Shown piece by piece: positions 1 through 64,000 of a stretch of DNA of 64,000 bases. A program made the translations under genes and the position numbers. The DNA is from Pseudomonadota bacterium. Its GTDB lineage: Bacteria > Pseudomonadota > Gammaproteobacteria > Acidiferrobacterales > Acidiferrobacteraceae. Under the pieces are notes generated by a model. The model saw nothing but the letters and a program-made list of their open reading frames with translations. It was not told where the DNA came from and searched no databases. Numbering within the stretch: the stretch's first letter is position 1; each line of letters begins with the position of its first letter. The stretch is from the NCBI GenBank assembly GCA_021794595.1, contig JAJYQN010000133.1, positions 1 through 64,000 of the forward strand, in the 5' to 3' direction.

Positions 1-125
1 TTGTCACCAAAAAACATTGACGGCACGGAAACCAGCGGGTAGCTTACGATATGGGAAACCCCCGCTCGGGGACAATATATAAAGAACCTCTACTAGGTCA
101 ATTCAAATCTAAAGCGAGAGAAACC

Positions 126-2343
<2,218 letters not shown>

Positions 2344-2349
2344 ACGGGA

Positions 2350-3081
2350 TTAGCCCGGACGGGGCTCCGAGCGCCCCAGAATCTCGGTTTCGATCTGCTC
2401 GAGACTCGTATGCCGCACGTCCTTCCCCTTCACGAGATAAATGACGTACTCGCAGATATTGCGGGCATGATCGCCGATCCGTTCCAAGGCACGCATGGCC
2501 CACATGACGTTGAGCACCCGGGAGATGGTTCTCGGGTCCTCCATCATGAAGGTGATCATCTGGCGCATGAGGCCATCGTATTCTTTATCGACCTGGCGGT
2601 CTTCGCGCGCCACCCGGACCGCGGCCTCCATGTCGAGCCTGGCGAAGGCATCTAGCGCGTCGTGTACCATTTGGCGCACATGATTACCCAGAGACTGGAC
2701 CTCGACGTAGCCGTCCTTCGGACGCTCTTCGGCCGCCAAGCGCACCGCCATGCGGCCGATTTTCTCGGCCTCGTCGCCGATCCGCTCTAAGTCGGTTATG
2801 GTCTTGATCACCGCCATGACGAGCCGCAAATCGCTCGCCGTGGGTTGGCGGCGGGCAATAATCTGATTGCATTCCTCGTCTATGGTGACGTCCATCTTAT
2901 TGACTTTATAGTCGTTTTTTATCACCTCGTCGCCCAACACCGCATCGCCCTTTACCAGCGCGGCCATGGCATCGATGATCTGCTGCTCGACAAGCCCGCC
3001 CATATGCAAGACGCGGGTACGAATGTCCTCAAGCTCCGCATTGTAACGGCGCGAAATATGGGGATTCACATGTGGCTCCAT
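2350..3081 (-). CDS. phoU: Phosphate transport system regulatory protein PhoU
   Basis: PhoU links the Pst phosphate transporter to the PhoR kinase and holds the Pho regulon off when phosphate is plentiful. The 243-aa protein shows the two-fold helical repeat, each half with an ExxxD-type metal motif, for example ERIGDEAE and ERIGDHARN. The ATG at 3081 has a good AGGAGAC ribosome site; upstream in-frame sequence overlaps pstB and is not conserved-looking. It follows pstB by 16 nt, so the two are cotranscribed. Confidence 0.95.
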
Positions 3082-3097
3082 GATGTCTCCTGGCCTT

Positions 3098-3874
3098 TCA
3101 GCCGTAGCGTCCCGTAATGTAGTCTTCCGTCTGCTTCGTCGCCGGATTGGTAAAGATCGTGTTCGTGTTATCGAACTCCACGATGCGCCCCAGGTACATA
3201 AAGGCAGTATAGTCAGAAACACGGGCCGCCTGTTGCATATTGTGGGTCACGATCGCGATCGTGTAATTCTGTTTGAGCTCATAAATAAGCTCCTCGATCT
3301 TCAGGGTCGATATCGGATCCAAAGCCGAGGCCGGCTCGTCCAAGAGCAGCACTTCGGGCTTCAAGGCGACGGCGCGCGCCATACAGAGGCGCTGCTGCTG
3401 TCCTCCAGATAGGCTCATGCCGCTTTGACCGAGCTTCCCACTCACCTCGTCCCAGAGCGCCACTTGGCGCAAAGCCTCTTCCACGCGATCGTCTAGCTCG
3501 GCCTTGGGCATGCGCTCATAGAGCCGAATACCAAAGGCCACGTTCTCGTAGATCGACATGGGAAAGGGGGTCGGCTTCTGGAAGACCATACCGATCCGAG
3601 ACCGCAGACGATACAGGTCCTCGCCCGGCAAAAGGACGTTGCGGTCATCAAGCCAGATCTCGCCCGTCGCCTTCTGATCCGGGTACAGCTCGTACATGCG
3701 ATTAAACGTGCGCAATAAGGTCGACTTACCGCATCCCGAGGGGCCGATAAAGGCCGTGACCAGATTGGTGGCGATCTCGAGATTGATGTCATGCAGAGCA
3801 GCTTCCTTGCCGTAATAAAAATGCAAGTTGCGTACCGTAATCTTGCTGCCGTTACTGTTCTGCGCCGATTCCAT
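3098..3874 (-). CDS. pstB: Phosphate ABC transporter ATP-binding protein
   Basis: Cytoplasmic ATPase of the high-affinity phosphate importer PstSCAB. Walker A is GPSGCGKST, the signature is LSGGQQQR, and Walker B is [13 protein letters not shown]; 258 aa is the normal length. Its partners pstS, pstC and pstA are not beside it. The next upstream gene on this strand is a porin more than 250 bp away, so the transporter genes must be elsewhere. No Pho box was seen immediately upstream. Confidence 0.96.
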
Positions 3875-4132
3875 TATCAGGACCCCTACGGTCTCCTTGG
3901 GAAAGAGAAGGGGTTCTCATGCGTTCAGATAAGCCCCGCGCAATTATGCCACAGCTCCCCTGAGGGGGCGATTCGTACACAGCAGGACCGTTCAAACGCC
4001 GCGCACGATGGCGACGATCGGAGTAGCCCCCGCGCCTAGCCTAGGGCCACCCGGGGGCGCCCCACCCTGCGACTGGTCGAAGACCCCGGACGACCATACA
4101 GCGCAGGCCGCCCGGGGAACCCATGCCCGTCC
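3875..4132. other. Intergenic region between pstB and the porin gene
   Basis: 258 bp with no convincing gene. It must hold the end of the porin transcript and any promoter for pstB-phoU. A G/C-rich imperfect palindrome (about 4050-4065) lacks a T-run, so I do not call a terminator, and I found no consensus Pho box. Confidence 0.4.
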
Positions 4133-5401
4133 TTAGAAGTCGTATTCGACCATCAGGCGGTTATAGACAAACCGGTGAACGACCGGAATGTTATGAGCAA
4201 TACCGACCCGATCGCGGACCGAGAGCCCCTTCAGAGCGCCCTTAAGGAAGTAGGTCAGATCGAGATCGACCTCGCTGGTCCTGGCCGAGGAATAGCTGGG
4301 GGTCAGGGTATTAAAGTAATCGGCGTAGCTCGCGATAAGACGCAGCTGGTGTTGTAAAAAGAACGCCGTGGCCGCCAGCTTGACCGCGTGGCCGCTGGTC
4401 TTGCGATCGACCATGCCCTGGATCATGGAGGTCGTATACAGGGGATCGGTCGCATAGCCCGTGGTGTAAGGCGACACAACGTCGCCGTTCCCGAACGCAC
4501 CGGGGTGAGCGGGCAGATCGTTATAGCCGAGACTCAGCTCGTCGCTCCGATGCTTCACGCCGACGACCGCGCCGTAAACCGTGGCATTCACTGGGCCTAG
4601 GTACTGCGCGCCGGAACCCGTCTCGCGAATCAGCTGCGCGCCAACAAACGGCCGGAGGGCCCCGCGGCCCGGAAAGGTATAAGCGCCTTGGGCATCGGCC
4701 ATCTTGGCGAGGTCATAAAACTCGTAGCCCCAGCCTGCGACCTTCAAGCCGCCCGTGTGATAGGCGAGACCTAGTGCGGCGGCGCCGGGCTCGGTCCTCC
4801 CGGCCATGCCCGGGGTGGGGGTCCCGCCGATATTGAAGGTGCCGGTCGAGTTATAGAGGTCGGTGCGCGAGAAATGGTCGGAGGTGCGACTCTTAAAGCG
4901 CGTAAGGCGTAAGGCCGAAATCGTGAGCCCGGTGACCGGCTTTATCGCGGCAAAGAGGCCTTGGTAGGTGGCCGGGATCATGCGCGAATCAGAGGCGTTG
5001 ATCCATGGGGTCGATAACAATTGGTCGCCGGCCCGCACCAGGACGCGACGATTTTGGTATTGAAGGAAGGCCTGGCCGAAGGTGTTGATGCCGTCATACC
5101 CGGCCAGCGTCCCGTCAACGAGCGCCGGATTGCTGTGATTGAGCCCGAGGGAGTGTGCGGTATAAAAGCTCGCGCCCGCCGAAAACCCGTCTACGGCTCC
5201 ACTCAGCACATTGAGGCCACCGCCCAGGGAAAAGGCCGATTGGCCGGCTACAGGGCCGCTGTAATGGCGGGTAAAGTCATAGGCACGCAAATCGCCGTTG
5301 ATCTTCATTCCCCCAAAAAATCCCTGGCCCGCCTGGGCTGATACGGCGGCGGCCGAGGCCAGTAAGAGCCCGGCGAAAGGGGCCCAACGCATTATTCTCA
5401 T
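4133..5401 (-). CDS. Outer-membrane porin-like protein, predicted PhoB-controlled
   Basis: 422-aa secreted beta-barrel protein. The start MRIMRWAPFAGLL opens a clear signal peptide ending near SAQA. The mature part has alternating hydrophobic strands and ends in VEYDF, the terminal aromatic needed for BAM-dependent outer-membrane insertion. A GAGGAGGG ribosome site supports the ATG at 5401 over an in-frame start 72 nt upstream. A perfect Pho box lies about 90 bp upstream, so the likely role is uptake of phosphate or another anion under starvation, in the manner of OprP/OprO or PhoE. Substrate specificity cannot be read from sequence; an alginate or OprB-type porin fold is also possible. Confidence 0.7.
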   Translation of the reverse strand: MRIMRWAPFAGLLLASAAAVSAQAGQGFFGGMKINGDLRAYDFTRHYSGPVAGQSAFSLGGGLNVLSGAVDGFSAGASFYTAHSLGLNHSNPALVDGTLAGYDGINTFGQAFLQYQNRRVLVRAGDQLLSTPWINASDSRMIPATYQGLFAAIKPVTGLTISALRLTRFKSRTSDHFSRTDLYNSTGTFNIGGTPTPGMAGRTEPGAAALGLAYHTGGLKVAGWGYEFYDLAKMADAQGAYTFPGRGALRPFVGAQLIRETGSGAQYLGPVNATVYGAVVGVKHRSDELSLGYNDLPAHPGAFGNGDVVSPYTTGYATDPLYTTSMIQGMVDRKTSGHAVKLAATAFFLQHQLRLIASYADYFNTLTPSYSSARTSEVDLDLTYFLKGALKGLSVRDRVGIAHNIPVVHRFVYNRLMVEYDF

Positions 5402-5487
5402 AAACCCTCCTCTTATCGTTATGACGGCAGAACGGCGGGAGACTATCTCCCCACCCACTTCTTGTCGAGGCATGCTAAGGGCCTTCT

Positions 5488-5505
5488 ATGACAGTCTGAT
5501 GACAG
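5488..5505 (-). promoter_or_regulatory. Perfect Pho box (PhoB binding site)
   Basis: On the minus strand this reads CTGTCAT-CAGA-CTGTCAT, two identical 7-bp direct repeats with a 4-bp spacer, matching the classical PhoB recognition unit exactly. It lies upstream of the porin start, and phoB itself is 3 kb away in the same window. Confidence 0.88.
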
Positions 5506-5587
5506 CCACAAAATCAGGCCTCAGCCCCGGACTGGACGCGCTTCGAGGCGTCCGCGGGCAGGGACTTTGGGGCGCGGCCATTAGGCC

Positions 5588-5911
5588 TCAATGGGGCGGG
5601 GCCGGACTTCCGTCCAAGCGCGCGAGAAGACGCATGCCTCCGATGAGACCCTGTACGCGCGCCTCGATGTCTTGGTCGACCGCGTCTGGGGCCAGCGACC
5701 AGTGCTTATGGCGCACGCCCTGAGGGAGGCGCGGAAGGTGGCTCAAGCCTCCGGCATCGAGCGTGATAAAGAGGTCACAATCGGTGAGCGGGGGGACGTA
5801 GGACCGGGCCTCAATCCAATCCGTCGCGAGCGCCCGGGCGGAGCGCAACGCCTTTTCGGTCAAAAGGTCGTCGGCGGCAAAAAACACCACATGGGCACGT
5901 CGCTTGTACAT
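5588..5911 (-). CDS. Small protein resembling LMW phosphatase/ArsC fold but lacking the catalytic loop
   Basis: 107 aa. The C-terminal half (DCDLFITLD, then LPQGVRHKHWSLAPD) resembles the strand, proline and HxxWxLPD region of low-molecular-weight protein tyrosine phosphatases and arsenate reductases. At the N-terminus the expected CxxNxCRS-type P-loop is replaced by FFAADDLLTE, so phosphatase or reductase activity is unlikely. It begins 2 nt after the stop of the DUF481 gene, which indicates cotranscription and coupling. A regulatory or oxyanion-binding role in the phosphate block is only a guess. The similarity was recognised by eye and should be treated as tentative. Confidence 0.5.
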   Translation of the reverse strand: MYKRRAHVVFFAADDLLTEKALRSARALATDWIEARSYVPPLTDCDLFITLDAGGLSHLPRLPQGVRHKHWSLAPDAVDQDIEARVQGLIGGMRLLARLDGSPAPPH

Positions 5912-5913
5912 GG

Positions 5914-6654
5914 TTAGACCATATTATAAATCAAATCGACGGTCGTGAACGTGGAGGTGGGGGCAAACCCGGCGGGCGCACTGGAATAGTGGTCGACAAT
6001 CTCGGAGACCTTGAGGGCGAGACTGCCTGCGATAGGCGTGCTGATCCCGGTCGTCGATATGAGCAGGGTCCCGGTGCTCGCGGCCAGCACCGCCAAGCGT
6101 TGGCTGAAAAGGCTCTTATGCGAAATCCGCCACCGGTAATCGGCCGCCAACCGCACCGCCGGTACGCTCTGGGAGCCGCCCTGCAGATAATAGTTCTGGC
6201 GAAATCCGAGACCTCCGTCGACCTTGAGACGCATGTTGCCGTGCCGCAGGACACGATGGCCAACACCCACCGACTCCATTTGGTAGTGACTGTAGCCATC
6301 GAAGGGATTGCGGTCATAGCGCAGCGCCGCGAGCACGAAATTCTCCTTCTCGCCGCTGAAATACTGAGCGGCCTTCAGGTTGACGTCCAGACGGTTAACG
6401 CTGACCAGGGCCCCGCTCGCGGCATAGTTGTAGCTTAAGCGGCCGGTATAGCGCCACAAATGGTGCAAATAGCGAACCCGATCACGGCTATCCATGCTCT
6501 TCGTATTGGTCGTGCCCGTTGCGCCCTCATACCCAAAGCCGACCTGGGCACTCAGATTGTGCTTCGGGGCCACTAGGCCTTTGCTGGCGTATACGACCGG
6601 TGAGATGAGCGCGAGAGCAAGGAGCAGGGTAAGGAAGGGCTTACTAGAAAACAC
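5914..6654 (-). CDS. DUF481-type outer-membrane beta-barrel protein
   Basis: 246 aa with a signal peptide (MFSSKPFLTLLLALALISPVV, cleaved near VYA-SKG). The mature protein has the hallmarks of the DUF481/YdiY salt-induced outer-membrane family: an early GFGYEGATGTTNT segment, then LSYNY, RLDVNLKAAQYF and YDRNPFDGY strand motifs, and a late DLIYNMV strand. Function of the family is unknown. It heads a probable two-gene unit with the small LMW-phosphatase-like gene. Confidence 0.75.
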   Translation of the reverse strand: MFSSKPFLTLLLALALISPVVYASKGLVAPKHNLSAQVGFGYEGATGTTNTKSMDSRDRVRYLHHLWRYTGRLSYNYAASGALVSVNRLDVNLKAAQYFSGEKENFVLAALRYDRNPFDGYSHYQMESVGVGHRVLRHGNMRLKVDGGLGFRQNYYLQGGSQSVPAVRLAADYRWRISHKSLFSQRLAVLAASTGTLLISTTGISTPIAGSLALKVSEIVDHYSSAPAGFAPTSTFTTVDLIYNMV

Positions 6655-6984
6655 AATAGGCAGTCCTCAGAAAAGCGGCAGCACGCCGTCAAGGGTTTTA
6701 GGAAACTGCGGATCTTGTCGACACGCGACCCCGGGGTGGGCCGCCCGCATCGCAAAAACACAGACCGAGCAAAGATTGAGGCTTACCCTCGCAACCCCCC
6801 TTAAGGCTGGCCTGCCTTCCTTATAAGGGCGTCGCCGCTCAGCCACTGAGACGGGGGGCTACGAGCGGAAACGACGGGGCAGCGAACAACAGGCCATTCC
6901 GTCCCGTCATGGCCGGTCGCGCATCACAAACACAAAAAGGCCTCGGGCGAGCGCAGGGCGTCGGATAAAGCCGCTAGCCGTTCA
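6655..6984. other. Intergenic region between DUF481 gene and phoR
   Basis: 330 bp between two genes on the minus strand. No ORF with coding character was accepted. It should contain the phoBR transcript end and the DUF481 promoter. No consensus Pho box or strong terminator was visible. Confidence 0.4.
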
Positions 6985-8316
6985 TTATACCGTGGTTACT
7001 GAGGGAGACGAAGATGGCGCGCGGGCCACGAGCCGGTTCGCTGGGAAGTGGCAGGTAAAAGTGCTTCCCTGCCCGGGAACGCTTTCGATGGCTAGCCGTC
7101 CGTCGTGGCGGATCAATACCTCGTTTACGATCGACAGGCCGAGCCCGGTGCCGCCCGTGGCACGCGAGCGCCCGCTATCCACCCGATAAAACCTCTCCGT
7201 CAGAAACGGGATGTGGCGCGGAGCGATCCCTTCGCCGGTATCTTGGACGGCAAAGTGTCCACCGTTCAGGTCGGTCGCCCATGTGACGCGCACCAGCCCG
7301 CCGGCCGGGGTATGGCGAATGGCGTTGTGCACGAGATTCGTAAAGGCGCTGCCCAGCTCCTCGGGATTACCCATCAGGTCTTCGCCTTGGGCGTCGACCT
7401 CGATTCTGTGGTCGCGATCTCCGCTCAGTGCTTGGGCCACACCCTGAAGGCCGTCCACCAGGGACCGCATGTCCACGACCTCCTCATGCACCCGCGCGGG
7501 GGTGGTCTCAAGGCGCGACAGCGCCAGCAAATCGTCCACCAGGCGCCGCATGCGTTCCACCTGTTCCTGCATCAGGGCGAGATTGGCGGAAAGCTCCTCG
7601 TCTTCCTTCCCCAAGGTGTCCTGAAAGGTTTCGACAAAACCGCGGAGAACGGTAAGCGGGGTACGAAGCTCGTGGGAGGCGTCGGCCACGAAATGGCTGC
7701 GCATGTCCTCGAGCTTGATGAGGTGGGTGATATCCCGCCCGATAATGAGCTTCTGGCTGGCCCCGAACGGGATGATTTGGACCGACACGACATAGGGCTC
7801 CACCGAGCCCTTCAAGACCAACGGCTGACGGTAATCCCCGGCCTCCAGATAGGCGGTAAGCGACGGGTCGCGCACGAGATGGACGATGCGTGCGCCGATA
7901 TCGCGTTGCGCATGTAGGCCCAAAAGACGCTCGGCCGGCGGGTTGGCCCATTCGATCAAATCCCGCTGCGACAACACGACCATGGCATCGGGCATGGCGC
8001 TGGCCGCCGCCTGAAGGCGGTCGAAAAGGCCGGTGATTCGTTCCTTGTGACGCTCGCTATCGCGATCGACCCGATGAACCTCGCGGATGACCTCGTCCCA
8101 CATGCTGCCGAGCTCGGGAATGGGGCCTCCGGCGCGCCGCCGCAACCACCCATGAAGACGGCGTAGCTTGTTCAGTTGAATCAGAACGTAGAACAGAAGG
8201 GCGACCGAGAGACCGGTCAAAGCGGACCCCGCGATCCTTCCGATCACCGCGCCCACCGCACACAGAAAAAACACCCGCCACAGCTCGCGGCGTAGTTCGC
8301 GATGCACGCTAACCAT
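6985..8316 (-). CDS. phoR: Phosphate regulon sensor histidine kinase
   Basis: Inner-membrane kinase that phosphorylates PhoB when phosphate is scarce. Two N-terminal membrane segments with no periplasmic sensor domain (about residues 12-45) and a short linker precede a PAS domain (about 105-195). The HisKA box SHELRTPL has the phospho-acceptor near H215, and the HATPase domain carries [19 protein letters not shown] and GGTGLGLSI. The ATG at 8316 overlaps the end of phoB by 8 nt, an arrangement typical of phoBR operons. An alternative start at 8340 would extend the overlap. Confidence 0.94.
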
Positions 8317-8998
8317 CCCCCGAAAATCGATAGCCCACACCCCTTACGGTCTGCACATAGCGATCATAGCCGCTGGCCATCAAAGCCTTGCGCAAACGCC
8401 GGATGTGGACATCGACAGTACGCTCGTCAATGTAAGTATTGCTGCCCCAAACCGCATCCAGGACGCGTTCTCGGCTGTGAACACGTTCCGCATGGGTCAT
8501 AAAAAAGTGCAACAGCCGAAACTCGGTAGGACCGAGAGACAGATGCTCGTCTCCGGCTAAGACCTTGTGGGTGGAGGGGTCCAATATCAGGTCCGCCACC
8601 GCCACCACATCGCCCGAAGCCATGGGCGCCATCCGCCTCAGAATCGCCTTCACCCGGGCGACCAATTCGCGCGGCGAAAACGGCTTGGTCATAAAATCGT
8701 CGGCCCCGGTGCCGAGCGCGCGCACCTTATCCTCTTCGTCGCTCCGGGCCGTCAACATGATAATCGGGACATTCTGCGTGAGCCGCTCGCGCCGCAATGT
8801 CCGGGCATAATCCACGCCGCTTACGCCCGGCAGCATCCAGTCAAGCAGGATAAGGTCCGGCAAGTCTCTCAACACAAGGGTCTGCGCCTGTTCGGTATCC
8901 GCAGCCTCGACGCAGGCGAAATCGGCCTGCTTTAGAGCAAACCGAACCATAGCACGAATCGCCGGCTCATCGTCGACAACAAGGATCTTTCCAGGCAT
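8309..8998 (-). CDS. phoB: Phosphate regulon response regulator
   Basis: 229-aa OmpR/PhoB-family activator. The receiver domain has the acidic pair DDEP (10-11), phosphorylation site D53 in LLDWMLPG, and the switch lysine in TKPFSPREL. The C-terminal winged helix ends with the DNA-contacting pattern [12 protein letters not shown] and TVRGVGYRF. It is transcribed ahead of phoR. The perfect Pho box at 5488-5505 is a natural target. Confidence 0.96.
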
Positions 8999-9083
8999 GA
9001 TGTCCCCCCTGTCGTCTATTTAACACAAACAGTATGACGCTTTTGTGTCAGACGCAACGGGTGTCCGAGGAGGCCTTTGGCGC

Positions 9084-9446
9084 ATGCGCAAAAACACGGT
9101 ACGACCGACCGATATCAAGCTGCACCAAAAATCCCGCATCCTTGAGGTGACGTTCGCCGATGGCAGCCACTTTCGGTTCCCGGCCGAGTTTCTGCGTGTC
9201 TATTCGCCATCGGCCGAGGTGCGTGGCCACGGGCCGGGGCAGGAGGTTTTGCAGCTCAACAAAGAGTACGTGAACGTCGCGGCGATCGAACCGGTCGGAA
9301 CCTATGCCATATTGCTAAGGTTCGACGATGGGCACGATACCGGGATCTATTCCTGGGACCTGCTCCACAACCTGGGCCTCAACCAGGAAAAGCTGTGGAA
9401 CGAATACATGAGCCGCCTGGAACAGGCCGGACATAAACGGGCATAG
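9084..9446 (+). CDS. DUF971 family protein
   Basis: 120-aa protein of the DUF971/COG3536 family (GBBH-like N-terminal domain), recognisable from PTDIKLHQKSRILEV, FPAEFLRVYSPSAEVRGHG and GIYSWDLLHNLG. The family is often encoded beside iron-sulfur or ubiquinone genes, but its function is not established. The ATG at 9084 with GAGGAGGC upstream is preferred over a start at 9045. It lies 3 nt before ubiE, so the two are likely cotranscribed. Confidence 0.85.
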   Translation: MRKNTVRPTDIKLHQKSRILEVTFADGSHFRFPAEFLRVYSPSAEVRGHGPGQEVLQLNKEYVNVAAIEPVGTYAILLRFDDGHDTGIYSWDLLHNLGLNQEKLWNEYMSRLEQAGHKRA

Positions 9447-9449
9447 CCT

Positions 9450-10208
9450 ATGAACGAGGAACACACGGGATCGACGACCCACTTCGGCTATCGGGAGGTG
9501 GAGGAATCCGAAAAAGCGCGCCTGGTCGGCGCGGTCTTTAGCTCGGTCGCGTCACGTTACGACTTAATGAACGACCTCATGTCCGGGGGTCTGCACCGGG
9601 CGTGGAAGGCCTTGGCCATGAAAATCGCGGCCCCGCGACCGGGTGAGCAGGTCTTAGATCTGGCGGGCGGCACGGGCGATCTCGCGGCGGCGCTCGCCCA
9701 ACGCGTAGGGCCACAAGGGCACGTGGTCTTAAGCGATATCAACGGCGCGATGCTCGGGGTCGGCCGGGATCGGCTCATCGACAAAGGGCTATTCGACAAC
9801 GTGGGCCCGGTTCAAGCCGATGCCGAGCGTCTGCCCTTCCCCGACAATAGCTTCGACCTCATCACCATCGGTTTCGGACTGCGTAATGTGACCCATAAAG
9901 ACCGGGCACTGAAGGCGATGCGCCAAGCCCTGAAGCCGGGCGGCCGGTGCCTCGTCCTCGAGTTTTCCCAGCCCCGCTCCGCAGCCTTTCGTCGCCTCTA
10001 CGACGCCTATTCTTTCAACGTGGTGCCCAAACTTGGGCGGTTCGTGGCCAAAGACGAGGCCAGTTACCAGTACCTCGTGGAGTCGATTCGCAAACACCCG
10101 GATCAAGAGGGTCTCAAGGCCTTGATGGAAGACGCCGGACTCGAACGCGTGGACTATTGGAACCTCACCGGGGGTATCGTAGCCGTGCACCGAGGCTATA
10201 AATTGTAA
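9450..10208 (+). CDS. ubiE: Ubiquinone/menaquinone C-methyltransferase
   Basis: SAM-dependent C-methylation in ubiquinone synthesis (and of demethylmenaquinone where present). The 252-aa protein has the SAM-binding [12 protein letters not shown], and family blocks FGYREV near the N-terminus, [13 protein letters not shown], and [11 protein letters not shown]. Its TAA stop shares bases with the ATG of the next gene (TAATG). It belongs to a ubiE-RDD-ubiJ-ubiB run. Confidence 0.96.
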
Positions 10209-10717
10209 TGAGGGCCGCTCTCCCCCTCGAGGAGTGCGCCGGCCCTGGTCGCGGAACCCCTAATTATGCCGGCTTTTGGCGGAGAATGACCGCCGACGTG
10301 TTTGATAATCTGCTGCTTCTGCCCATCATGTCGCTACTCGCCCCCACAAGCTGGCCCGCGCAATGGACGACCGCAGGCCTGATACAGGCCCTACGACAAT
10401 CGGCGAGCGAAGACCCGGGGCGCCAGTTTCTGGGCTTTCTGTTGGCGGTCGCCTATTCGGTGTTTTTTTGGACCCAGTACCTAGGCACGCCGGGCAAACT
10501 TTTATGCCGCTGCCATTTGGTCGATGCCAAAACGCTCGGGCCCTTATCCGTCAAACAGTCCTTATTGCGCAACTTAGGTTATCTCGTGTCATGGGGTACC
10601 CTGGGACTTGGGTTTCTCTGGATCGCCTGGGATAAGCATAAACAGGGGTTCCACGACAAAATCGCGGGCTCGGTCGTGCTCTACGTCCCGAGGACAGCAG
10701 GCAGGGGAGACGCATGA
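10208..10717 (+). CDS. RDD-family inner-membrane protein
   Basis: 169 aa. The name-giving pattern is seen as FWRRMTADVFDNLLLLPI (about residues 21-38), and the protein has about three hydrophobic segments. The late DKHKQGFHDKIAGSVVLYV block is the conserved RDD C-terminal motif. Function is unknown for most members. Both ends overlap neighbours (1 nt with ubiE, 4 nt with ubiJ), so it is translated as part of the ubiquinone operon. Confidence 0.85.
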   Translation: MRAALPLEECAGPGRGTPNYAGFWRRMTADVFDNLLLLPIMSLLAPTSWPAQWTTAGLIQALRQSASEDPGRQFLGFLLAVAYSVFFWTQYLGTPGKLLCRCHLVDAKTLGPLSVKQSLLRNLGYLVSWGTLGLGFLWIAWDKHKQGFHDKIAGSVVLYVPRTAGRGDA

Positions 10718-11310
10718 AACCGCTATTTGCCGTAGTCGAGCAGGCGGTCAACCTTCCGTTTAGACAGGACCGCGACCTTCGCAAAGGCCTGGCGCCCTTG
10801 GCCGGCCGCGTCATGCGGCTGTCCTTCACGAGACCCTCGTGGGCCCTCGATCTCACGTTTAGCGAGGAGCGCATCGCAGTCGGTCCCTTGGGCGACCATT
10901 GGGATGTCGCCTTGACGGGAACCCTGGCCCAATATATCGCCCTCGTTCGCGCAAAGCCCGAACAGGCCCAGGAGGTCATGACCGGGGGCCTGCGCATAGA
11001 AGGCGACACGGAGTGTGCGTTCGCCATAAAACGACTCTTCGGGCAGGCGCGAATCGATTGGGAAGAGGCGTTGGCCCAGGCCATAGGAGACATCCCGGCA
11101 CACTTTCTTTTTGCCGGACTCGGTCGGGCAAGGGCGGCCGTGGGCTACGCGGCGGGCCAGTTTGCCGCCAACGCCGTGGAGTTCGCGCAAGAGGATGCGC
11201 AAGCACTTCCCCGGCCAGCGGATGTCGAGGCCTTTTTGCACGAAACCAATGTCTTACGGGATGACGTGGAGCGCCTCGCGCAGCGCATCCAACGTTTAAG
11301 GCCGCGCTGA
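10714..11310 (+). CDS. ubiJ: Ubiquinone biosynthesis accessory factor UbiJ (SCP2 domain)
   Basis: 198 aa, an SCP2-type lipid-binding domain in the N-terminal half (for example TLAQYIALVRAKPEQA and MTGGLRIEGDTECAFAIKRL) and a helical tail with VEAFLHETNVLRDDVERL. UbiJ is an assembly factor of the soluble Ubi complex that presents hydrophobic quinone intermediates. The position between ubiE and ubiB supports the call. Sequence conservation in the family is low outside the SCP2 core. Confidence 0.88.
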   Translation: MKPLFAVVEQAVNLPFRQDRDLRKGLAPLAGRVMRLSFTRPSWALDLTFSEERIAVGPLGDHWDVALTGTLAQYIALVRAKPEQAQEVMTGGLRIEGDTECAFAIKRLFGQARIDWEEALAQAIGDIPAHFLFAGLGRARAAVGYAAGQFAANAVEFAQEDAQALPRPADVEAFLHETNVLRDDVERLAQRIQRLRPR

Positions 11311-12977
11311 TGTTCGCCTTCAGACGCACGCGCCGTCTCCTGCATATCACCGCGGTTTTCATTTATCACGACCTAGACGAATTCGTCGTCAATCTGCACC
11401 TATTTCGGCTCTATCGCTACGCACTCCGCCTCCTGCCCTGGCGGTGGGGCAGGCGGACCTTGGCGCCGCGTGGCGAGCGCCTGCGCTTGGCGCTCGAAGA
11501 GCTAGGACCGATCTTTATCAAGTTCGGCCAAATGCTATCGACGCGGCCGGACCTTATTCCCGACGATATCCTGGTCGAATTGAGTAAGCTACAAGATCAG
11601 GTCCCGCCGTTCCCGGGGGACCAGGCCATCGCCCTTATCGAGGCCGCCTACGGATTCCCGCTTGCGCAAGCCTTCCGGGACTTCGATCCCGCCCCCATCG
11701 CCTCGGCGTCCGTGGCCCAGGTCCACTTCGGAGTACTCCACGATGGCACTGAGGTCGCGATCAAGGTGCTGCGTCCCGGCATCGAAAAGATACTGCAACG
11801 CGATCTGGCCTTACTCGAGACCCTGGCATCACTCGCTGTTCGCTATTGGCCGGACGCCAAACGGCTGCGGCCCCTGGAGGTCGTCGGGGAATATCACAAG
11901 ATCGTCTACGACGAGATGGATCTTGCGCACGAGGCCGCGAATGCGAGCCAGCTGCGCACCAATTTTGCGGGCTCAACGCTCTTGTACGTACCGCAAGTCT
12001 ATTGGGACTACACGCGCCGCACCGTCATGGTCATGGAAAGAATCAGCGGCGTACCCATATCCAATATCGAGGCGCTGGTAGCGAACGGCGTGGACTTGCG
12101 CCGGCTTGCCCACAATGGTGTCGAGATCTTTTTTACCCAAGCCTTCCGCGATGGCTTTTTTCATGCCGACATGCACCCCGGCAATATCTTCGTGTCTTTT
12201 ACCGGACAATACCGCGCGGTCGACTTCGGGATCATGGGCACACTTAGCGCCGAGGACAAGTTTTATCTTGCCCAGAACATCTTGGGCTTCCTGAACCGTG
12301 ACTACCGCAGCATAGCGGAGGCACATGTGCGCGCCGGATGGGTGCCAAGAACGACCCGCGTGGACGAACTCGAGGGGGCGATTCGGACGGTCTGCGAACC
12401 GATATTCGCAAAGCCTATCAAAGACATCTCGTTTGGCCGGCTGCTCCTCAACCTCTTTCAAACGGCGCGGCGGTTCCATATGGAGGTTCAGCCGCAGCTC
12501 GTGCTTCTGCAAAAAACGCTTTTTAATATCGAGGGCTTGGGCCGGCGCCTCTATCCGGATCTGGATCTCTGGATCACGGCCAAGCCATTCCTCGAGCGCT
12601 GGATGCGAGAGCAACTGGGGCCAGGCGCCGTATGGGCAGCCATCAAGAAGGAGTATCCGACATGGATCAAGATCTTGCCCGACATGCCGCGCTATTTGCA
12701 TGCGACCCTGCAACAGGCTAAGGATGGCGAGTTAACCGTGCGCGGGCGCTCGGACGAGATCGACCGCCTCGTCGTCGATATGCGCAAACGTCACCGGCGC
12801 ATCATGATCGGCTTACTCGGTGCCGCTTTAGCTGTCACGGGCCTTTTGATCTTTGGCCTGACGCACCCGATTTTCGTGTCCCAGTACCTTGGCGTGATCG
12901 AGATCGCCGTGGGTGTGCCAGGCGTGGCGCTGCTCGCGTGGTCGCTCTTTGATCTCGCCCGGACGCCGGCCGAATAA
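11310..12977 (+). CDS. ubiB: Atypical kinase/ATPase UbiB
   Basis: 555-aa UbiB/ABC1/ADCK atypical kinase-like ATPase needed for ubiquinone synthesis. Signature blocks are KFGQMLSTRPDL (KxGQ), the alanine-rich nucleotide loop ASASVAQVH, catalytic-type FHADMHPGN and the metal-binding VDFGIMG. Two C-terminal membrane helices occupy about residues 500-550. Its start overlaps the ubiJ stop by 1 nt. The operon ends here; the next DNA is the repeat-flanked island. Confidence 0.96.
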   Translation: MFAFRRTRRLLHITAVFIYHDLDEFVVNLHLFRLYRYALRLLPWRWGRRTLAPRGERLRLALEELGPIFIKFGQMLSTRPDLIPDDILVELSKLQDQVPPFPGDQAIALIEAAYGFPLAQAFRDFDPAPIASASVAQVHFGVLHDGTEVAIKVLRPGIEKILQRDLALLETLASLAVRYWPDAKRLRPLEVVGEYHKIVYDEMDLAHEAANASQLRTNFAGSTLLYVPQVYWDYTRRTVMVMERISGVPISNIEALVANGVDLRRLAHNGVEIFFTQAFRDGFFHADMHPGNIFVSFTGQYRAVDFGIMGTLSAEDKFYLAQNILGFLNRDYRSIAEAHVRAGWVPRTTRVDELEGAIRTVCEPIFAKPIKDISFGRLLLNLFQTARRFHMEVQPQLVLLQKTLFNIEGLGRRLYPDLDLWITAKPFLERWMREQLGPGAVWAAIKKEYPTWIKILPDMPRYLHATLQQAKDGELTVRGRSDEIDRLVVDMRKRHRRIMIGLLGAALAVTGLLIFGLTHPIFVSQYLGVIEIAVGVPGVALLAWSLFDLARTPAE

Positions 12978-13070
12978 AGGCGTGTACGGGTACGGCCAGA
13001 ATTTGGACTTTCCGCACTGCGGGACTACGTCATTGGCCAGTCGGCTTCCTCCGCCCCCACTAAAGAAGGT
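12978..13070. other. Spacer between ubiB and the left inverted repeat
   Basis: 93 bp after the ubiB stop. Nothing recognisable, and no strong terminator hairpin with a T-run was seen. Confidence 0.35.
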
Positions 13071-13312
13071 CTTCAGGCTTTCGTGGGAGCAAGAGGGTGT
13101 GGGCTTCTATCAGGCGCCTCCGCGGGCCAGTATTCCACCCCACCGTGTGACACGGAACGGGTCCAAAGCCCTTGGGATTACTGGCGCCGCAGCGAGTGAC
13201 GACAGTGGCGATATAAGTTGCCTCGGGCGATACCCAGTTTAAGCGAGTACCGGTACGCGTGGTGGCCGCCAGGCTCCTTTGGACGCAAAGCGATACCGGA
13301 TCAGCGAAGACG
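13071..13312 (+). repeat. Left arm of a perfect 242-bp inverted repeat
   Basis: Every base of 13071-13312 matches the reverse complement of 14998-15239; I aligned both arms completely and the match stops exactly at these borders. Read on the minus strand, one frame through it gives an ORF tail containing VVTRCGA and, near the outer end, GAAGCCCACACCCTCTTG. This resembles the 3' part of IS200/IS605-type tnpB elements, an identification I hold loosely. The arm lies between ubiB and the toxin-antitoxin genes. Confidence 0.93.
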
Positions 13313-13708
13313 GTCTTTGACCGCGGTTTTCTGGGCAACCCGCTCACGACACCCGTCTATCATAGCTTGCCCAAAGACCCAGAGACGCCCTCTGCCAGGG
13401 TTACTCGCCACCCCGACACGTCGCACCGCCGCGCCGCCACAGAGGGGATGAAACGCCAGATCCCGCTCCTCATAGGCAAGGCTTGTGGCTAAAGGGGATG
13501 GCGTCAATGTTCTCTGAAGCCAATACATCCCGCTGACGTTGACCGGACTAGCGGGCATGACGATGGCCACGGGGCTTTTTGTCATCGCCCCAGTTGAGCG
13601 ACGCTGTCGTCGTCAGGTGCGCTACCCAAATGGGGTGATCGATATGCGCGTACGCGCCCAGCCAAATGAAAATGCGATACGGGAAGCAACCCTTACAGCA
13701 GAGCGTAC
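13313..13708. other. Non-coding inner flank of the island
   Basis: About 400 bp between the left repeat arm and the antitoxin promoter. ORFs cross it on both strands but none has a ribosome site, a recognisable domain or neighbour support. It may be the residue of a mobile element interior. Confidence 0.35.
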
Positions 13709-13745
13709 ACACGAACTTGTGCTACACACGAATATGTGTTATAAA
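13709..13745 (+). promoter_or_regulatory. Promoter with two tandem operator-like sites for the toxin-antitoxin pair
   Basis: -35 TTGTGC (13717-13722), a 17-bp spacer and -10 TATAAA (13740-13745) make a good sigma-70 promoter. Two near-identical palindromic sites, ACACGAACTTGTG (13709-13721) and ACACGAATATGTG (13726-13738), are 17 bp apart and overlap it. Such spaced repeats are what a ribbon-helix-helix antitoxin would bind for autorepression. Confidence 0.65.
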
Positions 13746-13778
13746 TATTCCTCCTGGAATTCCCATAAGGCCGGTCCT

Positions 13779-14117
13779 ATGTCGAACATAACCTTTGCCA
13801 TCGATGATGATTTGCTGCGGAAATCGAAGGTTGCCGCGGCGCAGATGGATACATCACTTAATGCCATCGTGCGGACATTGCTGGTTGGATTTGTGGAGTC
13901 TGTTGGAGGAAAAGTCCAGCAACCGGAGAATTACCGAAAGCTCTTGGATTTTTCGCTTGGAAAGGTGACCTACCGGTCCCTGATGAAGGATCTCAATATC
14001 GATAGCGATGAATCGCTTTTTCTCATGATGTGCGGCGCAGGCCTTCCCATGCCCCGCTTGGCAGAGGAAGAGACCCAACAAATGGTTGATCTCATCGGGA
14101 AGGTCATAAGTGCGTGA
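13779..14117 (+). CDS. Ribbon-helix-helix-like antitoxin
   Basis: 112 aa. Residues 3-38 (NITFAIDDDLLRKSKVAAA, then LNAIVRTLL) match the strand-helix-helix pattern of Arc/CopG-type regulators, with the remainder presumably binding the toxin. The ATG at 13779 follows an AAGG ribosome site; an in-frame start at 13539 would add sequence across the promoter and is rejected. It overlaps the PIN-domain gene by 8 nt, the usual antitoxin-first order. The region is AT-richer than its neighbours, which suggests transfer. The exact family (VapB-like or other) is not settled. Confidence 0.7.
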   Translation: MSNITFAIDDDLLRKSKVAAAQMDTSLNAIVRTLLVGFVESVGGKVQQPENYRKLLDFSLGKVTYRSLMKDLNIDSDESLFLMMCGAGLPMPRLAEEETQQMVDLIGKVISA

Positions 14118-14670
14118 GAGTGTCTGCGAACTGGTTGTTCCAGACGCCGGCCCGCTTATTACATTAGCTTACGCGGACCGGCTTGATCTGTTGCTGGGGC
14201 TGGGCGTCGAAGTTGTCGTCGTTGATATGGCGAAGGTAGAGTTAACTCGCCATCCCACGCCAACGAGCGAAAAAATTCTCGCTTTTCTTGCGGGCAATAA
14301 CGTAAGGGTTATAGAGACAGAAATTGGCAAAGAAGCGATGACGCAAGGATCGGCGTTCAAAAAACGCCACGCCGGGGAGCGAGCGATCCAAGACGCTTTA
14401 TTTGAATTTTCCGATGAATCAGAACGGCAAGGGAAACCGCGGTACGCATTGTTGTTGTTCGAAGAACACAAAATCTCTGGTGCGAGTTTCGTTCTTCCAG
14501 ATAACGTATACGTTATTTCCACAATGGCATTTCTACGTAAGCTAGAGGAAATGTGTATTATAGAATCTGCTATGGATGTTCGCGATGCAGCAGTGAAGGC
14601 TGGGCGCGAGTTCTCGCAACTCGATGTAAGTCATCCGCCTAGAGGCAATCCCGCGACCAAACCATTGTAG
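14110..14670 (+). CDS. PIN-domain protein, probable VapC-type toxin ribonuclease
   Basis: 186 aa. The N-terminus VVPDAGPLITLAYADRLDLL is the first strand of a PIN domain with acidic D12; further candidate metal ligands are E44 (AKVELT), E90 and D95 (GERAIQDAL). It looks closest to the predicted nucleic-acid-binding PIN group around DUF3368. The start is GTG at 14110, inside the antitoxin's last codons. VapC toxins cleave tRNA or rRNA, but the target here is unknown. The final acidic position reads FEEHK rather than the usual DD pair, so activity needs checking. Confidence 0.7.
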   Translation: MRESVCELVVPDAGPLITLAYADRLDLLLGLGVEVVVVDMAKVELTRHPTPTSEKILAFLAGNNVRVIETEIGKEAMTQGSAFKKRHAGERAIQDALFEFSDESERQGKPRYALLLFEEHKISGASFVLPDNVYVISTMAFLRKLEEMCIIESAMDVRDAAVKAGREFSQLDVSHPPRGNPATKPL

Positions 14671-14997
14671 TCGATAGCATTAGAGTAAAACGCCCTCAGA
14701 CGCGGCTGCGCGCGCGGGAACCGCAGGGCAACAATTGTCCTAGTCGCAGCGCTGTCCTCCTGTCCACGAGTAGGTACGAGCGTCTTATCAGGTTTTTGCG
14801 CAGGCCCTCCCCTACTTGGCCGAGAGGCCAAAGTCCTCTGGATCCGGTCTTGGCAAGCGACCAGCCAGTTCATAGCTTATGGTGCGTAACAAGCCATTCT
14901 TTAAAGCTCTTCCGGGGTTTTTGTGGGTAGTGCATAAAAGCCTCATGACGGACACCCCGCGGGCTCGAGGCTAAGCTTCCCACAAGGGAGGAGAGGG
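14671..14997. other. Non-coding stretch between PIN gene and right repeat arm
   Basis: 327 bp without a supportable gene. The minus-strand ORF here has no ribosome site or family resemblance. No promoter or terminator was identified. Confidence 0.35.
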
Positions 14998-15239
14998 CGT
15001 CTTCGCTGATCCGGTATCGCTTTGCGTCCAAAGGAGCCTGGCGGCCACCACGCGTACCGGTACTCGCTTAAACTGGGTATCGCCCGAGGCAACTTATATC
15101 GCCACTGTCGTCACTCGCTGCGGCGCCAGTAATCCCAAGGGCTTTGGACCCGTTCCGTGTCACACGGTGGGGTGGAATACTGGCCCGCGGAGGCGCCTGA
15201 TAGAAGCCCACACCCTCTTGCTCCCACGAAAGCCTGAAG
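14998..15239 (-). repeat. Right arm of the perfect 242-bp inverted repeat
   Basis: Exact reverse complement of 13071-13312. The arm ends 20 bp before the stop codon of the convergent-side GNAT gene, so the element sits tightly between ubiB and that gene. No target-site duplication was evident directly outside the two arms. Confidence 0.93.
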
Positions 15240-15259
15240 CAGATCGGTGCGCCCACTTC

Positions 15260-15736
15260 TCAGCCCCAGTCCAGACGTTTGGTAAAGTTGACGACGCTCG
15301 GCCGCTCTTCGTAGCCTAAGGAGGGATAGAAACCGCGCCGGTACGACTCCCGTTCGCGGCTATTCAAGACACTGATGCGAAAGCACTTGCGGGCCGCGGC
15401 TTCGTTTTCTATCGCCGCCATCAAGGCCTTGCCCACGCCCCGGTTCCGGGCCGAGCCGATCACAAAAACCTCGGTAATCGCGAGCTCTCTTCCGGCAAAC
15501 AAGAGATGGGTGACCACCTCTCCGTGCACATAACCTACAACCTTGCGATCGTGTTCGGCCACCAAGAGGAGCGCGCTCTCTTCGGTGATCAAGGCCGCGA
15601 GGCGTTGCGCCAGCGTGCTGCCGTCGGCCTTAAACGCCGGGTTCCAACCAAGCTCCCTATGTAATTGCATAACGCCCGGGAGGTCCGTGGGCTGGAGCGG
15701 CCGAATTTTGACAGGCAAAACACTCTGACTCGCCAT
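15260..15736 (-). CDS. GNAT-family N-acetyltransferase
   Basis: 158 aa. The acetyl-CoA loop appears as SARNRGVGKALMAAIENEA (R/Q-x-x-G-x-G/A), preceded by the central strands LLVAEHDRKVVGYVHG and ITEVFVIG, and followed by ERESYRRGFYPSLGY, the usual terminal motif. The substrate cannot be told from sequence. It starts 4 nt after the ctpA stop, so it may be the last gene of the gpmI-envC-ctpA run. Confidence 0.85.
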   Translation of the reverse strand: MASQSVLPVKIRPLQPTDLPGVMQLHRELGWNPAFKADGSTLAQRLAALITEESALLLVAEHDRKVVGYVHGEVVTHLLFAGRELAITEVFVIGSARNRGVGKALMAAIENEAAARKCFRISVLNSRERESYRRGFYPSLGYEERPSVVNFTKRLDWG

Positions 15737-15740
15737 GACA

Positions 15741-17069
15741 TCATCCTCGAAAATGTTGGAACACCGCGACTCCCTTCAAGAGATCGAACGCCTGACGCAA
15801 CTGGTAGTCCTGATTCAGTATATGCTCCACCTTGGCCGAAACAAGCACGCCCCGAGCGACCGGCTTTTTGGGAGGATTCGGGTTGCCCAGGTGCCCAGGC
15901 AGATTGATTTCGCGCAGAAAGGGCTTGTGGTGACTGGGCACGAACCGACCCTCGTGCACCACAATATTGGGCGTGATCCCGATATTCTGGATGGAGCGCC
16001 CACTCGGCGTAAAGTAGCGAGCCGTGGTCAAGCGGAGGGCCCCGCCATTGGACATCGGCATGATGGTTTGGACGCTTCCCTTACCAAAGGTCTTGGAACC
16101 CATGATGATCGCGCGTCGATTGTCCTGGAGCGCGCCAGCTACGATCTCGGCGGCCGACGCCGATCCCCCGTTGACGAGAACCACCATCGGGGCACCGTGT
16201 AGCAAATCCGGCCCGTGGGCATGGAAGACGATGTCTGAGCTCGGCACGCGGCCGCGCGTGCTGACAATCACCCCTCTGTTCAGAAAGTCGTCGCACACCG
16301 CGACTGCGGCATTCAGTACCCCGCCCGGATTGTCGCGCAAGTCGAGTATGAGGCCTTTAAGCGGGCCATGGTTCTCGGCCTTCAGGTGCAAAAGAGCGCG
16401 CGTTACGCCACGGCCCGTGTCGCCCTGGAACTCGGAGAGACGCACATAGCCGTAGCCCGGCGCTAGGAGCTTGCCGACGACACTGTGGATTTTGATAATT
16501 TGGCGGTCGAGATGGAAGGTGAGAGGGCGAGTGACGCCCTTCCTCAGGATCGTCAAGGTCACCGAAGACCCGGGACGGCCGCGCAAAAGGTGGACCGCTT
16601 TGCGCAACGATAAGCCTTGGATGAACGTGCCATTGATGCGCACGATCAAATCGCCGGGGCGGATGCCGCTGCGCCCTCCCGGCGTCCCGTGAATCGGGGT
16701 CACTACTCGCAGAAAACCCTTGTACTCGGTGACTTCCAGACCCACTCCGCCGAAGCGACCGGTGGTGTCGACCTGCAAGTGCTTATATTGACGGGGGTCG
16801 AGATATTGGGAATGGGGATCGAGATTGTTCACCATGCCGCGGATGGCGTTATTGATCAACTTGCGATCGCTGACCGGAATGACGTATTCGGCCTTCACAA
16901 TATTGAAGACTTCAGCAAACGTTCGGAGCTCTTTCAGGGGCAGGCGCGCGAGAGCCGCGTTTTGATGAGCCTCGCGCTGGGCTTGCACGGCGCGCTCTAT
17001 AGTGAGCCCGGCACCGAGGAACACGCCGGTGAGGAGGATGAGCGCGTAGCGCATGATGCTTTTCTTCAT
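15741..17069 (-). CDS. ctpA: Carboxy-terminal processing protease (S41 family)
   Basis: 442-aa periplasmic serine protease with an N-terminal signal or anchor (MKKSIMRYALILLTGVFLGA). A PDZ domain lies around GIRPGDLIVRINGTFIQG. The catalytic dyad is the serine in NGGSASAAEIVAG and the lysine in SKTFGKGSVQ. Members trim periplasmic and cell-wall proteins. The ATG at 17069 was chosen because the signal peptide begins there; an in-frame start at 17150 would run into envC. It lies downstream of envC, a conserved proteobacterial order. Confidence 0.94.
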   Translation of the reverse strand: MKKSIMRYALILLTGVFLGAGLTIERAVQAQREAHQNAALARLPLKELRTFAEVFNIVKAEYVIPVSDRKLINNAIRGMVNNLDPHSQYLDPRQYKHLQVDTTGRFGGVGLEVTEYKGFLRVVTPIHGTPGGRSGIRPGDLIVRINGTFIQGLSLRKAVHLLRGRPGSSVTLTILRKGVTRPLTFHLDRQIIKIHSVVGKLLAPGYGYVRLSEFQGDTGRGVTRALLHLKAENHGPLKGLILDLRDNPGGVLNAAVAVCDDFLNRGVIVSTRGRVPSSDIVFHAHGPDLLHGAPMVVLVNGGSASAAEIVAGALQDNRRAIIMGSKTFGKGSVQTIMPMSNGGALRLTTARYFTPSGRSIQNIGITPNIVVHEGRFVPSHHKPFLREINLPGHLGNPNPPKKPVARGVLVSAKVEHILNQDYQLRQAFDLLKGVAVFQHFRG

Positions 17070-17094
17070 ACCGCAGATCTCCGATAGGCCGCCG

Positions 17095-18264
17095 TCAATG
17101 GGCGAGCCAAGCCAAGGGGTCCAAAGGTTGACCGTTGTGGCTGAGGTCAAAATAGAGTCCGGGCCGCGAAAACCCGCCGCTGTCGCCTACGGTCGCGATC
17201 ACTTCCCCACCCCGAACGAAATCGCCCACATGCTTTAACAGGGTCTGGTTATGGCCATAGAGGGTCATATACCCGTCCCCGTCTTGCAGTATTAACAACA
17301 ATCCGTAGCCACGCAACCAGTTGGCGTAAACGACCCGTCCGGAAAAGACCGCCCGAACGTCCTCGCCGGGCCGCCCTGGGATGACGATTCCCGCCCACCG
17401 GTTCAGTCCGCCGCGTAAGGCGCTCGCCCGCAGGGTCGCAAATCGGGCCGGTATCGGCAAGGGCAAGCGGCCTCGGAAGTCACCGAACGGCCCGCGCAGG
17501 TCGGGGATCCGTCCCGGGACCTTGGGAAGCCGGCGCAGTCCGCGCACCAGGGCCTGGAGACGGTGGGCGCGGGCGCGCAGCGCGCGCAGCCGAGAACGGC
17601 CGCTCAAGGCCCGATGGTCCAATTCCTCGACCAAGACCCGGCGCTGGGTCAGGGCCGCCTCTAAGCTGCGCTCTTGCCTCGACTCGGCCCGAGTGATGAC
17701 ACGGGCCTCCTTGATCTTGGCGCGGATGGCCGCTGCGGTCTGGCCTAAGGCCCGAAGGGTACGATGCGCGGCCTCGAGCTGTTGGGCGCGGGAACGGACG
17801 ATATAGCGATAATACTCGACCATTCGCGCGACGAGCCGTGGGCTCTCTTGACTAAAAAAAAGCTGGAGAGTGCCAGCCCGCCCCATCATATAGGCCGCGG
17901 CCGCCTGACGCGCGATGGCGGTCCGCTCGGCGTTACGAGCCTGCCGCAAGCGCGCCGCGCGCGCCCTGAGATCGATTATTTCCTGTTGCAGACCCTGTTC
18001 GTGGGTCCTCGTCAGCACGAGCCGTCGGCCCACTTTGGCCACCTTGTCCTCGGCTAAGCGCAGCGCGTCCTGGGCGTGGCTACGATCGCGCAGCGTTCGG
18101 TCGAGGCCGCGCTGCAAGGCCGCCTCCTGCTGACGCAGGACACGCAACTCGGAGCGGACGCCCGCCTGCGCCCAAAGCGGGGACAGCGCCACTATGGCGC
18201 CCCAGAGGATTCGCGCCTTGAGGCCCGGTTTTAGTGCCCGTTTCGCAGCCGACGTGGCGCTCAC
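17095..18264 (-). CDS. envC: Murein hydrolase activator EnvC
   Basis: 389 aa. A signal sequence is followed by a long coiled coil (about residues 40-250, rich in Gln, Arg and Ala) and a C-terminal LytM/M23 domain. The LytM domain appears degenerate: the first zinc-ligand position reads YANWLRGYG while LYGHN and LSHNGQPLDP remain, as in EnvC, which activates amidases at the septum without cutting peptidoglycan itself. It overlaps gpmI by 4 nt (ATGA), indicating translational coupling. Confidence 0.9.
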   Translation of the reverse strand: MSATSAAKRALKPGLKARILWGAIVALSPLWAQAGVRSELRVLRQQEAALQRGLDRTLRDRSHAQDALRLAEDKVAKVGRRLVLTRTHEQGLQQEIIDLRARAARLRQARNAERTAIARQAAAAYMMGRAGTLQLFFSQESPRLVARMVEYYRYIVRSRAQQLEAAHRTLRALGQTAAAIRAKIKEARVITRAESRQERSLEAALTQRRVLVEELDHRALSGRSRLRALRARAHRLQALVRGLRRLPKVPGRIPDLRGPFGDFRGRLPLPIPARFATLRASALRGGLNRWAGIVIPGRPGEDVRAVFSGRVVYANWLRGYGLLLILQDGDGYMTLYGHNQTLLKHVGDFVRGGEVIATVGDSGGFSRPGLYFDLSHNGQPLDPLAWLAH

Positions 18265-19808
18265 TTCAGCTCTATTAAGGGCTGTCCCGTCATTTCCGAG
18301 GGCGGACTGACGTTTAAAAGTCGCAAAATGGTCGGTGCCACGTCCTCAAGCGAGCCTTGCGGGCTCATGCTTGCCGGGCGTCCCAAGTACAGCAAGGGAA
18401 CCGGGTTCGTCGTATGGGCGGTGTGCGGCTGACCGCTCTCAGGATCTCGCATCTGCTCGGCGTTGCCGTGATCGGCCGTGATCAAGATCTCGCCCCCGCG
18501 CGCCTTGACCGCCGCCACAAGCTTGGCAAGGCAGCTATCCAAGGCCTCGATGGCGCGCACTGTAGCGGCGAAATCTCCGGTATGGCCGACCATATCGGGA
18601 TTCGCAAAATTACAGATAATCACATCGTAACGCCCGGTACCCACGGCGTCGATAATCTCTTGGGTAACACGTGCGGCGCTCATCTCGGGGCGGCAGTTGT
18701 AAGTCGGCACGTCGGTCGGCGAGGGCACCAGAATTCGTTCCTCGCCCTCGAACGGATTTTCTTCGCCGCCGTTGAAAAAGAAGGTCACGTGCGCGTACTT
18801 TTCCGTTTCCGCGACCCGTAACTGGCGCTTGCCGAGATCGGCGAGATAGGCCCCCAAAACATTCACAAGCCGGGTCGAAGGAAAGGCCACCGGCATGCTG
18901 AACTCGGCCTGATACTCGGTCAGGCTCACAAAGCGGCCGAGCTTGGGTTGGGCGGCGCGCGGGAAGCCATCGAAGGCCGGCTCCACGAACGGCCGGCAGA
19001 TCTGGCGCGCACGGTCGGAACGGAAATTCATAAAAACCACCACGTCACCATCGTCGATGGCGCGGGGGGCCTCGCTAGGCCGGACGATCGCGGTCGCCTT
19101 TACGAACTCGTCGTTTTCGCCGCGCGCGTAGGCGAGCGCCAGGGCATCGGCGGCGCTGGCGGCCCGGTACTCCGCCTTACCGGTCGTCAAAAGGTCGTAC
19201 GCGGCCTGAATACGCGGCCACCTGTGGTCCCTATCCATCGAATAGTAGCGTCCGATAACGGACGCGAAACGCCCTCGGCCGAGGGCCGCGAACTTCGCCT
19301 CCATGGCCGCTATCGAGGCCCCGGCGCTCTGGGGAAGGGTATCCCGGCCATCCAAGAACGCGTGGAGGTAAACCTGGTTCAGGCCACGCGCGACGGCAAG
19401 CTCGGCCATCGCGTGAATATGGTCCTCGTGACTATGAACCCCGCCCGGAGAGAGGAGTCCTAGGATATGAAGGCTTTTGTGACTATCACGGGCTAGATCG
19501 ACCGCATCCGTTAGGGTCTTGTTGGTAAAAAAGGCGCCGGAGGCTATGGCCCGGTTGATTCGGGTATACTCTTGGTACACCACCCGGCCGGCGCCCAAAT
19601 TCAGGTGGCCCACCTCGGAGTTGCCCATTTGTTTGGACGGCAGGCCGACCGCCGCCTCCGAGGCCTGAATCAGGCTATGAGCACCCCCGGCCCAGGCCTG
19701 GTCCCACCAGGGCTTGCGAGCGGCGATGATGGCATTGTTCTCGACTTGCTCGCTATATCCCCAACCATCCAGGATAACGAGCACAAGCGGCTTTGGCGTA
19801 AAAGGCAT
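18261..19808 (-). CDS. gpmI: 2,3-bisphosphoglycerate-independent phosphoglycerate mutase
   Basis: Interconverts 3- and 2-phosphoglycerate in glycolysis and gluconeogenesis using two Mn ions. It is 515 aa, the usual length. The start of the phosphatase fold is LVILDGWGYS, the phosphoserine is in KQMGNSEVGH, and later metal ligands lie in FANPDMVGHTGD and TADHGNAEQM. It is the first gene of the gpmI-envC-ctpA unit and is divergent from the ArsR gene. Confidence 0.96.
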   Translation of the reverse strand: MPFTPKPLVLVILDGWGYSEQVENNAIIAARKPWWDQAWAGGAHSLIQASEAAVGLPSKQMGNSEVGHLNLGAGRVVYQEYTRINRAIASGAFFTNKTLTDAVDLARDSHKSLHILGLLSPGGVHSHEDHIHAMAELAVARGLNQVYLHAFLDGRDTLPQSAGASIAAMEAKFAALGRGRFASVIGRYYSMDRDHRWPRIQAAYDLLTTGKAEYRAASAADALALAYARGENDEFVKATAIVRPSEAPRAIDDGDVVVFMNFRSDRARQICRPFVEPAFDGFPRAAQPKLGRFVSLTEYQAEFSMPVAFPSTRLVNVLGAYLADLGKRQLRVAETEKYAHVTFFFNGGEENPFEGEERILVPSPTDVPTYNCRPEMSAARVTQEIIDAVGTGRYDVIICNFANPDMVGHTGDFAATVRAIEALDSCLAKLVAAVKARGGEILITADHGNAEQMRDPESGQPHTAHTTNPVPLLYLGRPASMSPQGSLEDVAPTILRLLNVSPPSEMTGQPLIELK

Positions 19809-19860
19809 GGGTATAGCGTGCTCCGGGCGGGTCCCGTTCTACGGTCTTTTAAATCCCGCT

Positions 19861-19873
19861 TATATTGTATAAT
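19861..19873 (+). promoter_or_regulatory. Candidate promoter -10 with AT-rich palindrome upstream of the arsR-type gene
   Basis: Contains a consensus TATAAT at 19868-19873 within TATATTGTATAAT, an AT-rich near-palindrome of the kind bound by BigR/SqrR-type regulators. The -35 is weak. It lies 80 bp before the regulator start in the divergent gap with gpmI. Confidence 0.45.
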
Positions 19874-19952
19874 GTTTTGCTGGCGGCGACAGCTGGCAAA
19901 AAAAGGCTTAATGTGCCAGAAGCGGTCCTTACTATTACATAGGGAGTCGAAT

Positions 19953-20297
19953 ATGGTGCCCAATGAGATGATCCAGCCCTTGGAAGACATCCTAATCACC
20001 AACGAGGAGGACATCCATCTCGCGTCGCGCGCCCTCAAGGCCATCGCCCACCCCCTGCGACTCAAGATCCTCTGTATTCTCGGGGCGGCAACCGAGGTCA
20101 GTGTACAAGATATCGTGGTCCAGGTGGGCACCTCGCAGAGCAATATTTCCCAACACCTGTCGATTTTACGGGACAAGGGGATTTTGGCCGCGCGCAAACG
20201 CGCCAACAAGGTCTTTTACCGCATCGCAGATCCCCGGATTTTACAGCTGATCGGGGCCATGCGCATGGCTTTCTGCAGTTTGCCCGAGATTCGCTGA
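19953..20297 (+). CDS. ArsR-family regulator resembling persulfide sensors BigR/SqrR
   Basis: 114-aa winged-helix repressor (SNISQHLSILRDKGILAARK recognition region). It has two cysteines, C41 in LKILCIL and C108 in MRMAFC, at the positions used by SqrR/BigR to form a tetrasulfide link in response to reactive sulfur. No arsenic-type CxC motif is present. The ATG at 19953 has an AGGGAGT ribosome site; a longer ORF reading back into gpmI is a shadow. A rhodanese gene starts 11 nt downstream, which supports a sulfur-responsive role. Confidence 0.8.
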   Translation: MVPNEMIQPLEDILITNEEDIHLASRALKAIAHPLRLKILCILGAATEVSVQDIVVQVGTSQSNISQHLSILRDKGILAARKRANKVFYRIADPRILQLIGAMRMAFCSLPEIR

Positions 20298-20308
20298 GGA
20301 ATAAGCAC

Positions 20309-20722
20309 ATGGAAGCTTTTGTCGTAGGCCACTGGTACCTGTTCTTGGCCTTGTTCGTGGTACTGGGCCTCATCGTTATTCAACCGCTCATGGAATCGGC
20401 ATCCGGGATTCAAAAGGTGTCGAGCCAGGAGGCGGTCCAACTGATCAACCGGCAGGCCGCTGTGATCGTCGATGTGCGGGAACCGAGCGAATTCCAGAGC
20501 GGCCATATCGCGCGTGCGATCAACATACCCCTGGGGCAGGTCGCCACGCGCAGTCAGGAGCTGAAGAAGTTCAAGGAACGGCCCATAATTATCTGCTGCG
20601 CAAGCGGCGCGCGTTCGTCGCGGGCCGTGGCCCTTCTGCGCAAGGAGGGGTTTGCGAATGTCCATAACCTGAGTGGGGGCATGGCGGCGTGGCGGACGCA
20701 GAGCCTCCCCGTGGAGTCCTGA
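20309..20722 (+). CDS. Membrane-anchored rhodanese-like sulfurtransferase
   Basis: 137 aa. One N-terminal membrane helix (about residues 8-27) is followed by a single rhodanese domain with VDVREPSEFQSGHI and active-site loop CASGARSS, cysteine near 97. Rhodaneses carry sulfane sulfur as cysteine persulfide. The domain probably faces one side of the inner membrane; topology was not determined. It follows the SqrR-like regulator and precedes glutaredoxin, a common gammaproteobacterial order before secB. Confidence 0.92.
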   Translation: MEAFVVGHWYLFLALFVVLGLIVIQPLMESASGIQKVSSQEAVQLINRQAAVIVDVREPSEFQSGHIARAINIPLGQVATRSQELKKFKERPIIICCASGARSSRAVALLRKEGFANVHNLSGGMAAWRTQSLPVES

Positions 20723-20726
20723 TCCC

Positions 20727-20984
20727 ATGGCCAAGGTCTTGATGTATACTACCCGCGTTTGCCCTTATTGCCAGATGGCCCAGCGGCTTCTGGAAAACAA
20801 GGGGGTTGCGATCGAGAAGATCCGAGTCGACGAGGAGCCGGCGCGTCGCCACGAGATGAATGCGCGCGCCCGGGGCGCGAACACTGTCCCGCAAATCTTT
20901 ATCGACGATCTCCACATAGGCGGCTATCGCGAACTTGCTCAACTTGAGGTAAAGGGAGAACTCGACCCTTTACTGGGCCTGTAG
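20727..20984 (+). CDS. grxC: Glutaredoxin 3
   Basis: 85-aa dithiol glutaredoxin with active site CPYC (residues 12-15), the TVPQIFI cis-proline motif and GGYREL glutathione-binding end. Reduces disulfides with glutathione in the cytosol. The ATG at 20727 lies 4 nt after the rhodanese stop and gives the standard N-terminus MAKVLMYTT. Confidence 0.95.
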   Translation: MAKVLMYTTRVCPYCQMAQRLLENKGVAIEKIRVDEEPARRHEMNARARGANTVPQIFIDDLHIGGYRELAQLEVKGELDPLLGL

Positions 20985-21026
20985 CCGTCCCCGAACTATA
21001 AACGATTAGCACAGCAAGGAGACTTC

Positions 21027-21494
21027 GTGGCGGAACATAACGCGGATCCGGAAGTTGTTTTCAGCTTGGAAAAGATTTACGTCAAGGATATTTCTTACGA
21101 GGCGCCGCACGTTCCGGCGGTGTTCCTTGAAAAGTCCGCCATGGAAGTGGACATGCAGCTCGGCATCGAGCACAGCTCGATCAATCCCGCCGAAGGTCTG
21201 CATGAAGTGGTGTTGGCGGTCACGGTGACCGCACGTCTCGATAAGCGTACGGCATTCCTCACCGAAACCAAGCAGGCGGGGATCTTCCGAATCACCGGGG
21301 TTCCGGATAGCGAACTGACGAAGGTCCTCGAGATCGCCTGTCCCAACATCCTTCTGCCCTTCGCTCGCGAGGTCGTCAACGATCTCGTCTCCAAGGGCGG
21401 CTTTCCGCAACTACTGATCAACCCCGTAAACTTCGAAGTGCTATACCAGCAGAAGCTCGACGGCGAAACCCAAGATGGGCAGGCCGCCCACTGA
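21027..21494 (+). CDS. secB: Protein-export chaperone SecB
   Basis: 155-aa tetrameric cytosolic chaperone that keeps secretory precursors unfolded and delivers them to SecA. Family blocks seen: FSLEKIYVKDISYEAPHVP, LAVTVTARL, and CPNILLPFAREVV. The start codon is GTG at 21027 with a strong AAGGAGA ribosome site. It overlaps gpsA by 20 nt. Confidence 0.96.
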   Translation: MAEHNADPEVVFSLEKIYVKDISYEAPHVPAVFLEKSAMEVDMQLGIEHSSINPAEGLHEVVLAVTVTARLDKRTAFLTETKQAGIFRITGVPDSELTKVLEIACPNILLPFAREVVNDLVSKGGFPQLLINPVNFEVLYQQKLDGETQDGQAAH

Positions 21495-22518
21495 GCCCGG
21501 TGTCCCGATCGCAGTCCTCGGGGCCGGTGTCTGGGGAACCGCGCTCGCGGTCGTCTTAGCGCGTCATGGGCGGCGCGTGCTGCTATGGGGCTCGGACGAA
21601 GCGCGGCTTGCGCGCCTCGCCCACGAACGCATGAATGCTACGTCTTTGCCGGGCGTGCCATTTCCCGAGAGCCTCGCGATCGAAACCGATCTCGCGGTCG
21701 CTTGCGAACAGACGGCGGGGCTTCTCCTCGCCGTCCCAAGCGGGGGGTTCCGAGCGGTCTTGCTTGCCATCGCCCCCTATTATTCAAAAGACACGACACT
21801 GGCCTGGGTCACTAAAGGGCTCGAGCCTGGGTCGCACAAACGTTTGTCGGAAATATGCGCAGAAACCCTACCCAGGTGCCCACCCACCCTGGTGACCGGG
21901 CCGAGCTTTGCGCAAGAGGTGGCGGCCGGCCTGCCCACGGCCCTTACCGTGGCCTCGACCGAGGCCGAGATCGCCGAGCACGTGGCATCCTGGTTGCGCG
22001 GCGAGAGATTGCGGGTCTATACCACAGACGATGTCATCGGGGCTGAGATCGGTGGGGCGGTCAAAAATGTGCTGGCAATCGCCGCCGGGATCAGTGACGG
22101 GCTCGGGTTTGGGGCCAACGCCCGAGCCGCCCTCATTACTCGCGGGCTCGCCGAACTCCTGCGCCTAGGGCTGGCGCTCGGGGCGCGGGCCGAGACCTTG
22201 ATGGGCTTGGCTGGGGTAGGCGATCTCGTGCTGACATGTACCGACAATATGTCCCGCAACCGGCGTGTCGGTCTGGCGCTTGCCCGCGGCCGCTCGCTAG
22301 GCGACATCATGGGCGAACTGGGCCAAGCGGTGGAAGGCGTGGCCAGCGCGCGCGAGGTGCACGCCTTAGCCCGCGACCGCGACATAGACATGCCGATTAC
22401 CGAGCAGGTCTACCAGGTCTTGTTTGGCGGCCGTTCTCCGGAGGCCGCGGTCGCGGCCTTGCTGAACCGCGATCCGAAGATGGAAGGCGAGATGGCGATG
22501 GCGTCTTCTAGCCCTTGA
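21475..22518 (+). CDS. gpsA: Glycerol-3-phosphate dehydrogenase [NAD(P)+]
   Basis: Makes sn-glycerol 3-phosphate from dihydroxyacetone phosphate for phospholipid synthesis. 347 aa; the NAD(P) loop is GAGVWGTALA near the N-terminus, the catalytic lysine region is GGAVKNVLAIAAG, and GVGDLVLTCTDNMSRNRR is present. The start lies inside the 3' end of secB, so translation is likely coupled. Its 3' end overlaps the convergent DsbG-like gene by 11 nt. Confidence 0.95.
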   Translation: MGRPPTEPGVPIAVLGAGVWGTALAVVLARHGRRVLLWGSDEARLARLAHERMNATSLPGVPFPESLAIETDLAVACEQTAGLLLAVPSGGFRAVLLAIAPYYSKDTTLAWVTKGLEPGSHKRLSEICAETLPRCPPTLVTGPSFAQEVAAGLPTALTVASTEAEIAEHVASWLRGERLRVYTTDDVIGAEIGGAVKNVLAIAAGISDGLGFGANARAALITRGLAELLRLGLALGARAETLMGLAGVGDLVLTCTDNMSRNRRVGLALARGRSLGDIMGELGQAVEGVASAREVHALARDRDIDMPITEQVYQVLFGGRSPEAAVAALLNRDPKMEGEMAMASSSP

Positions 22519-23089
22519 TGCTGGCCGCTATCTGCTTCAAGGCCCACACCGGCGGCGCCCCCGAATTGATGATGCGAATCGTCCCATCGGTCTTTTGATA
22601 CACCAAAATCGGAACCAGGGGAAAACCCGCGGCGCGCACATCGAGCGCGAGATTCGCGGCTAGAGCCCGCTTGGTGGCGGCGTTGGGGCGGATGGGCGCG
22701 ATTCCGCTCCCGGTCTTCCACGAATAATGGGCCTCGGACTTTGCTAACGCCAGGCGCGGGTGTCTGGCCTCGAGAAGGGCCGCGGCCTTCCCGGTACTAG
22801 AAGGCGTCAGATACGCGACCGGAATTTCGCGCAGGGTCAGGTGATAAGGCCCGATCAGGGCCTGCAGACGCGCGTACAGCATATGACAGTAGGGGCAATT
22901 GGGGTCGAAGAAGTCGTACAACACTCGCGGCCCATGACCCTCGGTAATAGCATGAGCCGTAGCAAGACTTCGATACAAGGCGAGCCGCTCGGCGAGATGG
23001 GCCGGGGATGGTTTGGTGTGGGCCCAGGCCGGGACACAGGCCACGCAACTCGCGGTGACGGCGAGTACAAGCTGTCTCAATATTCCCAT
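22508..23089 (-). CDS. DsbC/DsbG-like periplasmic thioredoxin-fold protein
   Basis: 193 aa with a signal peptide (about residues 1-23). The thioredoxin-fold active site DPNCPYCHMLY (CPYC) matches DsbG, and the cis-proline region is VPILVYQKTDG. The N-terminal dimerisation domain of DsbC/DsbG is absent: only about 30 residues separate the signal from the fold. It may therefore act as a monomeric isomerase or reductase. dsbD, which would supply its electrons, is the next gene upstream, 70 bp away. Confidence 0.82.
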   Translation of the reverse strand: MGILRQLVLAVTASCVACVPAWAHTKPSPAHLAERLALYRSLATAHAITEGHGPRVLYDFFDPNCPYCHMLYARLQALIGPYHLTLREIPVAYLTPSSTGKAAALLEARHPRLALAKSEAHYSWKTGSGIAPIRPNAATKRALAANLALDVRAAGFPLVPILVYQKTDGTIRIINSGAPPVWALKQIAASIKG

Positions 23090-23158
23090 GGTTTCCTCCG
23101 TAAATAGCGTGTGTAGGGTCGGTTCGCGCCATGTCCCAAGGACCGCCCCGGGCCCTCT

Positions 23159-24925
23159 TTAGGCCCGGGCCTTCGATCGGGACCGGGGGGCGGGCTTTTT
23201 GGTCGCGAGCGCGGCAAGCCTACGCACCAATCCGTTCGGCCCCTCGTAACCTGCGATGCTTGTGAGCCGCACGCCTTTGCGGTTGAAAAACACCATGGTC
23301 GGCGGCCCGAAGGCGTGGAGGCGCGCGAGCAGCGCCCGGCTTTCCGCGTTATCCGCCGTGACATCCCCACGAACCACGACGTAGGATGCCAGGGCCCGTT
23401 GAACCCGGGCCTTGGTAAAGGTGTTGGCCTCCATTCTTCGGCACTGCACGCACCAGGACGCCCACAGATCGACCATGACCGGCCGGCCGTGGGCCGCGGC
23501 CAAGGCCGCCTGCCACTCCCGCACGTTATGAATGGTCTCAAAGCGCAAGGGCCGGATCAGCGGCGGACGCCCGGACAAGGCGGCAAGCGGTGCCAAGGCG
23601 CTCGTCGCGCCGGATAAACCCCCAACGCCAAGAGCAAGACCGTAGGCGAGAACGGCTACCCCGAGGCCCTTCGCGAACCGCGCGCCGCCGCTCGCGGCCG
23701 GGGCCAGGGGCTCTAGCGCCCCCATGGTGACCGCCGTGACAATGGCGAGCAGGGCCCACAGGACGAGCGTGACCGGCCCCGGTAAAATCCGGCTTTCCAG
23801 CCACACAGCGACGCCGAGCAGAACGACGCCGAAGACCGTGCGGGTGGTCCCGAGCCACGGGCCAGCCTTCGGCAGGAGGCGGCCGGCCGAGGTCCCGATG
23901 ATCAGCAAGGGCAGGCCCATGCCGATACTTAAAGCAAACAGCGCAAGCCCCCCGAACACCGGATCGCCGCTCCGGGAAATCAGCAGAAGCGCGGCCGCCA
24001 AGGGTGCGGCGACGCACGGGCCTACGATAAGGGCCGACAGCGCGCCCAGCACAAAGGTGCCGACCATTTGACCACCGCGGCCATAGCGGCTAGCCCAGCC
24101 TTGGAGACGAACCGGCACCTGAAGCTCATAGAGGCCGAACAGGCTGAGCGCGAGCAACACAAAAAGCCCGCTAAACGCCGTGATCACCCAGGGGTTCTGA
24201 AAGGCCGCCTGCAGATAGCGGCCGGTCACGGCCGCCACGACCCCGGCTACGGTGTAGGTAAGGGCCATGCCCAAGACGTAGCTCGCCGACAATAACCACG
24301 GCCGGGCAGGACCGCGACCAGGGCCTTGGGCGACAATGACGGCCGACAGAATCGGAATCATCGGGAATACGCATGGCGTAAAGGCCAAACCGATGCCCGC
24401 GACCCAAAAGAGGAGGAGAACCGCCCATGAGACTGGCTCAGGCGTGGGTTTGGCCCCGGCGGCCGGGGCGGCCGGGCCGACCACAGCGGAAGGCCGTGCG
24501 CCCCCGCCCGACGGCCAGCGCAGAACGATGGTCTTCGTCAGGGGTGGGTAGCAGATGCCGGCGTTGGCGCAGCCTTGGTAACGCGCCACCACATCGATAG
24601 TGGAGACGGCTGGCCTTTGGACAAAGGGGATCGTTAAGCTCGTGCGGCCTTCGTAGACCTGCTGGTGACCCAAGGCGGGGTCGTTCACCCACCGCCCGGG
24701 TGGTAGGCGAAACGGGGCGAGGCGCACCGACCGGGGGGCCACGCGCAGATGGATGCGATTCCGATACAGGTGGTAACCGGGCGCGGCCGTCCAGCGTACG
24801 CGCAGCCTATGACCGACAAGGGTGGCATGAAAGCGAAACGCCTGGTTCGGCGCAAGCGGGCGGGCCTGGGCCGCGCCCAGCGCCGCCACCAAGACCAGAC
24901 AAAAGACTGCTAACCCTCGCCGCAC
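23159..24925 (-). CDS. dsbD: Thiol:disulfide interchange protein DsbD
   Basis: 588 aa. Signal peptide, then N-terminal periplasmic domain with GCANAGICYPP, eight-helix transmembrane domain with redox cysteines in FTPCVFPM and VGPCVAAP, and C-terminal thioredoxin domain with WCVQCRRME. It carries electrons from cytosolic thioredoxin to periplasmic partners such as DsbC/DsbG. The pairing with the neighbouring CPYC protein fits. The C-terminus is rich in Lys, Arg and Ala, slightly longer than usual. Confidence 0.94.
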   Translation of the reverse strand: MRRGLAVFCLVLVAALGAAQARPLAPNQAFRFHATLVGHRLRVRWTAAPGYHLYRNRIHLRVAPRSVRLAPFRLPPGRWVNDPALGHQQVYEGRTSLTIPFVQRPAVSTIDVVARYQGCANAGICYPPLTKTIVLRWPSGGGARPSAVVGPAAPAAGAKPTPEPVSWAVLLLFWVAGIGLAFTPCVFPMIPILSAVIVAQGPGRGPARPWLLSASYVLGMALTYTVAGVVAAVTGRYLQAAFQNPWVITAFSGLFVLLALSLFGLYELQVPVRLQGWASRYGRGGQMVGTFVLGALSALIVGPCVAAPLAAALLLISRSGDPVFGGLALFALSIGMGLPLLIIGTSAGRLLPKAGPWLGTTRTVFGVVLLGVAVWLESRILPGPVTLVLWALLAIVTAVTMGALEPLAPAASGGARFAKGLGVAVLAYGLALGVGGLSGATSALAPLAALSGRPPLIRPLRFETIHNVREWQAALAAAHGRPVMVDLWASWCVQCRRMEANTFTKARVQRALASYVVVRGDVTADNAESRALLARLHAFGPPTMVFFNRKGVRLTSIAGYEGPNGLVRRLAALATKKPAPRSRSKARA

Positions 24926-25017
24926 CGCGCCCCCTATTGGCTTGCTTGACCTATCTCAAGCTTAGACGAGCCGCGGGCGATCTTCATTCCCGCAACGGGG
25001 CGGCCACCGATGAGCGG

Positions 25018-27315
25018 TTATAGGGCGTCCGAGGCACACTCGGGGCAGGGGATGGCGTAGCCACACTCCTTTTGCGGACAGACCTTTTCCGTTCCGCGAC
25101 GCTTGGTCGTCTTGACCGTCAGGATCGGGTGGCCACATTGCGGGCAGGGCTCGGCAAGCGGCGGATTCCACACCGCGTATTTGCACTCGGGGTAGCGAGA
25201 ACACGAGTAGAACAACTTACCGTAACGGGACTTGCGCTTGAGTAGCGCGCCTTGTTTGCATTCCGGACATGCGACCCCGGTATCGGTGGGCTTCTCGAGC
25301 GGCTCCATGTGCCGGCAAGTGGGATAGTTACTGCAGCCGATAAAACGCCCATAGCGACCGCGCTTAATCACGAGCGCCCCCTGACATTCGGGGCACTGCC
25401 GATCAGCGATTACCTCGGGGCCCGGGGCATCGGCGTCCTCGCCCAGATTGCGCGTGTAATCGCACTCCGGATATCCGGTACAGCCTATGAAATAGCCGTT
25501 GCGCCCAAGCCGCTTCGACAACGGCTTTTGACACTGGGGACAGGTCTCTTCCAGCACCTCGATGCCGGGACGCTCGGCGTCCTCCTTCTCGTTCACCTGA
25601 CGATGAAACTCGGCCCAAAAGTCGCGCAGTAGCGGGATCCACTCCTTTTCGCCCCGCGACACCGCGTCGAGATCATCCTCGAGACGCGCGGTAAACTCGT
25701 AATCGACATACTGCTCGAAATGGAGGGCCAGGAATTTATTCACGACCCGACCGACATCGGTCGGCTTAAATCGGCGCTTATCCAACACCACGTATTCGCG
25801 TTGCTGTAAGGTCGAGATAATGGTCGCATACGTCGACGGGCGACCTATGCCATAGGCCTCTAGGGTCTTGACGAGGCTCGCCTCGGAATACCGCGGCGGC
25901 GGCTCGGTAAAATGCCGCTCCTTATGGATCGCCTTCACGTGGATCTGATCGTTTTCGCGCATGTCCGGAAGCAGGCGATCGGCATCGTCATCGCCATCAC
26001 CCTTGCGATCATCCGCGCCCTCTTGGTAGACGGACATGAAGCCCGGCACCAACACGACCGAGCCCGTGGCCCGCGAGACGTCGCCGGGGCCCGCCTCGAG
26101 ATCGACCGCCATGGTATCGAGTACAGCCGGGATCATCTGGCAGGCCATGGTGCGGCGCCAGATCAGGTCGTACAGCTTCAGCTGATCGGCGGTGAGCAAG
26201 GCCTTCATGTCCTCAGGCGCTCGGGCAACCGACGTCGGGCGAACGGCCTCGTGGGCCTCTTGCGCGTTCTTCGATCGCGTCTTGTAAAGATGCGCGGCCT
26301 CCGGGAGGTTGTCGGCCCCAAAACGCTCTTTGATGACCGCGCGAATCTCGGTCAGGGCGTCTTGGGCTAACGTCACCGAATCGGTACGCATATAGCTAAT
26401 GAGTCCAACGGTCTCGCCCTGGATCTCGATGCCCTCGTAGAGCTGTTGGGCGGTGCGCATGGTGCGCTGGGCCGTGAAATGGAGCTTGCGGGCCGCCTCT
26501 TGCTGCAAGGTCGAGGTCGTAAAGGGCGGGGCGGGATGGCGCTTACGCTGCTTGCGCTCTACGCCCGTGACACGGTAGGTCCCGTGCGGCGCCCCGCGGC
26601 GCAACTGGGCCTCGACCTCGGTGGCGCGCGCGGCGTCGCCGATCGCAAATTGATCGAGCTTACTACCCGAAAGGATGGTCAACTTGGCAAGAAAGGTCTG
26701 CTCGTGGGCCTCCATTTCCGACTCGATCGTCCAGTACTCGCGCTCGACGAACTTCTCGATCTCCTCCTCGCGCTCGACAATGAGTCGCAAGGCCGGGCTT
26801 TGGACGCGGCCCGCGGACAGGCCGCGACGCACCTTTTTCCAGAGAAGCGGCGAGAGGTTGAAGCCCACGAGATAATCCAAGGCCCGCCGCGCCTGCTGGG
26901 CATTGACGAGGTTTTCCGAAAGTGGCCGCGGTTCTTGTACGGCCTTCTGAATAGCGCGTTTGGTGATCTCGTGAAAGACGACTCTATGGACCGGCTTGTC
27001 TCCGACCAGCCCCTCGTCCTTCAATATCTCGTAGAGATGCCACGAAATCGCTTCGCCTTCACGGTCCGGATCGGTCGCGAGATAGAGGACGTCAGCCTTT
27101 TTCATGGCCTTCGCGATGAGATCCACGTGTTTACGGTTTTTTTCGATGACCTCGTACTTCATGTGAAAGTCATGTTCGGTATCAACCGCGCCCTTCTTCG
27201 GCACGAGATCGCGCACATGGCCGTAGGAGGCCAAGGCCGTAAAGTCTTTGCCGAGGTATTTGGCCATTGTCTTGGCCTTCGCCGGAGACTCGACAATAAT
27301 GAGGTTCTTAGCCAT
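25018..27315 (-). CDS. topA: DNA topoisomerase I
   Basis: Relaxes negative supercoils by single-strand passage. 765 aa: Toprim domain opening with LIIVESPAKAKTM and ATDPDREGEAI, catalytic tyrosine in LISYMRTDS, and four C-terminal Cys4 zinc-ribbon units (first CPQCQKPL, last CPQCGHP followed by CPQKECGYAIPCPEC). The start at 27315 gives the conserved MAKNLIIVE. It follows smg on the same strand. Confidence 0.96.
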   Translation of the reverse strand: MAKNLIIVESPAKAKTMAKYLGKDFTALASYGHVRDLVPKKGAVDTEHDFHMKYEVIEKNRKHVDLIAKAMKKADVLYLATDPDREGEAISWHLYEILKDEGLVGDKPVHRVVFHEITKRAIQKAVQEPRPLSENLVNAQQARRALDYLVGFNLSPLLWKKVRRGLSAGRVQSPALRLIVEREEEIEKFVEREYWTIESEMEAHEQTFLAKLTILSGSKLDQFAIGDAARATEVEAQLRRGAPHGTYRVTGVERKQRKRHPAPPFTTSTLQQEAARKLHFTAQRTMRTAQQLYEGIEIQGETVGLISYMRTDSVTLAQDALTEIRAVIKERFGADNLPEAAHLYKTRSKNAQEAHEAVRPTSVARAPEDMKALLTADQLKLYDLIWRRTMACQMIPAVLDTMAVDLEAGPGDVSRATGSVVLVPGFMSVYQEGADDRKGDGDDDADRLLPDMRENDQIHVKAIHKERHFTEPPPRYSEASLVKTLEAYGIGRPSTYATIISTLQQREYVVLDKRRFKPTDVGRVVNKFLALHFEQYVDYEFTARLEDDLDAVSRGEKEWIPLLRDFWAEFHRQVNEKEDAERPGIEVLEETCPQCQKPLSKRLGRNGYFIGCTGYPECDYTRNLGEDADAPGPEVIADRQCPECQGALVIKRGRYGRFIGCSNYPTCRHMEPLEKPTDTGVACPECKQGALLKRKSRYGKLFYSCSRYPECKYAVWNPPLAEPCPQCGHPILTVKTTKRRGTEKVCPQKECGYAIPCPECASDAL

Positions 27316-27401
27316 GAGTTATTTTAAAAGTGAGGGCTTGCGTGCACTATGGACCTTGGCAATCAAGAACGCCACGGCGTGAGAAACGGGAGGTAGGGAA
27401 G

Positions 27402-27899
27402 CTAGTTGAGAGCGCCTTGCATCTCGTTGAACACGAGATCCTCCATCCAGGCGTATGCCTGCTCTTGTCCCGGCTGGTTGAACAAGACCATCAAAATAAT
27501 CCACTTCAATTGTTCCAGGTCGATCTCATCTGTTTCAAGCGCCATGACCCGATCGATGACAAGTTCGCGGGCCGAAGATCCGAGCACGCCCCCTTGTTCC
27601 AAAAACAACAAGAAGCCACGCGAACCGACGTCCATTTTTTTCCGCTCTTCGTCGGAATAGATGCGGAGAGACTTGAGCGAGGCATCGGTCGGTGAGGAGG
27701 CGTCCGCGCTCCTCAAGGCCGCCAAGCCCTCGAGCCAGGTAAATGCCTTGGTAATCTCGCTCTTGGGGAAACCGGCCTGGGCAAGCTCCGCGACCAGGGA
27801 CTCCTGGTCTGGATTGAAATCTGGGCCCTCGTCCATGTAGTTCTCAAAAAGGTACATCAGGACATCGAGGACGTTTTCTTTCATCTCGGGGTCTTGCAC
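27402..27899 (-). CDS. smg: Smg family protein (DUF494)
   Basis: About 165 aa, acidic and helical, matching DUF494/Smg in MKENVLDVLMYLFENYM and SKSEITKAFTWLEGL-like blocks and the late LEQLKWIILMVLFNQPG. Function is unknown. Two starts are possible: GTG at 27899 or ATG at 27884, which gives MKENVLDV; I cannot decide firmly. It lies directly upstream of topA as in many gammaproteobacteria. The usual dprA neighbour is missing. Confidence 0.9.
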   Translation of the reverse strand: MQDPEMKENVLDVLMYLFENYMDEGPDFNPDQESLVAELAQAGFPKSEITKAFTWLEGLAALRSADASSPTDASLKSLRIYSDEERKKMDVGSRGFLLFLEQGGVLGSSARELVIDRVMALETDEIDLEQLKWIILMVLFNQPGQEQAYAWMEDLVFNEMQGALN

Positions 27900-27979
27900 T
27901 CTCCGGTTCGCTCCTTAAATCTGGCGCATTATCGACGCTTTGACTCAAAGCATGGAGCAAAGAGCCCCGCAGGTCAATG

Positions 27980-29071
27980 TTAAGGGGAAACGACCCCATC
28001 ACCTACGTGGATTTCTTTCCGGGCCTGCATGACGACGCCGTAGCTCACCCGGGGAAAGGTCTTGAAGATCATAATGAGCCCTACCGGCTGCCTGCGACCC
28101 CGAACCGTCTCTTTCGCGACCGGGTCGTAGAACCGTCTGGGCCGACTATAGATGCGCAGAACGTAGCCACGGCGCGCGCCGTTGTTTTTGCCGATGTCAA
28201 GCGCGAGAACAGCATAGGTACCGAGATTCAGATTATTGTGCGTCGCTGCCACCACCTGGCCTACCAGGCGCTTGCGGGGCGCACGCGGATAATAGTAAGG
28301 AATAGGCGGCTCGGGGTGCCACGGGAGGAGACGATCGCCCGCTTGCACCTCGCGGATCGCAGACATGACCTCAAGCTCGGGCAGGCGACCGGGGCGCACG
28401 AGCTTGGCCCGACCCACGTACTTGGTCTCATAGGCCAAGAAGTCGCCGTCTTTGTTGCGCAGGGCCGGTCCCCGGCGATAGATGTCATAGAAATGATCCG
28501 GGTGCGTCCCGAGACGACGCGCGTAAAACCGGCTAAAGGGGCTCAAAAAGGTGTGGCGGTGAATCCCGCCCGCAACATAGCCGAGATGGCGAAACTGGCG
28601 CCGGGAAAGGGCAAGCGGACGCTGGAGAAATGGCCCTATGATATTGGGGCTGAGCGTGGGGATGGCCTCGGCCAACGGTACCTGGCGCACCTTGGGTCTT
28701 AAAATCACCACCCGGTTTGCACCCGACGGGCGGCCGGAACCCTGCGCCTCGGCCTGGACTAATGGGCGTGGGCCGAGATCCAGTAAATAGGGGTGTCCTT
28801 TGGCGTAGCGCAGCACAATGACATCGCCAGGATAGATAAGGTCGGGATTATGGATCTGGCGATTGCGGTTCCAGATCCCAGGCCAACGCCAAGGATCGCG
28901 CAAAAAGTGATTGGCGATCCCCCATAGGGTGTCGCCTACCCGAACGACATATCGTTGGGGCGTGTGGGGCACGACCAGCCGATCCGCCCAAGCGTGGGCG
29001 GAAAAGGCCGCTAACAGAATGACAGCGAAGCGAACTCGGCGCATGGTCGTGAAGTGTAGGCGGTGATTCAT
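27980..29071 (-). CDS. LysM peptidoglycan-binding domain protein
   Basis: 363 aa. A signal peptide (hydrophobic [15 protein letters not shown]) is followed at once by a LysM domain, [17 protein letters not shown] through [14 protein letters not shown], and then ~270 residues of basic, Pro/Arg-rich periplasmic sequence. Proteins of this kind are encoded divergently from def in many proteobacteria. The start at 29071 is one option; ATG at 29044 (MRRVRFAV) is equally credible. Confidence 0.85.
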
Positions 29072-29126
29072 CGCACGTCCACCTCGGGGAGGGGTGCGCG
29101 AGGCCCGATTTCGGTATAATGGCGCC

Positions 29127-29630
29127 ATGGCTCTTCGCGAAATCCTCCATTACCCCGATCCACGCCTGCGCATCCAGGCGTTGCCGGTGGCGTCTGTCGA
29201 CCAGGAGATCCGGGGATTGATCCGCGATATGGCCGAGACCATGTACAAGGCGCCCGGCATCGGGCTTGCGGCGACTCAGATCCATGTCGCGAAGCGCGTC
29301 GTGGTGATCGACATCTCCCCTGACCACAACGACCTGCGGGTGTTTGTGAACCCGGTCATCGTGCACAGCGAAGGGGTATACGGGATCGAGGAGGGCTGTC
29401 TCTCGGTTCCCGGAATCTACGAGGAGGTCGAGCGCGCCCAGAAGGTGCGGGTCGAGGCCCTGGACGAAAACGGAACGCGCTTTCAACTCGAGGCCGAAGA
29501 CCTTCTTGCAGTGTGCATACAACATGAAATCGACCACCTGGACGGTAAGGTGTTTGTCGACTATCTCTCCCGGCTCAAGCAACAACGCATCCGGAAAAAG
29601 CTAGAAAAACAACAACGTCTGGCGATGTGA
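29127..29630 (+). CDS. def: Peptide deformylase
   Basis: Removes the N-formyl group from nascent proteins. 167 aa with the three metal motifs [18 protein letters not shown] (Cys ligand) and QHEIDHLDG (HExxH). The ATG at 29127 gives the standard MALREIL start. No Shine-Dalgarno is seen; instead a TATAAT at 29115-29120 ends 6 nt before the ATG, so transcription might begin at the start codon. It overlaps fmt by 4 nt. Confidence 0.96.
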
Positions 29631-30562
29631 GCCCGGACTTCGTGAAGATCGTCTTTGCTGGCACGCCCGAATTTGCTTGCCCCACCCTGGCCACGCTCGT
29701 CGCGGCCGGTTACCCGCTGCTTGCGGTCCTGACCCAACCTGATAGACCGGCCGGTCGGGGACGCAAGATCACCGGGAGCGCCGTGAAGCGCCAGGCCCAG
29801 GCCCTCGGAATTCCGGTACTGACCCCGGCCACCGGCGCCGACGCCGAAGACGCGGTGCGGGCGCTCAGACCTGACGTGGTCGTGGTGGTGGCCTACGGTC
29901 TGCTCTTGCCGAAGGGGCTTGTGGAGTTCCCGAGACACGGTTGCCTGAATGTCCATGCCTCGCTTTTGCCCCGCTGGCGGGGAGCGGCGCCGATCGCGCG
30001 CGCGATCGAGGCGGGAGACGAAGAAACCGGCATCACCATCATGCGTCTGGACGAGGGTTTGGACACCGGGCCCATGTTAAAGCGGGTCGCGACCGCCATC
30101 GATCCTACCGAGACTGCACCCGAACTTGCCGACCGGCTCGCCGTCATGGGCGCCCAGGCCTTGGCCACGGTCTTGGCGGCGCTTGGCAAGGGCGAGACCC
30201 TACACCCGATAAGTCAGCCGGAGACCGGGGCCACTTATGCGCGAAAATTGCGCAAAGAAGAAGCGATCATGAATTGGACCCGGGACGCCCTAAGCCTCGA
30301 AAGACAGGTTCGCGCCTTCACCCCCTGGCCCGGCACGACGGCGGTCGTGAACGGCATCACGGTAAAGGTGTGCGCCGCCCGGAGCGTCGCCGACGACCGT
30401 TGCGAGCCCGGTCGGGTGCTCGCGACCGTAGCCGAGTTGCGGGTCGGAACCGGACGCGGCGCGCTGATCCTAGAGACCCTCCAAGCGCCCAATGGGCGGC
30501 CCCAGACAGCCGCGAGTTTTCTGCAAAAGCACCCGCTAAAAGTCGGCGATTGCCTTGCTTAA
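29627..30562 (+). CDS. fmt: Methionyl-tRNA formyltransferase
   Basis: Formylates initiator Met-tRNA using 10-formyl-tetrahydrofolate. 311 aa with FAGTPEFA, catalytic [17 protein letters not shown] and the [16 protein letters not shown] block, then a C-terminal OB-type domain. The start is GTG at 29627 within the def stop (GTGA), so translation is coupled. Forms a def-fmt-rsmB operon. Confidence 0.96.
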
Positions 30563-31847
30563 GCCCCGTTATGCCTTGAGCTTGCGAGCACGCGCCGTCG
30601 GCATTATCGCAAGCGTGCTCGCTGGATCGGCGCTGGATGCAGCACTAAACCGCGATCGTGACCGCGAGGGGCGTCATGGCCTCGTGGAAGAGCTCGCCAT
30701 TGGGACCGTGCGTCACGCCCCCAGCCTCATGAGCCTTGTGGAGCCGCTTCTCAAGCGGCCGTTCAAAAACGCCGACCGGGATATCTACGCCCTGATCCTC
30801 ATGGGTCTCTACCAGGCCCGACATATGGATAGCCCCCAGGCGGTTGCGGTCTCCGAGGCCGTTGCGACCACCGAGACTTTGGGTAAGGCCTGGGCCCGAG
30901 GGGTGGTCAATGCGGTCTTGCGCTCCGCGCTCAAGGCTGAGGCCCCGGCCGCCCCATTGGCCGTGCGCAACCACCCCTCATGGCTTGTCGAACGGCTAAA
31001 AGCGGCATGGCCGGACCGCTGGCTTGCCATCCTCAAGGCGAACGACGAGCGGGCACCCTTGTGTTTACGAGTCGACACCGGCCGCATCCCGCGCGATGAG
31101 TACCTCGACACCTTGGCCCGGGTCGGAATCAAGGCCGCCGCCCACCCCATTGCGCAAACAGCGATTGCGCTTGAAGAGGGGGCGCGCGTCCGCGAACTCC
31201 CGGGTTTTGGCGAGGGTCTGGTGTCTGTGCAAGACGCGGCCGCGCAATTGGCGGCCCCGCTGCTCGCGCCCGAGCCCGGCGATTCGGTCCTCGACGCCTG
31301 TGCCGCACCCGGCGGCAAGACCGGGCACTTGGCGCAGAGCGCGCCCGAGGCTCAGCTGACGGCAGCTGACCGCGGGGCCGCGCGGCTTACCCCGCTGCGC
31401 GAGACCTTGGTGCGGCTCGGCCTAAGCGAGAGCGTTCGGGTCTTGGACATCGATCTTGTCATAAGCACGCTCGAAACCCACTTTCAGCGGATCCTGCTCG
31501 ACGCGCCTTGTTCCGCGACCGGCGTCATCCGTCGGCATCCCGACATCAAGATCCACCGGCGCGCCGATGATCTCGGGCCTTTACGGGAGACGCAGGCCCT
31601 GCTTCTTGATCGGCTGTGGCAAAACTTGGTCCCCGGTGGCACCCTGGTCTACGCTACGTGCTCGGTCTTGCCCGAGGAAAATGAGGAACAAATACGGGAT
31701 TTTCTGCGGCGCACGAAAGACGCGACGGAAGCCCCCTTTACATTCTCGGTGGGCTCGGCGCGTTTGCCTGGTTGGCAGTTCCTGCCAGGAGACGCCGCCA
31801 TGGACGGCTTCTACTACGCCCGCCTGTCCAAAACGGCGGGGACTTGA
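30555..31847 (+). CDS. rsmB: 16S rRNA (cytosine-967) C5-methyltransferase RsmB
   Basis: 430 aa: N-terminal NusB-like RNA-binding domain (about 1-140) and C-terminal SAM methyltransferase with DACAAPGGKTGHL, catalytic DAPCSATGV and second-cysteine motif ATCSVLPEENE. The start appears to be TTG at 30555, overlapping fmt by 8 nt; no better in-frame start exists before the NusB domain. Confidence 0.94.
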   Translation: MLKPRYALSLRARAVGIIASVLAGSALDAALNRDRDREGRHGLVEELAIGTVRHAPSLMSLVEPLLKRPFKNADRDIYALILMGLYQARHMDSPQAVAVSEAVATTETLGKAWARGVVNAVLRSALKAEAPAAPLAVRNHPSWLVERLKAAWPDRWLAILKANDERAPLCLRVDTGRIPRDEYLDTLARVGIKAAAHPIAQTAIALEEGARVRELPGFGEGLVSVQDAAAQLAAPLLAPEPGDSVLDACAAPGGKTGHLAQSAPEAQLTAADRGAARLTPLRETLVRLGLSESVRVLDIDLVISTLETHFQRILLDAPCSATGVIRRHPDIKIHRRADDLGPLRETQALLLDRLWQNLVPGGTLVYATCSVLPEENEEQIRDFLRRTKDATEAPFTFSVGSARLPGWQFLPGDAAMDGFYYARLSKTAGT

Positions 31848-31919
31848 GCACACAGCCCAGGACAAGACCGCCTACGGCCACCCCACCGCAAGCCTATAGG
31901 TACTTAAGAGGACGCTTTT

Positions 31920-32237
31920 ATGGACATCGAACCGATGGAGGCCATGCTCGCCCGGGGCCAGGACAATCTCTTACTGCGATTTGGCTTAGGCGGCGAATAC
32001 CTGCGACGCAAAGACTACCCGAAGGCCATCATCCACCTGCGGGCGGCGCTCGCCTTCGACCCCAAACATGCCGCAGCCTGGAAGCTCCTCGGCAACGCCT
32101 TGGCCACGTCGGGTGAGGTGAGCGAGGCGCGAATCGCCTATCAACGCGGGATCCAAGTGGCGGAGAGCGACGGCCACCTCCAGGCCGCCAAAGAGATGCG
32201 AGTCTTCCTTAAGCGACTGGACACCGCCGAACCGTAG
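31920..32237 (+). CDS. Small TPR-repeat protein
   Basis: 105 aa with at least two tetratricopeptide repeats (GEYLRRKDYPKAIIHLRAA and GNALATSGEVSEARIAYQR). No signal peptide. TPR proteins act as protein-binding scaffolds; the partner is unknown. It starts 72 nt after rsmB with a GAGG ribosome site, possibly in the same transcript. Confidence 0.85.
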   Translation: MDIEPMEAMLARGQDNLLLRFGLGGEYLRRKDYPKAIIHLRAALAFDPKHAAAWKLLGNALATSGEVSEARIAYQRGIQVAESDGHLQAAKEMRVFLKRLDTAEP

Positions 32238-32259
32238 GCTCCGACCCGCAATCCCGTGC

Positions 32260-33159
32260 TCAAGAATAAACGGAAGGGGCCCCCGGCGGGCGCGTCTTGA
32301 AGCGTTTATGCACCCAAAAATACTGCTCGGGATGTTCGCGAACGCCGTCTTCTATGGCGCGATTGGTGGTGCAGGCGTCGACTTGCACATCGCCGCTCGG
32401 AAACTCGGAGAGCGCCGGGCCGAAGGCGATTTCATAACCCCGGCCGGCCGGCTTTTGCCAGACGTAGCAGGGGACGACCTGGGCGCGAGCGGCACGCGCC
32501 AGGCGCCCTACGGCATGTAAAGTAATCGTCGGCACGCCAAAAAACGGGGCGAAGACACTGCTGCGTTCGCCGAAATCCTGGTCGGGAAGATAGTAGAACA
32601 CCCGTCCTTCCTTTAGGGCCCTTAAAACCGGCCGCACCCCCTCGCTCTGGGTGATCATGGTCGCCCCGAAGCGCCCGGTGGCGGCCCGGAAGGCCTGTTC
32701 GAAGACCGGGTTAGGCAGCTCCCGATAGACGTTCGCCATCGGCCTCTCGGTCGACAGTAAAACCCCGATTTCGAGGGCCACGAAGTGTGGTACGAGCAGA
32801 ATCACGGGGCCCTCCGCCAAGGCCTTATCGTAGTGCTCGCGACCACGAAACGAGACCAGGCGTCGCAGGCGCGCGGGGCTTGCCCACCAGGCCAAGGTGA
32901 CATCGAAAAGGCCTTGGCCCAACGCCGCAAAATGGGCGCGCACCAGCCGTCGTTGGGCTGCCTTGGACCAATCCGGAAAACACAGGGCGATATTGATAGC
33001 CACCACCCGGCGCCGGCTACGGTGAAGACCATAGAGGATAAGGCCCAAGGAGCGGCCCACCAGCGCAAGCCAGGACAAGGGCGCGTGACTTAAAAGCCAG
33101 AGCAGGCCCAGTCCCAGCCGCGCCATGGCCTGAGACAAACTTCCCGCGCGGTCAGCCAT
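32260..33159 (-). CDS. LpxL/LpxM-type lipid A acyltransferase (third of three)
   Basis: 299 aa inner-membrane acyltransferase of the HtrB/MsbB family, adding a secondary acyl chain to lipid A from acyl-ACP. One N-terminal hydrophobic segment, catalytic HFVALE (HX4E), then YRELPNP and YYLPDQDFG substrate motifs. The ATG at 33159 overlaps the preceding gene by 8 nt; an in-frame ATG at 33180 is possible. It is the last of a three-gene coupled run. Which acyl position it serves cannot be told. Confidence 0.88.
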   Translation of the reverse strand: MADRAGSLSQAMARLGLGLLWLLSHAPLSWLALVGRSLGLILYGLHRSRRRVVAINIALCFPDWSKAAQRRLVRAHFAALGQGLFDVTLAWWASPARLRRLVSFRGREHYDKALAEGPVILLVPHFVALEIGVLLSTERPMANVYRELPNPVFEQAFRAATGRFGATMITQSEGVRPVLRALKEGRVFYYLPDQDFGERSSVFAPFFGVPTITLHAVGRLARAARAQVVPCYVWQKPAGRGYEIAFGPALSEFPSGDVQVDACTTNRAIEDGVREHPEQYFWVHKRFKTRPPGAPSVYS

Positions 33160-34060
33160 ATACGGAGCGGCCGTCGACACGGACTCGCTTGAAGCGTTTA
33201 TACGTCCACAGATATTGCTCGGGCATCAGGCGGACGCCCTCCTCGATCGCGGCATTCATAAGAGTGGCGTCGGCCAGCGGATCGTCGCTGGGAAACGGGT
33301 TCAGGGCCGGCCGGATCACGACTTCAAAACAGCCCGTACCTGGCAACTTACGGGTAAAGCACGGGAGCACCACCGCATCGGTTAAGCGGGCAATGCGCGC
33401 AAGCGCCGTGAGGGTGGGGGTCGGGATACCGAAAAACGGGGCCCATACCGACTCCGCCTGACCGGGGTCAAGATCGGGCAGATAATAAAACGGCTTGCCT
33501 TCGCGAATACTGCGTATGAGAGAGCGCAGAGGCGCGTCGTTACGCCACAAAACCGCCCCGAACCGCCGGCGCCGGTAGAGGAGCGCCCCGGCCAGCGCGG
33601 TCTTGGGGGGCCGATACATACTCACAAACGGGCGTTCGAGGGATACGCGCAGCCCTCCAACCTCGAGCCCCAGGAAGTGCGGGGCGAGCAGAATGATGTT
33701 GCGCCCGGCGCGCAAGGCCTCGTCATAGGGGCCTCGCTCCAGGACCCGTACCCGCGCCTCTATCTCGGTCGCAGGGGCCCACCAAAGTCGGGCAACGGCC
33801 AAGGCCGTCTCGCCGATCGCCCGAAAGTGCTGGCGCACGAGCCGTCGGCGGGCCCCCAAAGAGAGCTCGGGAAAGCACAAGCGCGCGTTGGTCATAGCAA
33901 CCCTACGGGGGCGCACGGCGAGTCCATAGGCCAAGGTTCCGAGGGCTGCGCCACTAAAGGAGAGAACTGGCCAGGGAATAAGCCGCGCCGTCTGCAAAAG
34001 CCGGTCGAGAACACGCTCGACCAGGCCTCGATGCCGATCTTGCGCGCTCGCTTCAGTCAT
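33152..34060 (-). CDS. LpxL/LpxM-type lipid A acyltransferase (second of three)
   Basis: 302 aa, paralogous to both neighbours. Catalytic HFLGLE (HX4E) in LLAPHFLGLEVG, with MYRPPK and YYLPDLDPGQ at the later substrate motifs. The ATG at 34060 is an 8-nt overlap with the gene before it, and its own stop overlaps the next start by 8 nt. All three paralogs have diverged in the motif regions, which suggests different acyl or acceptor preference. Confidence 0.88.
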   Translation of the reverse strand: MTEASAQDRHRGLVERVLDRLLQTARLIPWPVLSFSGAALGTLAYGLAVRPRRVAMTNARLCFPELSLGARRRLVRQHFRAIGETALAVARLWWAPATEIEARVRVLERGPYDEALRAGRNIILLAPHFLGLEVGGLRVSLERPFVSMYRPPKTALAGALLYRRRRFGAVLWRNDAPLRSLIRSIREGKPFYYLPDLDPGQAESVWAPFFGIPTPTLTALARIARLTDAVVLPCFTRKLPGTGCFEVVIRPALNPFPSDDPLADATLMNAAIEEGVRLMPEQYLWTYKRFKRVRVDGRSVYG

Positions 34061-34991
34061 ATAAAGACACCCCATCGTGCCGGGTCTTGAAGCGCTTCAT
34101 GGTCCACATGTACTGCTCGGGCATGGCGAGCACGGCGCGTTCGATCGCGGCATTCATGACGGTGGCGTCTTCGAGGGTGCTGCCTGTCGGGAACGGCGAC
34201 AGCGGCGGCTCCAGCCAGAGTTCGCAACCGCCTTGCGGCAAAAGCTTGGTAAAACAAGGAATCACCACCGCGTCTGTGATGCGTGCCAAGCGCCCCAAGG
34301 TCGGCAAGGTCGCGGCCGGAACCCCGAAAAACGGCGCGTACACCGACTCCTTGGGGCCCAGATCCTCGTCCGGCACATAAGACGCCCCATAGCCGGCCTG
34401 TATGGCTCGGATGAGTGGCCGCAGCCCGCTGCTGCGCTCGTAGACGTGGCCGCCAAACCGTTCCCGGCCGCGGGTCATGACGAAATCCAGGACCGGGTTT
34501 TTCAAGGGCTTTATGAAGCCAACGTAAGGGAAATAACGGGACAAGATGAGGCTCGCCTCCAGACCCACCGCGTGGCAATGGAGAACTATGATGCGGCGCC
34601 CGGCATCGCGCGCCTCCTGGTAATACTCCAAGCCACGCATGTGTAGGCAATGATCAATGGTCTTATCATTGCCCCACCACAGCACCGCGATGTGGAAAAG
34701 GGCCAGGGCGGCCGCCCGAAAGTGTTGGCGCACGAGCTTGGCCTGCTGTTCGGGGGTCCAGGTGGGAAAGCACAGCGCCACGTTGACGGCGGCGATCCGC
34801 CGCCGTTTGCGGTTCATACGGTAATAGAGGTCACCTAGGCGCGCCCCGAGCCAGCCGCGGGTCTTGAGCGGCAGATACAAGCTCAACCTTAAAAGCCCAA
34901 GCGCCGCCCACGTCGGCCAATACCGGGGAGCCCAGAGGCCGGGGTGCGCTTGAACGCGATGCGCACCTGTGGGTTCAAAAGCAGCGGTCAT
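34053..34991 (-). CDS. LpxL/LpxM-type lipid A acyltransferase (first of three)
   Basis: 312 aa, first gene of the trio. Catalytic HAVGLE in VLHCHAVGLEAS, where the residue before the catalytic His is Cys rather than Pro as in the other two. Later motifs are FIKPLKNP and SYVPDEDLG, which differ from its paralogs (YYLPD). The ATG at 34991 begins MTAAFEPTGAH. ttcA ends downstream of its 5' end on the same strand, 49 nt away. Confidence 0.88.
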   Translation of the reverse strand: MTAAFEPTGAHRVQAHPGLWAPRYWPTWAALGLLRLSLYLPLKTRGWLGARLGDLYYRMNRKRRRIAAVNVALCFPTWTPEQQAKLVRQHFRAAALALFHIAVLWWGNDKTIDHCLHMRGLEYYQEARDAGRRIIVLHCHAVGLEASLILSRYFPYVGFIKPLKNPVLDFVMTRGRERFGGHVYERSSGLRPLIRAIQAGYGASYVPDEDLGPKESVYAPFFGVPAATLPTLGRLARITDAVVIPCFTKLLPQGGCELWLEPPLSPFPTGSTLEDATVMNAAIERAVLAMPEQYMWTMKRFKTRHDGVSLYD

Positions 34992-35039
34992 AGGCGGGCA
35001 TTGTGCCAGAACCGGATATCGGGGTCATTGCCGGTGTCG

Positions 35040-35774
35040 CTACTCAAGCCCATCTCTCACCCCCAACAAAGGGCGCAACGCTTGCAACAGATTCGGGAAC
35101 AGCGCCTTGTGGCGGGCCTCCTCGGCCGCCAACAAGGTCTTCATGGCCGCCCGCTCCGTCGGCTTCCGAAAACACGCCGGGCAATTGTCGCCGATGACCG
35201 GTAAGTCGGCGCTGTGCGCGAAATCCCGCAGCTGTCGTTCCCGCACATACACGAAGGGGCGAATGACCCGCAAGTCGCCGACGTCGATACGATAATGGGC
35301 GCGCATAGTATGGAGCGTTCCGGCATGGAACGCGCTCATGAGAAACGACTCGGCAATGTCATCGAGGTGTTGAGCAAGCGCCAAGACGTTAAAACCGCGT
35401 TCCCGGGCCACCCTATAGAGCGTGCCCCGCCGCATACGGGCGCAGTAGCTGCAAAACGAGTCGTTGCCAAGCGTCGTCTTGGCACGCTCGGCAATCGCTT
35501 GGCGCTCGTAGAAATAAGGGATTTCGAGGCTTGCCATGTACGGAATGAGCGGCTGTGGATCAAAGCCGTCTATGCCCGGATCAACGGTGACCGCAGCGAG
35601 CGTAAAGGCGAGCCTCGTTCTGCGTCGCAGGTGCGCCAAGACATGTAGGAGGCTTAGGCTATCCTTGCCTCCCGACACCGCGATCAAGATCCGATCGTCG
35701 GCCTTTATCATGCCGTAATCAGAAATGGCCTTGCCTGTCAATCTCAACAATGGCCGAGAGGGAATTTGCAACAT
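35040..35774 (-). CDS. ttcA: tRNA 2-thiocytidine biosynthesis protein TtcA
   Basis: Thiolates cytidine-32 of tRNA using ATP and an iron-sulfur cluster. 244 aa with the PP-loop AVSGGKDSLSLLH, the cluster pair CSYCARMRRG and a further NCPACF motif. The ATG at 35774 (MLQIPSRPL) puts the protein in normal register; a TTG 63 nt upstream is possible but less likely. It is divergent from metK. Confidence 0.94.
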   Translation of the reverse strand: MLQIPSRPLLRLTGKAISDYGMIKADDRILIAVSGGKDSLSLLHVLAHLRRRTRLAFTLAAVTVDPGIDGFDPQPLIPYMASLEIPYFYERQAIAERAKTTLGNDSFCSYCARMRRGTLYRVARERGFNVLALAQHLDDIAESFLMSAFHAGTLHTMRAHYRIDVGDLRVIRPFVYVRERQLRDFAHSADLPVIGDNCPACFRKPTERAAMKTLLAAEEARHKALFPNLLQALRPLLGVRDGLE

Positions 35775-35924
35775 GCGTGTATGGTAGCGGGTCGTCGGCC
35801 ACTTGCCAAAAATGGCGTGGCCCAACTGTTGTTTCAAAGAGAAACTATGCTAAGGTATCCGCTTCCAGCGGTGCGTTCTCGTCCTCTCTAGAAAGAGCAC
35901 CCTACCTTTATACCTGGAGTCGCC

Positions 35925-37112
35925 ATGAGCAAATCCTACCTCTTCACTTCTGAATCGGTATCCGAAGGCCATCCCGACAAGATCGCGGACCAGATTTCAG
36001 ACGGGGTGCTTGATGCGGTGTTAGCGCAAGATCCGCGCGCCCGCGTCGCCTGCGAGACCCTCGTCAACACCGGGCTTGTGGTGCTGTCGGGAGAAATCAC
36101 GACCAAGGCGATCGTCGATTTCACCGAGATCGCGCGGAGCACGATTCGCCGCATCGGTTATAACGCCAGCATGGGATTCGACGGCGATGCGTGCGCTGTG
36201 GTAGTGGCCATGGACAAGCAGTCGCCGGACATAGCGCAAGGCGTGGACGAGGGCCAAGGACTTGACCTCGAGCAGGGCGCGGGCGACCAAGGGCTGATGT
36301 TCGGGTACGCAACGAACGAGACCGAAGACCTGATGCCGATGCCCATCACCTTTGCCCACGCGCTTATGCAGCGTCAAGCGGCGGTGCGCCGCTCGGGCCG
36401 TCTCCCTTGGCTGCGACCCGACGCCAAAAGCCAGGTCACGATCCGCTACGAGAACGATAAGCCGGTCGCCATCGACACGGTGGTGGTCTCCACCCAGCAC
36501 GGCCCCGAGGTGAGTTATGAGGATCTCAAAGAGGCGGTGTTCGAGGAGATCATCAAACCCGCGCTGCCCGCGGGTTGGCTGAAAAAAGAGACCAAATACT
36601 TCATCAATCCGACCGGTCGCTTCGTCATCGGCGGCCCGGTCGGCGATTGCGGCCTGACCGGCCGGAAAATCATCGTCGACACCTATGGCGGTATGGCCCG
36701 CCACGGGGGCGGGGCGTTTTCCGGCAAGGATCCGTCCAAGGTCGACCGGTCGGCGGCCTACGCCGGACGCTATGTCGCAAAGAACATTGTGGCAGCCGGG
36801 CTTGCCGCGCGTTGCGAGATCCAGGTGGCCTATGCCATCGGCATCGCCCAGCCGGTTTCGATTCGGGTCGAGACCTTCGGCACGGGCACTATTAGTGACA
36901 CCCGCATAGCGGAGCTCGTCGCAGAGCACTTCGACCTGCGGCCGAAGGCCATCATCCAGACCTTGGATCTTTTGCGTCCCATCTACGTGAAGACCGCGGC
37001 CTATGGCCATTTCGGACGCCCGGAGCCTGAGTTCAACTGGGAACGCACGGATAAGGCCGAGGCGCTAAGAGCGGCGGCCGCCGACAAGAAAATCCAATCG
37101 TTGTCGCGGTAG
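35925..37112 (+). CDS. metK: S-adenosylmethionine synthase
   Basis: Makes SAM from methionine and ATP. 395 aa with [32 protein letters not shown], and the P-loop [19 protein letters not shown]. It is the first gene of metK-ahcY-metF, spaced 9 nt each, a compact methyl-cycle operon. The 5' leader is about 90 bp from ttcA; I saw no SAM or SAH riboswitch core in it. Confidence 0.97.
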
Positions 37113-37121
37113 GAGACAGAA

Positions 37122-38435
37122 ATGACACCGGCAGTACACGCACAGAAGACCACGGATTATAAGGTCGCAGACATCAGCCAAGCCGCATACGGGCGGGCCG
37201 AGATCGCCATTGCCGAGACCGAAATGCCTGGCCTCATGGCCTTGCGGGCCGAGTACAAGGGCCGCCAACCGCTGAAGGGCGCGCGTATAGCGGGCAGCCT
37301 ACACATGACCATCCAAACCGCGGTGTTGATGGAGACCTTGGTGGAGCTCGGCGCGGAGTTGCGCTGGTCGTCTTGCAATATCTTCTCCACTCAAGATCAC
37401 GCGGCGGCGGCCATGGCGGCGCGCGGCATCCCGGTATTCGCCTGGAAGGGCGAGAGCGAGGAAGAGTTCTGGTGGTGCATAGATCAAACCATCGTCGGGC
37501 CGGACGGCTGGCGCCCCAATATGCTATTGGATGACGGCGGCGACCTGACCGCTGTGATGCACGAACGCTACGGGTCGTTAATGAAAGACATCCGCGGCCT
37601 TTCCGAGGAAACGACCACCGGGGTCCATAGACTCTATGAGCTCGAGGCCGCCGGCAAATTGCGGTGCCCGGCGTTTAACGTCAACGACTCGGTCACCAAA
37701 TCGAAGTTCGACAACCTCTATGGCTGCCGCGAATCGCTCATAGACGGAATCAAGCGCGCCACCGATGTCATGATCGCCGGCAAGATTTGCGTGGTGGCAG
37801 GTTATGGCGATGTAGGCAAGGGCTGCGCCCAGGCGTTTCGCGGCATGGGCGCCACGGTATGGGTCACGGAAATCGATCCGATTTGCGCGCTGCAAGCGGC
37901 GATGGAGGGCTATCGGGTCGTCACTCTCGACGAGGCCGCCCCCTTGGGCGACATCTTCGTCACCGCCACCGGCAATGTCGGCGTCATAAATTTGGCACAC
38001 GTGCAGGCCATGAAGCACGAGGCGATCGTGTGCAATATTGGCCACTTCGATTCCGAGATCGACATTGCGGGCCTGCGCACGCTTCCTTGGGAAAACATCA
38101 AGCCCCAGGTCGACCACGTGGTCTTCCCGGACGGCAAGAAGGTCATCGTCTTGGCCGAGGGGCGACTTGTGAACCTCGGTTGCGCGACCGGGCATTCGAG
38201 CTTCGTCATGTCCGCGTCCTTCGCGAACCAGGTCATGGCGCAAATCGAGCTGTGGAACAACCCGAGCGCCTATGAAAGCCGGGTCTATACCCTGCCGAAG
38301 CACTTGGACGAAAAGGTCGCGCGCCTGCACTTGGACAAGATCGGGGCCCACCTCACTCGGCTCACGCCGGAGCAAGCGGCCTATATCAACGTACCGGTGG
38401 AAGGGCCCTACAAACCTAGCCGTTATCGCTATTAA
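37122..38435 (+). CDS. ahcY: Adenosylhomocysteinase
   Basis: Hydrolyses S-adenosylhomocysteine to adenosine and homocysteine, removing the product inhibitor of methyltransferases. 437 aa; blocks [30 protein letters not shown]-binding [13 protein letters not shown] and the terminal [10 protein letters not shown]. It sits between metK and metF, so the operon runs SAM synthesis, SAH removal and methyl-folate supply. Confidence 0.97.
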
Positions 38436-38444
38436 CACACGGCA

Positions 38445-39290
38445 ATGGAGTCTCAAAAGCGGCACGCGCGGGTCTTTAGCTTCGAATTCTTCCCCCCGAA
38501 GAGCGAAGAGGCCAGCGCCGCCTTCAAGATCGCGCTGGCCCAGCTGGCGCCGCTTAATCCGCGATTCTTTTCCGTAACCTTCGGGGCAGGCGGCAGCACC
38601 CGCGAGCGGACCCTGGAGACGGTCCGCGAGATCCGGGCGCGCCAAAACGCGGCGGCCCCGCACCTGTCCTGCATCGGGTCGACCCGCGAGGGCATCCGGG
38701 AGATCCTGGGGACATATAAAGAGTTGGGCGTCCGCCACATCGTGGCGCTGCGCGGCGATTTGCCGTCGGGCATGGTCGATCCCGGGGACTTTCGCTATGC
38801 CAGCGAACTCGTTCAGTTTATCCGCGCGGAGACCGGCGACCATTTCCATATCGAGGTCGCGGCCTACCCTGAGGTTCACCCCCAGGCCGCAAGCGCTGAA
38901 AGCGACCTCATGCATTTTCAAGAGAAGGTGGCGGCGGGCGCCAATTCCGCTATCACGCAGTACTTTTACAATGCCGACGCCTACTACTGGTTCATAGACG
39001 CCTGCGAGGCTTTGGGCATCTCGATTCCCATCGTCCCAGGGATCATGCCGATCACCAACCATCGCCAACTGCTGCGTTTCTCGGAGGCTTGCGGCGCCGA
39101 GGTCCCACGCTGGATCCGGCGGCGATTGGAGGGATTCGGGGACGATGCCGAATCGATCCGATCCTTCGGCTTAGATGTGACCACGGCCCTATGCGCGGAA
39201 CTGCTCGCGGCGGGGGCCCCGGGGCTGCATTTTTACACCCTCAACCGCGCCGCTCCCTCGAGCGTGATCTGGGAGCGGCTCGGCCTGTAA
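38445..39290 (+). CDS. metF: 5,10-methylenetetrahydrofolate reductase
   Basis: Flavoprotein making 5-methyltetrahydrofolate for homocysteine methylation. 281 aa TIM barrel beginning FSFEFFPPKSEEA, with VTFGAGGSTRE, LRGDLP and PGIMPITN. Starts 10 nt after ahcY. Last gene of the operon. Confidence 0.95.
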   Translation: MESQKRHARVFSFEFFPPKSEEASAAFKIALAQLAPLNPRFFSVTFGAGGSTRERTLETVREIRARQNAAAPHLSCIGSTREGIREILGTYKELGVRHIVALRGDLPSGMVDPGDFRYASELVQFIRAETGDHFHIEVAAYPEVHPQAASAESDLMHFQEKVAAGANSAITQYFYNADAYYWFIDACEALGISIPIVPGIMPITNHRQLLRFSEACGAEVPRWIRRRLEGFGDDAESIRSFGLDVTTALCAELLAAGAPGLHFYTLNRAAPSSVIWERLGL

Positions 39291-39365
39291 TGGTCAGGGT
39301 ACGGACTTTGGCTTGCCATAAAACCACGGGCACTGCGTGCTCCCGCCCGTAGGCGGCAAATGGCC

Positions 39366-39704
39366 TTAGAGGCTGATCACCTGGTCTGGCATATTGATGG
39401 CGAGAGCCTTGTATAGGTTGGGGAAACACCCGATGACCGCCCCGTCGACCAATTTGTCCGCGATGTGGCGTTCATAACAACACTGATCGCAAGCCATCAG
39501 AAGCATGCCCTGAGCCCGAGCGACCGCGACAAGACGTTCGCCAATCGGGTCACCCTTGACCAACACATAGTTGTTGTCCTCAAAAAAGAACATGCCGACC
39601 ACTTGGACGCCGTGGGCGCCATTTTCCAGCTGCGGCAATATCATCTTGGCGAGCTTGTAGGAAACCGAATGACCTTGGGTTGTGAATATGTACGCGACCT
39701 TCAT
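39366..39704 (-). CDS. DsrE-like small sulfur-relay-type protein
   Basis: 112 aa with the DsrE/DsrF fold pattern: MKVAYIFTTQGHSVSYKL, GVQVVGMFFFEDNNYVLV, and the cysteine-bearing MLLMACDQCCYER, where the DsrE family has its persulfide-carrying cysteine. Proteins of this group relay sulfane sulfur. The ATG at 39704 is preferred to a TTG at 39719. It is convergent with metF and not in an obvious operon. Confidence 0.75.
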   Translation of the reverse strand: MKVAYIFTTQGHSVSYKLAKMILPQLENGAHGVQVVGMFFFEDNNYVLVKGDPIGERLVAVARAQGMLLMACDQCCYERHIADKLVDGAVIGCFPNLYKALAINMPDQVISL

Positions 39705-39854
39705 TTCGAATTGTCTCAAAGGGGGTGGAGGCGGGCAGGGTAGCCGAAAAACGCCGGATGGGCGAGGGCCGCCCTCGTCCGGAACCCATGCTAGACCTCT
39801 CTTCGCTCATAGAGCGCCCCGTTCCCTCGCCGGTAAACACCGACCGGCCTTTCT

Positions 39855-41834
39855 CTAAGCGGGGCGCGCACCGATATCCCGCAGATTACATTGGATGACC
39901 TCGCAACCCCCTTCGAGATAGATTTTGCCTAACAATTCAATAGGGCGTTGGTCTGCGTGCGCACCCCTCAACACAACGGCCAAGCGAATCGAGCCCTGCT
40001 TTTGCAACTCCCGAAATACCGCATGACTCGAGGACTCATCTTTTAAGAGACCGACCTCCCAAAGCTCCTGGCCAAGGAGGGTGTCCAGGGAGGTTCTCAG
40101 TATATCGACCGCGCTCGGATTGGCGTCCAAGACCTTGCGCGTGACGGGGTCTATGAGCAAGATCCCGTCTTGGGCCGTATCGAACAGGCGCCGAAAGCGA
40201 TTCTCCGAGGTGCGTAAGGTCTTCAGCGCCTCGTGCTCGTCGGTAACGTCATGGATCGACAAAAGGGCCATTTGCGGTAAGCCTTCCTCGTAGTCCAGGG
40301 GCCGGCCGGACAAACGCATCATGCGCTTCCCGATGATCGGAAAGTTCTGGGTGATCTCGAGATCGTCGAAAAAACTGTTCCGCGGCAGTATATCCTCTAT
40401 AAGGCTACGCAATTTTGGAATATCCCAAGCGCCATCGCTTAGATCGAAAAATAAGCGCCCTTCCGTGTTGTCGCGAGTGAGCTTGAACATATGGCGGAAT
40501 GCGTCATTCGTCGCATTGACGCGCAAATCGCGGCCGAGAACCAAAAGCGGGTCGCGCGCGGCGCGCAGAATGGCCTCGGAATAATTGCGCGCGCGCGTCA
40601 ACTTATCAACGTTGCGTTTGAGGTCATCGATATCGATCAAAACGACGACGGCGCCTTGAATCGTTCTGTCGAGCGTTAAATAGGGACGCACGCGCAAGGT
40701 GTACCAGCGTCCGCTTTTATCCTGGACCTCGAGCTCGGACACCCTGACCTTCTCGACAGAATCGGTGATAAATTGTTCGATATTGACGCCAACCAAATTG
40801 TGTTTGAGACGCCCGAGCGGCCGCCCTACATCGCCAACCATGAGATTGAATAGCGGCTCGGCCGGTGGGGTAAAGTGACGAATAACGAGGTCATGCCCCA
40901 ACACCAAGATGGGCAGGTTGATACTCAAGTGGAGGTTTGAGAGATCGGCATTCAGGTGATTTAGCTCGGCGTTACGGCTTATCATCTCCTCGTTGACGGT
41001 AATCAGCTCCTCGTTGGTCGACTCCAGTTCCTCTTTCGATGTCTCGAGCTCCTCGTTCATGCTCTGCAGCTCTTCGTTCGCCGATTGCACATCTTCATTG
41101 GTCGCCTGAGCCTCCGCGGAAGCGACTTTATCGTGTGTCTGCAAAGCGTCTATATAGTCCCTGGCCTCTTGTAGCTTTTGCTCAAGAACATTGATACGCC
41201 GCGCCTCCCCGCGTTTATTTTCCCTGCGGTCTATGGTGGTGTCCGAGGGCGGACCGATCTTCGCGGTCAGCGGGTGCGCGGCGCTCCTATCGTTTCGCAA
41301 AAAGACGACCAGGTAGTGCAGGTCCTTAAGATGTATAAGCGGAATAACTTCAATATCGACCGTATGCCCAAGAGGCCCGCTGTCGTCCACCGGCACGCGG
41401 TGCTGACGCACCGGGCGCAGCGTTCTTTGGGCCTTCTCTAGAGCCGTCCGCAAGGGCAGGAGGACGCCTTCGGCGGCCATCGCGAGAAGACCGAAATCGG
41501 CACTATGCGTCGGCGGGTTGAGATAAGGGCTCGTCTGACCGCGGAACTGCACGATCTGCAAATTGGCATCGACGAGCACCCCGGGCGGCGCAAAGTGTTT
41601 GAAGGTCACACGATCGGCCTCGCGTTCGGGGCTGAGCTCCGCCGGGCGAATGGCCGGGCCGACGGCGGGACGGCAGGGACGGCAGGGACGGCAGGGACGG
41701 CAGGGACGGCAGGGACGGCAGGGACGGCAGGGACGGCAGGGACGGCAGGGACGGCAGGGACGAGTCTTGACTTCGGCGCGCTCTCGGCCTTGGGCGGCGG
41801 TGAAAATAGGGGGGCGGAGAACACCTTTTTGCAA
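39855..41834 (-). pseudogene. C-terminal half of a frameshifted CheB-CheR-PAS protein
   Basis: This 3' half carries FAPPGVLVDANLQIVQFRGQ, a long coiled coil (NEELQSMNEELETSKEEL and repeats), and two PAS domains, with no kinase domain after them. It is the continuation of the upstream CheB-CheR half, out of phase by one nucleotide. The reading frame would run straight through if the 8-bp imperfect repeat unit at 41661-41668 were 9 bp. The first ~70 residues of this ORF are out-of-frame repeat translation (PCR repeats), not real protein. If the defect is real, the half lacks a start of its own. Confidence 0.8.
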
Positions 41835-43459
41835 TAAATCTTCAGTTTTTTATCACTGACGGCAAAAAGATCCGTCGAGCGGCCTATGGATTCGGAAAGT
41901 CCCAAGAGGAGGCAGCCATGCTCTTTTAAAGCATAATGGAAGGAGAGCAGGACCTTTTCCTGTAATGCCGGCTCGAGATAGATCATCAGATTACGACAAC
42001 TGACAAGGTCGATTCGCGAAAACGGCGGATCGACAAGCACGTTTTGGCGCGCAAAGACAACAAGCTGCCGAAGCTCCTTTGCCACGCGATAACCAAGCGG
42101 CTCCTCGACAAAGAACCGCTTCAGCCGCGCCGGGGAGACATTCTGGACGGCGCTGTGAGTGTAGAAAGCCGCGCGCCCTTTATTGAGCACCGCCTCATTG
42201 ACGTCGGTCGCGAAGATTTGTAGGGCTGGGTAGGCGACGTTATCCTCGACACATTCCATAAAGGCCATGGCAAACGAGTACGCCTCCTGACCGGTAGCGC
42301 ATGCCGGCACCCACACGCGCAAAGGCTTGCCGCTATTTTTGGCCATGAGACCGCAAATCACACTTTCCTTCAGCTTCTCAAATACCTCGGGATTACGGAA
42401 AAACTCGGTGACACTGATCAGAAGGTCGCCGTAAAGGCGTTGCAGCTCTTCCGGATCCGCGAGCAAAAACTCCAGATAATCGGACGGTGTCTGGACCTTT
42501 GCCAACACCATGCGGCGCATGGTGCGGCGTTCCAGACTGTTGGATTTGTACTGGGATAAGTCCACCCCGGTACGGTTACGAAGCAGCAAAAGGATATGCT
42601 CGAATACGGCGGAATCCGCAGTGGCGGGCAGCGGCTGTCCGCGCGCTCCGAGCGCCGCTCGCGAGAGGGCGCGGTCTTCGCTCAATGCGTCCGAAATAAG
42701 GACACTCTGACCCAAAACATAGGGGTGGCGGGCAATCCGCGCGAGCTCTACGGCGATCGCGTCCGGGGCCAAGACCATATCGACACACCCCGACGCTATG
42801 GCGCAACGGGGCATGGACTCATACTTGGCCGATCCGTCCTGAGCCATGGTAATGCCATTGGCGGCCTTAATGGCCTCAAGGCCCAGGGTTCCATCGGAGG
42901 CCGTGCCGGACAAGACGACCCCGATAGCCCGTTGCCCCAGGTCTTCCGCCAACGACTCGAAAAAGGTGTCTATGGAATGGTGGGCGCGGGCCGAGCGACT
43001 GCGCGGCTCGAGCTTTAAGACACCCCTTACCAAACGCATATCGGCATTCGGGGGAATCACGTAGACCCCATTGGGCGTAACCCGTGTATTACTCGTGACC
43101 TCGTGGACCGGCATCTTCGTTAAGCGCGACAGTATCTGCGCCAACGCACTCTCATGCTCGGGATCGAGATGCTGCACGAGCACAAAGGCCATGCCGGTAT
43201 CATGGGGGAGATGTTGCAAAAGTTGTGTAAAGGCCTCAAGACCGCCCGCGGACGCGCCAATACCCGCGATGCAGTATTTTTCAGGCCCTATCGCGTTAGA
43301 CCCTGGACGCTTATTGCGCGCTAGGGCCTGTGGAGCGACAGGCCTTCCCCGAGGAGTATGGGAGTGCCGTGAGGGTTTCTGCTTAGTCGTATCCGAGCTC
43401 CTTTTTTGTAAGCACTCGGGTCCGGTACGTGTTCCGACCGCCTCAACGCCCGAACCCAT
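41606..43459 (-). pseudogene. N-terminal half of a frameshifted CheB-CheR-PAS protein
   Basis: CheB methylesterase domain (GIGASAGGLEAF serine, LVQHLDPEH histidine, SGTASDGT aspartate), then CheR methyltransferase (SVTEFFRNPEVF, VPACATGQEAYS, DPPFSRIDLVSCRN). It then runs into ten PAV tripeptides and ends after a missing base at 41666/41667 shifts it. Restoring one base joins it to the PAS half as VPAVGPAIRPAELSPERE. The ATG at 43459 is tentative. No other chemotaxis genes lie nearby, so these fusions probably act in some other signalling route. Confidence 0.8.
41661..41758. repeat. Ten tandem copies of a 9-bp unit plus one 8-bp copy
   Basis: GACGGCAGG is repeated ten times without error from 41669 to 41758, encoding (PAV)n on the minus strand. 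The flanking copy at 41661-41668 reads GACGGCGG and lacks one base. Because 9 is a multiple of 3, copy-number change would keep the frame; only the 8-bp copy breaks it. Confidence 0.97.
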
Positions 43460-43958
43460 GCCTACGGGAGAGATCCTTGTGGGGGGTTCCCGCACACCGA
43501 CAAAACCCCGTGCCGCGAGCCCCAAAGGAGGAGTATGGCACCTTGGCGGCATGGACGCGAATGAAAAGCGAACCGGCCCATCAACCTAGATCCGGCAGTT
43601 GATGTCGGAAATCCACCCTAATCGGCCTATTTGCAAGGGATTTCAACAACTCTGCGGTTCACCCAAGCGGTGAACACAGATTTTGGTACAAAGCCCTATG
43701 AATCGAGCAGTTACCGAGGCCGCCGCGGTTCAACTGCTGAATTTAGGATCAAGGTCGTGTCGCCCCGAGGGTCTTAGCCCCGAGAGAGGCCTCAGTCACG
43801 GGCGCACAATAGACGCCGGAGAACTGCGTTAAATCGCGGTGCCGGGGACAGGGTTTTCGGAGCCGTAAGCCGGAGTGTCGGAGGTAGCGATCAGCGGGAA
43901 ACGCCCGGTCCCGCAACTTACGAGGGCTGCGTGAAACACCCACACCGCGACAGCGTGC
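43460..43958. other. Non-coding region upstream of the CheB-CheR gene
   Basis: Roughly 500 bp with no gene I can support; the CheB-CheR start is tentative, so its promoter lies here. A hairpin at 43657-43675 (GTTCACC/GGTGAAC, 5-nt loop) with outer TCTG/CAGA pairing is followed by TTTT, terminator-like in the plus direction although no plus-strand gene precedes it. The minus-strand ORF at 43749-43943 shows no family resemblance. Confidence 0.45.
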
Positions 43959-44552
43959 CTAACCGAGGGGGCGTAGGCCCTCAACATAGGCCTGGAGCTG
44001 CGCCAGGCATTGGCGAAATGCCGATGGCGACTGCTGATTCTTGGCAATACCCCAGCAACCCTCCCAGGCCGCGAGGATGAAGAGGGCGGTCGCGTCACAA
44101 TCGACGTCGGCCCTGATCTCTTGTTGCGATTGGGCCTTTCGCAGAGCATTACGCAAAACCTGCTGCCAACGAGTCAAAATGGCGCCGAGGCGTGCTCGGA
44201 ACTCGGCATCTATGGGGCTCATTTCTTGGATCAGATTGTTGAGGGGACAGCCATGCTCGATCGTGTCGTCGTCTAGTAATCGCAATTTGTCGGCCCAGAT
44301 CGTGAGCAGGGCCGCGATCGGTCGCTCGGCCTCCTCGAGCGGTCGAAAGATGCTGGATTCGAGGCGCTCACGCACCACCTCCTCCACAACCGCAAGACCC
44401 AGCGCCCGCTTACAGGAAAAATGGTGGTAGAGGGCGCCCTTCGTAAGCCCGGTATCCCGCAGGATCTCGGTCAGACTCGCGGCCTGAAACCCCCGCTCAT
44501 ACACCTCGCGAAAGGCCGCTTCGAGCAATTTAGGGCGCGTACCATGGGTCAT
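43959..44552 (-). CDS. TetR-family transcriptional regulator
   Basis: 197 aa. The N-terminal helix-turn-helix (LTEILRDTGLTKGALYHHF) is the TetR signature; the ligand-binding half includes HGCPLNNLIQEMS, seen in AcrR/NemR-like regulators of electrophile or drug response. The ATG at 44552 (MTHGTRPKLLEAAF) is chosen over one 18 nt upstream. A palindromic operator lies 24 bp upstream, in the gap with a divergent small gene. Confidence 0.9.
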   Translation of the reverse strand: MTHGTRPKLLEAAFREVYERGFQAASLTEILRDTGLTKGALYHHFSCKRALGLAVVEEVVRERLESSIFRPLEEAERPIAALLTIWADKLRLLDDDTIEHGCPLNNLIQEMSPIDAEFRARLGAILTRWQQVLRNALRKAQSQQEIRADVDCDATALFILAAWEGCWGIAKNQQSPSAFRQCLAQLQAYVEGLRPLG

Positions 44553-44576
44553 GGGGGGCCTCCATGCCATTTATCA

Positions 44577-44588
44577 TACCGGTCGGTA
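44577..44588. promoter_or_regulatory. Palindromic TetR-type operator
   Basis: TACCGGTCGGTA, a palindrome with ACCG/CGGT arms like those of TetR-family operators. It lies just upstream of the tetR start and between it and the divergent membrane-protein gene, so autoregulation and control of that gene are both likely. Confidence 0.65.
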
Positions 44589-44662
44589 CGATATCGTCAA
44601 GCGAACGCTGCGGACCCTTGTGTTTTAAGACGCCCGATGCTGTACTTCCCGCCCAGCTCACC

Positions 44663-44926
44663 ATGAGATCCGACCCAGTGAAAGCATTAGGCCAAGCGAC
44701 CGCTTTTGCGCTAGTAGGCGGCATCACAGCCTTCCTTCTGCGGCCCACCGATATCTTCGGCCACCAACTGCCCTTGTCGGTAGTACTCACCCGGGGAACC
44801 GAGCTGCACGGCCTCAATCGCCTTCTGATTCCGCTCGCCCATAGGTCCTTTAATGAGGTCGTGGCCGGTCTTTTGCTGGGGGCCATCCTGGGGTTTTTGG
44901 TGAGCGCGCTGTCCGGGCGCCGCTAA
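44663..44926 (+). CDS. Small membrane protein, divergent from tetR
   Basis: 87 aa with two hydrophobic segments (about residues 11-25 and 60-80) and no family I recognise. The ATG at 44663 is chosen because the hydrophobic domain follows directly; an in-frame start at 44564 would overlap the tetR operator. The position across from tetR suggests regulation by it. Coding status is less certain than for neighbours. Confidence 0.5.
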   Translation: MRSDPVKALGQATAFALVGGITAFLLRPTDIFGHQLPLSVVLTRGTELHGLNRLLIPLAHRSFNEVVAGLLLGAILGFLVSALSGRR

Positions 44927-45030
44927 GACCACCGGCGTCCCGGAGGACTCGATCAGCCGCGCTTTCCCCGAGGACGAAGGCGCAGTACAATGGCGGCGTT
45001 CAAAACCTAACCCTGCGTAGAGACCCTATA

Positions 45031-45057
45031 GCATCGCCTCCGCGATGCCTATATAAT
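45031..45057 (+). promoter_or_regulatory. bipA promoter -10 with an upstream 7-bp palindrome
   Basis: TATAAT at 45052-45057 lies 27 nt before the bipA ATG. GCATCGC-CTCC-GCGATGC (45031-45048) occupies the spacer upstream of the -10; the -35 is weak. The palindrome could be an operator or just a hairpin. Confidence 0.5.
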
Positions 45058-45083
45058 GCGCGCCCCTTTCCTGCAGCATCCTT

Positions 45084-46898
45084 ATGACAACCCAGAATCT
45101 TCGTAATATCGCAATCATCGCTCATGTCGATCACGGCAAGACCACGCTCGTCGATGAGCTCCTGAAGCAATCGGGCACCTTTGAGAGCCGAGCCACCGTG
45201 AGCAGCCGCATGATGGACTCGAACGATCTTGAGCGTGAGCGCGGCATCACCATTCTCGCCAAAAACACCGCCATCAAGTGGCGCGACCACCGCATCAATA
45301 TCGTCGACACCCCGGGGCACGCGGACTTCGGGGGCGAGGTAGAGCGGGTCTTGTCGATGGTCGATTCGGTGCTGCTTTTGGTCGATGCCGTTGACGGCCC
45401 CATGCCGCAGACCCGGTTTGTGACCCGCAAGGCCTTCGCCTTGGGACTGCGACCCATCGTCGTCATCAACAAGGTCGATCGGCCGGGGGCCCGCTTAAAC
45501 TGGGTGCTCGACCAGACCTTCGACCTTTTCGACAAGCTGGGCGCCACAGAAGAGCAGCTCGACTTCCCCGTGGTTTATACCTCGGCCCTTTACGGATACT
45601 CGAGTTTGACGCCGGAGGCCCGCGAGGGCGACATGACCCCGCTTTTTGAGGCCATCTTGCGCCACACGCCGCCGCCGGCGGTGGACCCCGATGGTCCGTT
45701 CCAGATGCAGGTCTCAAGCCTTGCGTACTCGAGCTATGTCGGCGCGATCGCGACCGGACGCATCACGCGCGGTACCGTGCGCCCAAACCAACTGGTCGCC
45801 ATCGTCGATCGCGAGGGAAACCGCCGGGATGGCAAGATTCTCCAAGTTCTCGGGTTTTTGGGTCTAGAGCGCACCGAGGTGAAAGAGGCCTCGGCGGGGG
45901 ACATCATCGCCGTGACCGGCATAGATCCGGTACTCATTTCCGACACGCTGTGCGACCCGAGCTGCGTCGAGGCCTTGCCCCCGCTTACGGTCGATGAGCC
46001 CACGGTCACCATGACCTTCGAGATCAACACTTCGCCGTTCGTGGGACAAGACGGCAAATTCGTCACGAGCCGTCAACTGCGCGAGCGCCTTGAGCGGGAG
46101 CTGATCCATAACGTCGCGCTGCGCGTCGAAGATACGGCCGATGCCGACAAATTCAAGGTCTCGGGACGGGGCGAGCTTCACCTCGGCATCCTGATCGAGA
46201 CCATGCGCCGCGAAGGCTATGAGCTGGCCGTTTCGCGGCCCCAGGTCATCACCAAGATCGTCGACGGCGAGGTGCACGAACCGTACGAACTGCTCACCTT
46301 AGACGTGGAACAAGCCCACCAAGGGGTCTTGATCGAGCGTCTCGGCAATCGCCGCGGCGACCTTCTGGCCATGGACCCCGACGCCGAAGGGCGGGTGCGC
46401 CTTGAATACGTCATCCCATCGCGCGGCCTTATCGGGTTCCAGACCGAGTTCTTGAGCCTCACCTCGGGGACCGGGCTTATGCATCACGTCTATGATCACT
46501 ACGCGCCGGTGAAAAAGGGCAATATGGGCGGTCGCGTCAATGGCGTATTGATCGCCAATGGCGCTGGCAAAAGCGTGGCCTATGCGCTCTTTAGCCTTCA
46601 GGAACGCGGCCGTTTGTTTATCGGAGCGGGCGAAGACGTGTATGAGGGCATGATCATTGGTATTCATTCCCGCGATAACGACTTAGTCGTCAACCCCCTG
46701 CGCGGCAAGCAGCTCACGAACATGCGCGCCTCCGGATCGGACGAAGCGGTACTACTGGTCCCGCCGATCCAATTGACGCTCGAGCGTGCAATCGAGTTCA
46801 TCGACGACGACGAATTGGTCGAGGTCACGCCCCACCACGTGCGACTGCGCAAACGTTACCTGAAAGAGAACGACCGCAAGCGGTCCCAGAGAAGCTAG
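45084..46898 (+). CDS. bipA: Ribosome-associated GTPase BipA/TypA
   Basis: 604-aa translational GTPase of the EF-G class acting on the ribosome in stress and subunit assembly. G1 [16 protein letters not shown]3 [12 protein letters not shown]4 NKVDRPGAR, and the C-terminal BipA-type [11 protein letters not shown] and [13 protein letters not shown]. Its stop shares bases with the convergent prfC stop (4-nt overlap). Confidence 0.97.
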
Positions 46899-48475
46899 AC
46901 GGTCTGCTCGCGGATGGTATGGAAGCGGGCCTTAGGGAACCGCTCCATGGTGAGATCGAGATGGGAACGGGACGGCGCAAGATAAGCGAGGGCGCCGTCC
47001 CCGTCATGGGCCAAATAAGCGGCTAGGCGCTTATGGATATCGCTTAAGGTCGCGGCGTCCGCCTCGACCCACCGGGCTGACACGACCGGCGCCGCCTCGA
47101 AGTCGGCCTCGACCCCATATTCGTGGCGCAGCCGATACGTCACCACCTCAAACTGCAGGGCCCCTAAGGCCCCTAAGATCATGTCGTGGCTCGCTAATGG
47201 CTTAAAGAGCTGGGTGGCCCCCTCTTCGGTCAGCTGCTCAAGTCCGCGCGCCAAGGCCTTGCTTTTCAGGGGGTCGCGCAAAAGCACGCGACGAAAGAGC
47301 TCTGGAGCGAAATTCGGGACCCCGGTAAAACGCAGGTCCTCGCCCTCGGTAAAGGTGTCCCCTATCCGTATGGTGCCGTGATTGGGTAGACCCAGGATAT
47401 CACCCGCATAGGCCTCGTCGGCCATGGAGCGTTCATTCGCCAAGAAGGTGAGGGCGTTGGCGGCGTTGATCTCGCGTCCCTCGCGGGTATGGTAGAGGCG
47501 CATGCCACGCCGATAACGGCCCGAGCAAATGCGCACGAAGGCCATCCGGTCGCGATGCTGGGGATCCATATTGGCCTGGATCTTAAAGACGAAACCGGAA
47601 AAGCGCTCCTCGGCGGGTAGGACCGGACGCGTAAGCGTCCGCCGGGGCAGGGGCGGAGGGGCCAAGTCGATGAAGGCATCGAGCAGGTCACGAACGCCGA
47701 AGTTATTGAGCGCCGACCCGAAAAACACCGGTGACTGCTGGGCCTTGCGGTAGGCCTCTCGATCGAGGGGAACCGCGGCCCCGCGCACCAGCTCGATCTC
47801 TTGCCGGATCCGCCCACACTCATCGCCCAGGATCTCGTCCAATTCCGGGTCGGCCAAGGCCATAGTCCGCTCCTCCCGAATCCGCTCGCTCCGGCCTTGC
47901 GGTAGAAGTCGCACCTGTGAGTCGGCAAGCCGGCAAATCCCGCGAAACCGCTGCCCCATGCCAAGCGGCCAGGTAATGGGGGCACAGGCGATCTTCAGTG
48001 TGCGCTCGATCTCGTCTAGCAGGTCGAGCGGCTCTTGGCCCTCGCGGTCCAGCTTGTTGACGAAGGTGATGATCGGCGTGTTGCGCATACGGCAGACCTC
48101 AAGCAACTTAATGGTCTGCGCCTCCACGCCTTTGGCGGCATCGATGACCATGAGCACCGAGTCGACGGCCGTGAGCGTGCGGTAAGTGTCTTCCGAGAAG
48201 TCTTGGTGGCCTGGGGTATCGAGCAGGTTGATGATCGCGTCCCGATACGGGAACTGCATAACCGACGAGGTCACGGAAATACCCCGTTCGCGCTCCAAGG
48301 CCATCCAGTCCGAGGTGGCGTGGCGCGCGGCCTTGCGACCCTTGACCGCGCCCGCCAAGACGATCGCGCCGCCGAAGAGCAGGAGCTTCTCGGTTAAAGT
48401 GGTTTTGCCGGCATCGGGATGCGAGACGATCGCAAAAGTTCGGCGCCGGGCGATCTCTGTGGCTAAGGAGGGCAT
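46895..48475 (-). CDS. prfC: Peptide chain release factor 3
   Basis: GTPase that recycles release factors 1 and 2. 526 aa from the start at 48475; G1 [16 protein letters not shown]3 [16 protein letters not shown]4 [11 protein letters not shown]. An in-frame start 12 nt upstream is possible. Its 3' end overlaps bipA. Confidence 0.96.
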
Positions 48476-48560
48476 GGGAGGGCGCAAGAATACACGGGGC
48501 CACCGGCGAAAACTAGCGCTACTTCGCGCCTGCGGCAGGGGGCGTTATACTGAACCTGAG

Positions 48561-49526
48561 ATGACGACGCTTTATCCACCCCTGCAACCCTACGCCCAGC
48601 ACCGCTTGGCAGTGACCCCGCCGCATGTGCTGTACGTCGAAGAGTGCGGTAACCCCGAAGGCCTGCCCATCGTTTTCCTGCACGGCGGCCCAGGGGCCGG
48701 CTGCGAGCCCTACCATCGTCAATTTTTCGACCCTGCCCGTTACCGGATCATCTTGTTTGATCAGCGCGGCGCGGGCCGCTCTACCCCTCACGCCCTGCTT
48801 TCCGACAACACAACGGGGCACCTCATCTCCGATATGGAGCGCATCCGCACACACCTCGGGATTGATCGTTGGCTTTTATTTGGCGGCTCCTGGGGATCGA
48901 CTCTCGCGCTCGCCTACGCCGAAGCGCACACCGAGCGGGTACTGGGGCTGATCGTGCGTGGCATCTTTCTCTGTCGACCGACAGAGGTTCGCTGGTTCTA
49001 CCAAGAGGGGGCGAACTGGGTGTTTCCGGATCATTGGGAAGACTTCATCGCCCCCATACCGGAAGGCGAGCACGGCGACCTGGTCACGGCCTATTACCAG
49101 CGCCTCACAAGCACCGACCTAGATCTGCGAAAGCGCTGCGCCCGGGCATGGTCGCTGTGGGAAGGCCGCACCGCCAACGTCGTTCCGCACGCCGAGGTCC
49201 TTGAATTCTTCGGGGCCAACCAAACCGCCCTGGCTCTGGCGCGCATCGAATGCCACTACTTCATGCACAACTCGTTTCTTGAACCAAACCAGATTCTGGC
49301 CCAGGCGTCGCGCCTTGCCGACATTCCAGGCATCATCGTTCAGGGCCGCTATGACCTGATCTGCCCCCTACGCAGCGCCTGGGAGCTGCACGCCGCATGG
49401 CCGGATTCACAACTCGTGATCGTGCCAGACGCCGGCCATTCGGCCACCGAGCCCGGGATAATGAAGGCCTTGGTCTGGGCCACCGACCATTTTGCCAAGA
49501 GTACGCCATGGCCGACTACGTCATAG
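48561..49526 (+). CDS. pip: Proline iminopeptidase (S33 family)
   Basis: Removes N-terminal proline from peptides. 321-aa alpha/beta hydrolase with oxyanion region FLHGGPGAG, nucleophile elbow GGSWGSTLA, aspartate in GRYDLICP and histidine in DAGHSATEPG. The ATG at 48561 is chosen because MTTLYPPLQPY is the family's usual beginning. Overlaps apaH by 19 nt. Confidence 0.93.
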   Translation: MTTLYPPLQPYAQHRLAVTPPHVLYVEECGNPEGLPIVFLHGGPGAGCEPYHRQFFDPARYRIILFDQRGAGRSTPHALLSDNTTGHLISDMERIRTHLGIDRWLLFGGSWGSTLALAYAEAHTERVLGLIVRGIFLCRPTEVRWFYQEGANWVFPDHWEDFIAPIPEGEHGDLVTAYYQRLTSTDLDLRKRCARAWSLWEGRTANVVPHAEVLEFFGANQTALALARIECHYFMHNSFLEPNQILAQASRLADIPGIIVQGRYDLICPLRSAWELHAAWPDSQLVIVPDAGHSATEPGIMKALVWATDHFAKSTPWPTTS

Positions 49527-50341
49527 GCGACCTACAAGGCTGTCTCGGCGCGCTTAAGGCGCTCCTCAAACATATCGGTTACGTCGATGGACATGATCGA
49601 CTGTGGTTTACCGGCGACCTGGTCAATCGCGGACCCGATTCCCTGGAAACCCTGCGCTTCCTGCAGACCCTCACCGCGCCCATCACGGTCTTGGGCAATC
49701 ACGACCTGCACTTGCTCGGTGTCGCCTGCGGCCACAGGCGCGTCGCCCAAGACGACACACTCGAGGCCATCTTGTCGGCCCCCGACCGCGACCAACTGCT
49801 CGGCTGGCTAAGGAAGCAGCCGCTCCTGTATTATGATGCCGGGAAGCGTGTCGTCATGGTTCACGCTGGGCTACCCGCCCAGTGGGATGTCCCGCAAGCG
49901 CTCGACTTGGCCGCTGAGCTCGAGACGGCCCTCAGGGGCCCTCAGTTCTGCCTGGCCATGGCCCAGCTTTACGGTCCGAAACCTGATCTTTGGAGCGAAG
50001 ACCTAAGGGGGGGCGAGCGTCTGCGGTTTATCGCGAACGCCTTGACGCGCATCCGCTACTGTGACCAAGAAGGACGTCTCGACATGCGCGACAAGGGGCC
50101 TCTTGGCACACAAGGCCCGGGTCTTATACCCTGGTTTCAAGTCGCAAAACGTCGAAGCCGGGATACCCGCATTGTCTTTGGCCATTGGTCGAGCCTGGGC
50201 GCCCAATGCTTCGAGAACGTGGTCTGTCTCGACAGCGGGTGCTTGTGGGGCGGAACCCTGACGGCATTGCGGCTAGATGATTTTGCCTTTCTTTCGGTGC
50301 CCTGCGATAAGGCACACAACGCGCTGGCTGAGGGTATGTGA
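49508..50341 (+). CDS. apaH: Bis(5'-nucleosyl)-tetraphosphatase (symmetrical) ApaH
   Basis: Cleaves Ap4A to two ADP and also removes Np4 caps from RNA. 277 aa with metallophosphatase motifs GDLQGC, GDLVNRGPDS, GNHDLH and FGHWSS. Start at 49508 (MADYVIGDLQ) lies inside the pip 3' end. Followed 1 nt later by apaG. Confidence 0.96.
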   Translation: MADYVIGDLQGCLGALKALLKHIGYVDGHDRLWFTGDLVNRGPDSLETLRFLQTLTAPITVLGNHDLHLLGVACGHRRVAQDDTLEAILSAPDRDQLLGWLRKQPLLYYDAGKRVVMVHAGLPAQWDVPQALDLAAELETALRGPQFCLAMAQLYGPKPDLWSEDLRGGERLRFIANALTRIRYCDQEGRLDMRDKGPLGTQGPGLIPWFQVAKRRSRDTRIVFGHWSSLGAQCFENVVCLDSGCLWGGTLTALRLDDFAFLSVPCDKAHNALAEGM

Positions 50342-50342
50342 T

Positions 50343-50723
50343 ATGAGCAAAGACCAACACCGCGTCGAAGTGGGCGTAAAGACCGCCTATCTGGACAATC
50401 AATCGGCGCCGGAGGCAAATCGCTATGTGTTTGCCTACACGATCACTATCACCAATACCGGATCCATGGCGGCCCGGCTTCTCACCCGGCATTGGGTCAT
50501 TACCGATGCGAACAATAAGGTGCAAGAGGTGCGTGGCGACGGCGTGGTCGGCGAACAACCCTATCTGGTACCCGGCATGAGCTTTGAGTACACGAGCGGC
50601 GCCATGATCGAAACACCGGTCGGCAGCATGCGCGGAAGCTACCAGATGGTGGCCGACGACGGTACCTGCTTTGATGCCGACATCCCGGCCTTCACTTTGA
50701 GCATACCGCGAACACTGCACTAG
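50343..50723 (+). CDS. apaG: ApaG (Co2+/Mg2+ efflux-associated FN3-like protein)
   Basis: 126-aa single-domain beta-sandwich protein. Family motifs: YVFAYTITITNTGS, RHWVITDANNKVQEVRGDGVVGEQP, and GSMRGSYQMV. Biochemical role is unclear; it travels with apaH. The ATG at 50343 follows apaH by 1 nt. Confidence 0.95.
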   Translation: MSKDQHRVEVGVKTAYLDNQSAPEANRYVFAYTITITNTGSMAARLLTRHWVITDANNKVQEVRGDGVVGEQPYLVPGMSFEYTSGAMIETPVGSMRGSYQMVADDGTCFDADIPAFTLSIPRTLH

Positions 50724-50942
50724 GGTCGGTGCCCCGGGTTACGGGGCGCCGCACCACGGATAGATAGCCTTACCCCAAACACCCGGCGTGCTTAAAGACC
50801 TCCCGGTCCCGGCCTATACCCAGGCGCGCTACGTCACATCACCGCGGGCGCCGGCCTGACGCAGGACGGCGCTGTCCGGCCACCTTCCTGAAACAGTCAA
50901 TTAATCCCTTGTTTTTATTATCCTATTTTTCCATCATCACAT

Positions 50943-50958
50943 TGGCATGATGATTGCT
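50943..50958 (+). promoter_or_regulatory. Candidate sigma-54 (-24/-12) promoter
   Basis: TGGCATGATGATTGCT: GG (50944-50945), exactly 10 bp, GC (50956-50957), flanked as in the TGGCAC-N5-TTGCT consensus. It sits 46 bp upstream of the small gene at 51004. An AT-rich stretch lies just upstream, as expected near an activator or IHF site. Confidence 0.72.
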
Positions 50959-51003
50959 CCCTTCCTATAGCAAAAGACCACCATAAAGACCCGGGAGGCC
51001 ACC

Positions 51004-51240
51004 ATGTTGAGTTTCGTCATAACCCTCGTAAACCATTACGAAGAACGCCATGGCACTCGCCCCAACGTGGTCTACATGAGCCAATCGCATTATGAGTATC
51101 TTCGGGAAGAGATGCCGGGGGTGCGGGCCCATGACGATGTGGTGGCCATGCTGGGCATCGATATCTCACTCTCAAGCGAGACGGTCTGCCCCCATGTGGC
51201 GACGGCGGAATTTATGGAACAGCGCATACTCGTGAGCTAA
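51004..51240 (+). CDS. Small protein of unknown function, predicted sigma-54-dependent
   Basis: 78 aa, slightly acidic, no signal peptide or membrane helix. Contains EERHGTRPNVVYMSQSHYEYLREEMPG and two cysteine-free halves apart from one Cys near residue 63. I recognise no family. GGGAGGCC provides a ribosome site. It stands alone between a -24/-12 promoter and a strong terminator, so it is a single-gene transcriptional unit under RpoN control. Sigma-54 use points to nitrogen, motility or stress control, but the specific role is unknown. Confidence 0.75.
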   Translation: MLSFVITLVNHYEERHGTRPNVVYMSQSHYEYLREEMPGVRAHDDVVAMLGIDISLSSETVCPHVATAEFMEQRILVS

Positions 51241-51261
51241 AAGATCTGTGTGGGGTGCTTC

Positions 51262-51286
51262 GGGGCCGAAAGGCCCCTTTTTTATT
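51262..51286 (+). terminator. Rho-independent terminator after the small gene
   Basis: GGGGCC-GAAA-GGCCCC followed by TTTTTTATT. Perfect 6-bp GC stem with a GNRA loop and a six-T run, 21 nt after the stop. Confidence 0.93.
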
Positions 51287-51364
51287 CCCCACGGGTCCTC
51301 AAGGCCAGGCGCAAGGCCGGTCCCGTTCGGCTTTCGGCCCGGGACCTGATGAGGCCCCCAATTC

Positions 51365-52648
51365 TTAGTCCGGTAGGCGCGCAAACACCCTCTCGGCGGC
51401 CGCGACAGTGGCCGCGATATCCTGATCCGTATGGGCGCTCGACACAAACCCGGCCTCGTAGGCAGACGGCGCGACATACACCCCTTCCGCGAGCAGACCA
51501 TGAAAGAAATGCCGAAAGCGATCCACCTTACATGCCATGACCTCTTCATAACCCGTGACCGGCCCTGCGGCAAAAAAGAGGCCGAACATGCCACCTATAT
51601 GGTTGGTCGTGAAACTCACGCCCTGCCTTTGGGCTGCGACGTTTAAGCCCTCGGTCAAGGTGCGCACGCGCGCGCCTAGAGCCTCATAGAAACCGGGGGC
51701 GGCCAGTTTCTTCAGGGTCGCAAGGCCGGCGCTCATGGCGATGGGATTCCCGGAGTTGGTGCCGGCCTGAAACACGTCGCCATCGGGCAGAAGCCGCTCC
51801 ATGAGGCGGGCCGGACCGCCGAGGGCTCCTACCGGCAGACCCCCGCCAACGATCTTGCCGAGCGTGGTGAGGTCGGGCTTTATGCCGAACAAGGCCTGGG
51901 CCCCACCGCGAGCCACGCGAAAACCCGTCATCACTTCATCAAATATGAGCAAGGCCTTGTGCCGATCGCAAAGCCCCCGCAAGCCTTCATGGAAGCCGGG
52001 GACCGGCAGCACGCAGTTCATATTGCCAGCGACCGGCTCGACTATGACCGCGGCAATGTCCTGGCTGTGCTGGGCAAAGAGGGCCGCCACCGACTCGAGA
52101 TCGTTGAAGCGAGCGACCAGGGTGTGTTGGGCCAGAGCCGCGGGCACCCCGGGCGAGGTGGGCACACCGAGCGTTAAGGCGCCGGACCCCGCCTTAACCA
52201 GCAAGGAGTCGGGGTGGCCATGATAACCGCCCTCGAACTTTACGATCTTATCGCGACCCGTGACGGCCCGGGCTAGGCGAATCGCGGTCATCGTGGCCTC
52301 GGTCCCGGAGCTCACGAACCGGAGCCTCTCCAAATTCGGCATAGCAGCGGCGATCTCGTCTGCTAACGCCGTCTCAAGCTCTGTCGGGGTCCCGAAGGCC
52401 AGACCGCGGGCGGCCGCCGCGCTCACCGCGCGCACGACGTCCGGATCGGCATGGCCCAAGATCAAGGGGCCCCAAGCCCCGACAAAATCGATATAGCGGT
52501 GGCCATCCAGGTCCCAGAGATAGGCGCCCTGGCCCCGCTCCATAAAGATCGGCTCGCCCCCGACCCCCTTAAAGGCCCGCACCGGGGAATTCACGCCCCC
52601 GGGGATGCGTTGTTTGGCGCGCACAAAGGCCTCGTGACTCCGGTTCAT
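51365..52648 (-). CDS. hemL: Glutamate-1-semialdehyde 2,1-aminomutase
   Basis: Makes 5-aminolevulinate from glutamate-1-semialdehyde with pyridoxal phosphate. 427 aa; [15 protein letters not shown] near the N-terminus, [12 protein letters not shown] for the cofactor region, and the Schiff-base lysine in [15 protein letters not shown]. The ATG at 52648 overlaps thiE by 4 nt; longer in-frame sequence runs back into thiE and is rejected. Confidence 0.96.
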
Positions 52649-53259
52649 GACTGCTCCTCGAAAAGATGCTGATAGGCACGGGCCGCGCCCGTAATGTCGT
52701 CGCTGCCAAACACGCCGTCGACCACCGCCAAAGCCGAGGCCCCGGCCGTGATCAGGGGACCTGCGTTCTCCGGCAAGATGCCGCCTATGGCGACAAGCGG
52801 CTTGCCCAAGGATCGGGCGGCCACCAACAGATCGGGGGTCGCGCGGACCGCATGCGGCTTGGTGCGCGATGGGAAAAAACGGCCGAAGGCCAGATAATCG
52901 GCGCCTTGCAGCGCGGCCGCGCGCGCGCGGGCAAGGCTCGCATAACAAGAGGCCCCGATAATGGCATGCGCTCCCAGCGCGGACCGGGCCTCTATGATGT
53001 CGCCGTCCTCTTCGCCGAGATGTACGCCGTCGGCCCCGGAGCTGCGGGCAAGTTCGACATCGTCGTTCACGATCACCGGCACGCCGAAGGCATGGCCCAA
53101 GGACACCAAGCGCCGGGCCGTCTCAAGGGAGAGCCGCGGGTCCTTGCAACGGAGCTGAAGCATGCGCGCGCCGCCCCGCAAGGCGGCCTCGACCCGGGCT
53201 GCACCCCCCTCGCCACAGCAGCGAGCGTCCGTCACGACGTAGAGGCCGCGAATCCTCAA
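52645..53259 (-). CDS. thiE: Thiamine-phosphate synthase
   Basis: Joins HMP-PP and the thiazole phosphate to thiamine phosphate. 204 aa TIM barrel: [36 protein letters not shown], and the late LVAIGGI. The start appears to be TTG at 53259 (TTGA overlap with thiD); the only ATG-like alternative upstream would create a long overlap. Confidence 0.93.
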
Positions 53260-54056
53260 TCGAAGCCGTCTCCCTCTTCGCGAGCCCAGAACAAGCGATC
53301 CGGTATTGCCTGCCCCACCCCTAAACGCCACGCCTTCTCGAGCGTCTTAAACGTGTATTCCTGGGCCTGAATGATGGCATTGACGGGCTCTAGGCCTTGC
53401 GCCAAGACGGCCGCGCAAGCCGACGCGAGCGTGCATCCCGATCCGTGGTATTCCCCGGGTAGACGCCTACAGCTGAGCCGCTCGAGCAATTTCCGATGCC
53501 CATAAAGGAGATTCACCACGGTCTCGGTCGGCTCATGGGTACCGCTTATGAGCACATAGCGAGACCCAAACGACATCAGCCCTTGGGCACAGGCCTCGAG
53601 GGTGTCGGCCTCCGGCACCAAGCGCCGGGCCTCCCGGCTATTGGGGGTGATCAAAGTGGCCAGCGGACAGAGAAGCGAACGAAAGCCGGGCTCTAGCGGC
53701 TCCTCGCTCAACTCATCGCCGCCGCCGGTACTCAATACCGGGTCCACGACCACGGGGATGTTGGGATAGTCGGCGATCACCTCGGCGATAGCGCCAAGGT
53801 TACTGAGACTCCCCACCATGCCCACCTTGAACGCCGCGACCGGCATGTCCTCGAGGATGGCCCGGGCTTGGGCCACGACCAGCGTGGTGTCGATGGCCAT
53901 GAAGGTCTTGAGACCGAAGGTGTCCTGCACGGTGACTGCGGTGACGACCGGGGCCGGGTGGCAACCCATACTCATAAGCGCCCCGGCATCGGCCTGGAGT
54001 CCGGCCCCGCCGGTCGGGTCATTGCCGGCAAACACTAACACGATAGGTGGGTTCAC
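53256..54056 (-). CDS. thiD: Hydroxymethylpyrimidine (phosphate) kinase
   Basis: Phosphorylates HMP and HMP-P for thiamine. 266 aa ribokinase fold with VLVFAGNDPTGGAGLQAD, ITPNSREA and the anion-hole GEYHGSGCTLASACAA. The start is GTG at 54056, overlapping hemH by 4 nt (GTGA). It is coupled in hemH-thiD-thiE-hemL. Confidence 0.94.
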   Translation of the reverse strand: MNPPIVLVFAGNDPTGGAGLQADAGALMSMGCHPAPVVTAVTVQDTFGLKTFMAIDTTLVVAQARAILEDMPVAAFKVGMVGSLSNLGAIAEVIADYPNIPVVVDPVLSTGGGDELSEEPLEPGFRSLLCPLATLITPNSREARRLVPEADTLEACAQGLMSFGSRYVLISGTHEPTETVVNLLYGHRKLLERLSCRRLPGEYHGSGCTLASACAAVLAQGLEPVNAIIQAQEYTFKTLEKAWRLGVGQAIPDRLFWAREEGDGFD

Positions 54057-55033
54057 AATCGCCTCTCTTCCTGAAGGGCGGCCCGGGAAAGACGCTCCAA
54101 GGCCTTGATAAGCCATGGATTGTCGTTGAGACCGGGCACGACATGGTATTCCCTCACCCCTACTTTCTGAGCCAGCGCGGCATAGGTCATACCGAGCTCA
54201 TAGAGGGTCTCGATGTGATCGGACACAAAGGCGATCGGATACACCAGTATCTGGCTCACTCCGGCGCGCCCCTGGTCGCGAATCACATCGTCTACGTACG
54301 GCCTTAGCCACTCACGCGGCCCCACTCGGCTTTGGTAGCACAAGGTGACATGCGGCCAACCCAAGGCGCTTTTCACACGCTCGGCGGTTGCCTCGATCTC
54401 GCGCTGATAGGGATCACCCCGCTCGATCAACATCTTCGGTACCCCGTGGGCCGACAGGAGCAGACTGATCCGGCTCGGGTCAGGGTCAGAAAAACGGCCC
54501 ACCATCGCCTGGATGTCCTCGACAATGCCACGTAAATAATCCTCCTCCTCATACCATGAGCCGATGAATCGGACATCGGGACTGTAGTGGAGGCGGCGAC
54601 ATTGGCGGGTAAATTCGTTGCGCGCGGATCCGCTCGTGGTCAAGGAGTACTGCGGGAACAACGGCAACAGGACCACGCGCTCGAAACCGCCCGCCTTAAG
54701 AGCCGCGACGACCTCGGCGGTAAAGGGATGCCAGTAACGCATGCACACAAACACCCGCGCCTTCAAATCCGATAGGGCCTGCTCCAAGGCCCGCGCCTGG
54801 TCTTGGGTATTGGCCCCGATTGGAGACGCGCCGCCGAGCGCTGCGTATCCGTGGCTCGCCTCCACCCGTCGGCGGCGAGCCACCGCATAGGCGAACGCCC
54901 GCTGGGTGAGGGGCGCAAGCGGCAACTGAAAGATATCAGGATCGGAAAAAAGGTTGCGCAAGAACGGTTCTACGGCCGCAAGGCAGTCCGGCCCCCCGAG
55001 GTTGCAGAGAACAATGGCGGTGCGCGTCGTCAT
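54053..55033 (-). CDS. hemH: Ferrochelatase
   Basis: Inserts ferrous iron in protoporphyrin IX, last step of haem synthesis. 326 aa with AIVLCNLGGPD near the start, LLSAHGVPK (catalytic histidine) and later SDHIETLYEL (catalytic glutamate). ATG at 55033. First gene of a haem/thiamine operon and divergent from rubredoxin. Confidence 0.95.
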   Translation of the reverse strand: MTTRTAIVLCNLGGPDCLAAVEPFLRNLFSDPDIFQLPLAPLTQRAFAYAVARRRRVEASHGYAALGGASPIGANTQDQARALEQALSDLKARVFVCMRYWHPFTAEVVAALKAGGFERVVLLPLFPQYSLTTSGSARNEFTRQCRRLHYSPDVRFIGSWYEEEDYLRGIVEDIQAMVGRFSDPDPSRISLLLSAHGVPKMLIERGDPYQREIEATAERVKSALGWPHVTLCYQSRVGPREWLRPYVDDVIRDQGRAGVSQILVYPIAFVSDHIETLYELGMTYAALAQKVGVREYHVVPGLNDNPWLIKALERLSRAALQEERRL

Positions 55034-55098
55034 GCGTCTGATTGTACTGCTTGCGACCACGTTTCACGAGAACCGAAAATCGTGGCAAGATACCTGCT

Positions 55099-55278
55099 AT
55101 GAATCCAAATCCCCCAAGAGTCTACATGTGCGTCATTTGCGGTTTCCTCTATGAAGAAGAAAAAGGTCTTCCAGAACATGGGCTTGCTCCCGGAACGCGG
55201 TGGGAGGACGTACCCGAAAACTGGACCTGTCCCGACTGCGGGGCCACCAAAGACGAGTTCGAGATGATCGAGATTTAG
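55099..55278 (+). CDS. Rubredoxin
   Basis: 59-aa electron carrier with one Fe bound by four cysteines in MCVICGFLY and TCPDCGATKDEF. The ATG at 55099 gives the usual short N-terminus. The neighbouring hemH-thiD-thiE-hemL operon is a frequent partner of rubredoxin genes in gammaproteobacteria. It is followed 2 nt later by the YgjP-like gene. Confidence 0.96.
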   Translation: MNPNPPRVYMCVICGFLYEEEKGLPEHGLAPGTRWEDVPENWTCPDCGATKDEFEMIEI

Positions 55279-55280
55279 CC

Positions 55281-55946
55281 TTGTTCCCGTATGCCCTGGT
55301 CCGAAGCCGCAGGCGCCGCACCCTGTGCCTCCAAATCAACCCGGCCGGGGAACTGCGTCTGCTCGTGCCGACATCGACCAGCCAAGGCGCCATCGACGCC
55401 TTTCTGGACGCGAAGGCGGACTGGATCAAACGGACCCTCAACCGGCTCGACCAGGCGCCAAAGCCACAGCCATTCGCGACCGGCCTGCCTTTGACCTACC
55501 TCGACGAAGTGCTCCATCTTCAGCTCGACTATCGGCCGGGAGGCGCTGCCGTCAAACGCGAGGGCCTCACCGTATCGGTGGTCGCGGCGGACGAGGAGCG
55601 GGCGCGCGCGGCTCTTGAGGCCTGGTACCGGGAAGCGGCCCGCCATCAGGGCGTGGCCCGCATCATTCATTTTGCCCCGCTCGTGGGTCGGGCCCCGCAG
55701 CACATCCGCATTGCCGGCCAAAAGACCCGCTGGGGCAGCTGTTCGGCGCGCGGGACCATAAGCCTGAACTGGCGCCTCATGCTGGTCCCCGGGACGCTTT
55801 TCGACTATGTCGTCGCCCATGAGCTCTGCCACCTGATCCACGCCCATCACGGCCCGCGATTTTGGCGGGAACTCGAACGCGTCATGCCCGATTACGAACA
55901 TCGCCGGCGAGAGCTTCATAAGCGCGGCGCACAGCTCAGCTTTTAG
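55281..55946 (+). CDS. YgjP-like metal-dependent hydrolase (M48-type domain)
   Basis: 221 aa. HELCHLIHAHHGPRFW is the zinc HExxH motif of the YgjP/SprT-like group; TRWGSCSARGTISLNWRLML precedes it as in that family. The start is most likely TTG at 55281, directly after rubredoxin; a longer frame overlaps rubredoxin. Activity is not well established (YgjP was reported to act on nucleotides). Confidence 0.85.
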   Translation: MFPYALVRSRRRRTLCLQINPAGELRLLVPTSTSQGAIDAFLDAKADWIKRTLNRLDQAPKPQPFATGLPLTYLDEVLHLQLDYRPGGAAVKREGLTVSVVAADEERARAALEAWYREAARHQGVARIIHFAPLVGRAPQHIRIAGQKTRWGSCSARGTISLNWRLMLVPGTLFDYVVAHELCHLIHAHHGPRFWRELERVMPDYEHRRRELHKRGAQLSF

Positions 55947-56099
55947 GCCGATATCCCGGCCCCCAAGGCCAGAAGAAATGTGAGCGGGTGTGTTGCTCCG
56001 CCCGCAGGGCCCGTGTACCTTAAGGGCCTCGTATTGGGGGCAGACACCTGCGACCCTGTCCGGAGAACGCATGCCGGGACAGAGCACAGAGAACACAGC

Positions 56100-56753
56100 A
56101 TGGATAGTCAAAGAGTTTGTGACAACGCCATCCAATCCCCACAAGAAGAGCTCGCAAACAGCGCCTTACACGGACTCGGTCTGCTACTGGCCGTAACCGG
56201 CGCCTTCGTGTTGGTCGATGAGGCGGCCTACGGTGGCCAAGGGTTGAGGCTTTTTTGCGCCACCATTTTTGCCGTGACCATGGTCGTTTTGTACGGAACG
56301 TCGACCCTTTATCATGTCCTGAGGCAGGGGCCCGCCAAGGACCGCCTTCAGCGCCTGGACCGCACCGCGATTGCCTTCCTGATAGCGGGGACTTACACGC
56401 CCGTGGCCTTGCTCATGGTGCGCGGCGCTCTCGGGGTCTTTCTGTGCCTTGGTGAGTGGCTCCTGGTAGCGGTCGCCGTGGCGCTCATGGTGCGCGACCC
56501 GCAGAATTACCCTCGCCATTCGGCCTGGCTCTACCAAGGGATGGGGTGGCTTACAGCCTTTGGGGCGAGACCCCTTTTTCAACATGCGGCGATGCCCGTT
56601 CTTGCGGCCCTCGCCTTTGGTGGTGCATGGTACATAGCTGGCGTGCTATTTTTAGTCCACGATCGCATCAAATATTTTCATGCGATCTCCCATGTTTGCG
56701 CGTTGCTTGGGACCGCCTTTCAGTTCTGGGCCATAAGCCAGTATCTCGGCTAG
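56100..56753 (+). CDS. Hemolysin III family (PAQR-like) membrane protein
   Basis: 217 aa with seven hydrophobic segments. Motifs: NSALHGLGLLLAV with conserved His, YGTSTLYHVL, and the late HAISHVCALLGTAFQFWA with two conserved His. The family is related to adiponectin/progestin receptors; in bacteria function is unclear. The ATG at 56100 matches the usual start before the EELANS-type helix. Confidence 0.9.
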   Translation: MDSQRVCDNAIQSPQEELANSALHGLGLLLAVTGAFVLVDEAAYGGQGLRLFCATIFAVTMVVLYGTSTLYHVLRQGPAKDRLQRLDRTAIAFLIAGTYTPVALLMVRGALGVFLCLGEWLLVAVAVALMVRDPQNYPRHSAWLYQGMGWLTAFGARPLFQHAAMPVLAALAFGGAWYIAGVLFLVHDRIKYFHAISHVCALLGTAFQFWAISQYLG

Positions 56754-56895
56754 GGCCACGGGCCCGCGCACAAACGCGGTTTGAGACCCCGAGCATGAGC
56801 CGTCGTCTTGACTCGATCGAACGGGCGGCATCGCTACCATCATTCGCACACACGCGAGAAACGTGATGACAGAACATCGCCCTTCAGGGGAAACC

Positions 56896-58209
56896 ATGCA
56901 AGAGTGTTGCGACGTCCTGATCATAGGGGGAGGCCCGGGCGGCTCTACGGTCGCGGCCCTTCTTGCCGAACGGGGCTATCGGGTCGTGTTGGCCGAAAAG
57001 AGCCGCCACCCGCGATTTCATATCGGCGAGTCTCTGCTGCCGGCCAACCTTCCATTATTCGATAAACTCGGGGTCGGCGAGGCGGTCAAGTCCATCGGCA
57101 TGGAGAAGTGGGGCGCCGAATTCGTGTCGCCGTGGCATCCGGGCAACTGCCAGATTTTTCAATTTGCCGACGCCTGGAACAAGACTATGCCGTATGCCTA
57201 CCAAGTGCGGCGCTCAGAGCTGGATGACATCTTGTTTCGTAACGCGGCCTCCAAGGGCGCGGTGACCCTGGAGGAGTGTCGGGTCCGTGACGTAAGTTTT
57301 GGGCCGAAGGGAGAGGGCGCCCTCGTCAAGGCCGAGCAGGCCGGCGGCCACCGGGAATTTCGGGCGCGGTTTGTGGTCGACGCCTCGGGGCGCGATACAT
57401 TTTTCGGGAACCGTTTGCGCAACAAACAGCGTAACAAACGCCACAACACCTCGGCGCTTTACGCGCACTTCCGGGGAGCCCTACGCAATGAAGGCCAGGC
57501 CGAGGGGAATATTTCGATATATTGGTTCGATCACGGTTGGTTTTGGGCGATCCCGCTCACGAACGGGATCACAAGCATCGGGGCGGTGGTGTGGCCGTAT
57601 TACATGAAGACCCGGTCAAAACCGGTGGAGGCCTTCTTCTATGACACTATCGCCCAGTGCCCGGCGTTGACAGCTCGCCTCGCACACGCCGAGCGGGTAT
57701 CGGACGTTGAGGCGACCGGGAACTTTTCCTACAGCTGTAAGCGGGCGTCGGGGCCCGGTTACCTTCTTCTCGGGGACGCATTTTCGTTCGTCGATCCGGT
57801 CTTCTCCTCGGGGGTCATGCTCGCCATGCACGGCGGGTTCTTAGCCGCCGATACCATAGCCACATGCCTTGGCACCCCTAAAAAGGCCAGTGCCGCCCTG
57901 CGCCGTTACGACCGGGAGCTGCAACGAGGACCGCGCGAATTTTCTTGGTTCATTTATCGCGCGAACCACCCGAGCCTACGCGACCTATTCATGAACCCCA
58001 ACAATATTTTTCGCGTGAAAGAGGCCTTGTTGTCGGTATTGGCGGGCGACATATTCGGGTCGACCCCCATCAGACGATCGTTGGCGACCTTTAAGGTCCT
58101 ATACTATCTGCACGCCCTTCGAAATCTCCGGCGCTCGCTGGCCGTCTGGAAAGACCGTCGTCGCCGGCAACGGGCGGACCGAAACGAGCCCGCATCGGTC
58201 AGCTCCTGA
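56896..58209 (+). CDS. FAD-dependent halogenase/oxidoreductase-like enzyme
   Basis: 437 aa. FAD loop VLIIGGGPGGS (residues 8-17), GESLLP block, the tryptophan-halogenase signature WFWAIP (215-220), and GDAFSFVDPVFSSGV near the C-terminal FAD contact. Enzymes like this occur in aryl-polyene loci, where they need not halogenate. K71 (EKWGAEF) may be the halogenase-type lysine, but that needs a model. The ATG at 56896 has an AGGGGAA ribosome site; GTG at 56863 is an alternative. First gene on the plus strand of the partial aryl-polyene-like region. Confidence 0.85.
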   Translation: MQECCDVLIIGGGPGGSTVAALLAERGYRVVLAEKSRHPRFHIGESLLPANLPLFDKLGVGEAVKSIGMEKWGAEFVSPWHPGNCQIFQFADAWNKTMPYAYQVRRSELDDILFRNAASKGAVTLEECRVRDVSFGPKGEGALVKAEQAGGHREFRARFVVDASGRDTFFGNRLRNKQRNKRHNTSALYAHFRGALRNEGQAEGNISIYWFDHGWFWAIPLTNGITSIGAVVWPYYMKTRSKPVEAFFYDTIAQCPALTARLAHAERVSDVEATGNFSYSCKRASGPGYLLLGDAFSFVDPVFSSGVMLAMHGGFLAADTIATCLGTPKKASAALRRYDRELQRGPREFSWFIYRANHPSLRDLFMNPNNIFRVKEALLSVLAGDIFGSTPIRRSLATFKVLYYLHALRNLRRSLAVWKDRRRRQRADRNEPASVSS

Positions 58210-58302
58210 TGGCCCACAAACAGGGCCGGGGAGATGGCCAACGAAAAAAGGGTGCGCAAACGGCGACCGGGGCGACCTTCCGCACGCCCGCCTCGCCCTT
58301 GG

Positions 58303-58337
58303 GGCAGGCCTGGTTGGGGGTAGCTACCAGGCCTGCC
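58303..58337. repeat. Strong 12-bp hairpin between flavoenzyme and glycosyltransferase genes
   Basis: GGCAGGCCTGGT (58303-58314), 11-nt loop, ACCAGGCCTGCC (58326-58337), perfect pairing and GC-rich. No T-run follows, so it is not a classical terminator; it may attenuate or stabilise the transcript. Confidence 0.75.
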
Positions 58338-58417
58338 GCCCCATTGACCTCATCGATTCTGGGCCTAGGATGTGCGTGGCGGCGCGGGCCGTTTCTGGGG
58401 TCGGCGTAGGTCCTGTT

Positions 58418-59173
58418 ATGCCGACCCCCTCGCGCACGCATCTGGTACTTATCCCTAGCTACAATCCGGGGCCCAAGGTCTACGATACCGTAATGGAAGC
58501 CCTGCGCTCTTGGCTACCGGTATGGGTCGTGGTCGATGGCAGCCGGGACGGGACGGCCGAGGGCCTTTTGGGCATGATGAAAGAACACCCCGGGCTTTCG
58601 GTGATCGTTCTCCCGGACAATCGCGGCAAGGGCGCCGCAGTCTTGGCAGGTCTCGGAGCCGCGCGTAAGCAAGGGTACACGCACCTGCTCTGTCTCGATT
58701 CAGACGGCCAACATCCCGCTCACCTCATTCCGGAGTTCATGCAAGCGTCCGAGGCCCAGCCGGAGGCCATGGTGTTGGGCGTGCCCTTATTCGATAGCAG
58801 GGCACCACGCGCTCGCGTCTACTGGCGGCGGCTCTCAAACCTCTGCGTGGACCTCGAGACGATGGGTCGGCACATAGGCGACTCGCTGTTTGGTTTTCGT
58901 GTGTACCCCGTAGAACCATTGTATCAAGTCATGACGCGGCATCGCGCCATGCGGCGCTTCGACTTTGACCCCGAGGCCGCGGTGCGTCTCGTGTGGCAGG
59001 GAGTGCCAACCATCAATATCCCGGCCCCGGTTCGCTATTTCACCAAGAGCGAAGGCGGCGTCTCGCATTTCCGTTATGCGCGCGACAACGTACTTTTGAC
59101 GAAGATGCACCTCCGGCTGCTCGCGGGCCTCTTGTGGCGTTTGCCGAGGTTTATCAGGAAAACCTGGGGCTAG
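58418..59173 (+). CDS. GT2-family glycosyltransferase
   Basis: 251 aa. GT-A fold with VLIPSYNPG, VVVDGSRDGTAE, NRGKGAAVLAG, the metal-binding LCLDSDGQHP (DSD) and FGFRVYP. No acyltransferase domain is fused, unlike the GT2-acyltransferase fusion in some aryl-polyene loci. No membrane helix is evident, so it is likely peripheral. ATG at 58418; start upstream would enter the hairpin region. Confidence 0.88.
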   Translation: MPTPSRTHLVLIPSYNPGPKVYDTVMEALRSWLPVWVVVDGSRDGTAEGLLGMMKEHPGLSVIVLPDNRGKGAAVLAGLGAARKQGYTHLLCLDSDGQHPAHLIPEFMQASEAQPEAMVLGVPLFDSRAPRARVYWRRLSNLCVDLETMGRHIGDSLFGFRVYPVEPLYQVMTRHRAMRRFDFDPEAAVRLVWQGVPTINIPAPVRYFTKSEGGVSHFRYARDNVLLTKMHLRLLAGLLWRLPRFIRKTWG

Positions 59174-59208
59174 GGCCTTTTTCTCCCGCCACGCAAGCCG
59201 CTTGTCCC

Positions 59209-59934
59209 TTAGCCCATTCCGCCATTTACGGAGATCACTTGGCCCGTGATATAGGCGGCCTGATCGGAGGCGAGGAAACCGACCAGATCCGCCACCTCGC
59301 AAGGCTCACCGGCCCGCTTCATGGGAACCATGCGGCCAATATCCTCCGCACTAAACGCACTACTCATGGGCGTGGCGATAATGCCGGGCGCAACCGAATT
59401 GACGGTGATGCCGCGGCTTGCGACCTCAAGGGCCAAGGACTTGCCGGCGGCATGGAGGCCGCCCTTGGCGGCGGCATAATTGGCCTGGCCGCGATTACCT
59501 AAGATCCCGGCCACCGAAGTGACGTTGATAATCCGCCCCCAACGGGTCCGGATCATGGGCAAGAGCAAGGGCTGAACGACATGAAAGAACCCGTTCAAGG
59601 ACACATCGAGCACCCGCTGCCATTGTCCAATAGTCATGCCGGCCAAGACCGCATCGTCGTGTATGCCGGCGTTGTGAACGAGCACCTGGATGGGTCCCGC
59701 CTTGAGGATCGCGTCCAGGGCCGCGGTCGTAGCCTCGCGGTCCGTCACGTCGAAAACCACGACCGAGGCGAGACCGCCTGCACTGCTTAACTCGGCCGCC
59801 AAGGTCTCTGCGGCGGGTACGTGGGCGTGGGCGTGGCACAGGAGCTCATAGCCATCGGCCGCAAGCCGACGACAAATAGCCGCCCCTATGCCGCCGCTGG
59901 CGCCGGTGACAAGTGCCCGCTTTGCCGAAGTCAT
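59209..59934 (-). CDS. 3-oxoacyl-ACP reductase (FabG-like, ApeQ-type)
   Basis: 241-aa SDR reductase: TGASGGIGAAI for NADPH, HNAGIHDD, TSVAGILGN catalytic serine and YAAAKGG (Tyr-x3-Lys). Reduces a 3-ketoacyl-ACP. Overlaps the dehydratase upstream by 4 nt, an arrangement known for ApeP-ApeQ pairs. A stand-alone lipid role is also possible. Confidence 0.88.
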   Translation of the reverse strand: MTSAKRALVTGASGGIGAAICRRLAADGYELLCHAHAHVPAAETLAAELSSAGGLASVVVFDVTDREATTAALDAILKAGPIQVLVHNAGIHDDAVLAGMTIGQWQRVLDVSLNGFFHVVQPLLLPMIRTRWGRIINVTSVAGILGNRGQANYAAAKGGLHAAGKSLALEVASRGITVNSVAPGIIATPMSSAFSAEDIGRMVPMKRAGEPCEVADLVGFLASDQAAYITGQVISVNGGMG

Positions 59935-60431
59935 GTCGGGACCTCCGCGTCGACAGGGCGGGGGCGATGGGCGAAGACCACGGTGGCGCGACCGGACAAC
60001 AAGAGGGCGCCGTCAGCCTCTAGGCGAAAGTCATACATAGCCGCGCCCGCGTCCCGACCGAGCGAGCGACAAACGATGACAAGCTCGCTCTCGATCAGAT
60101 CCAAGGTCTCGACCTCGAACTGGACATGGCGCAGCCCGACCAAGGCCCCGGGGAGCGGCGCCAAAGACGGCACGATGGGTAAAGCGCCATGGACCGCCAT
60201 GGCCTGAGCTGCGTACTCGACGCCACAAGCCGCGCCCAAACGCCCATGCGCGCGCAAGGGATGGTCGAGAGCGCGATGACTCGTGGCCAGACACTCGATT
60301 CGATCCTGGTCAAAGTACGTCACCCCGGCCAGCAGGCACATGTCGCCGCTGTGGGGGATAAGACGCCGCAGGGTTTCGTGATCGACCACGAATCGCCGCT
60401 GCGCGGCGGATCGCATCTCGTGTGTATTCAT
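59931..60431 (-). CDS. ApeP-like 3-hydroxyacyl-ACP dehydratase
   Basis: 166-aa hot-dog protein with LIPHSGDMCLL and GVEYAAQAMAVHG, typical of the ApeP dehydratase subgroup. ATG at 60431 has GAGAGGG upstream and gives MNTHEMRSA; extra in-frame N-terminal sequence (starting 60647) is basic and non-homologous. Coupled with the FabG-like gene. Confidence 0.82.
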   Translation of the reverse strand: MNTHEMRSAAQRRFVVDHETLRRLIPHSGDMCLLAGVTYFDQDRIECLATSHRALDHPLRAHGRLGAACGVEYAAQAMAVHGALPIVPSLAPLPGALVGLRHVQFEVETLDLIESELVIVCRSLGRDAGAAMYDFRLEADGALLLSGRATVVFAHRPRPVDAEVPT

Positions 60432-60531
60432 AGAGGGCCCTCTCGCCGCCCCGAAATCCGCGAATAAGACCATCCCGGGCTCGCGCTCTCGCCCCGGGCT
60501 CGCCACCGGCCCATCGCCCAAAGCGCCGGGG

Positions 60532-60864
60532 TCAAACAGGCCTTGCGACAACGACGCCGGCGGCGGCGATAACGCCGTCGGCAACAGACAGTGTGAACGA
60601 GAACGTCTCCTTCGACGGCGACGTAAAGGTCCATGATACCGAGTCATCTGGACGTACGGAGGCCAGAAACTTCACGGATTGGACCCGAAACCTGGCATAA
60701 GGGAGGTTGAGTTCCTCTGCCAGGCGATGGATCAGCTCGTCCAACAACAGCACCCCGGGCACCATGGGATCTCCGGCAAAGTGGCCAACGAAGACCGGGT
60801 GCGCGGCCGGAAACGTGGCAAAAGGCCTAAGCCCGGTCACGACGCACCTCTTGCGAAAGCCCAC
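60532..60864 (-). CDS. ApeI/FabZ-like hot-dog dehydratase
   Basis: 110 aa. Catalytic motif HFAGDPMVPGVLLLDE matches the FabA/FabZ HFPGxPxxPG signature, with the catalytic His in GHFAG. Its 5' end overlaps the acyl-activating enzyme by 38 nt; a start at a downstream GTG near 60840 would shorten this. Together with the ApeP-like gene it would provide two dehydratases, as in aryl-polyene assembly. Confidence 0.8.
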   Translation of the reverse strand: MGFRKRCVVTGLRPFATFPAAHPVFVGHFAGDPMVPGVLLLDELIHRLAEELNLPYARFRVQSVKFLASVRPDDSVSWTFTSPSKETFSFTLSVADGVIAAAGVVVARPV

Positions 60865-62194
60865 TGACCCAGGCCTTCAGTGTCGCGAGCGGAAGCTTGC
60901 CAGTCGGCAGCCGGGGGAGCGAATCCACGAAATAGAGGGGCCGCGGCAAAAACGCCGGGTCGATGCGATGGCGCAGGGCAAGATCGAGATCGATCGGGGT
61001 AAGGCCGGGAGCCACCACAAAGGCCATGAGACGCGCGACCGGGCCCACCACATCCTCGTCCGGCATATAAAAGGCTCCGTCGACAACACCGGGGATGGCG
61101 AGAAGCTGTTGCTCCAAAAAGGCCAGTGAACTGCGTTTCCCCGCCACATTGACGACATCGTTCCCGCGCCCTTCCAAAACGAACCGACGCGCATCGTTGA
61201 GCGTAATCAGATCATTCAAGGGTGCTGGCTCGCGTACGTGACCGCCCGAGACCCAGAACTGATCCTGCCTTTGGTCGAGAGTCAGATCCGGAAAGAGTTC
61301 CCACAGGGGGTCGCGCGCCGGGCGGCGACTTGCGATTTGTCCGGCCTCGGTCGCGCCATAGATCTCAAAGAGTGGGGCCTTAAACCGCTGTTCGGCCTCC
61401 TCGGCCAAGGCCCGTGACAAAGGGGCCGTAGCGCACAAGAGCGCGTCCGCCGCGGGAAGCTCAAGGCCGCTCGTCAGGAGGGCGCGTAGATGCACGGGCG
61501 AGGTCACAAGGAGGCGCGGGCGAGACACCTCCGACAAGGCTGCGACGATGTCGCGGGGATAAAACGGTCGCTCGGCGCTGATAACCCCGCCTCCGTGGAG
61601 GCCCAACATAACGGTCGATTCAAGCCCGTACATATGTTGGGGCGGAACCGTCCCGACCAAGGCGCAACCAGGACCCAAGCCCAAGCGTTGGGCCTCTTCG
61701 CGAGCCCCCGCAACGAGCGAGCCCCAGGTCTTATGGTGGCCCACGGGGGCCCCGGTGGTCCCCGATGTAAACACGGTCGCCACCGTCTGATCTGCGGGGA
61801 TGTGGGGTATGTGCAAAACGGAGCGATCGGGCACCGAATCAAGCGCAAGCAAGTGGGGGAAGGGAATGGTCGGAAGCGCGACTGGGACCTCGGCATCGCT
61901 GAGACAGCAGACCGGGCCATCATCTTGCAAACGCGTGATCGCCTCGGGGGCATAGCTTGGAGGCAACACGGTCACGCACCGGGCCAAGGCGGCGGCGGCA
62001 AAGCCCACGGTGAAGTGATAGCGGTCGACAGTAGCGTTCAACACCCGCTGGCCGGTAGGCAAAAGCGCGGCGACAAGCGCCACATCGTTCAGAAATTGGG
62101 CCAAGGAGACCGGGGAATGGCGGTAAAAAGCCACGATCTCGGTCGCGTCTCCATGGACGACAAGCGGCACCTGCGCGACCGGGGACCCGCTCAT
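60827..62194 (-). CDS. AMP-dependent acyl/aryl-activating enzyme (ApeH-like)
   Basis: 455 aa, adenylate-forming family. TVFTSGTTGAPVG (ATP loop), EIYGATEAG and the late catalytic-lysine region LPTGKLPL. In aryl-polyene systems it activates the aromatic starter for loading on an ACP. A benzoate or fatty acid substrate cannot be excluded. Overlaps the membrane protein gene by 4 nt. Confidence 0.85.
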   Translation of the reverse strand: MSGSPVAQVPLVVHGDATEIVAFYRHSPVSLAQFLNDVALVAALLPTGQRVLNATVDRYHFTVGFAAAALARCVTVLPPSYAPEAITRLQDDGPVCCLSDAEVPVALPTIPFPHLLALDSVPDRSVLHIPHIPADQTVATVFTSGTTGAPVGHHKTWGSLVAGAREEAQRLGLGPGCALVGTVPPQHMYGLESTVMLGLHGGGVISAERPFYPRDIVAALSEVSRPRLLVTSPVHLRALLTSGLELPAADALLCATAPLSRALAEEAEQRFKAPLFEIYGATEAGQIASRRPARDPLWELFPDLTLDQRQDQFWVSGGHVREPAPLNDLITLNDARRFVLEGRGNDVVNVAGKRSSLAFLEQQLLAIPGVVDGAFYMPDEDVVGPVARLMAFVVAPGLTPIDLDLALRHRIDPAFLPRPLYFVDSLPRLPTGKLPLATLKAWVSGLSQEVRRDRA

Positions 62195-62919
62195 CGGTGC
62201 ACCCGCCGTACCGATGACGGGGCGTCCTTATCGGGCTCCACCAGGGTTCTCCAGTGCTTACGGCTTGCGTGCACCACCTCCAAAAAACCAGCGCACTGAT
62301 CGGGGGGAATAACGGCCCGCCTAATTCCATATTCTCCAAGGAACATGGTCGCCATGAGAACCGGTGTCAACACATTGGCATAGAGCGCCCATAGAGGGAG
62401 CGGTCCGTACACAAAGAGCGTTATAGACATCGTCGCCAAGCCCCCGAAGAGCAGCGCCCAGGCCTGGGTCACCCGGCGAGTATACCGGGCCAGCAAGGGG
62501 CTTAAGGGTCCGTGGACAAGGGTGGAAAGGCGGGTAATGAGCGACACCCGCCCCGGCCTCAGAGTCCGCGCAAAGAGCAGGCAGAGGGCCGTCAGAGTCC
62601 CCGCGTCTTCGAACAAAAACGCCCAGGAATAATGGGTGAGAAAGAGGCCTTTGTTGCGCCATAAAATCGCACACAAGACGAGGTACACAAAGAGCCACAA
62701 CCAGCGAGGCCTACTGCTCCAAGCGAGCCCCAGCGTCAGGAACAAGACCGGCAAAAAGGGAAAGACGACGCCCAGCATTCCGGGCCTCGCCGAAACGTTA
62801 GCCCAGTAAGACACAAACGGGTAGGCCACGGCGAGGGGCACCAAGAGAAAGGCGCGTCCGCGCCCAACCCACGCAGGGCGCTCACGTTTAGCCACCGAGA
62901 CCATACTTGGCTCTTCCAT
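62191..62919 (-). CDS. COG4648-like multi-pass membrane protein (ApeG-like)
   Basis: 242 aa with about six membrane helices; SRPRWLWLFVYLVLCAILW and the ALCLLFARTLRPG block resemble the COG4648 membrane proteins found upstream of the ApeH-type ligase in aryl-polyene loci. ATG at 62919 has GAGGA upstream. First gene of the minus-strand cluster. Confidence 0.75.
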   Translation of the reverse strand: MEEPSMVSVAKRERPAWVGRGRAFLLVPLAVAYPFVSYWANVSARPGMLGVVFPFLPVLFLTLGLAWSSRPRWLWLFVYLVLCAILWRNKGLFLTHYSWAFLFEDAGTLTALCLLFARTLRPGRVSLITRLSTLVHGPLSPLLARYTRRVTQAWALLFGGLATMSITLFVYGPLPLWALYANVLTPVLMATMFLGEYGIRRAVIPPDQCAGFLEVVHASRKHWRTLVEPDKDAPSSVRRVHR

Positions 62920-63153
62920 TCACATCCTCAGCGCACGCGGTGGTACAGGGAACCTGAAGGCCGAGGTCCCGGGTCTTAGCCCATCGCCAACAATAGGGAG
63001 CGGCCCGCGGGAGGCAGCATAGCGCCAAACCCCGAACTCGGGAAGTCTAGGCGAGCCCAAGCAAAGGGATATCAAGGGCTTGGCGCGGCGCTTGCCGGCA
63101 AGGCCTGAGTCCCCTTGGTCGTCGCCTCGGCGCCTTTGCAACCATTCCTCCAC
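62920..63153. other. Gap between the aryl-polyene-like genes and groEL
   Basis: About 230 bp with no supportable gene. The ORF crossing it on the minus strand has no ribosome site or family. It must hold the promoter for the COG4648-like gene. Confidence 0.4.
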
Positions 63154-63186
63154 AAAAAAGGCGGGGGACCTCGTCGGTCCTCCGCC
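63154..63186 (-). terminator. Rho-independent terminator downstream of groEL
   Basis: On the minus strand GGCGG-A-GGACC, loop GACGA, GGTCC-C-CCGCC, then TTTTTT. A long stem with a single mismatch ends the groEL transcript 25 nt after the stop. Confidence 0.92.
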
Positions 63187-63210
63187 TCGGGAACAACAGT
63201 TTTGTACGGC

Positions 63211-64000
63211 TTACATCATGCCGTCCATACCGCCCATGCCACCCATACCGCCCATGCCACCACCCGCACCGCCGGCCGCCGCCTTCTCGTCCTGCGGGAG
63301 CTCGGCTATCATCGCCTCGGTGGTGATCATAAGACCGGACACGGAGGCTGCGTTCTGCAGAGCCGTGCGGGTCACCTTGGTCGGGTCGAGAATACCCATG
63401 CTCAGCATGTCGCCATACTCGCCCGTAGCGGCATTAAAGCCGTAGCTGCCCTTGCCTTCCGCGACCTTGTTCATGACGACCGAGCCTTCGAGGCCGGCAT
63501 TCATCACGATCATGCGCAAAGGCTCTTCCATGGCGCGGCGGGCGATCTGGATGCCGACTTCTTGATCATGGTTGTCGCCCTTGACCTTCATGTTCTGCAA
63601 GGCCCGGATCAAGGCCACTCCGCCGCCCGGCACCACGCCTTCCTCGACCGCAGCACGGGTCGCATGCAAGGCGTCTTCGACGCGCGCCTTCTTCTCCTTC
63701 ATTTCGACTTCGGTCGCGGCACCGACCTTGATCAAGGCGACCCCGCCGGCCAGCTTGGCGACGCGCTCTTGCATCTTTTCTTTATCGTAGTCGGAGGTGG
63801 CCTCCTCGATCTGGGCGCGGATCTGCTTGACGCGCGCCTCGATATCCTTGGAGTTGCCGGCGCCGTCGATAATGGTGGTGTTTTCCTTGCTCACCTGGAC
63901 CCGCTTGGCCGAACCCAACACCTCGATGCCGGCGCCTTCCAACGTCATGCCGATTTCTTCCGAGATCAGCTGGCCACCGGTCAATACCGCAACGTCTTGG
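63211..64000 (-). CDS. groEL: 60 kDa chaperonin GroEL (partial; N-terminus beyond window)
   Basis: The window holds the last ~262 residues (apical to equatorial). [32 protein letters not shown] and [12 protein letters not shown] are chaperonin blocks, and the tail has GGM repeats ending in GGMDGMM, typical of GroEL. The gene continues past position 64000. Confidence 0.97.

Follow-up and report, generated by a model that had tools for sequence, protein, structure and literature searches.

The island that lies between ubiB and a GNAT gene in the window (the whole stretch of 64,000 nucleotides analysed here) is probably best explained as two decayed copies of an ISL3-family insertion sequence (IS) together with an independent toxin-antitoxin (TA) insert; recombination would have homogenised the copies and probably turned the interior over once. 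The island is a case of ordinary IS decay plus TA insertion, and on present evidence not a mobile unit, which shows that dead IS copies can produce the look of a mobile island. According to this explanation, the spacer between ubiB and GNAT would hold decayed and internally deleted ISL3-family copies in head-out arrangement, which enclose an operon of ribbon-helix-helix (RHH)/PIN-like type.

The two arms, located by a repeat search at 13071-13312 and 14998-15239, form an inverted repeat of 242 nt that is 100% complementary, with 0 mismatches, a match far above chance expectation. They are separated by 1685 nt and flanked by ubiB (11310-12977, + strand) and the GNAT gene (15260-15736, - strand). 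The GC content of the interior is 0.50-0.54, compared with ~0.60 outside the arms. Both the perfect repeat and the AT-richer interior between these two neighbours had been described from the sequence beforehand, and the coordinates, the identity, the composition and the neighbours were all reproduced. The interior holds two overlapping open reading frames (ORFs), and an Rfam search of the island region gave no match.

A transposon origin of the arms, implied by the mobile unit of the preliminary description, was upheld, since both arms are left ends of an ISL3-family IS. Of the arm sequence, 202 bp correspond to the left end of ISL3 elements present in the same genome and in the genus, with 75-79% identity, and the remaining stretch of about 40 bp derives from a region close to the 3' end of the transposase gene. 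The arm has matches of 76-79% at three other places in the same genome, of which two lie at contig ends. Contig C6 of this genome (G000) carries a full-length element with the left end GGGTCTTCAGG and the right end, inverted, GGCTCCTCTGG; it encodes an ISL3-type zinc ribbon and is the single complete ISL3 copy assembled in this genome, although its transposase frame is broken. A better-preserved parent copy in the genome G009 encodes a transposase with DDE_Tnp_ISL3 (PF01610, E=5e-73) and Zn_ribbon_ISL3 domains, and with a helix-turn-helix (HTH) match just under the cutoff. The terminal inverted repeats IRL and IRR (beginning with GGGTCTTCAGG and GGCTCTTCCGG, respectively) are present in the parent element and in the relics. 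ISL3 elements have a target duplication of 8 bp, a perfect example of which (TTAGGGCA) borders the ISL3 copy of G001.

In the window, the left copy begins with the IS left end (13068-13312, + strand), which includes the IRL GGTCTTCAGG and of which 13071-13312 constitute the exact repeat, and it continues directly into a 3'-end fragment of the transposase gene (13313-13491, + strand; 80% identity to the C6 copy over 13293-13491). The right copy is composed of the inverted left end of the relic (14998-15239, - strand), from which the terminal GGGT is absent and which meets the GNAT flank at CTT, and of an ISL3 right end formed by the IRR and adjoining sequence (14906-14993, - strand; 77% identity to the C6 copy, and 83% to that on contig C103 and others). 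Both copies lack ~830 bp of the transposase gene in the alignment. The earlier statement that no transposase lies inside the island is therefore accurate for an intact gene, which is absent, but not for remnants, as the 3' fragment (13293-13491) and the ISL3 right end (14906-14993) are present. Judged by their sequence, the window copies are relics or derivatives of an ISL3-family IS, not autonomous elements. They resemble ISL3-family IS and their internally deleted, MITE-like derivatives in the terminal repeats, the transposase domains of the parent and the 8-bp target duplication of the genus copy, whereas they differ from the family in being internally deleted and in that both kinds of end occur only in the right copy. 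Unlike other ISL3 derivatives, the deleted form of the window was found at no other site.

The age of the relic can be approached through G003, the closest sequenced relative, which is collinear with the window and 93% identical to it on both sides of the spacer. The ubiB-GNAT spacer of G003 contains one ISL3 relic, which has the orientation of the right arm, and is free of the TA. In the alignment, the left, right and G003 relics carry the identical ~830-bp deletion, which was not found in the other ISL3 copies searched, so that the three relics descend from one deleted element. Because the deletion is common to the window copies and to the relic at the same site in G003, the comparison shows that, as dated from these alignments, one internally deleted ISL3 occupied the ubiB-GNAT site before the split of the two species. 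The divergence of the relic between the window and G003 (20.9%) is close to that of ubiB fourfold sites (24.0%) and of the ubiB flank (21.5%), and the relic thus appears to have evolved without constraint between the species; the divergence at GNAT fourfold sites is lower (12%, from only 83 sites). In G003, about 76 bp beside GNAT, just outside the IRL of the relic (L019, 5609-5694), are without an equivalent in the window.

The lineage of the window has a second copy in inverted orientation, and this copy may have originated by local inverted duplication or by a short hop of the deleted element. Between the arms, 0 differences were counted over 242 positions (upper 95% bound 1.2%), against an interspecies divergence of the relic of about 21%, which implies that they last shared a state within roughly the last 5-6% of the time since the split. 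The identical tract spans all the sequence common to both copies and stops exactly where the homology ends, which fits recent duplication and gene conversion alike. The best account of these comparisons is accordant with what had been proposed for the perfect arms, namely that they were recently duplicated or homogenised by gene conversion, and the data fit both. In the latter case, homologous recombination between the inverted copies would have preserved or created the identity of the 242 bp that they share. Neutral drift between species together with an identical local pair, as found here, is what would be expected from gene conversion of IS copies in inverted orientation, and the locus represents a datable case of this combination.

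Recombination between the copies may also have acted on the interior. The outer flank of the left arm reads CTAAAGAA (13060-13067, + strand), and the sequence outside the IRR, which at present adjoins the right arm, is TTAAAGAA in the outward direction; both octamers match at 7/8 positions and possibly constitute a separated target-site duplication, a match that presumes the loss of one base at the left end and has a chance of 0.004-0.011 (0.4-1.1%), depending on composition. The flank bordering the end of the right arm itself has no match to CTAAAGAA or TTAAAGAA. From the 7/8 match, the left arm seems to be the proper partner of the IRR. When the interior is flipped virtually, the arm and the IRR come together as a short but complete element whose target duplication is nearly perfect, and the same flip restores the order GNAT-arm-transposase fragment seen in G003. 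This suggests that the arms recombined with each other and thereby inverted the interior of 1.7 kb, probably once, although a wrong orientation chosen by the assembler would give the same picture. The broader idea that short-read assembly across the repeat produced the second arm, or the orientation of the interior, draws on the nature of the assembly, a draft of 153 contigs of which several break within ISL3 copies, and the interior orientation alone could indeed be wrong. Nevertheless, the two arms have separate outer flanks, both homologous to the G003 flanks, and separate inner ISL3 continuations, and an artefact of this kind is considered very unlikely.

The perfection of the arms, the match between the IRR and left-flank target sites and the collinearity with G003, which together suggest a flipped interior, are also compatible with a recombinational switch, in which the TA segment of 1.7 kb would be turned over repeatedly by RecA-type recombination and selection would preserve the symmetry. 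However, the operon's own promoter region and its conserved operators lie inside the inverted segment, its orientation need not alter TA expression, and a single inversion event fits neutral recombination, which makes such a switch improbable. There is likewise little reason to expect that the arms repeatedly invert the TA operon in the population, with their symmetry held by selection or by ongoing gene conversion. A possible switch is nonetheless what gives the locus its modest interest and, if inversion were ongoing, the island would serve as a simple, naturally occurring assay of recombination between inverted repeats.

The preferred reading of decayed IS copies around a separately acquired operon leaves little room for the non-autonomous mobile unit with TA cargo put forward in the preliminary description. 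Such a unit would be a composite transposon, in which an ISL3 transposase acting in trans would move the TA by means of two miniature ISL3 ends. TIME-COMP elements are Tn3-derived miniature elements that form composite transposons, and miniature elements are able to mobilise the DNA between them (PMC4133298). The island is like them in that its passenger DNA is enclosed by two short ends, neither of them autonomous, its outer ends are both ISL3 left ends, and ISL3 copies exist in the genome; it differs from TIME-COMP in being related to ISL3 instead of Tn3, in lacking a target duplication and in showing no sign of moving as a unit. Specifically, CTAAAGAA on the left has no matching octamer on the right, and the right outer end is devoid of the 3-4 terminal bases (GGGT). 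No second arm pair was found elsewhere in the same genome, in the genus or in 57 genomes of the order, and the only complete ISL3 copy assembled (C6) has a broken transposase frame. In addition, an ISL3 relic was at the same site before the species split, the G003 spacer is free of TA but not of ISL3, and the TA is found in G009 without ISL3. A composite transposon is consequently regarded as a highly doubtful origin of the island.

The TA operon itself is represented by an antitoxin gene (112 aa; 13779-14117, + strand) and by an overlapping gene for a candidate toxin (186 aa; 14110-14670, + strand). The RHH/PIN pair had been assigned in advance and this was confirmed in part: the overlapping TA ORFs are present, while the RHH of the antitoxin N-terminus is a sub-threshold Pfam hint (FitA-like, E=0.033, under the cutoff) and the PIN assignment comes from fold comparison. 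The structure model of the 186-aa protein (pLDDT 79, with low confidence in the C-terminal 17 residues) is PIN-like, and its best structural matches are Rrp44 PIN domains (Z 9-10), with R. felis VapC2 at Z 7.1; Foldseek alone returned nothing below 0.001. In sequence searches, this protein had no Pfam or NCBIfam family match, no relevant solved structure and no relative in viral contigs. The TA gave only weak matches in NCBIfam, PADLOC and PHROGs, and the plasmid collection, queried with the arm and the toxin, gave no match. The model therewith places the 186-aa protein in the PIN fold, as a candidate toxin. The motif CACAN6TGTG occurs at only two sites in the window, as tandem palindromes 17 bp apart located 5' of the antitoxin (13708-13738, + strand), and both pattern and spacing are kept in G009, which makes these twin palindromes likely autoregulatory operators. 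By analogy with its family, the TA would be an ordinary autoregulated module, whose antitoxin would occupy both operators and inhibit an RNase toxin. It resembles type II systems (VapBC/FitAB) in its overlapping genes, RHH-like antitoxin, PIN-like fold and twin palindromic operators, while it differs from them in its candidate toxin, which has 186 aa and matches none of the Pfam/NCBIfam families.

The TA probably arrived separately. Its ortholog pair in G009 shows 84% DNA identity, limited to 13706-14676, and no ISL3 sequence adjoins it; more distant toxins of the genus adjoin other types of antitoxin, Phd-like or RHH. From these two observations, the TA would spread independently of the ISL3 pieces. 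The spacers on either side of it, of 214 bp (13492-13705) and 229 bp (14677-14905), have no source found and no detectable ISL3 debris, the former having no relative in the same genome or genus, and no direct or inverted repeats of at least 8 bases bounding the TA were found within them.

Other loci of the genus show related arrangements. In G013 (L056, about 2512-3021), a relative of the toxin with 59% identity is broken by an in-frame TAG, and a separate PIN/Phd-like pair adjoins it (3364-4046). On contig C149 of G009 (L057, about 1370-2030), a different TA, BrnT/BrnA (Pfam E=2e-22 and 3e-12, respectively), has a GNAT ortholog beside it and a ubiB-like end nearby, where the ubiB fragment is only 66% identical; TA modules may have entered the ubiB-GNAT spacer on two occasions. 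In six other species this spacer measures about 1 kb and contains an ORF without Pfam match that resembles a secreted or outer-membrane protein. Its length is variable in the genus, being about 20-90 bp in G011 and G006.
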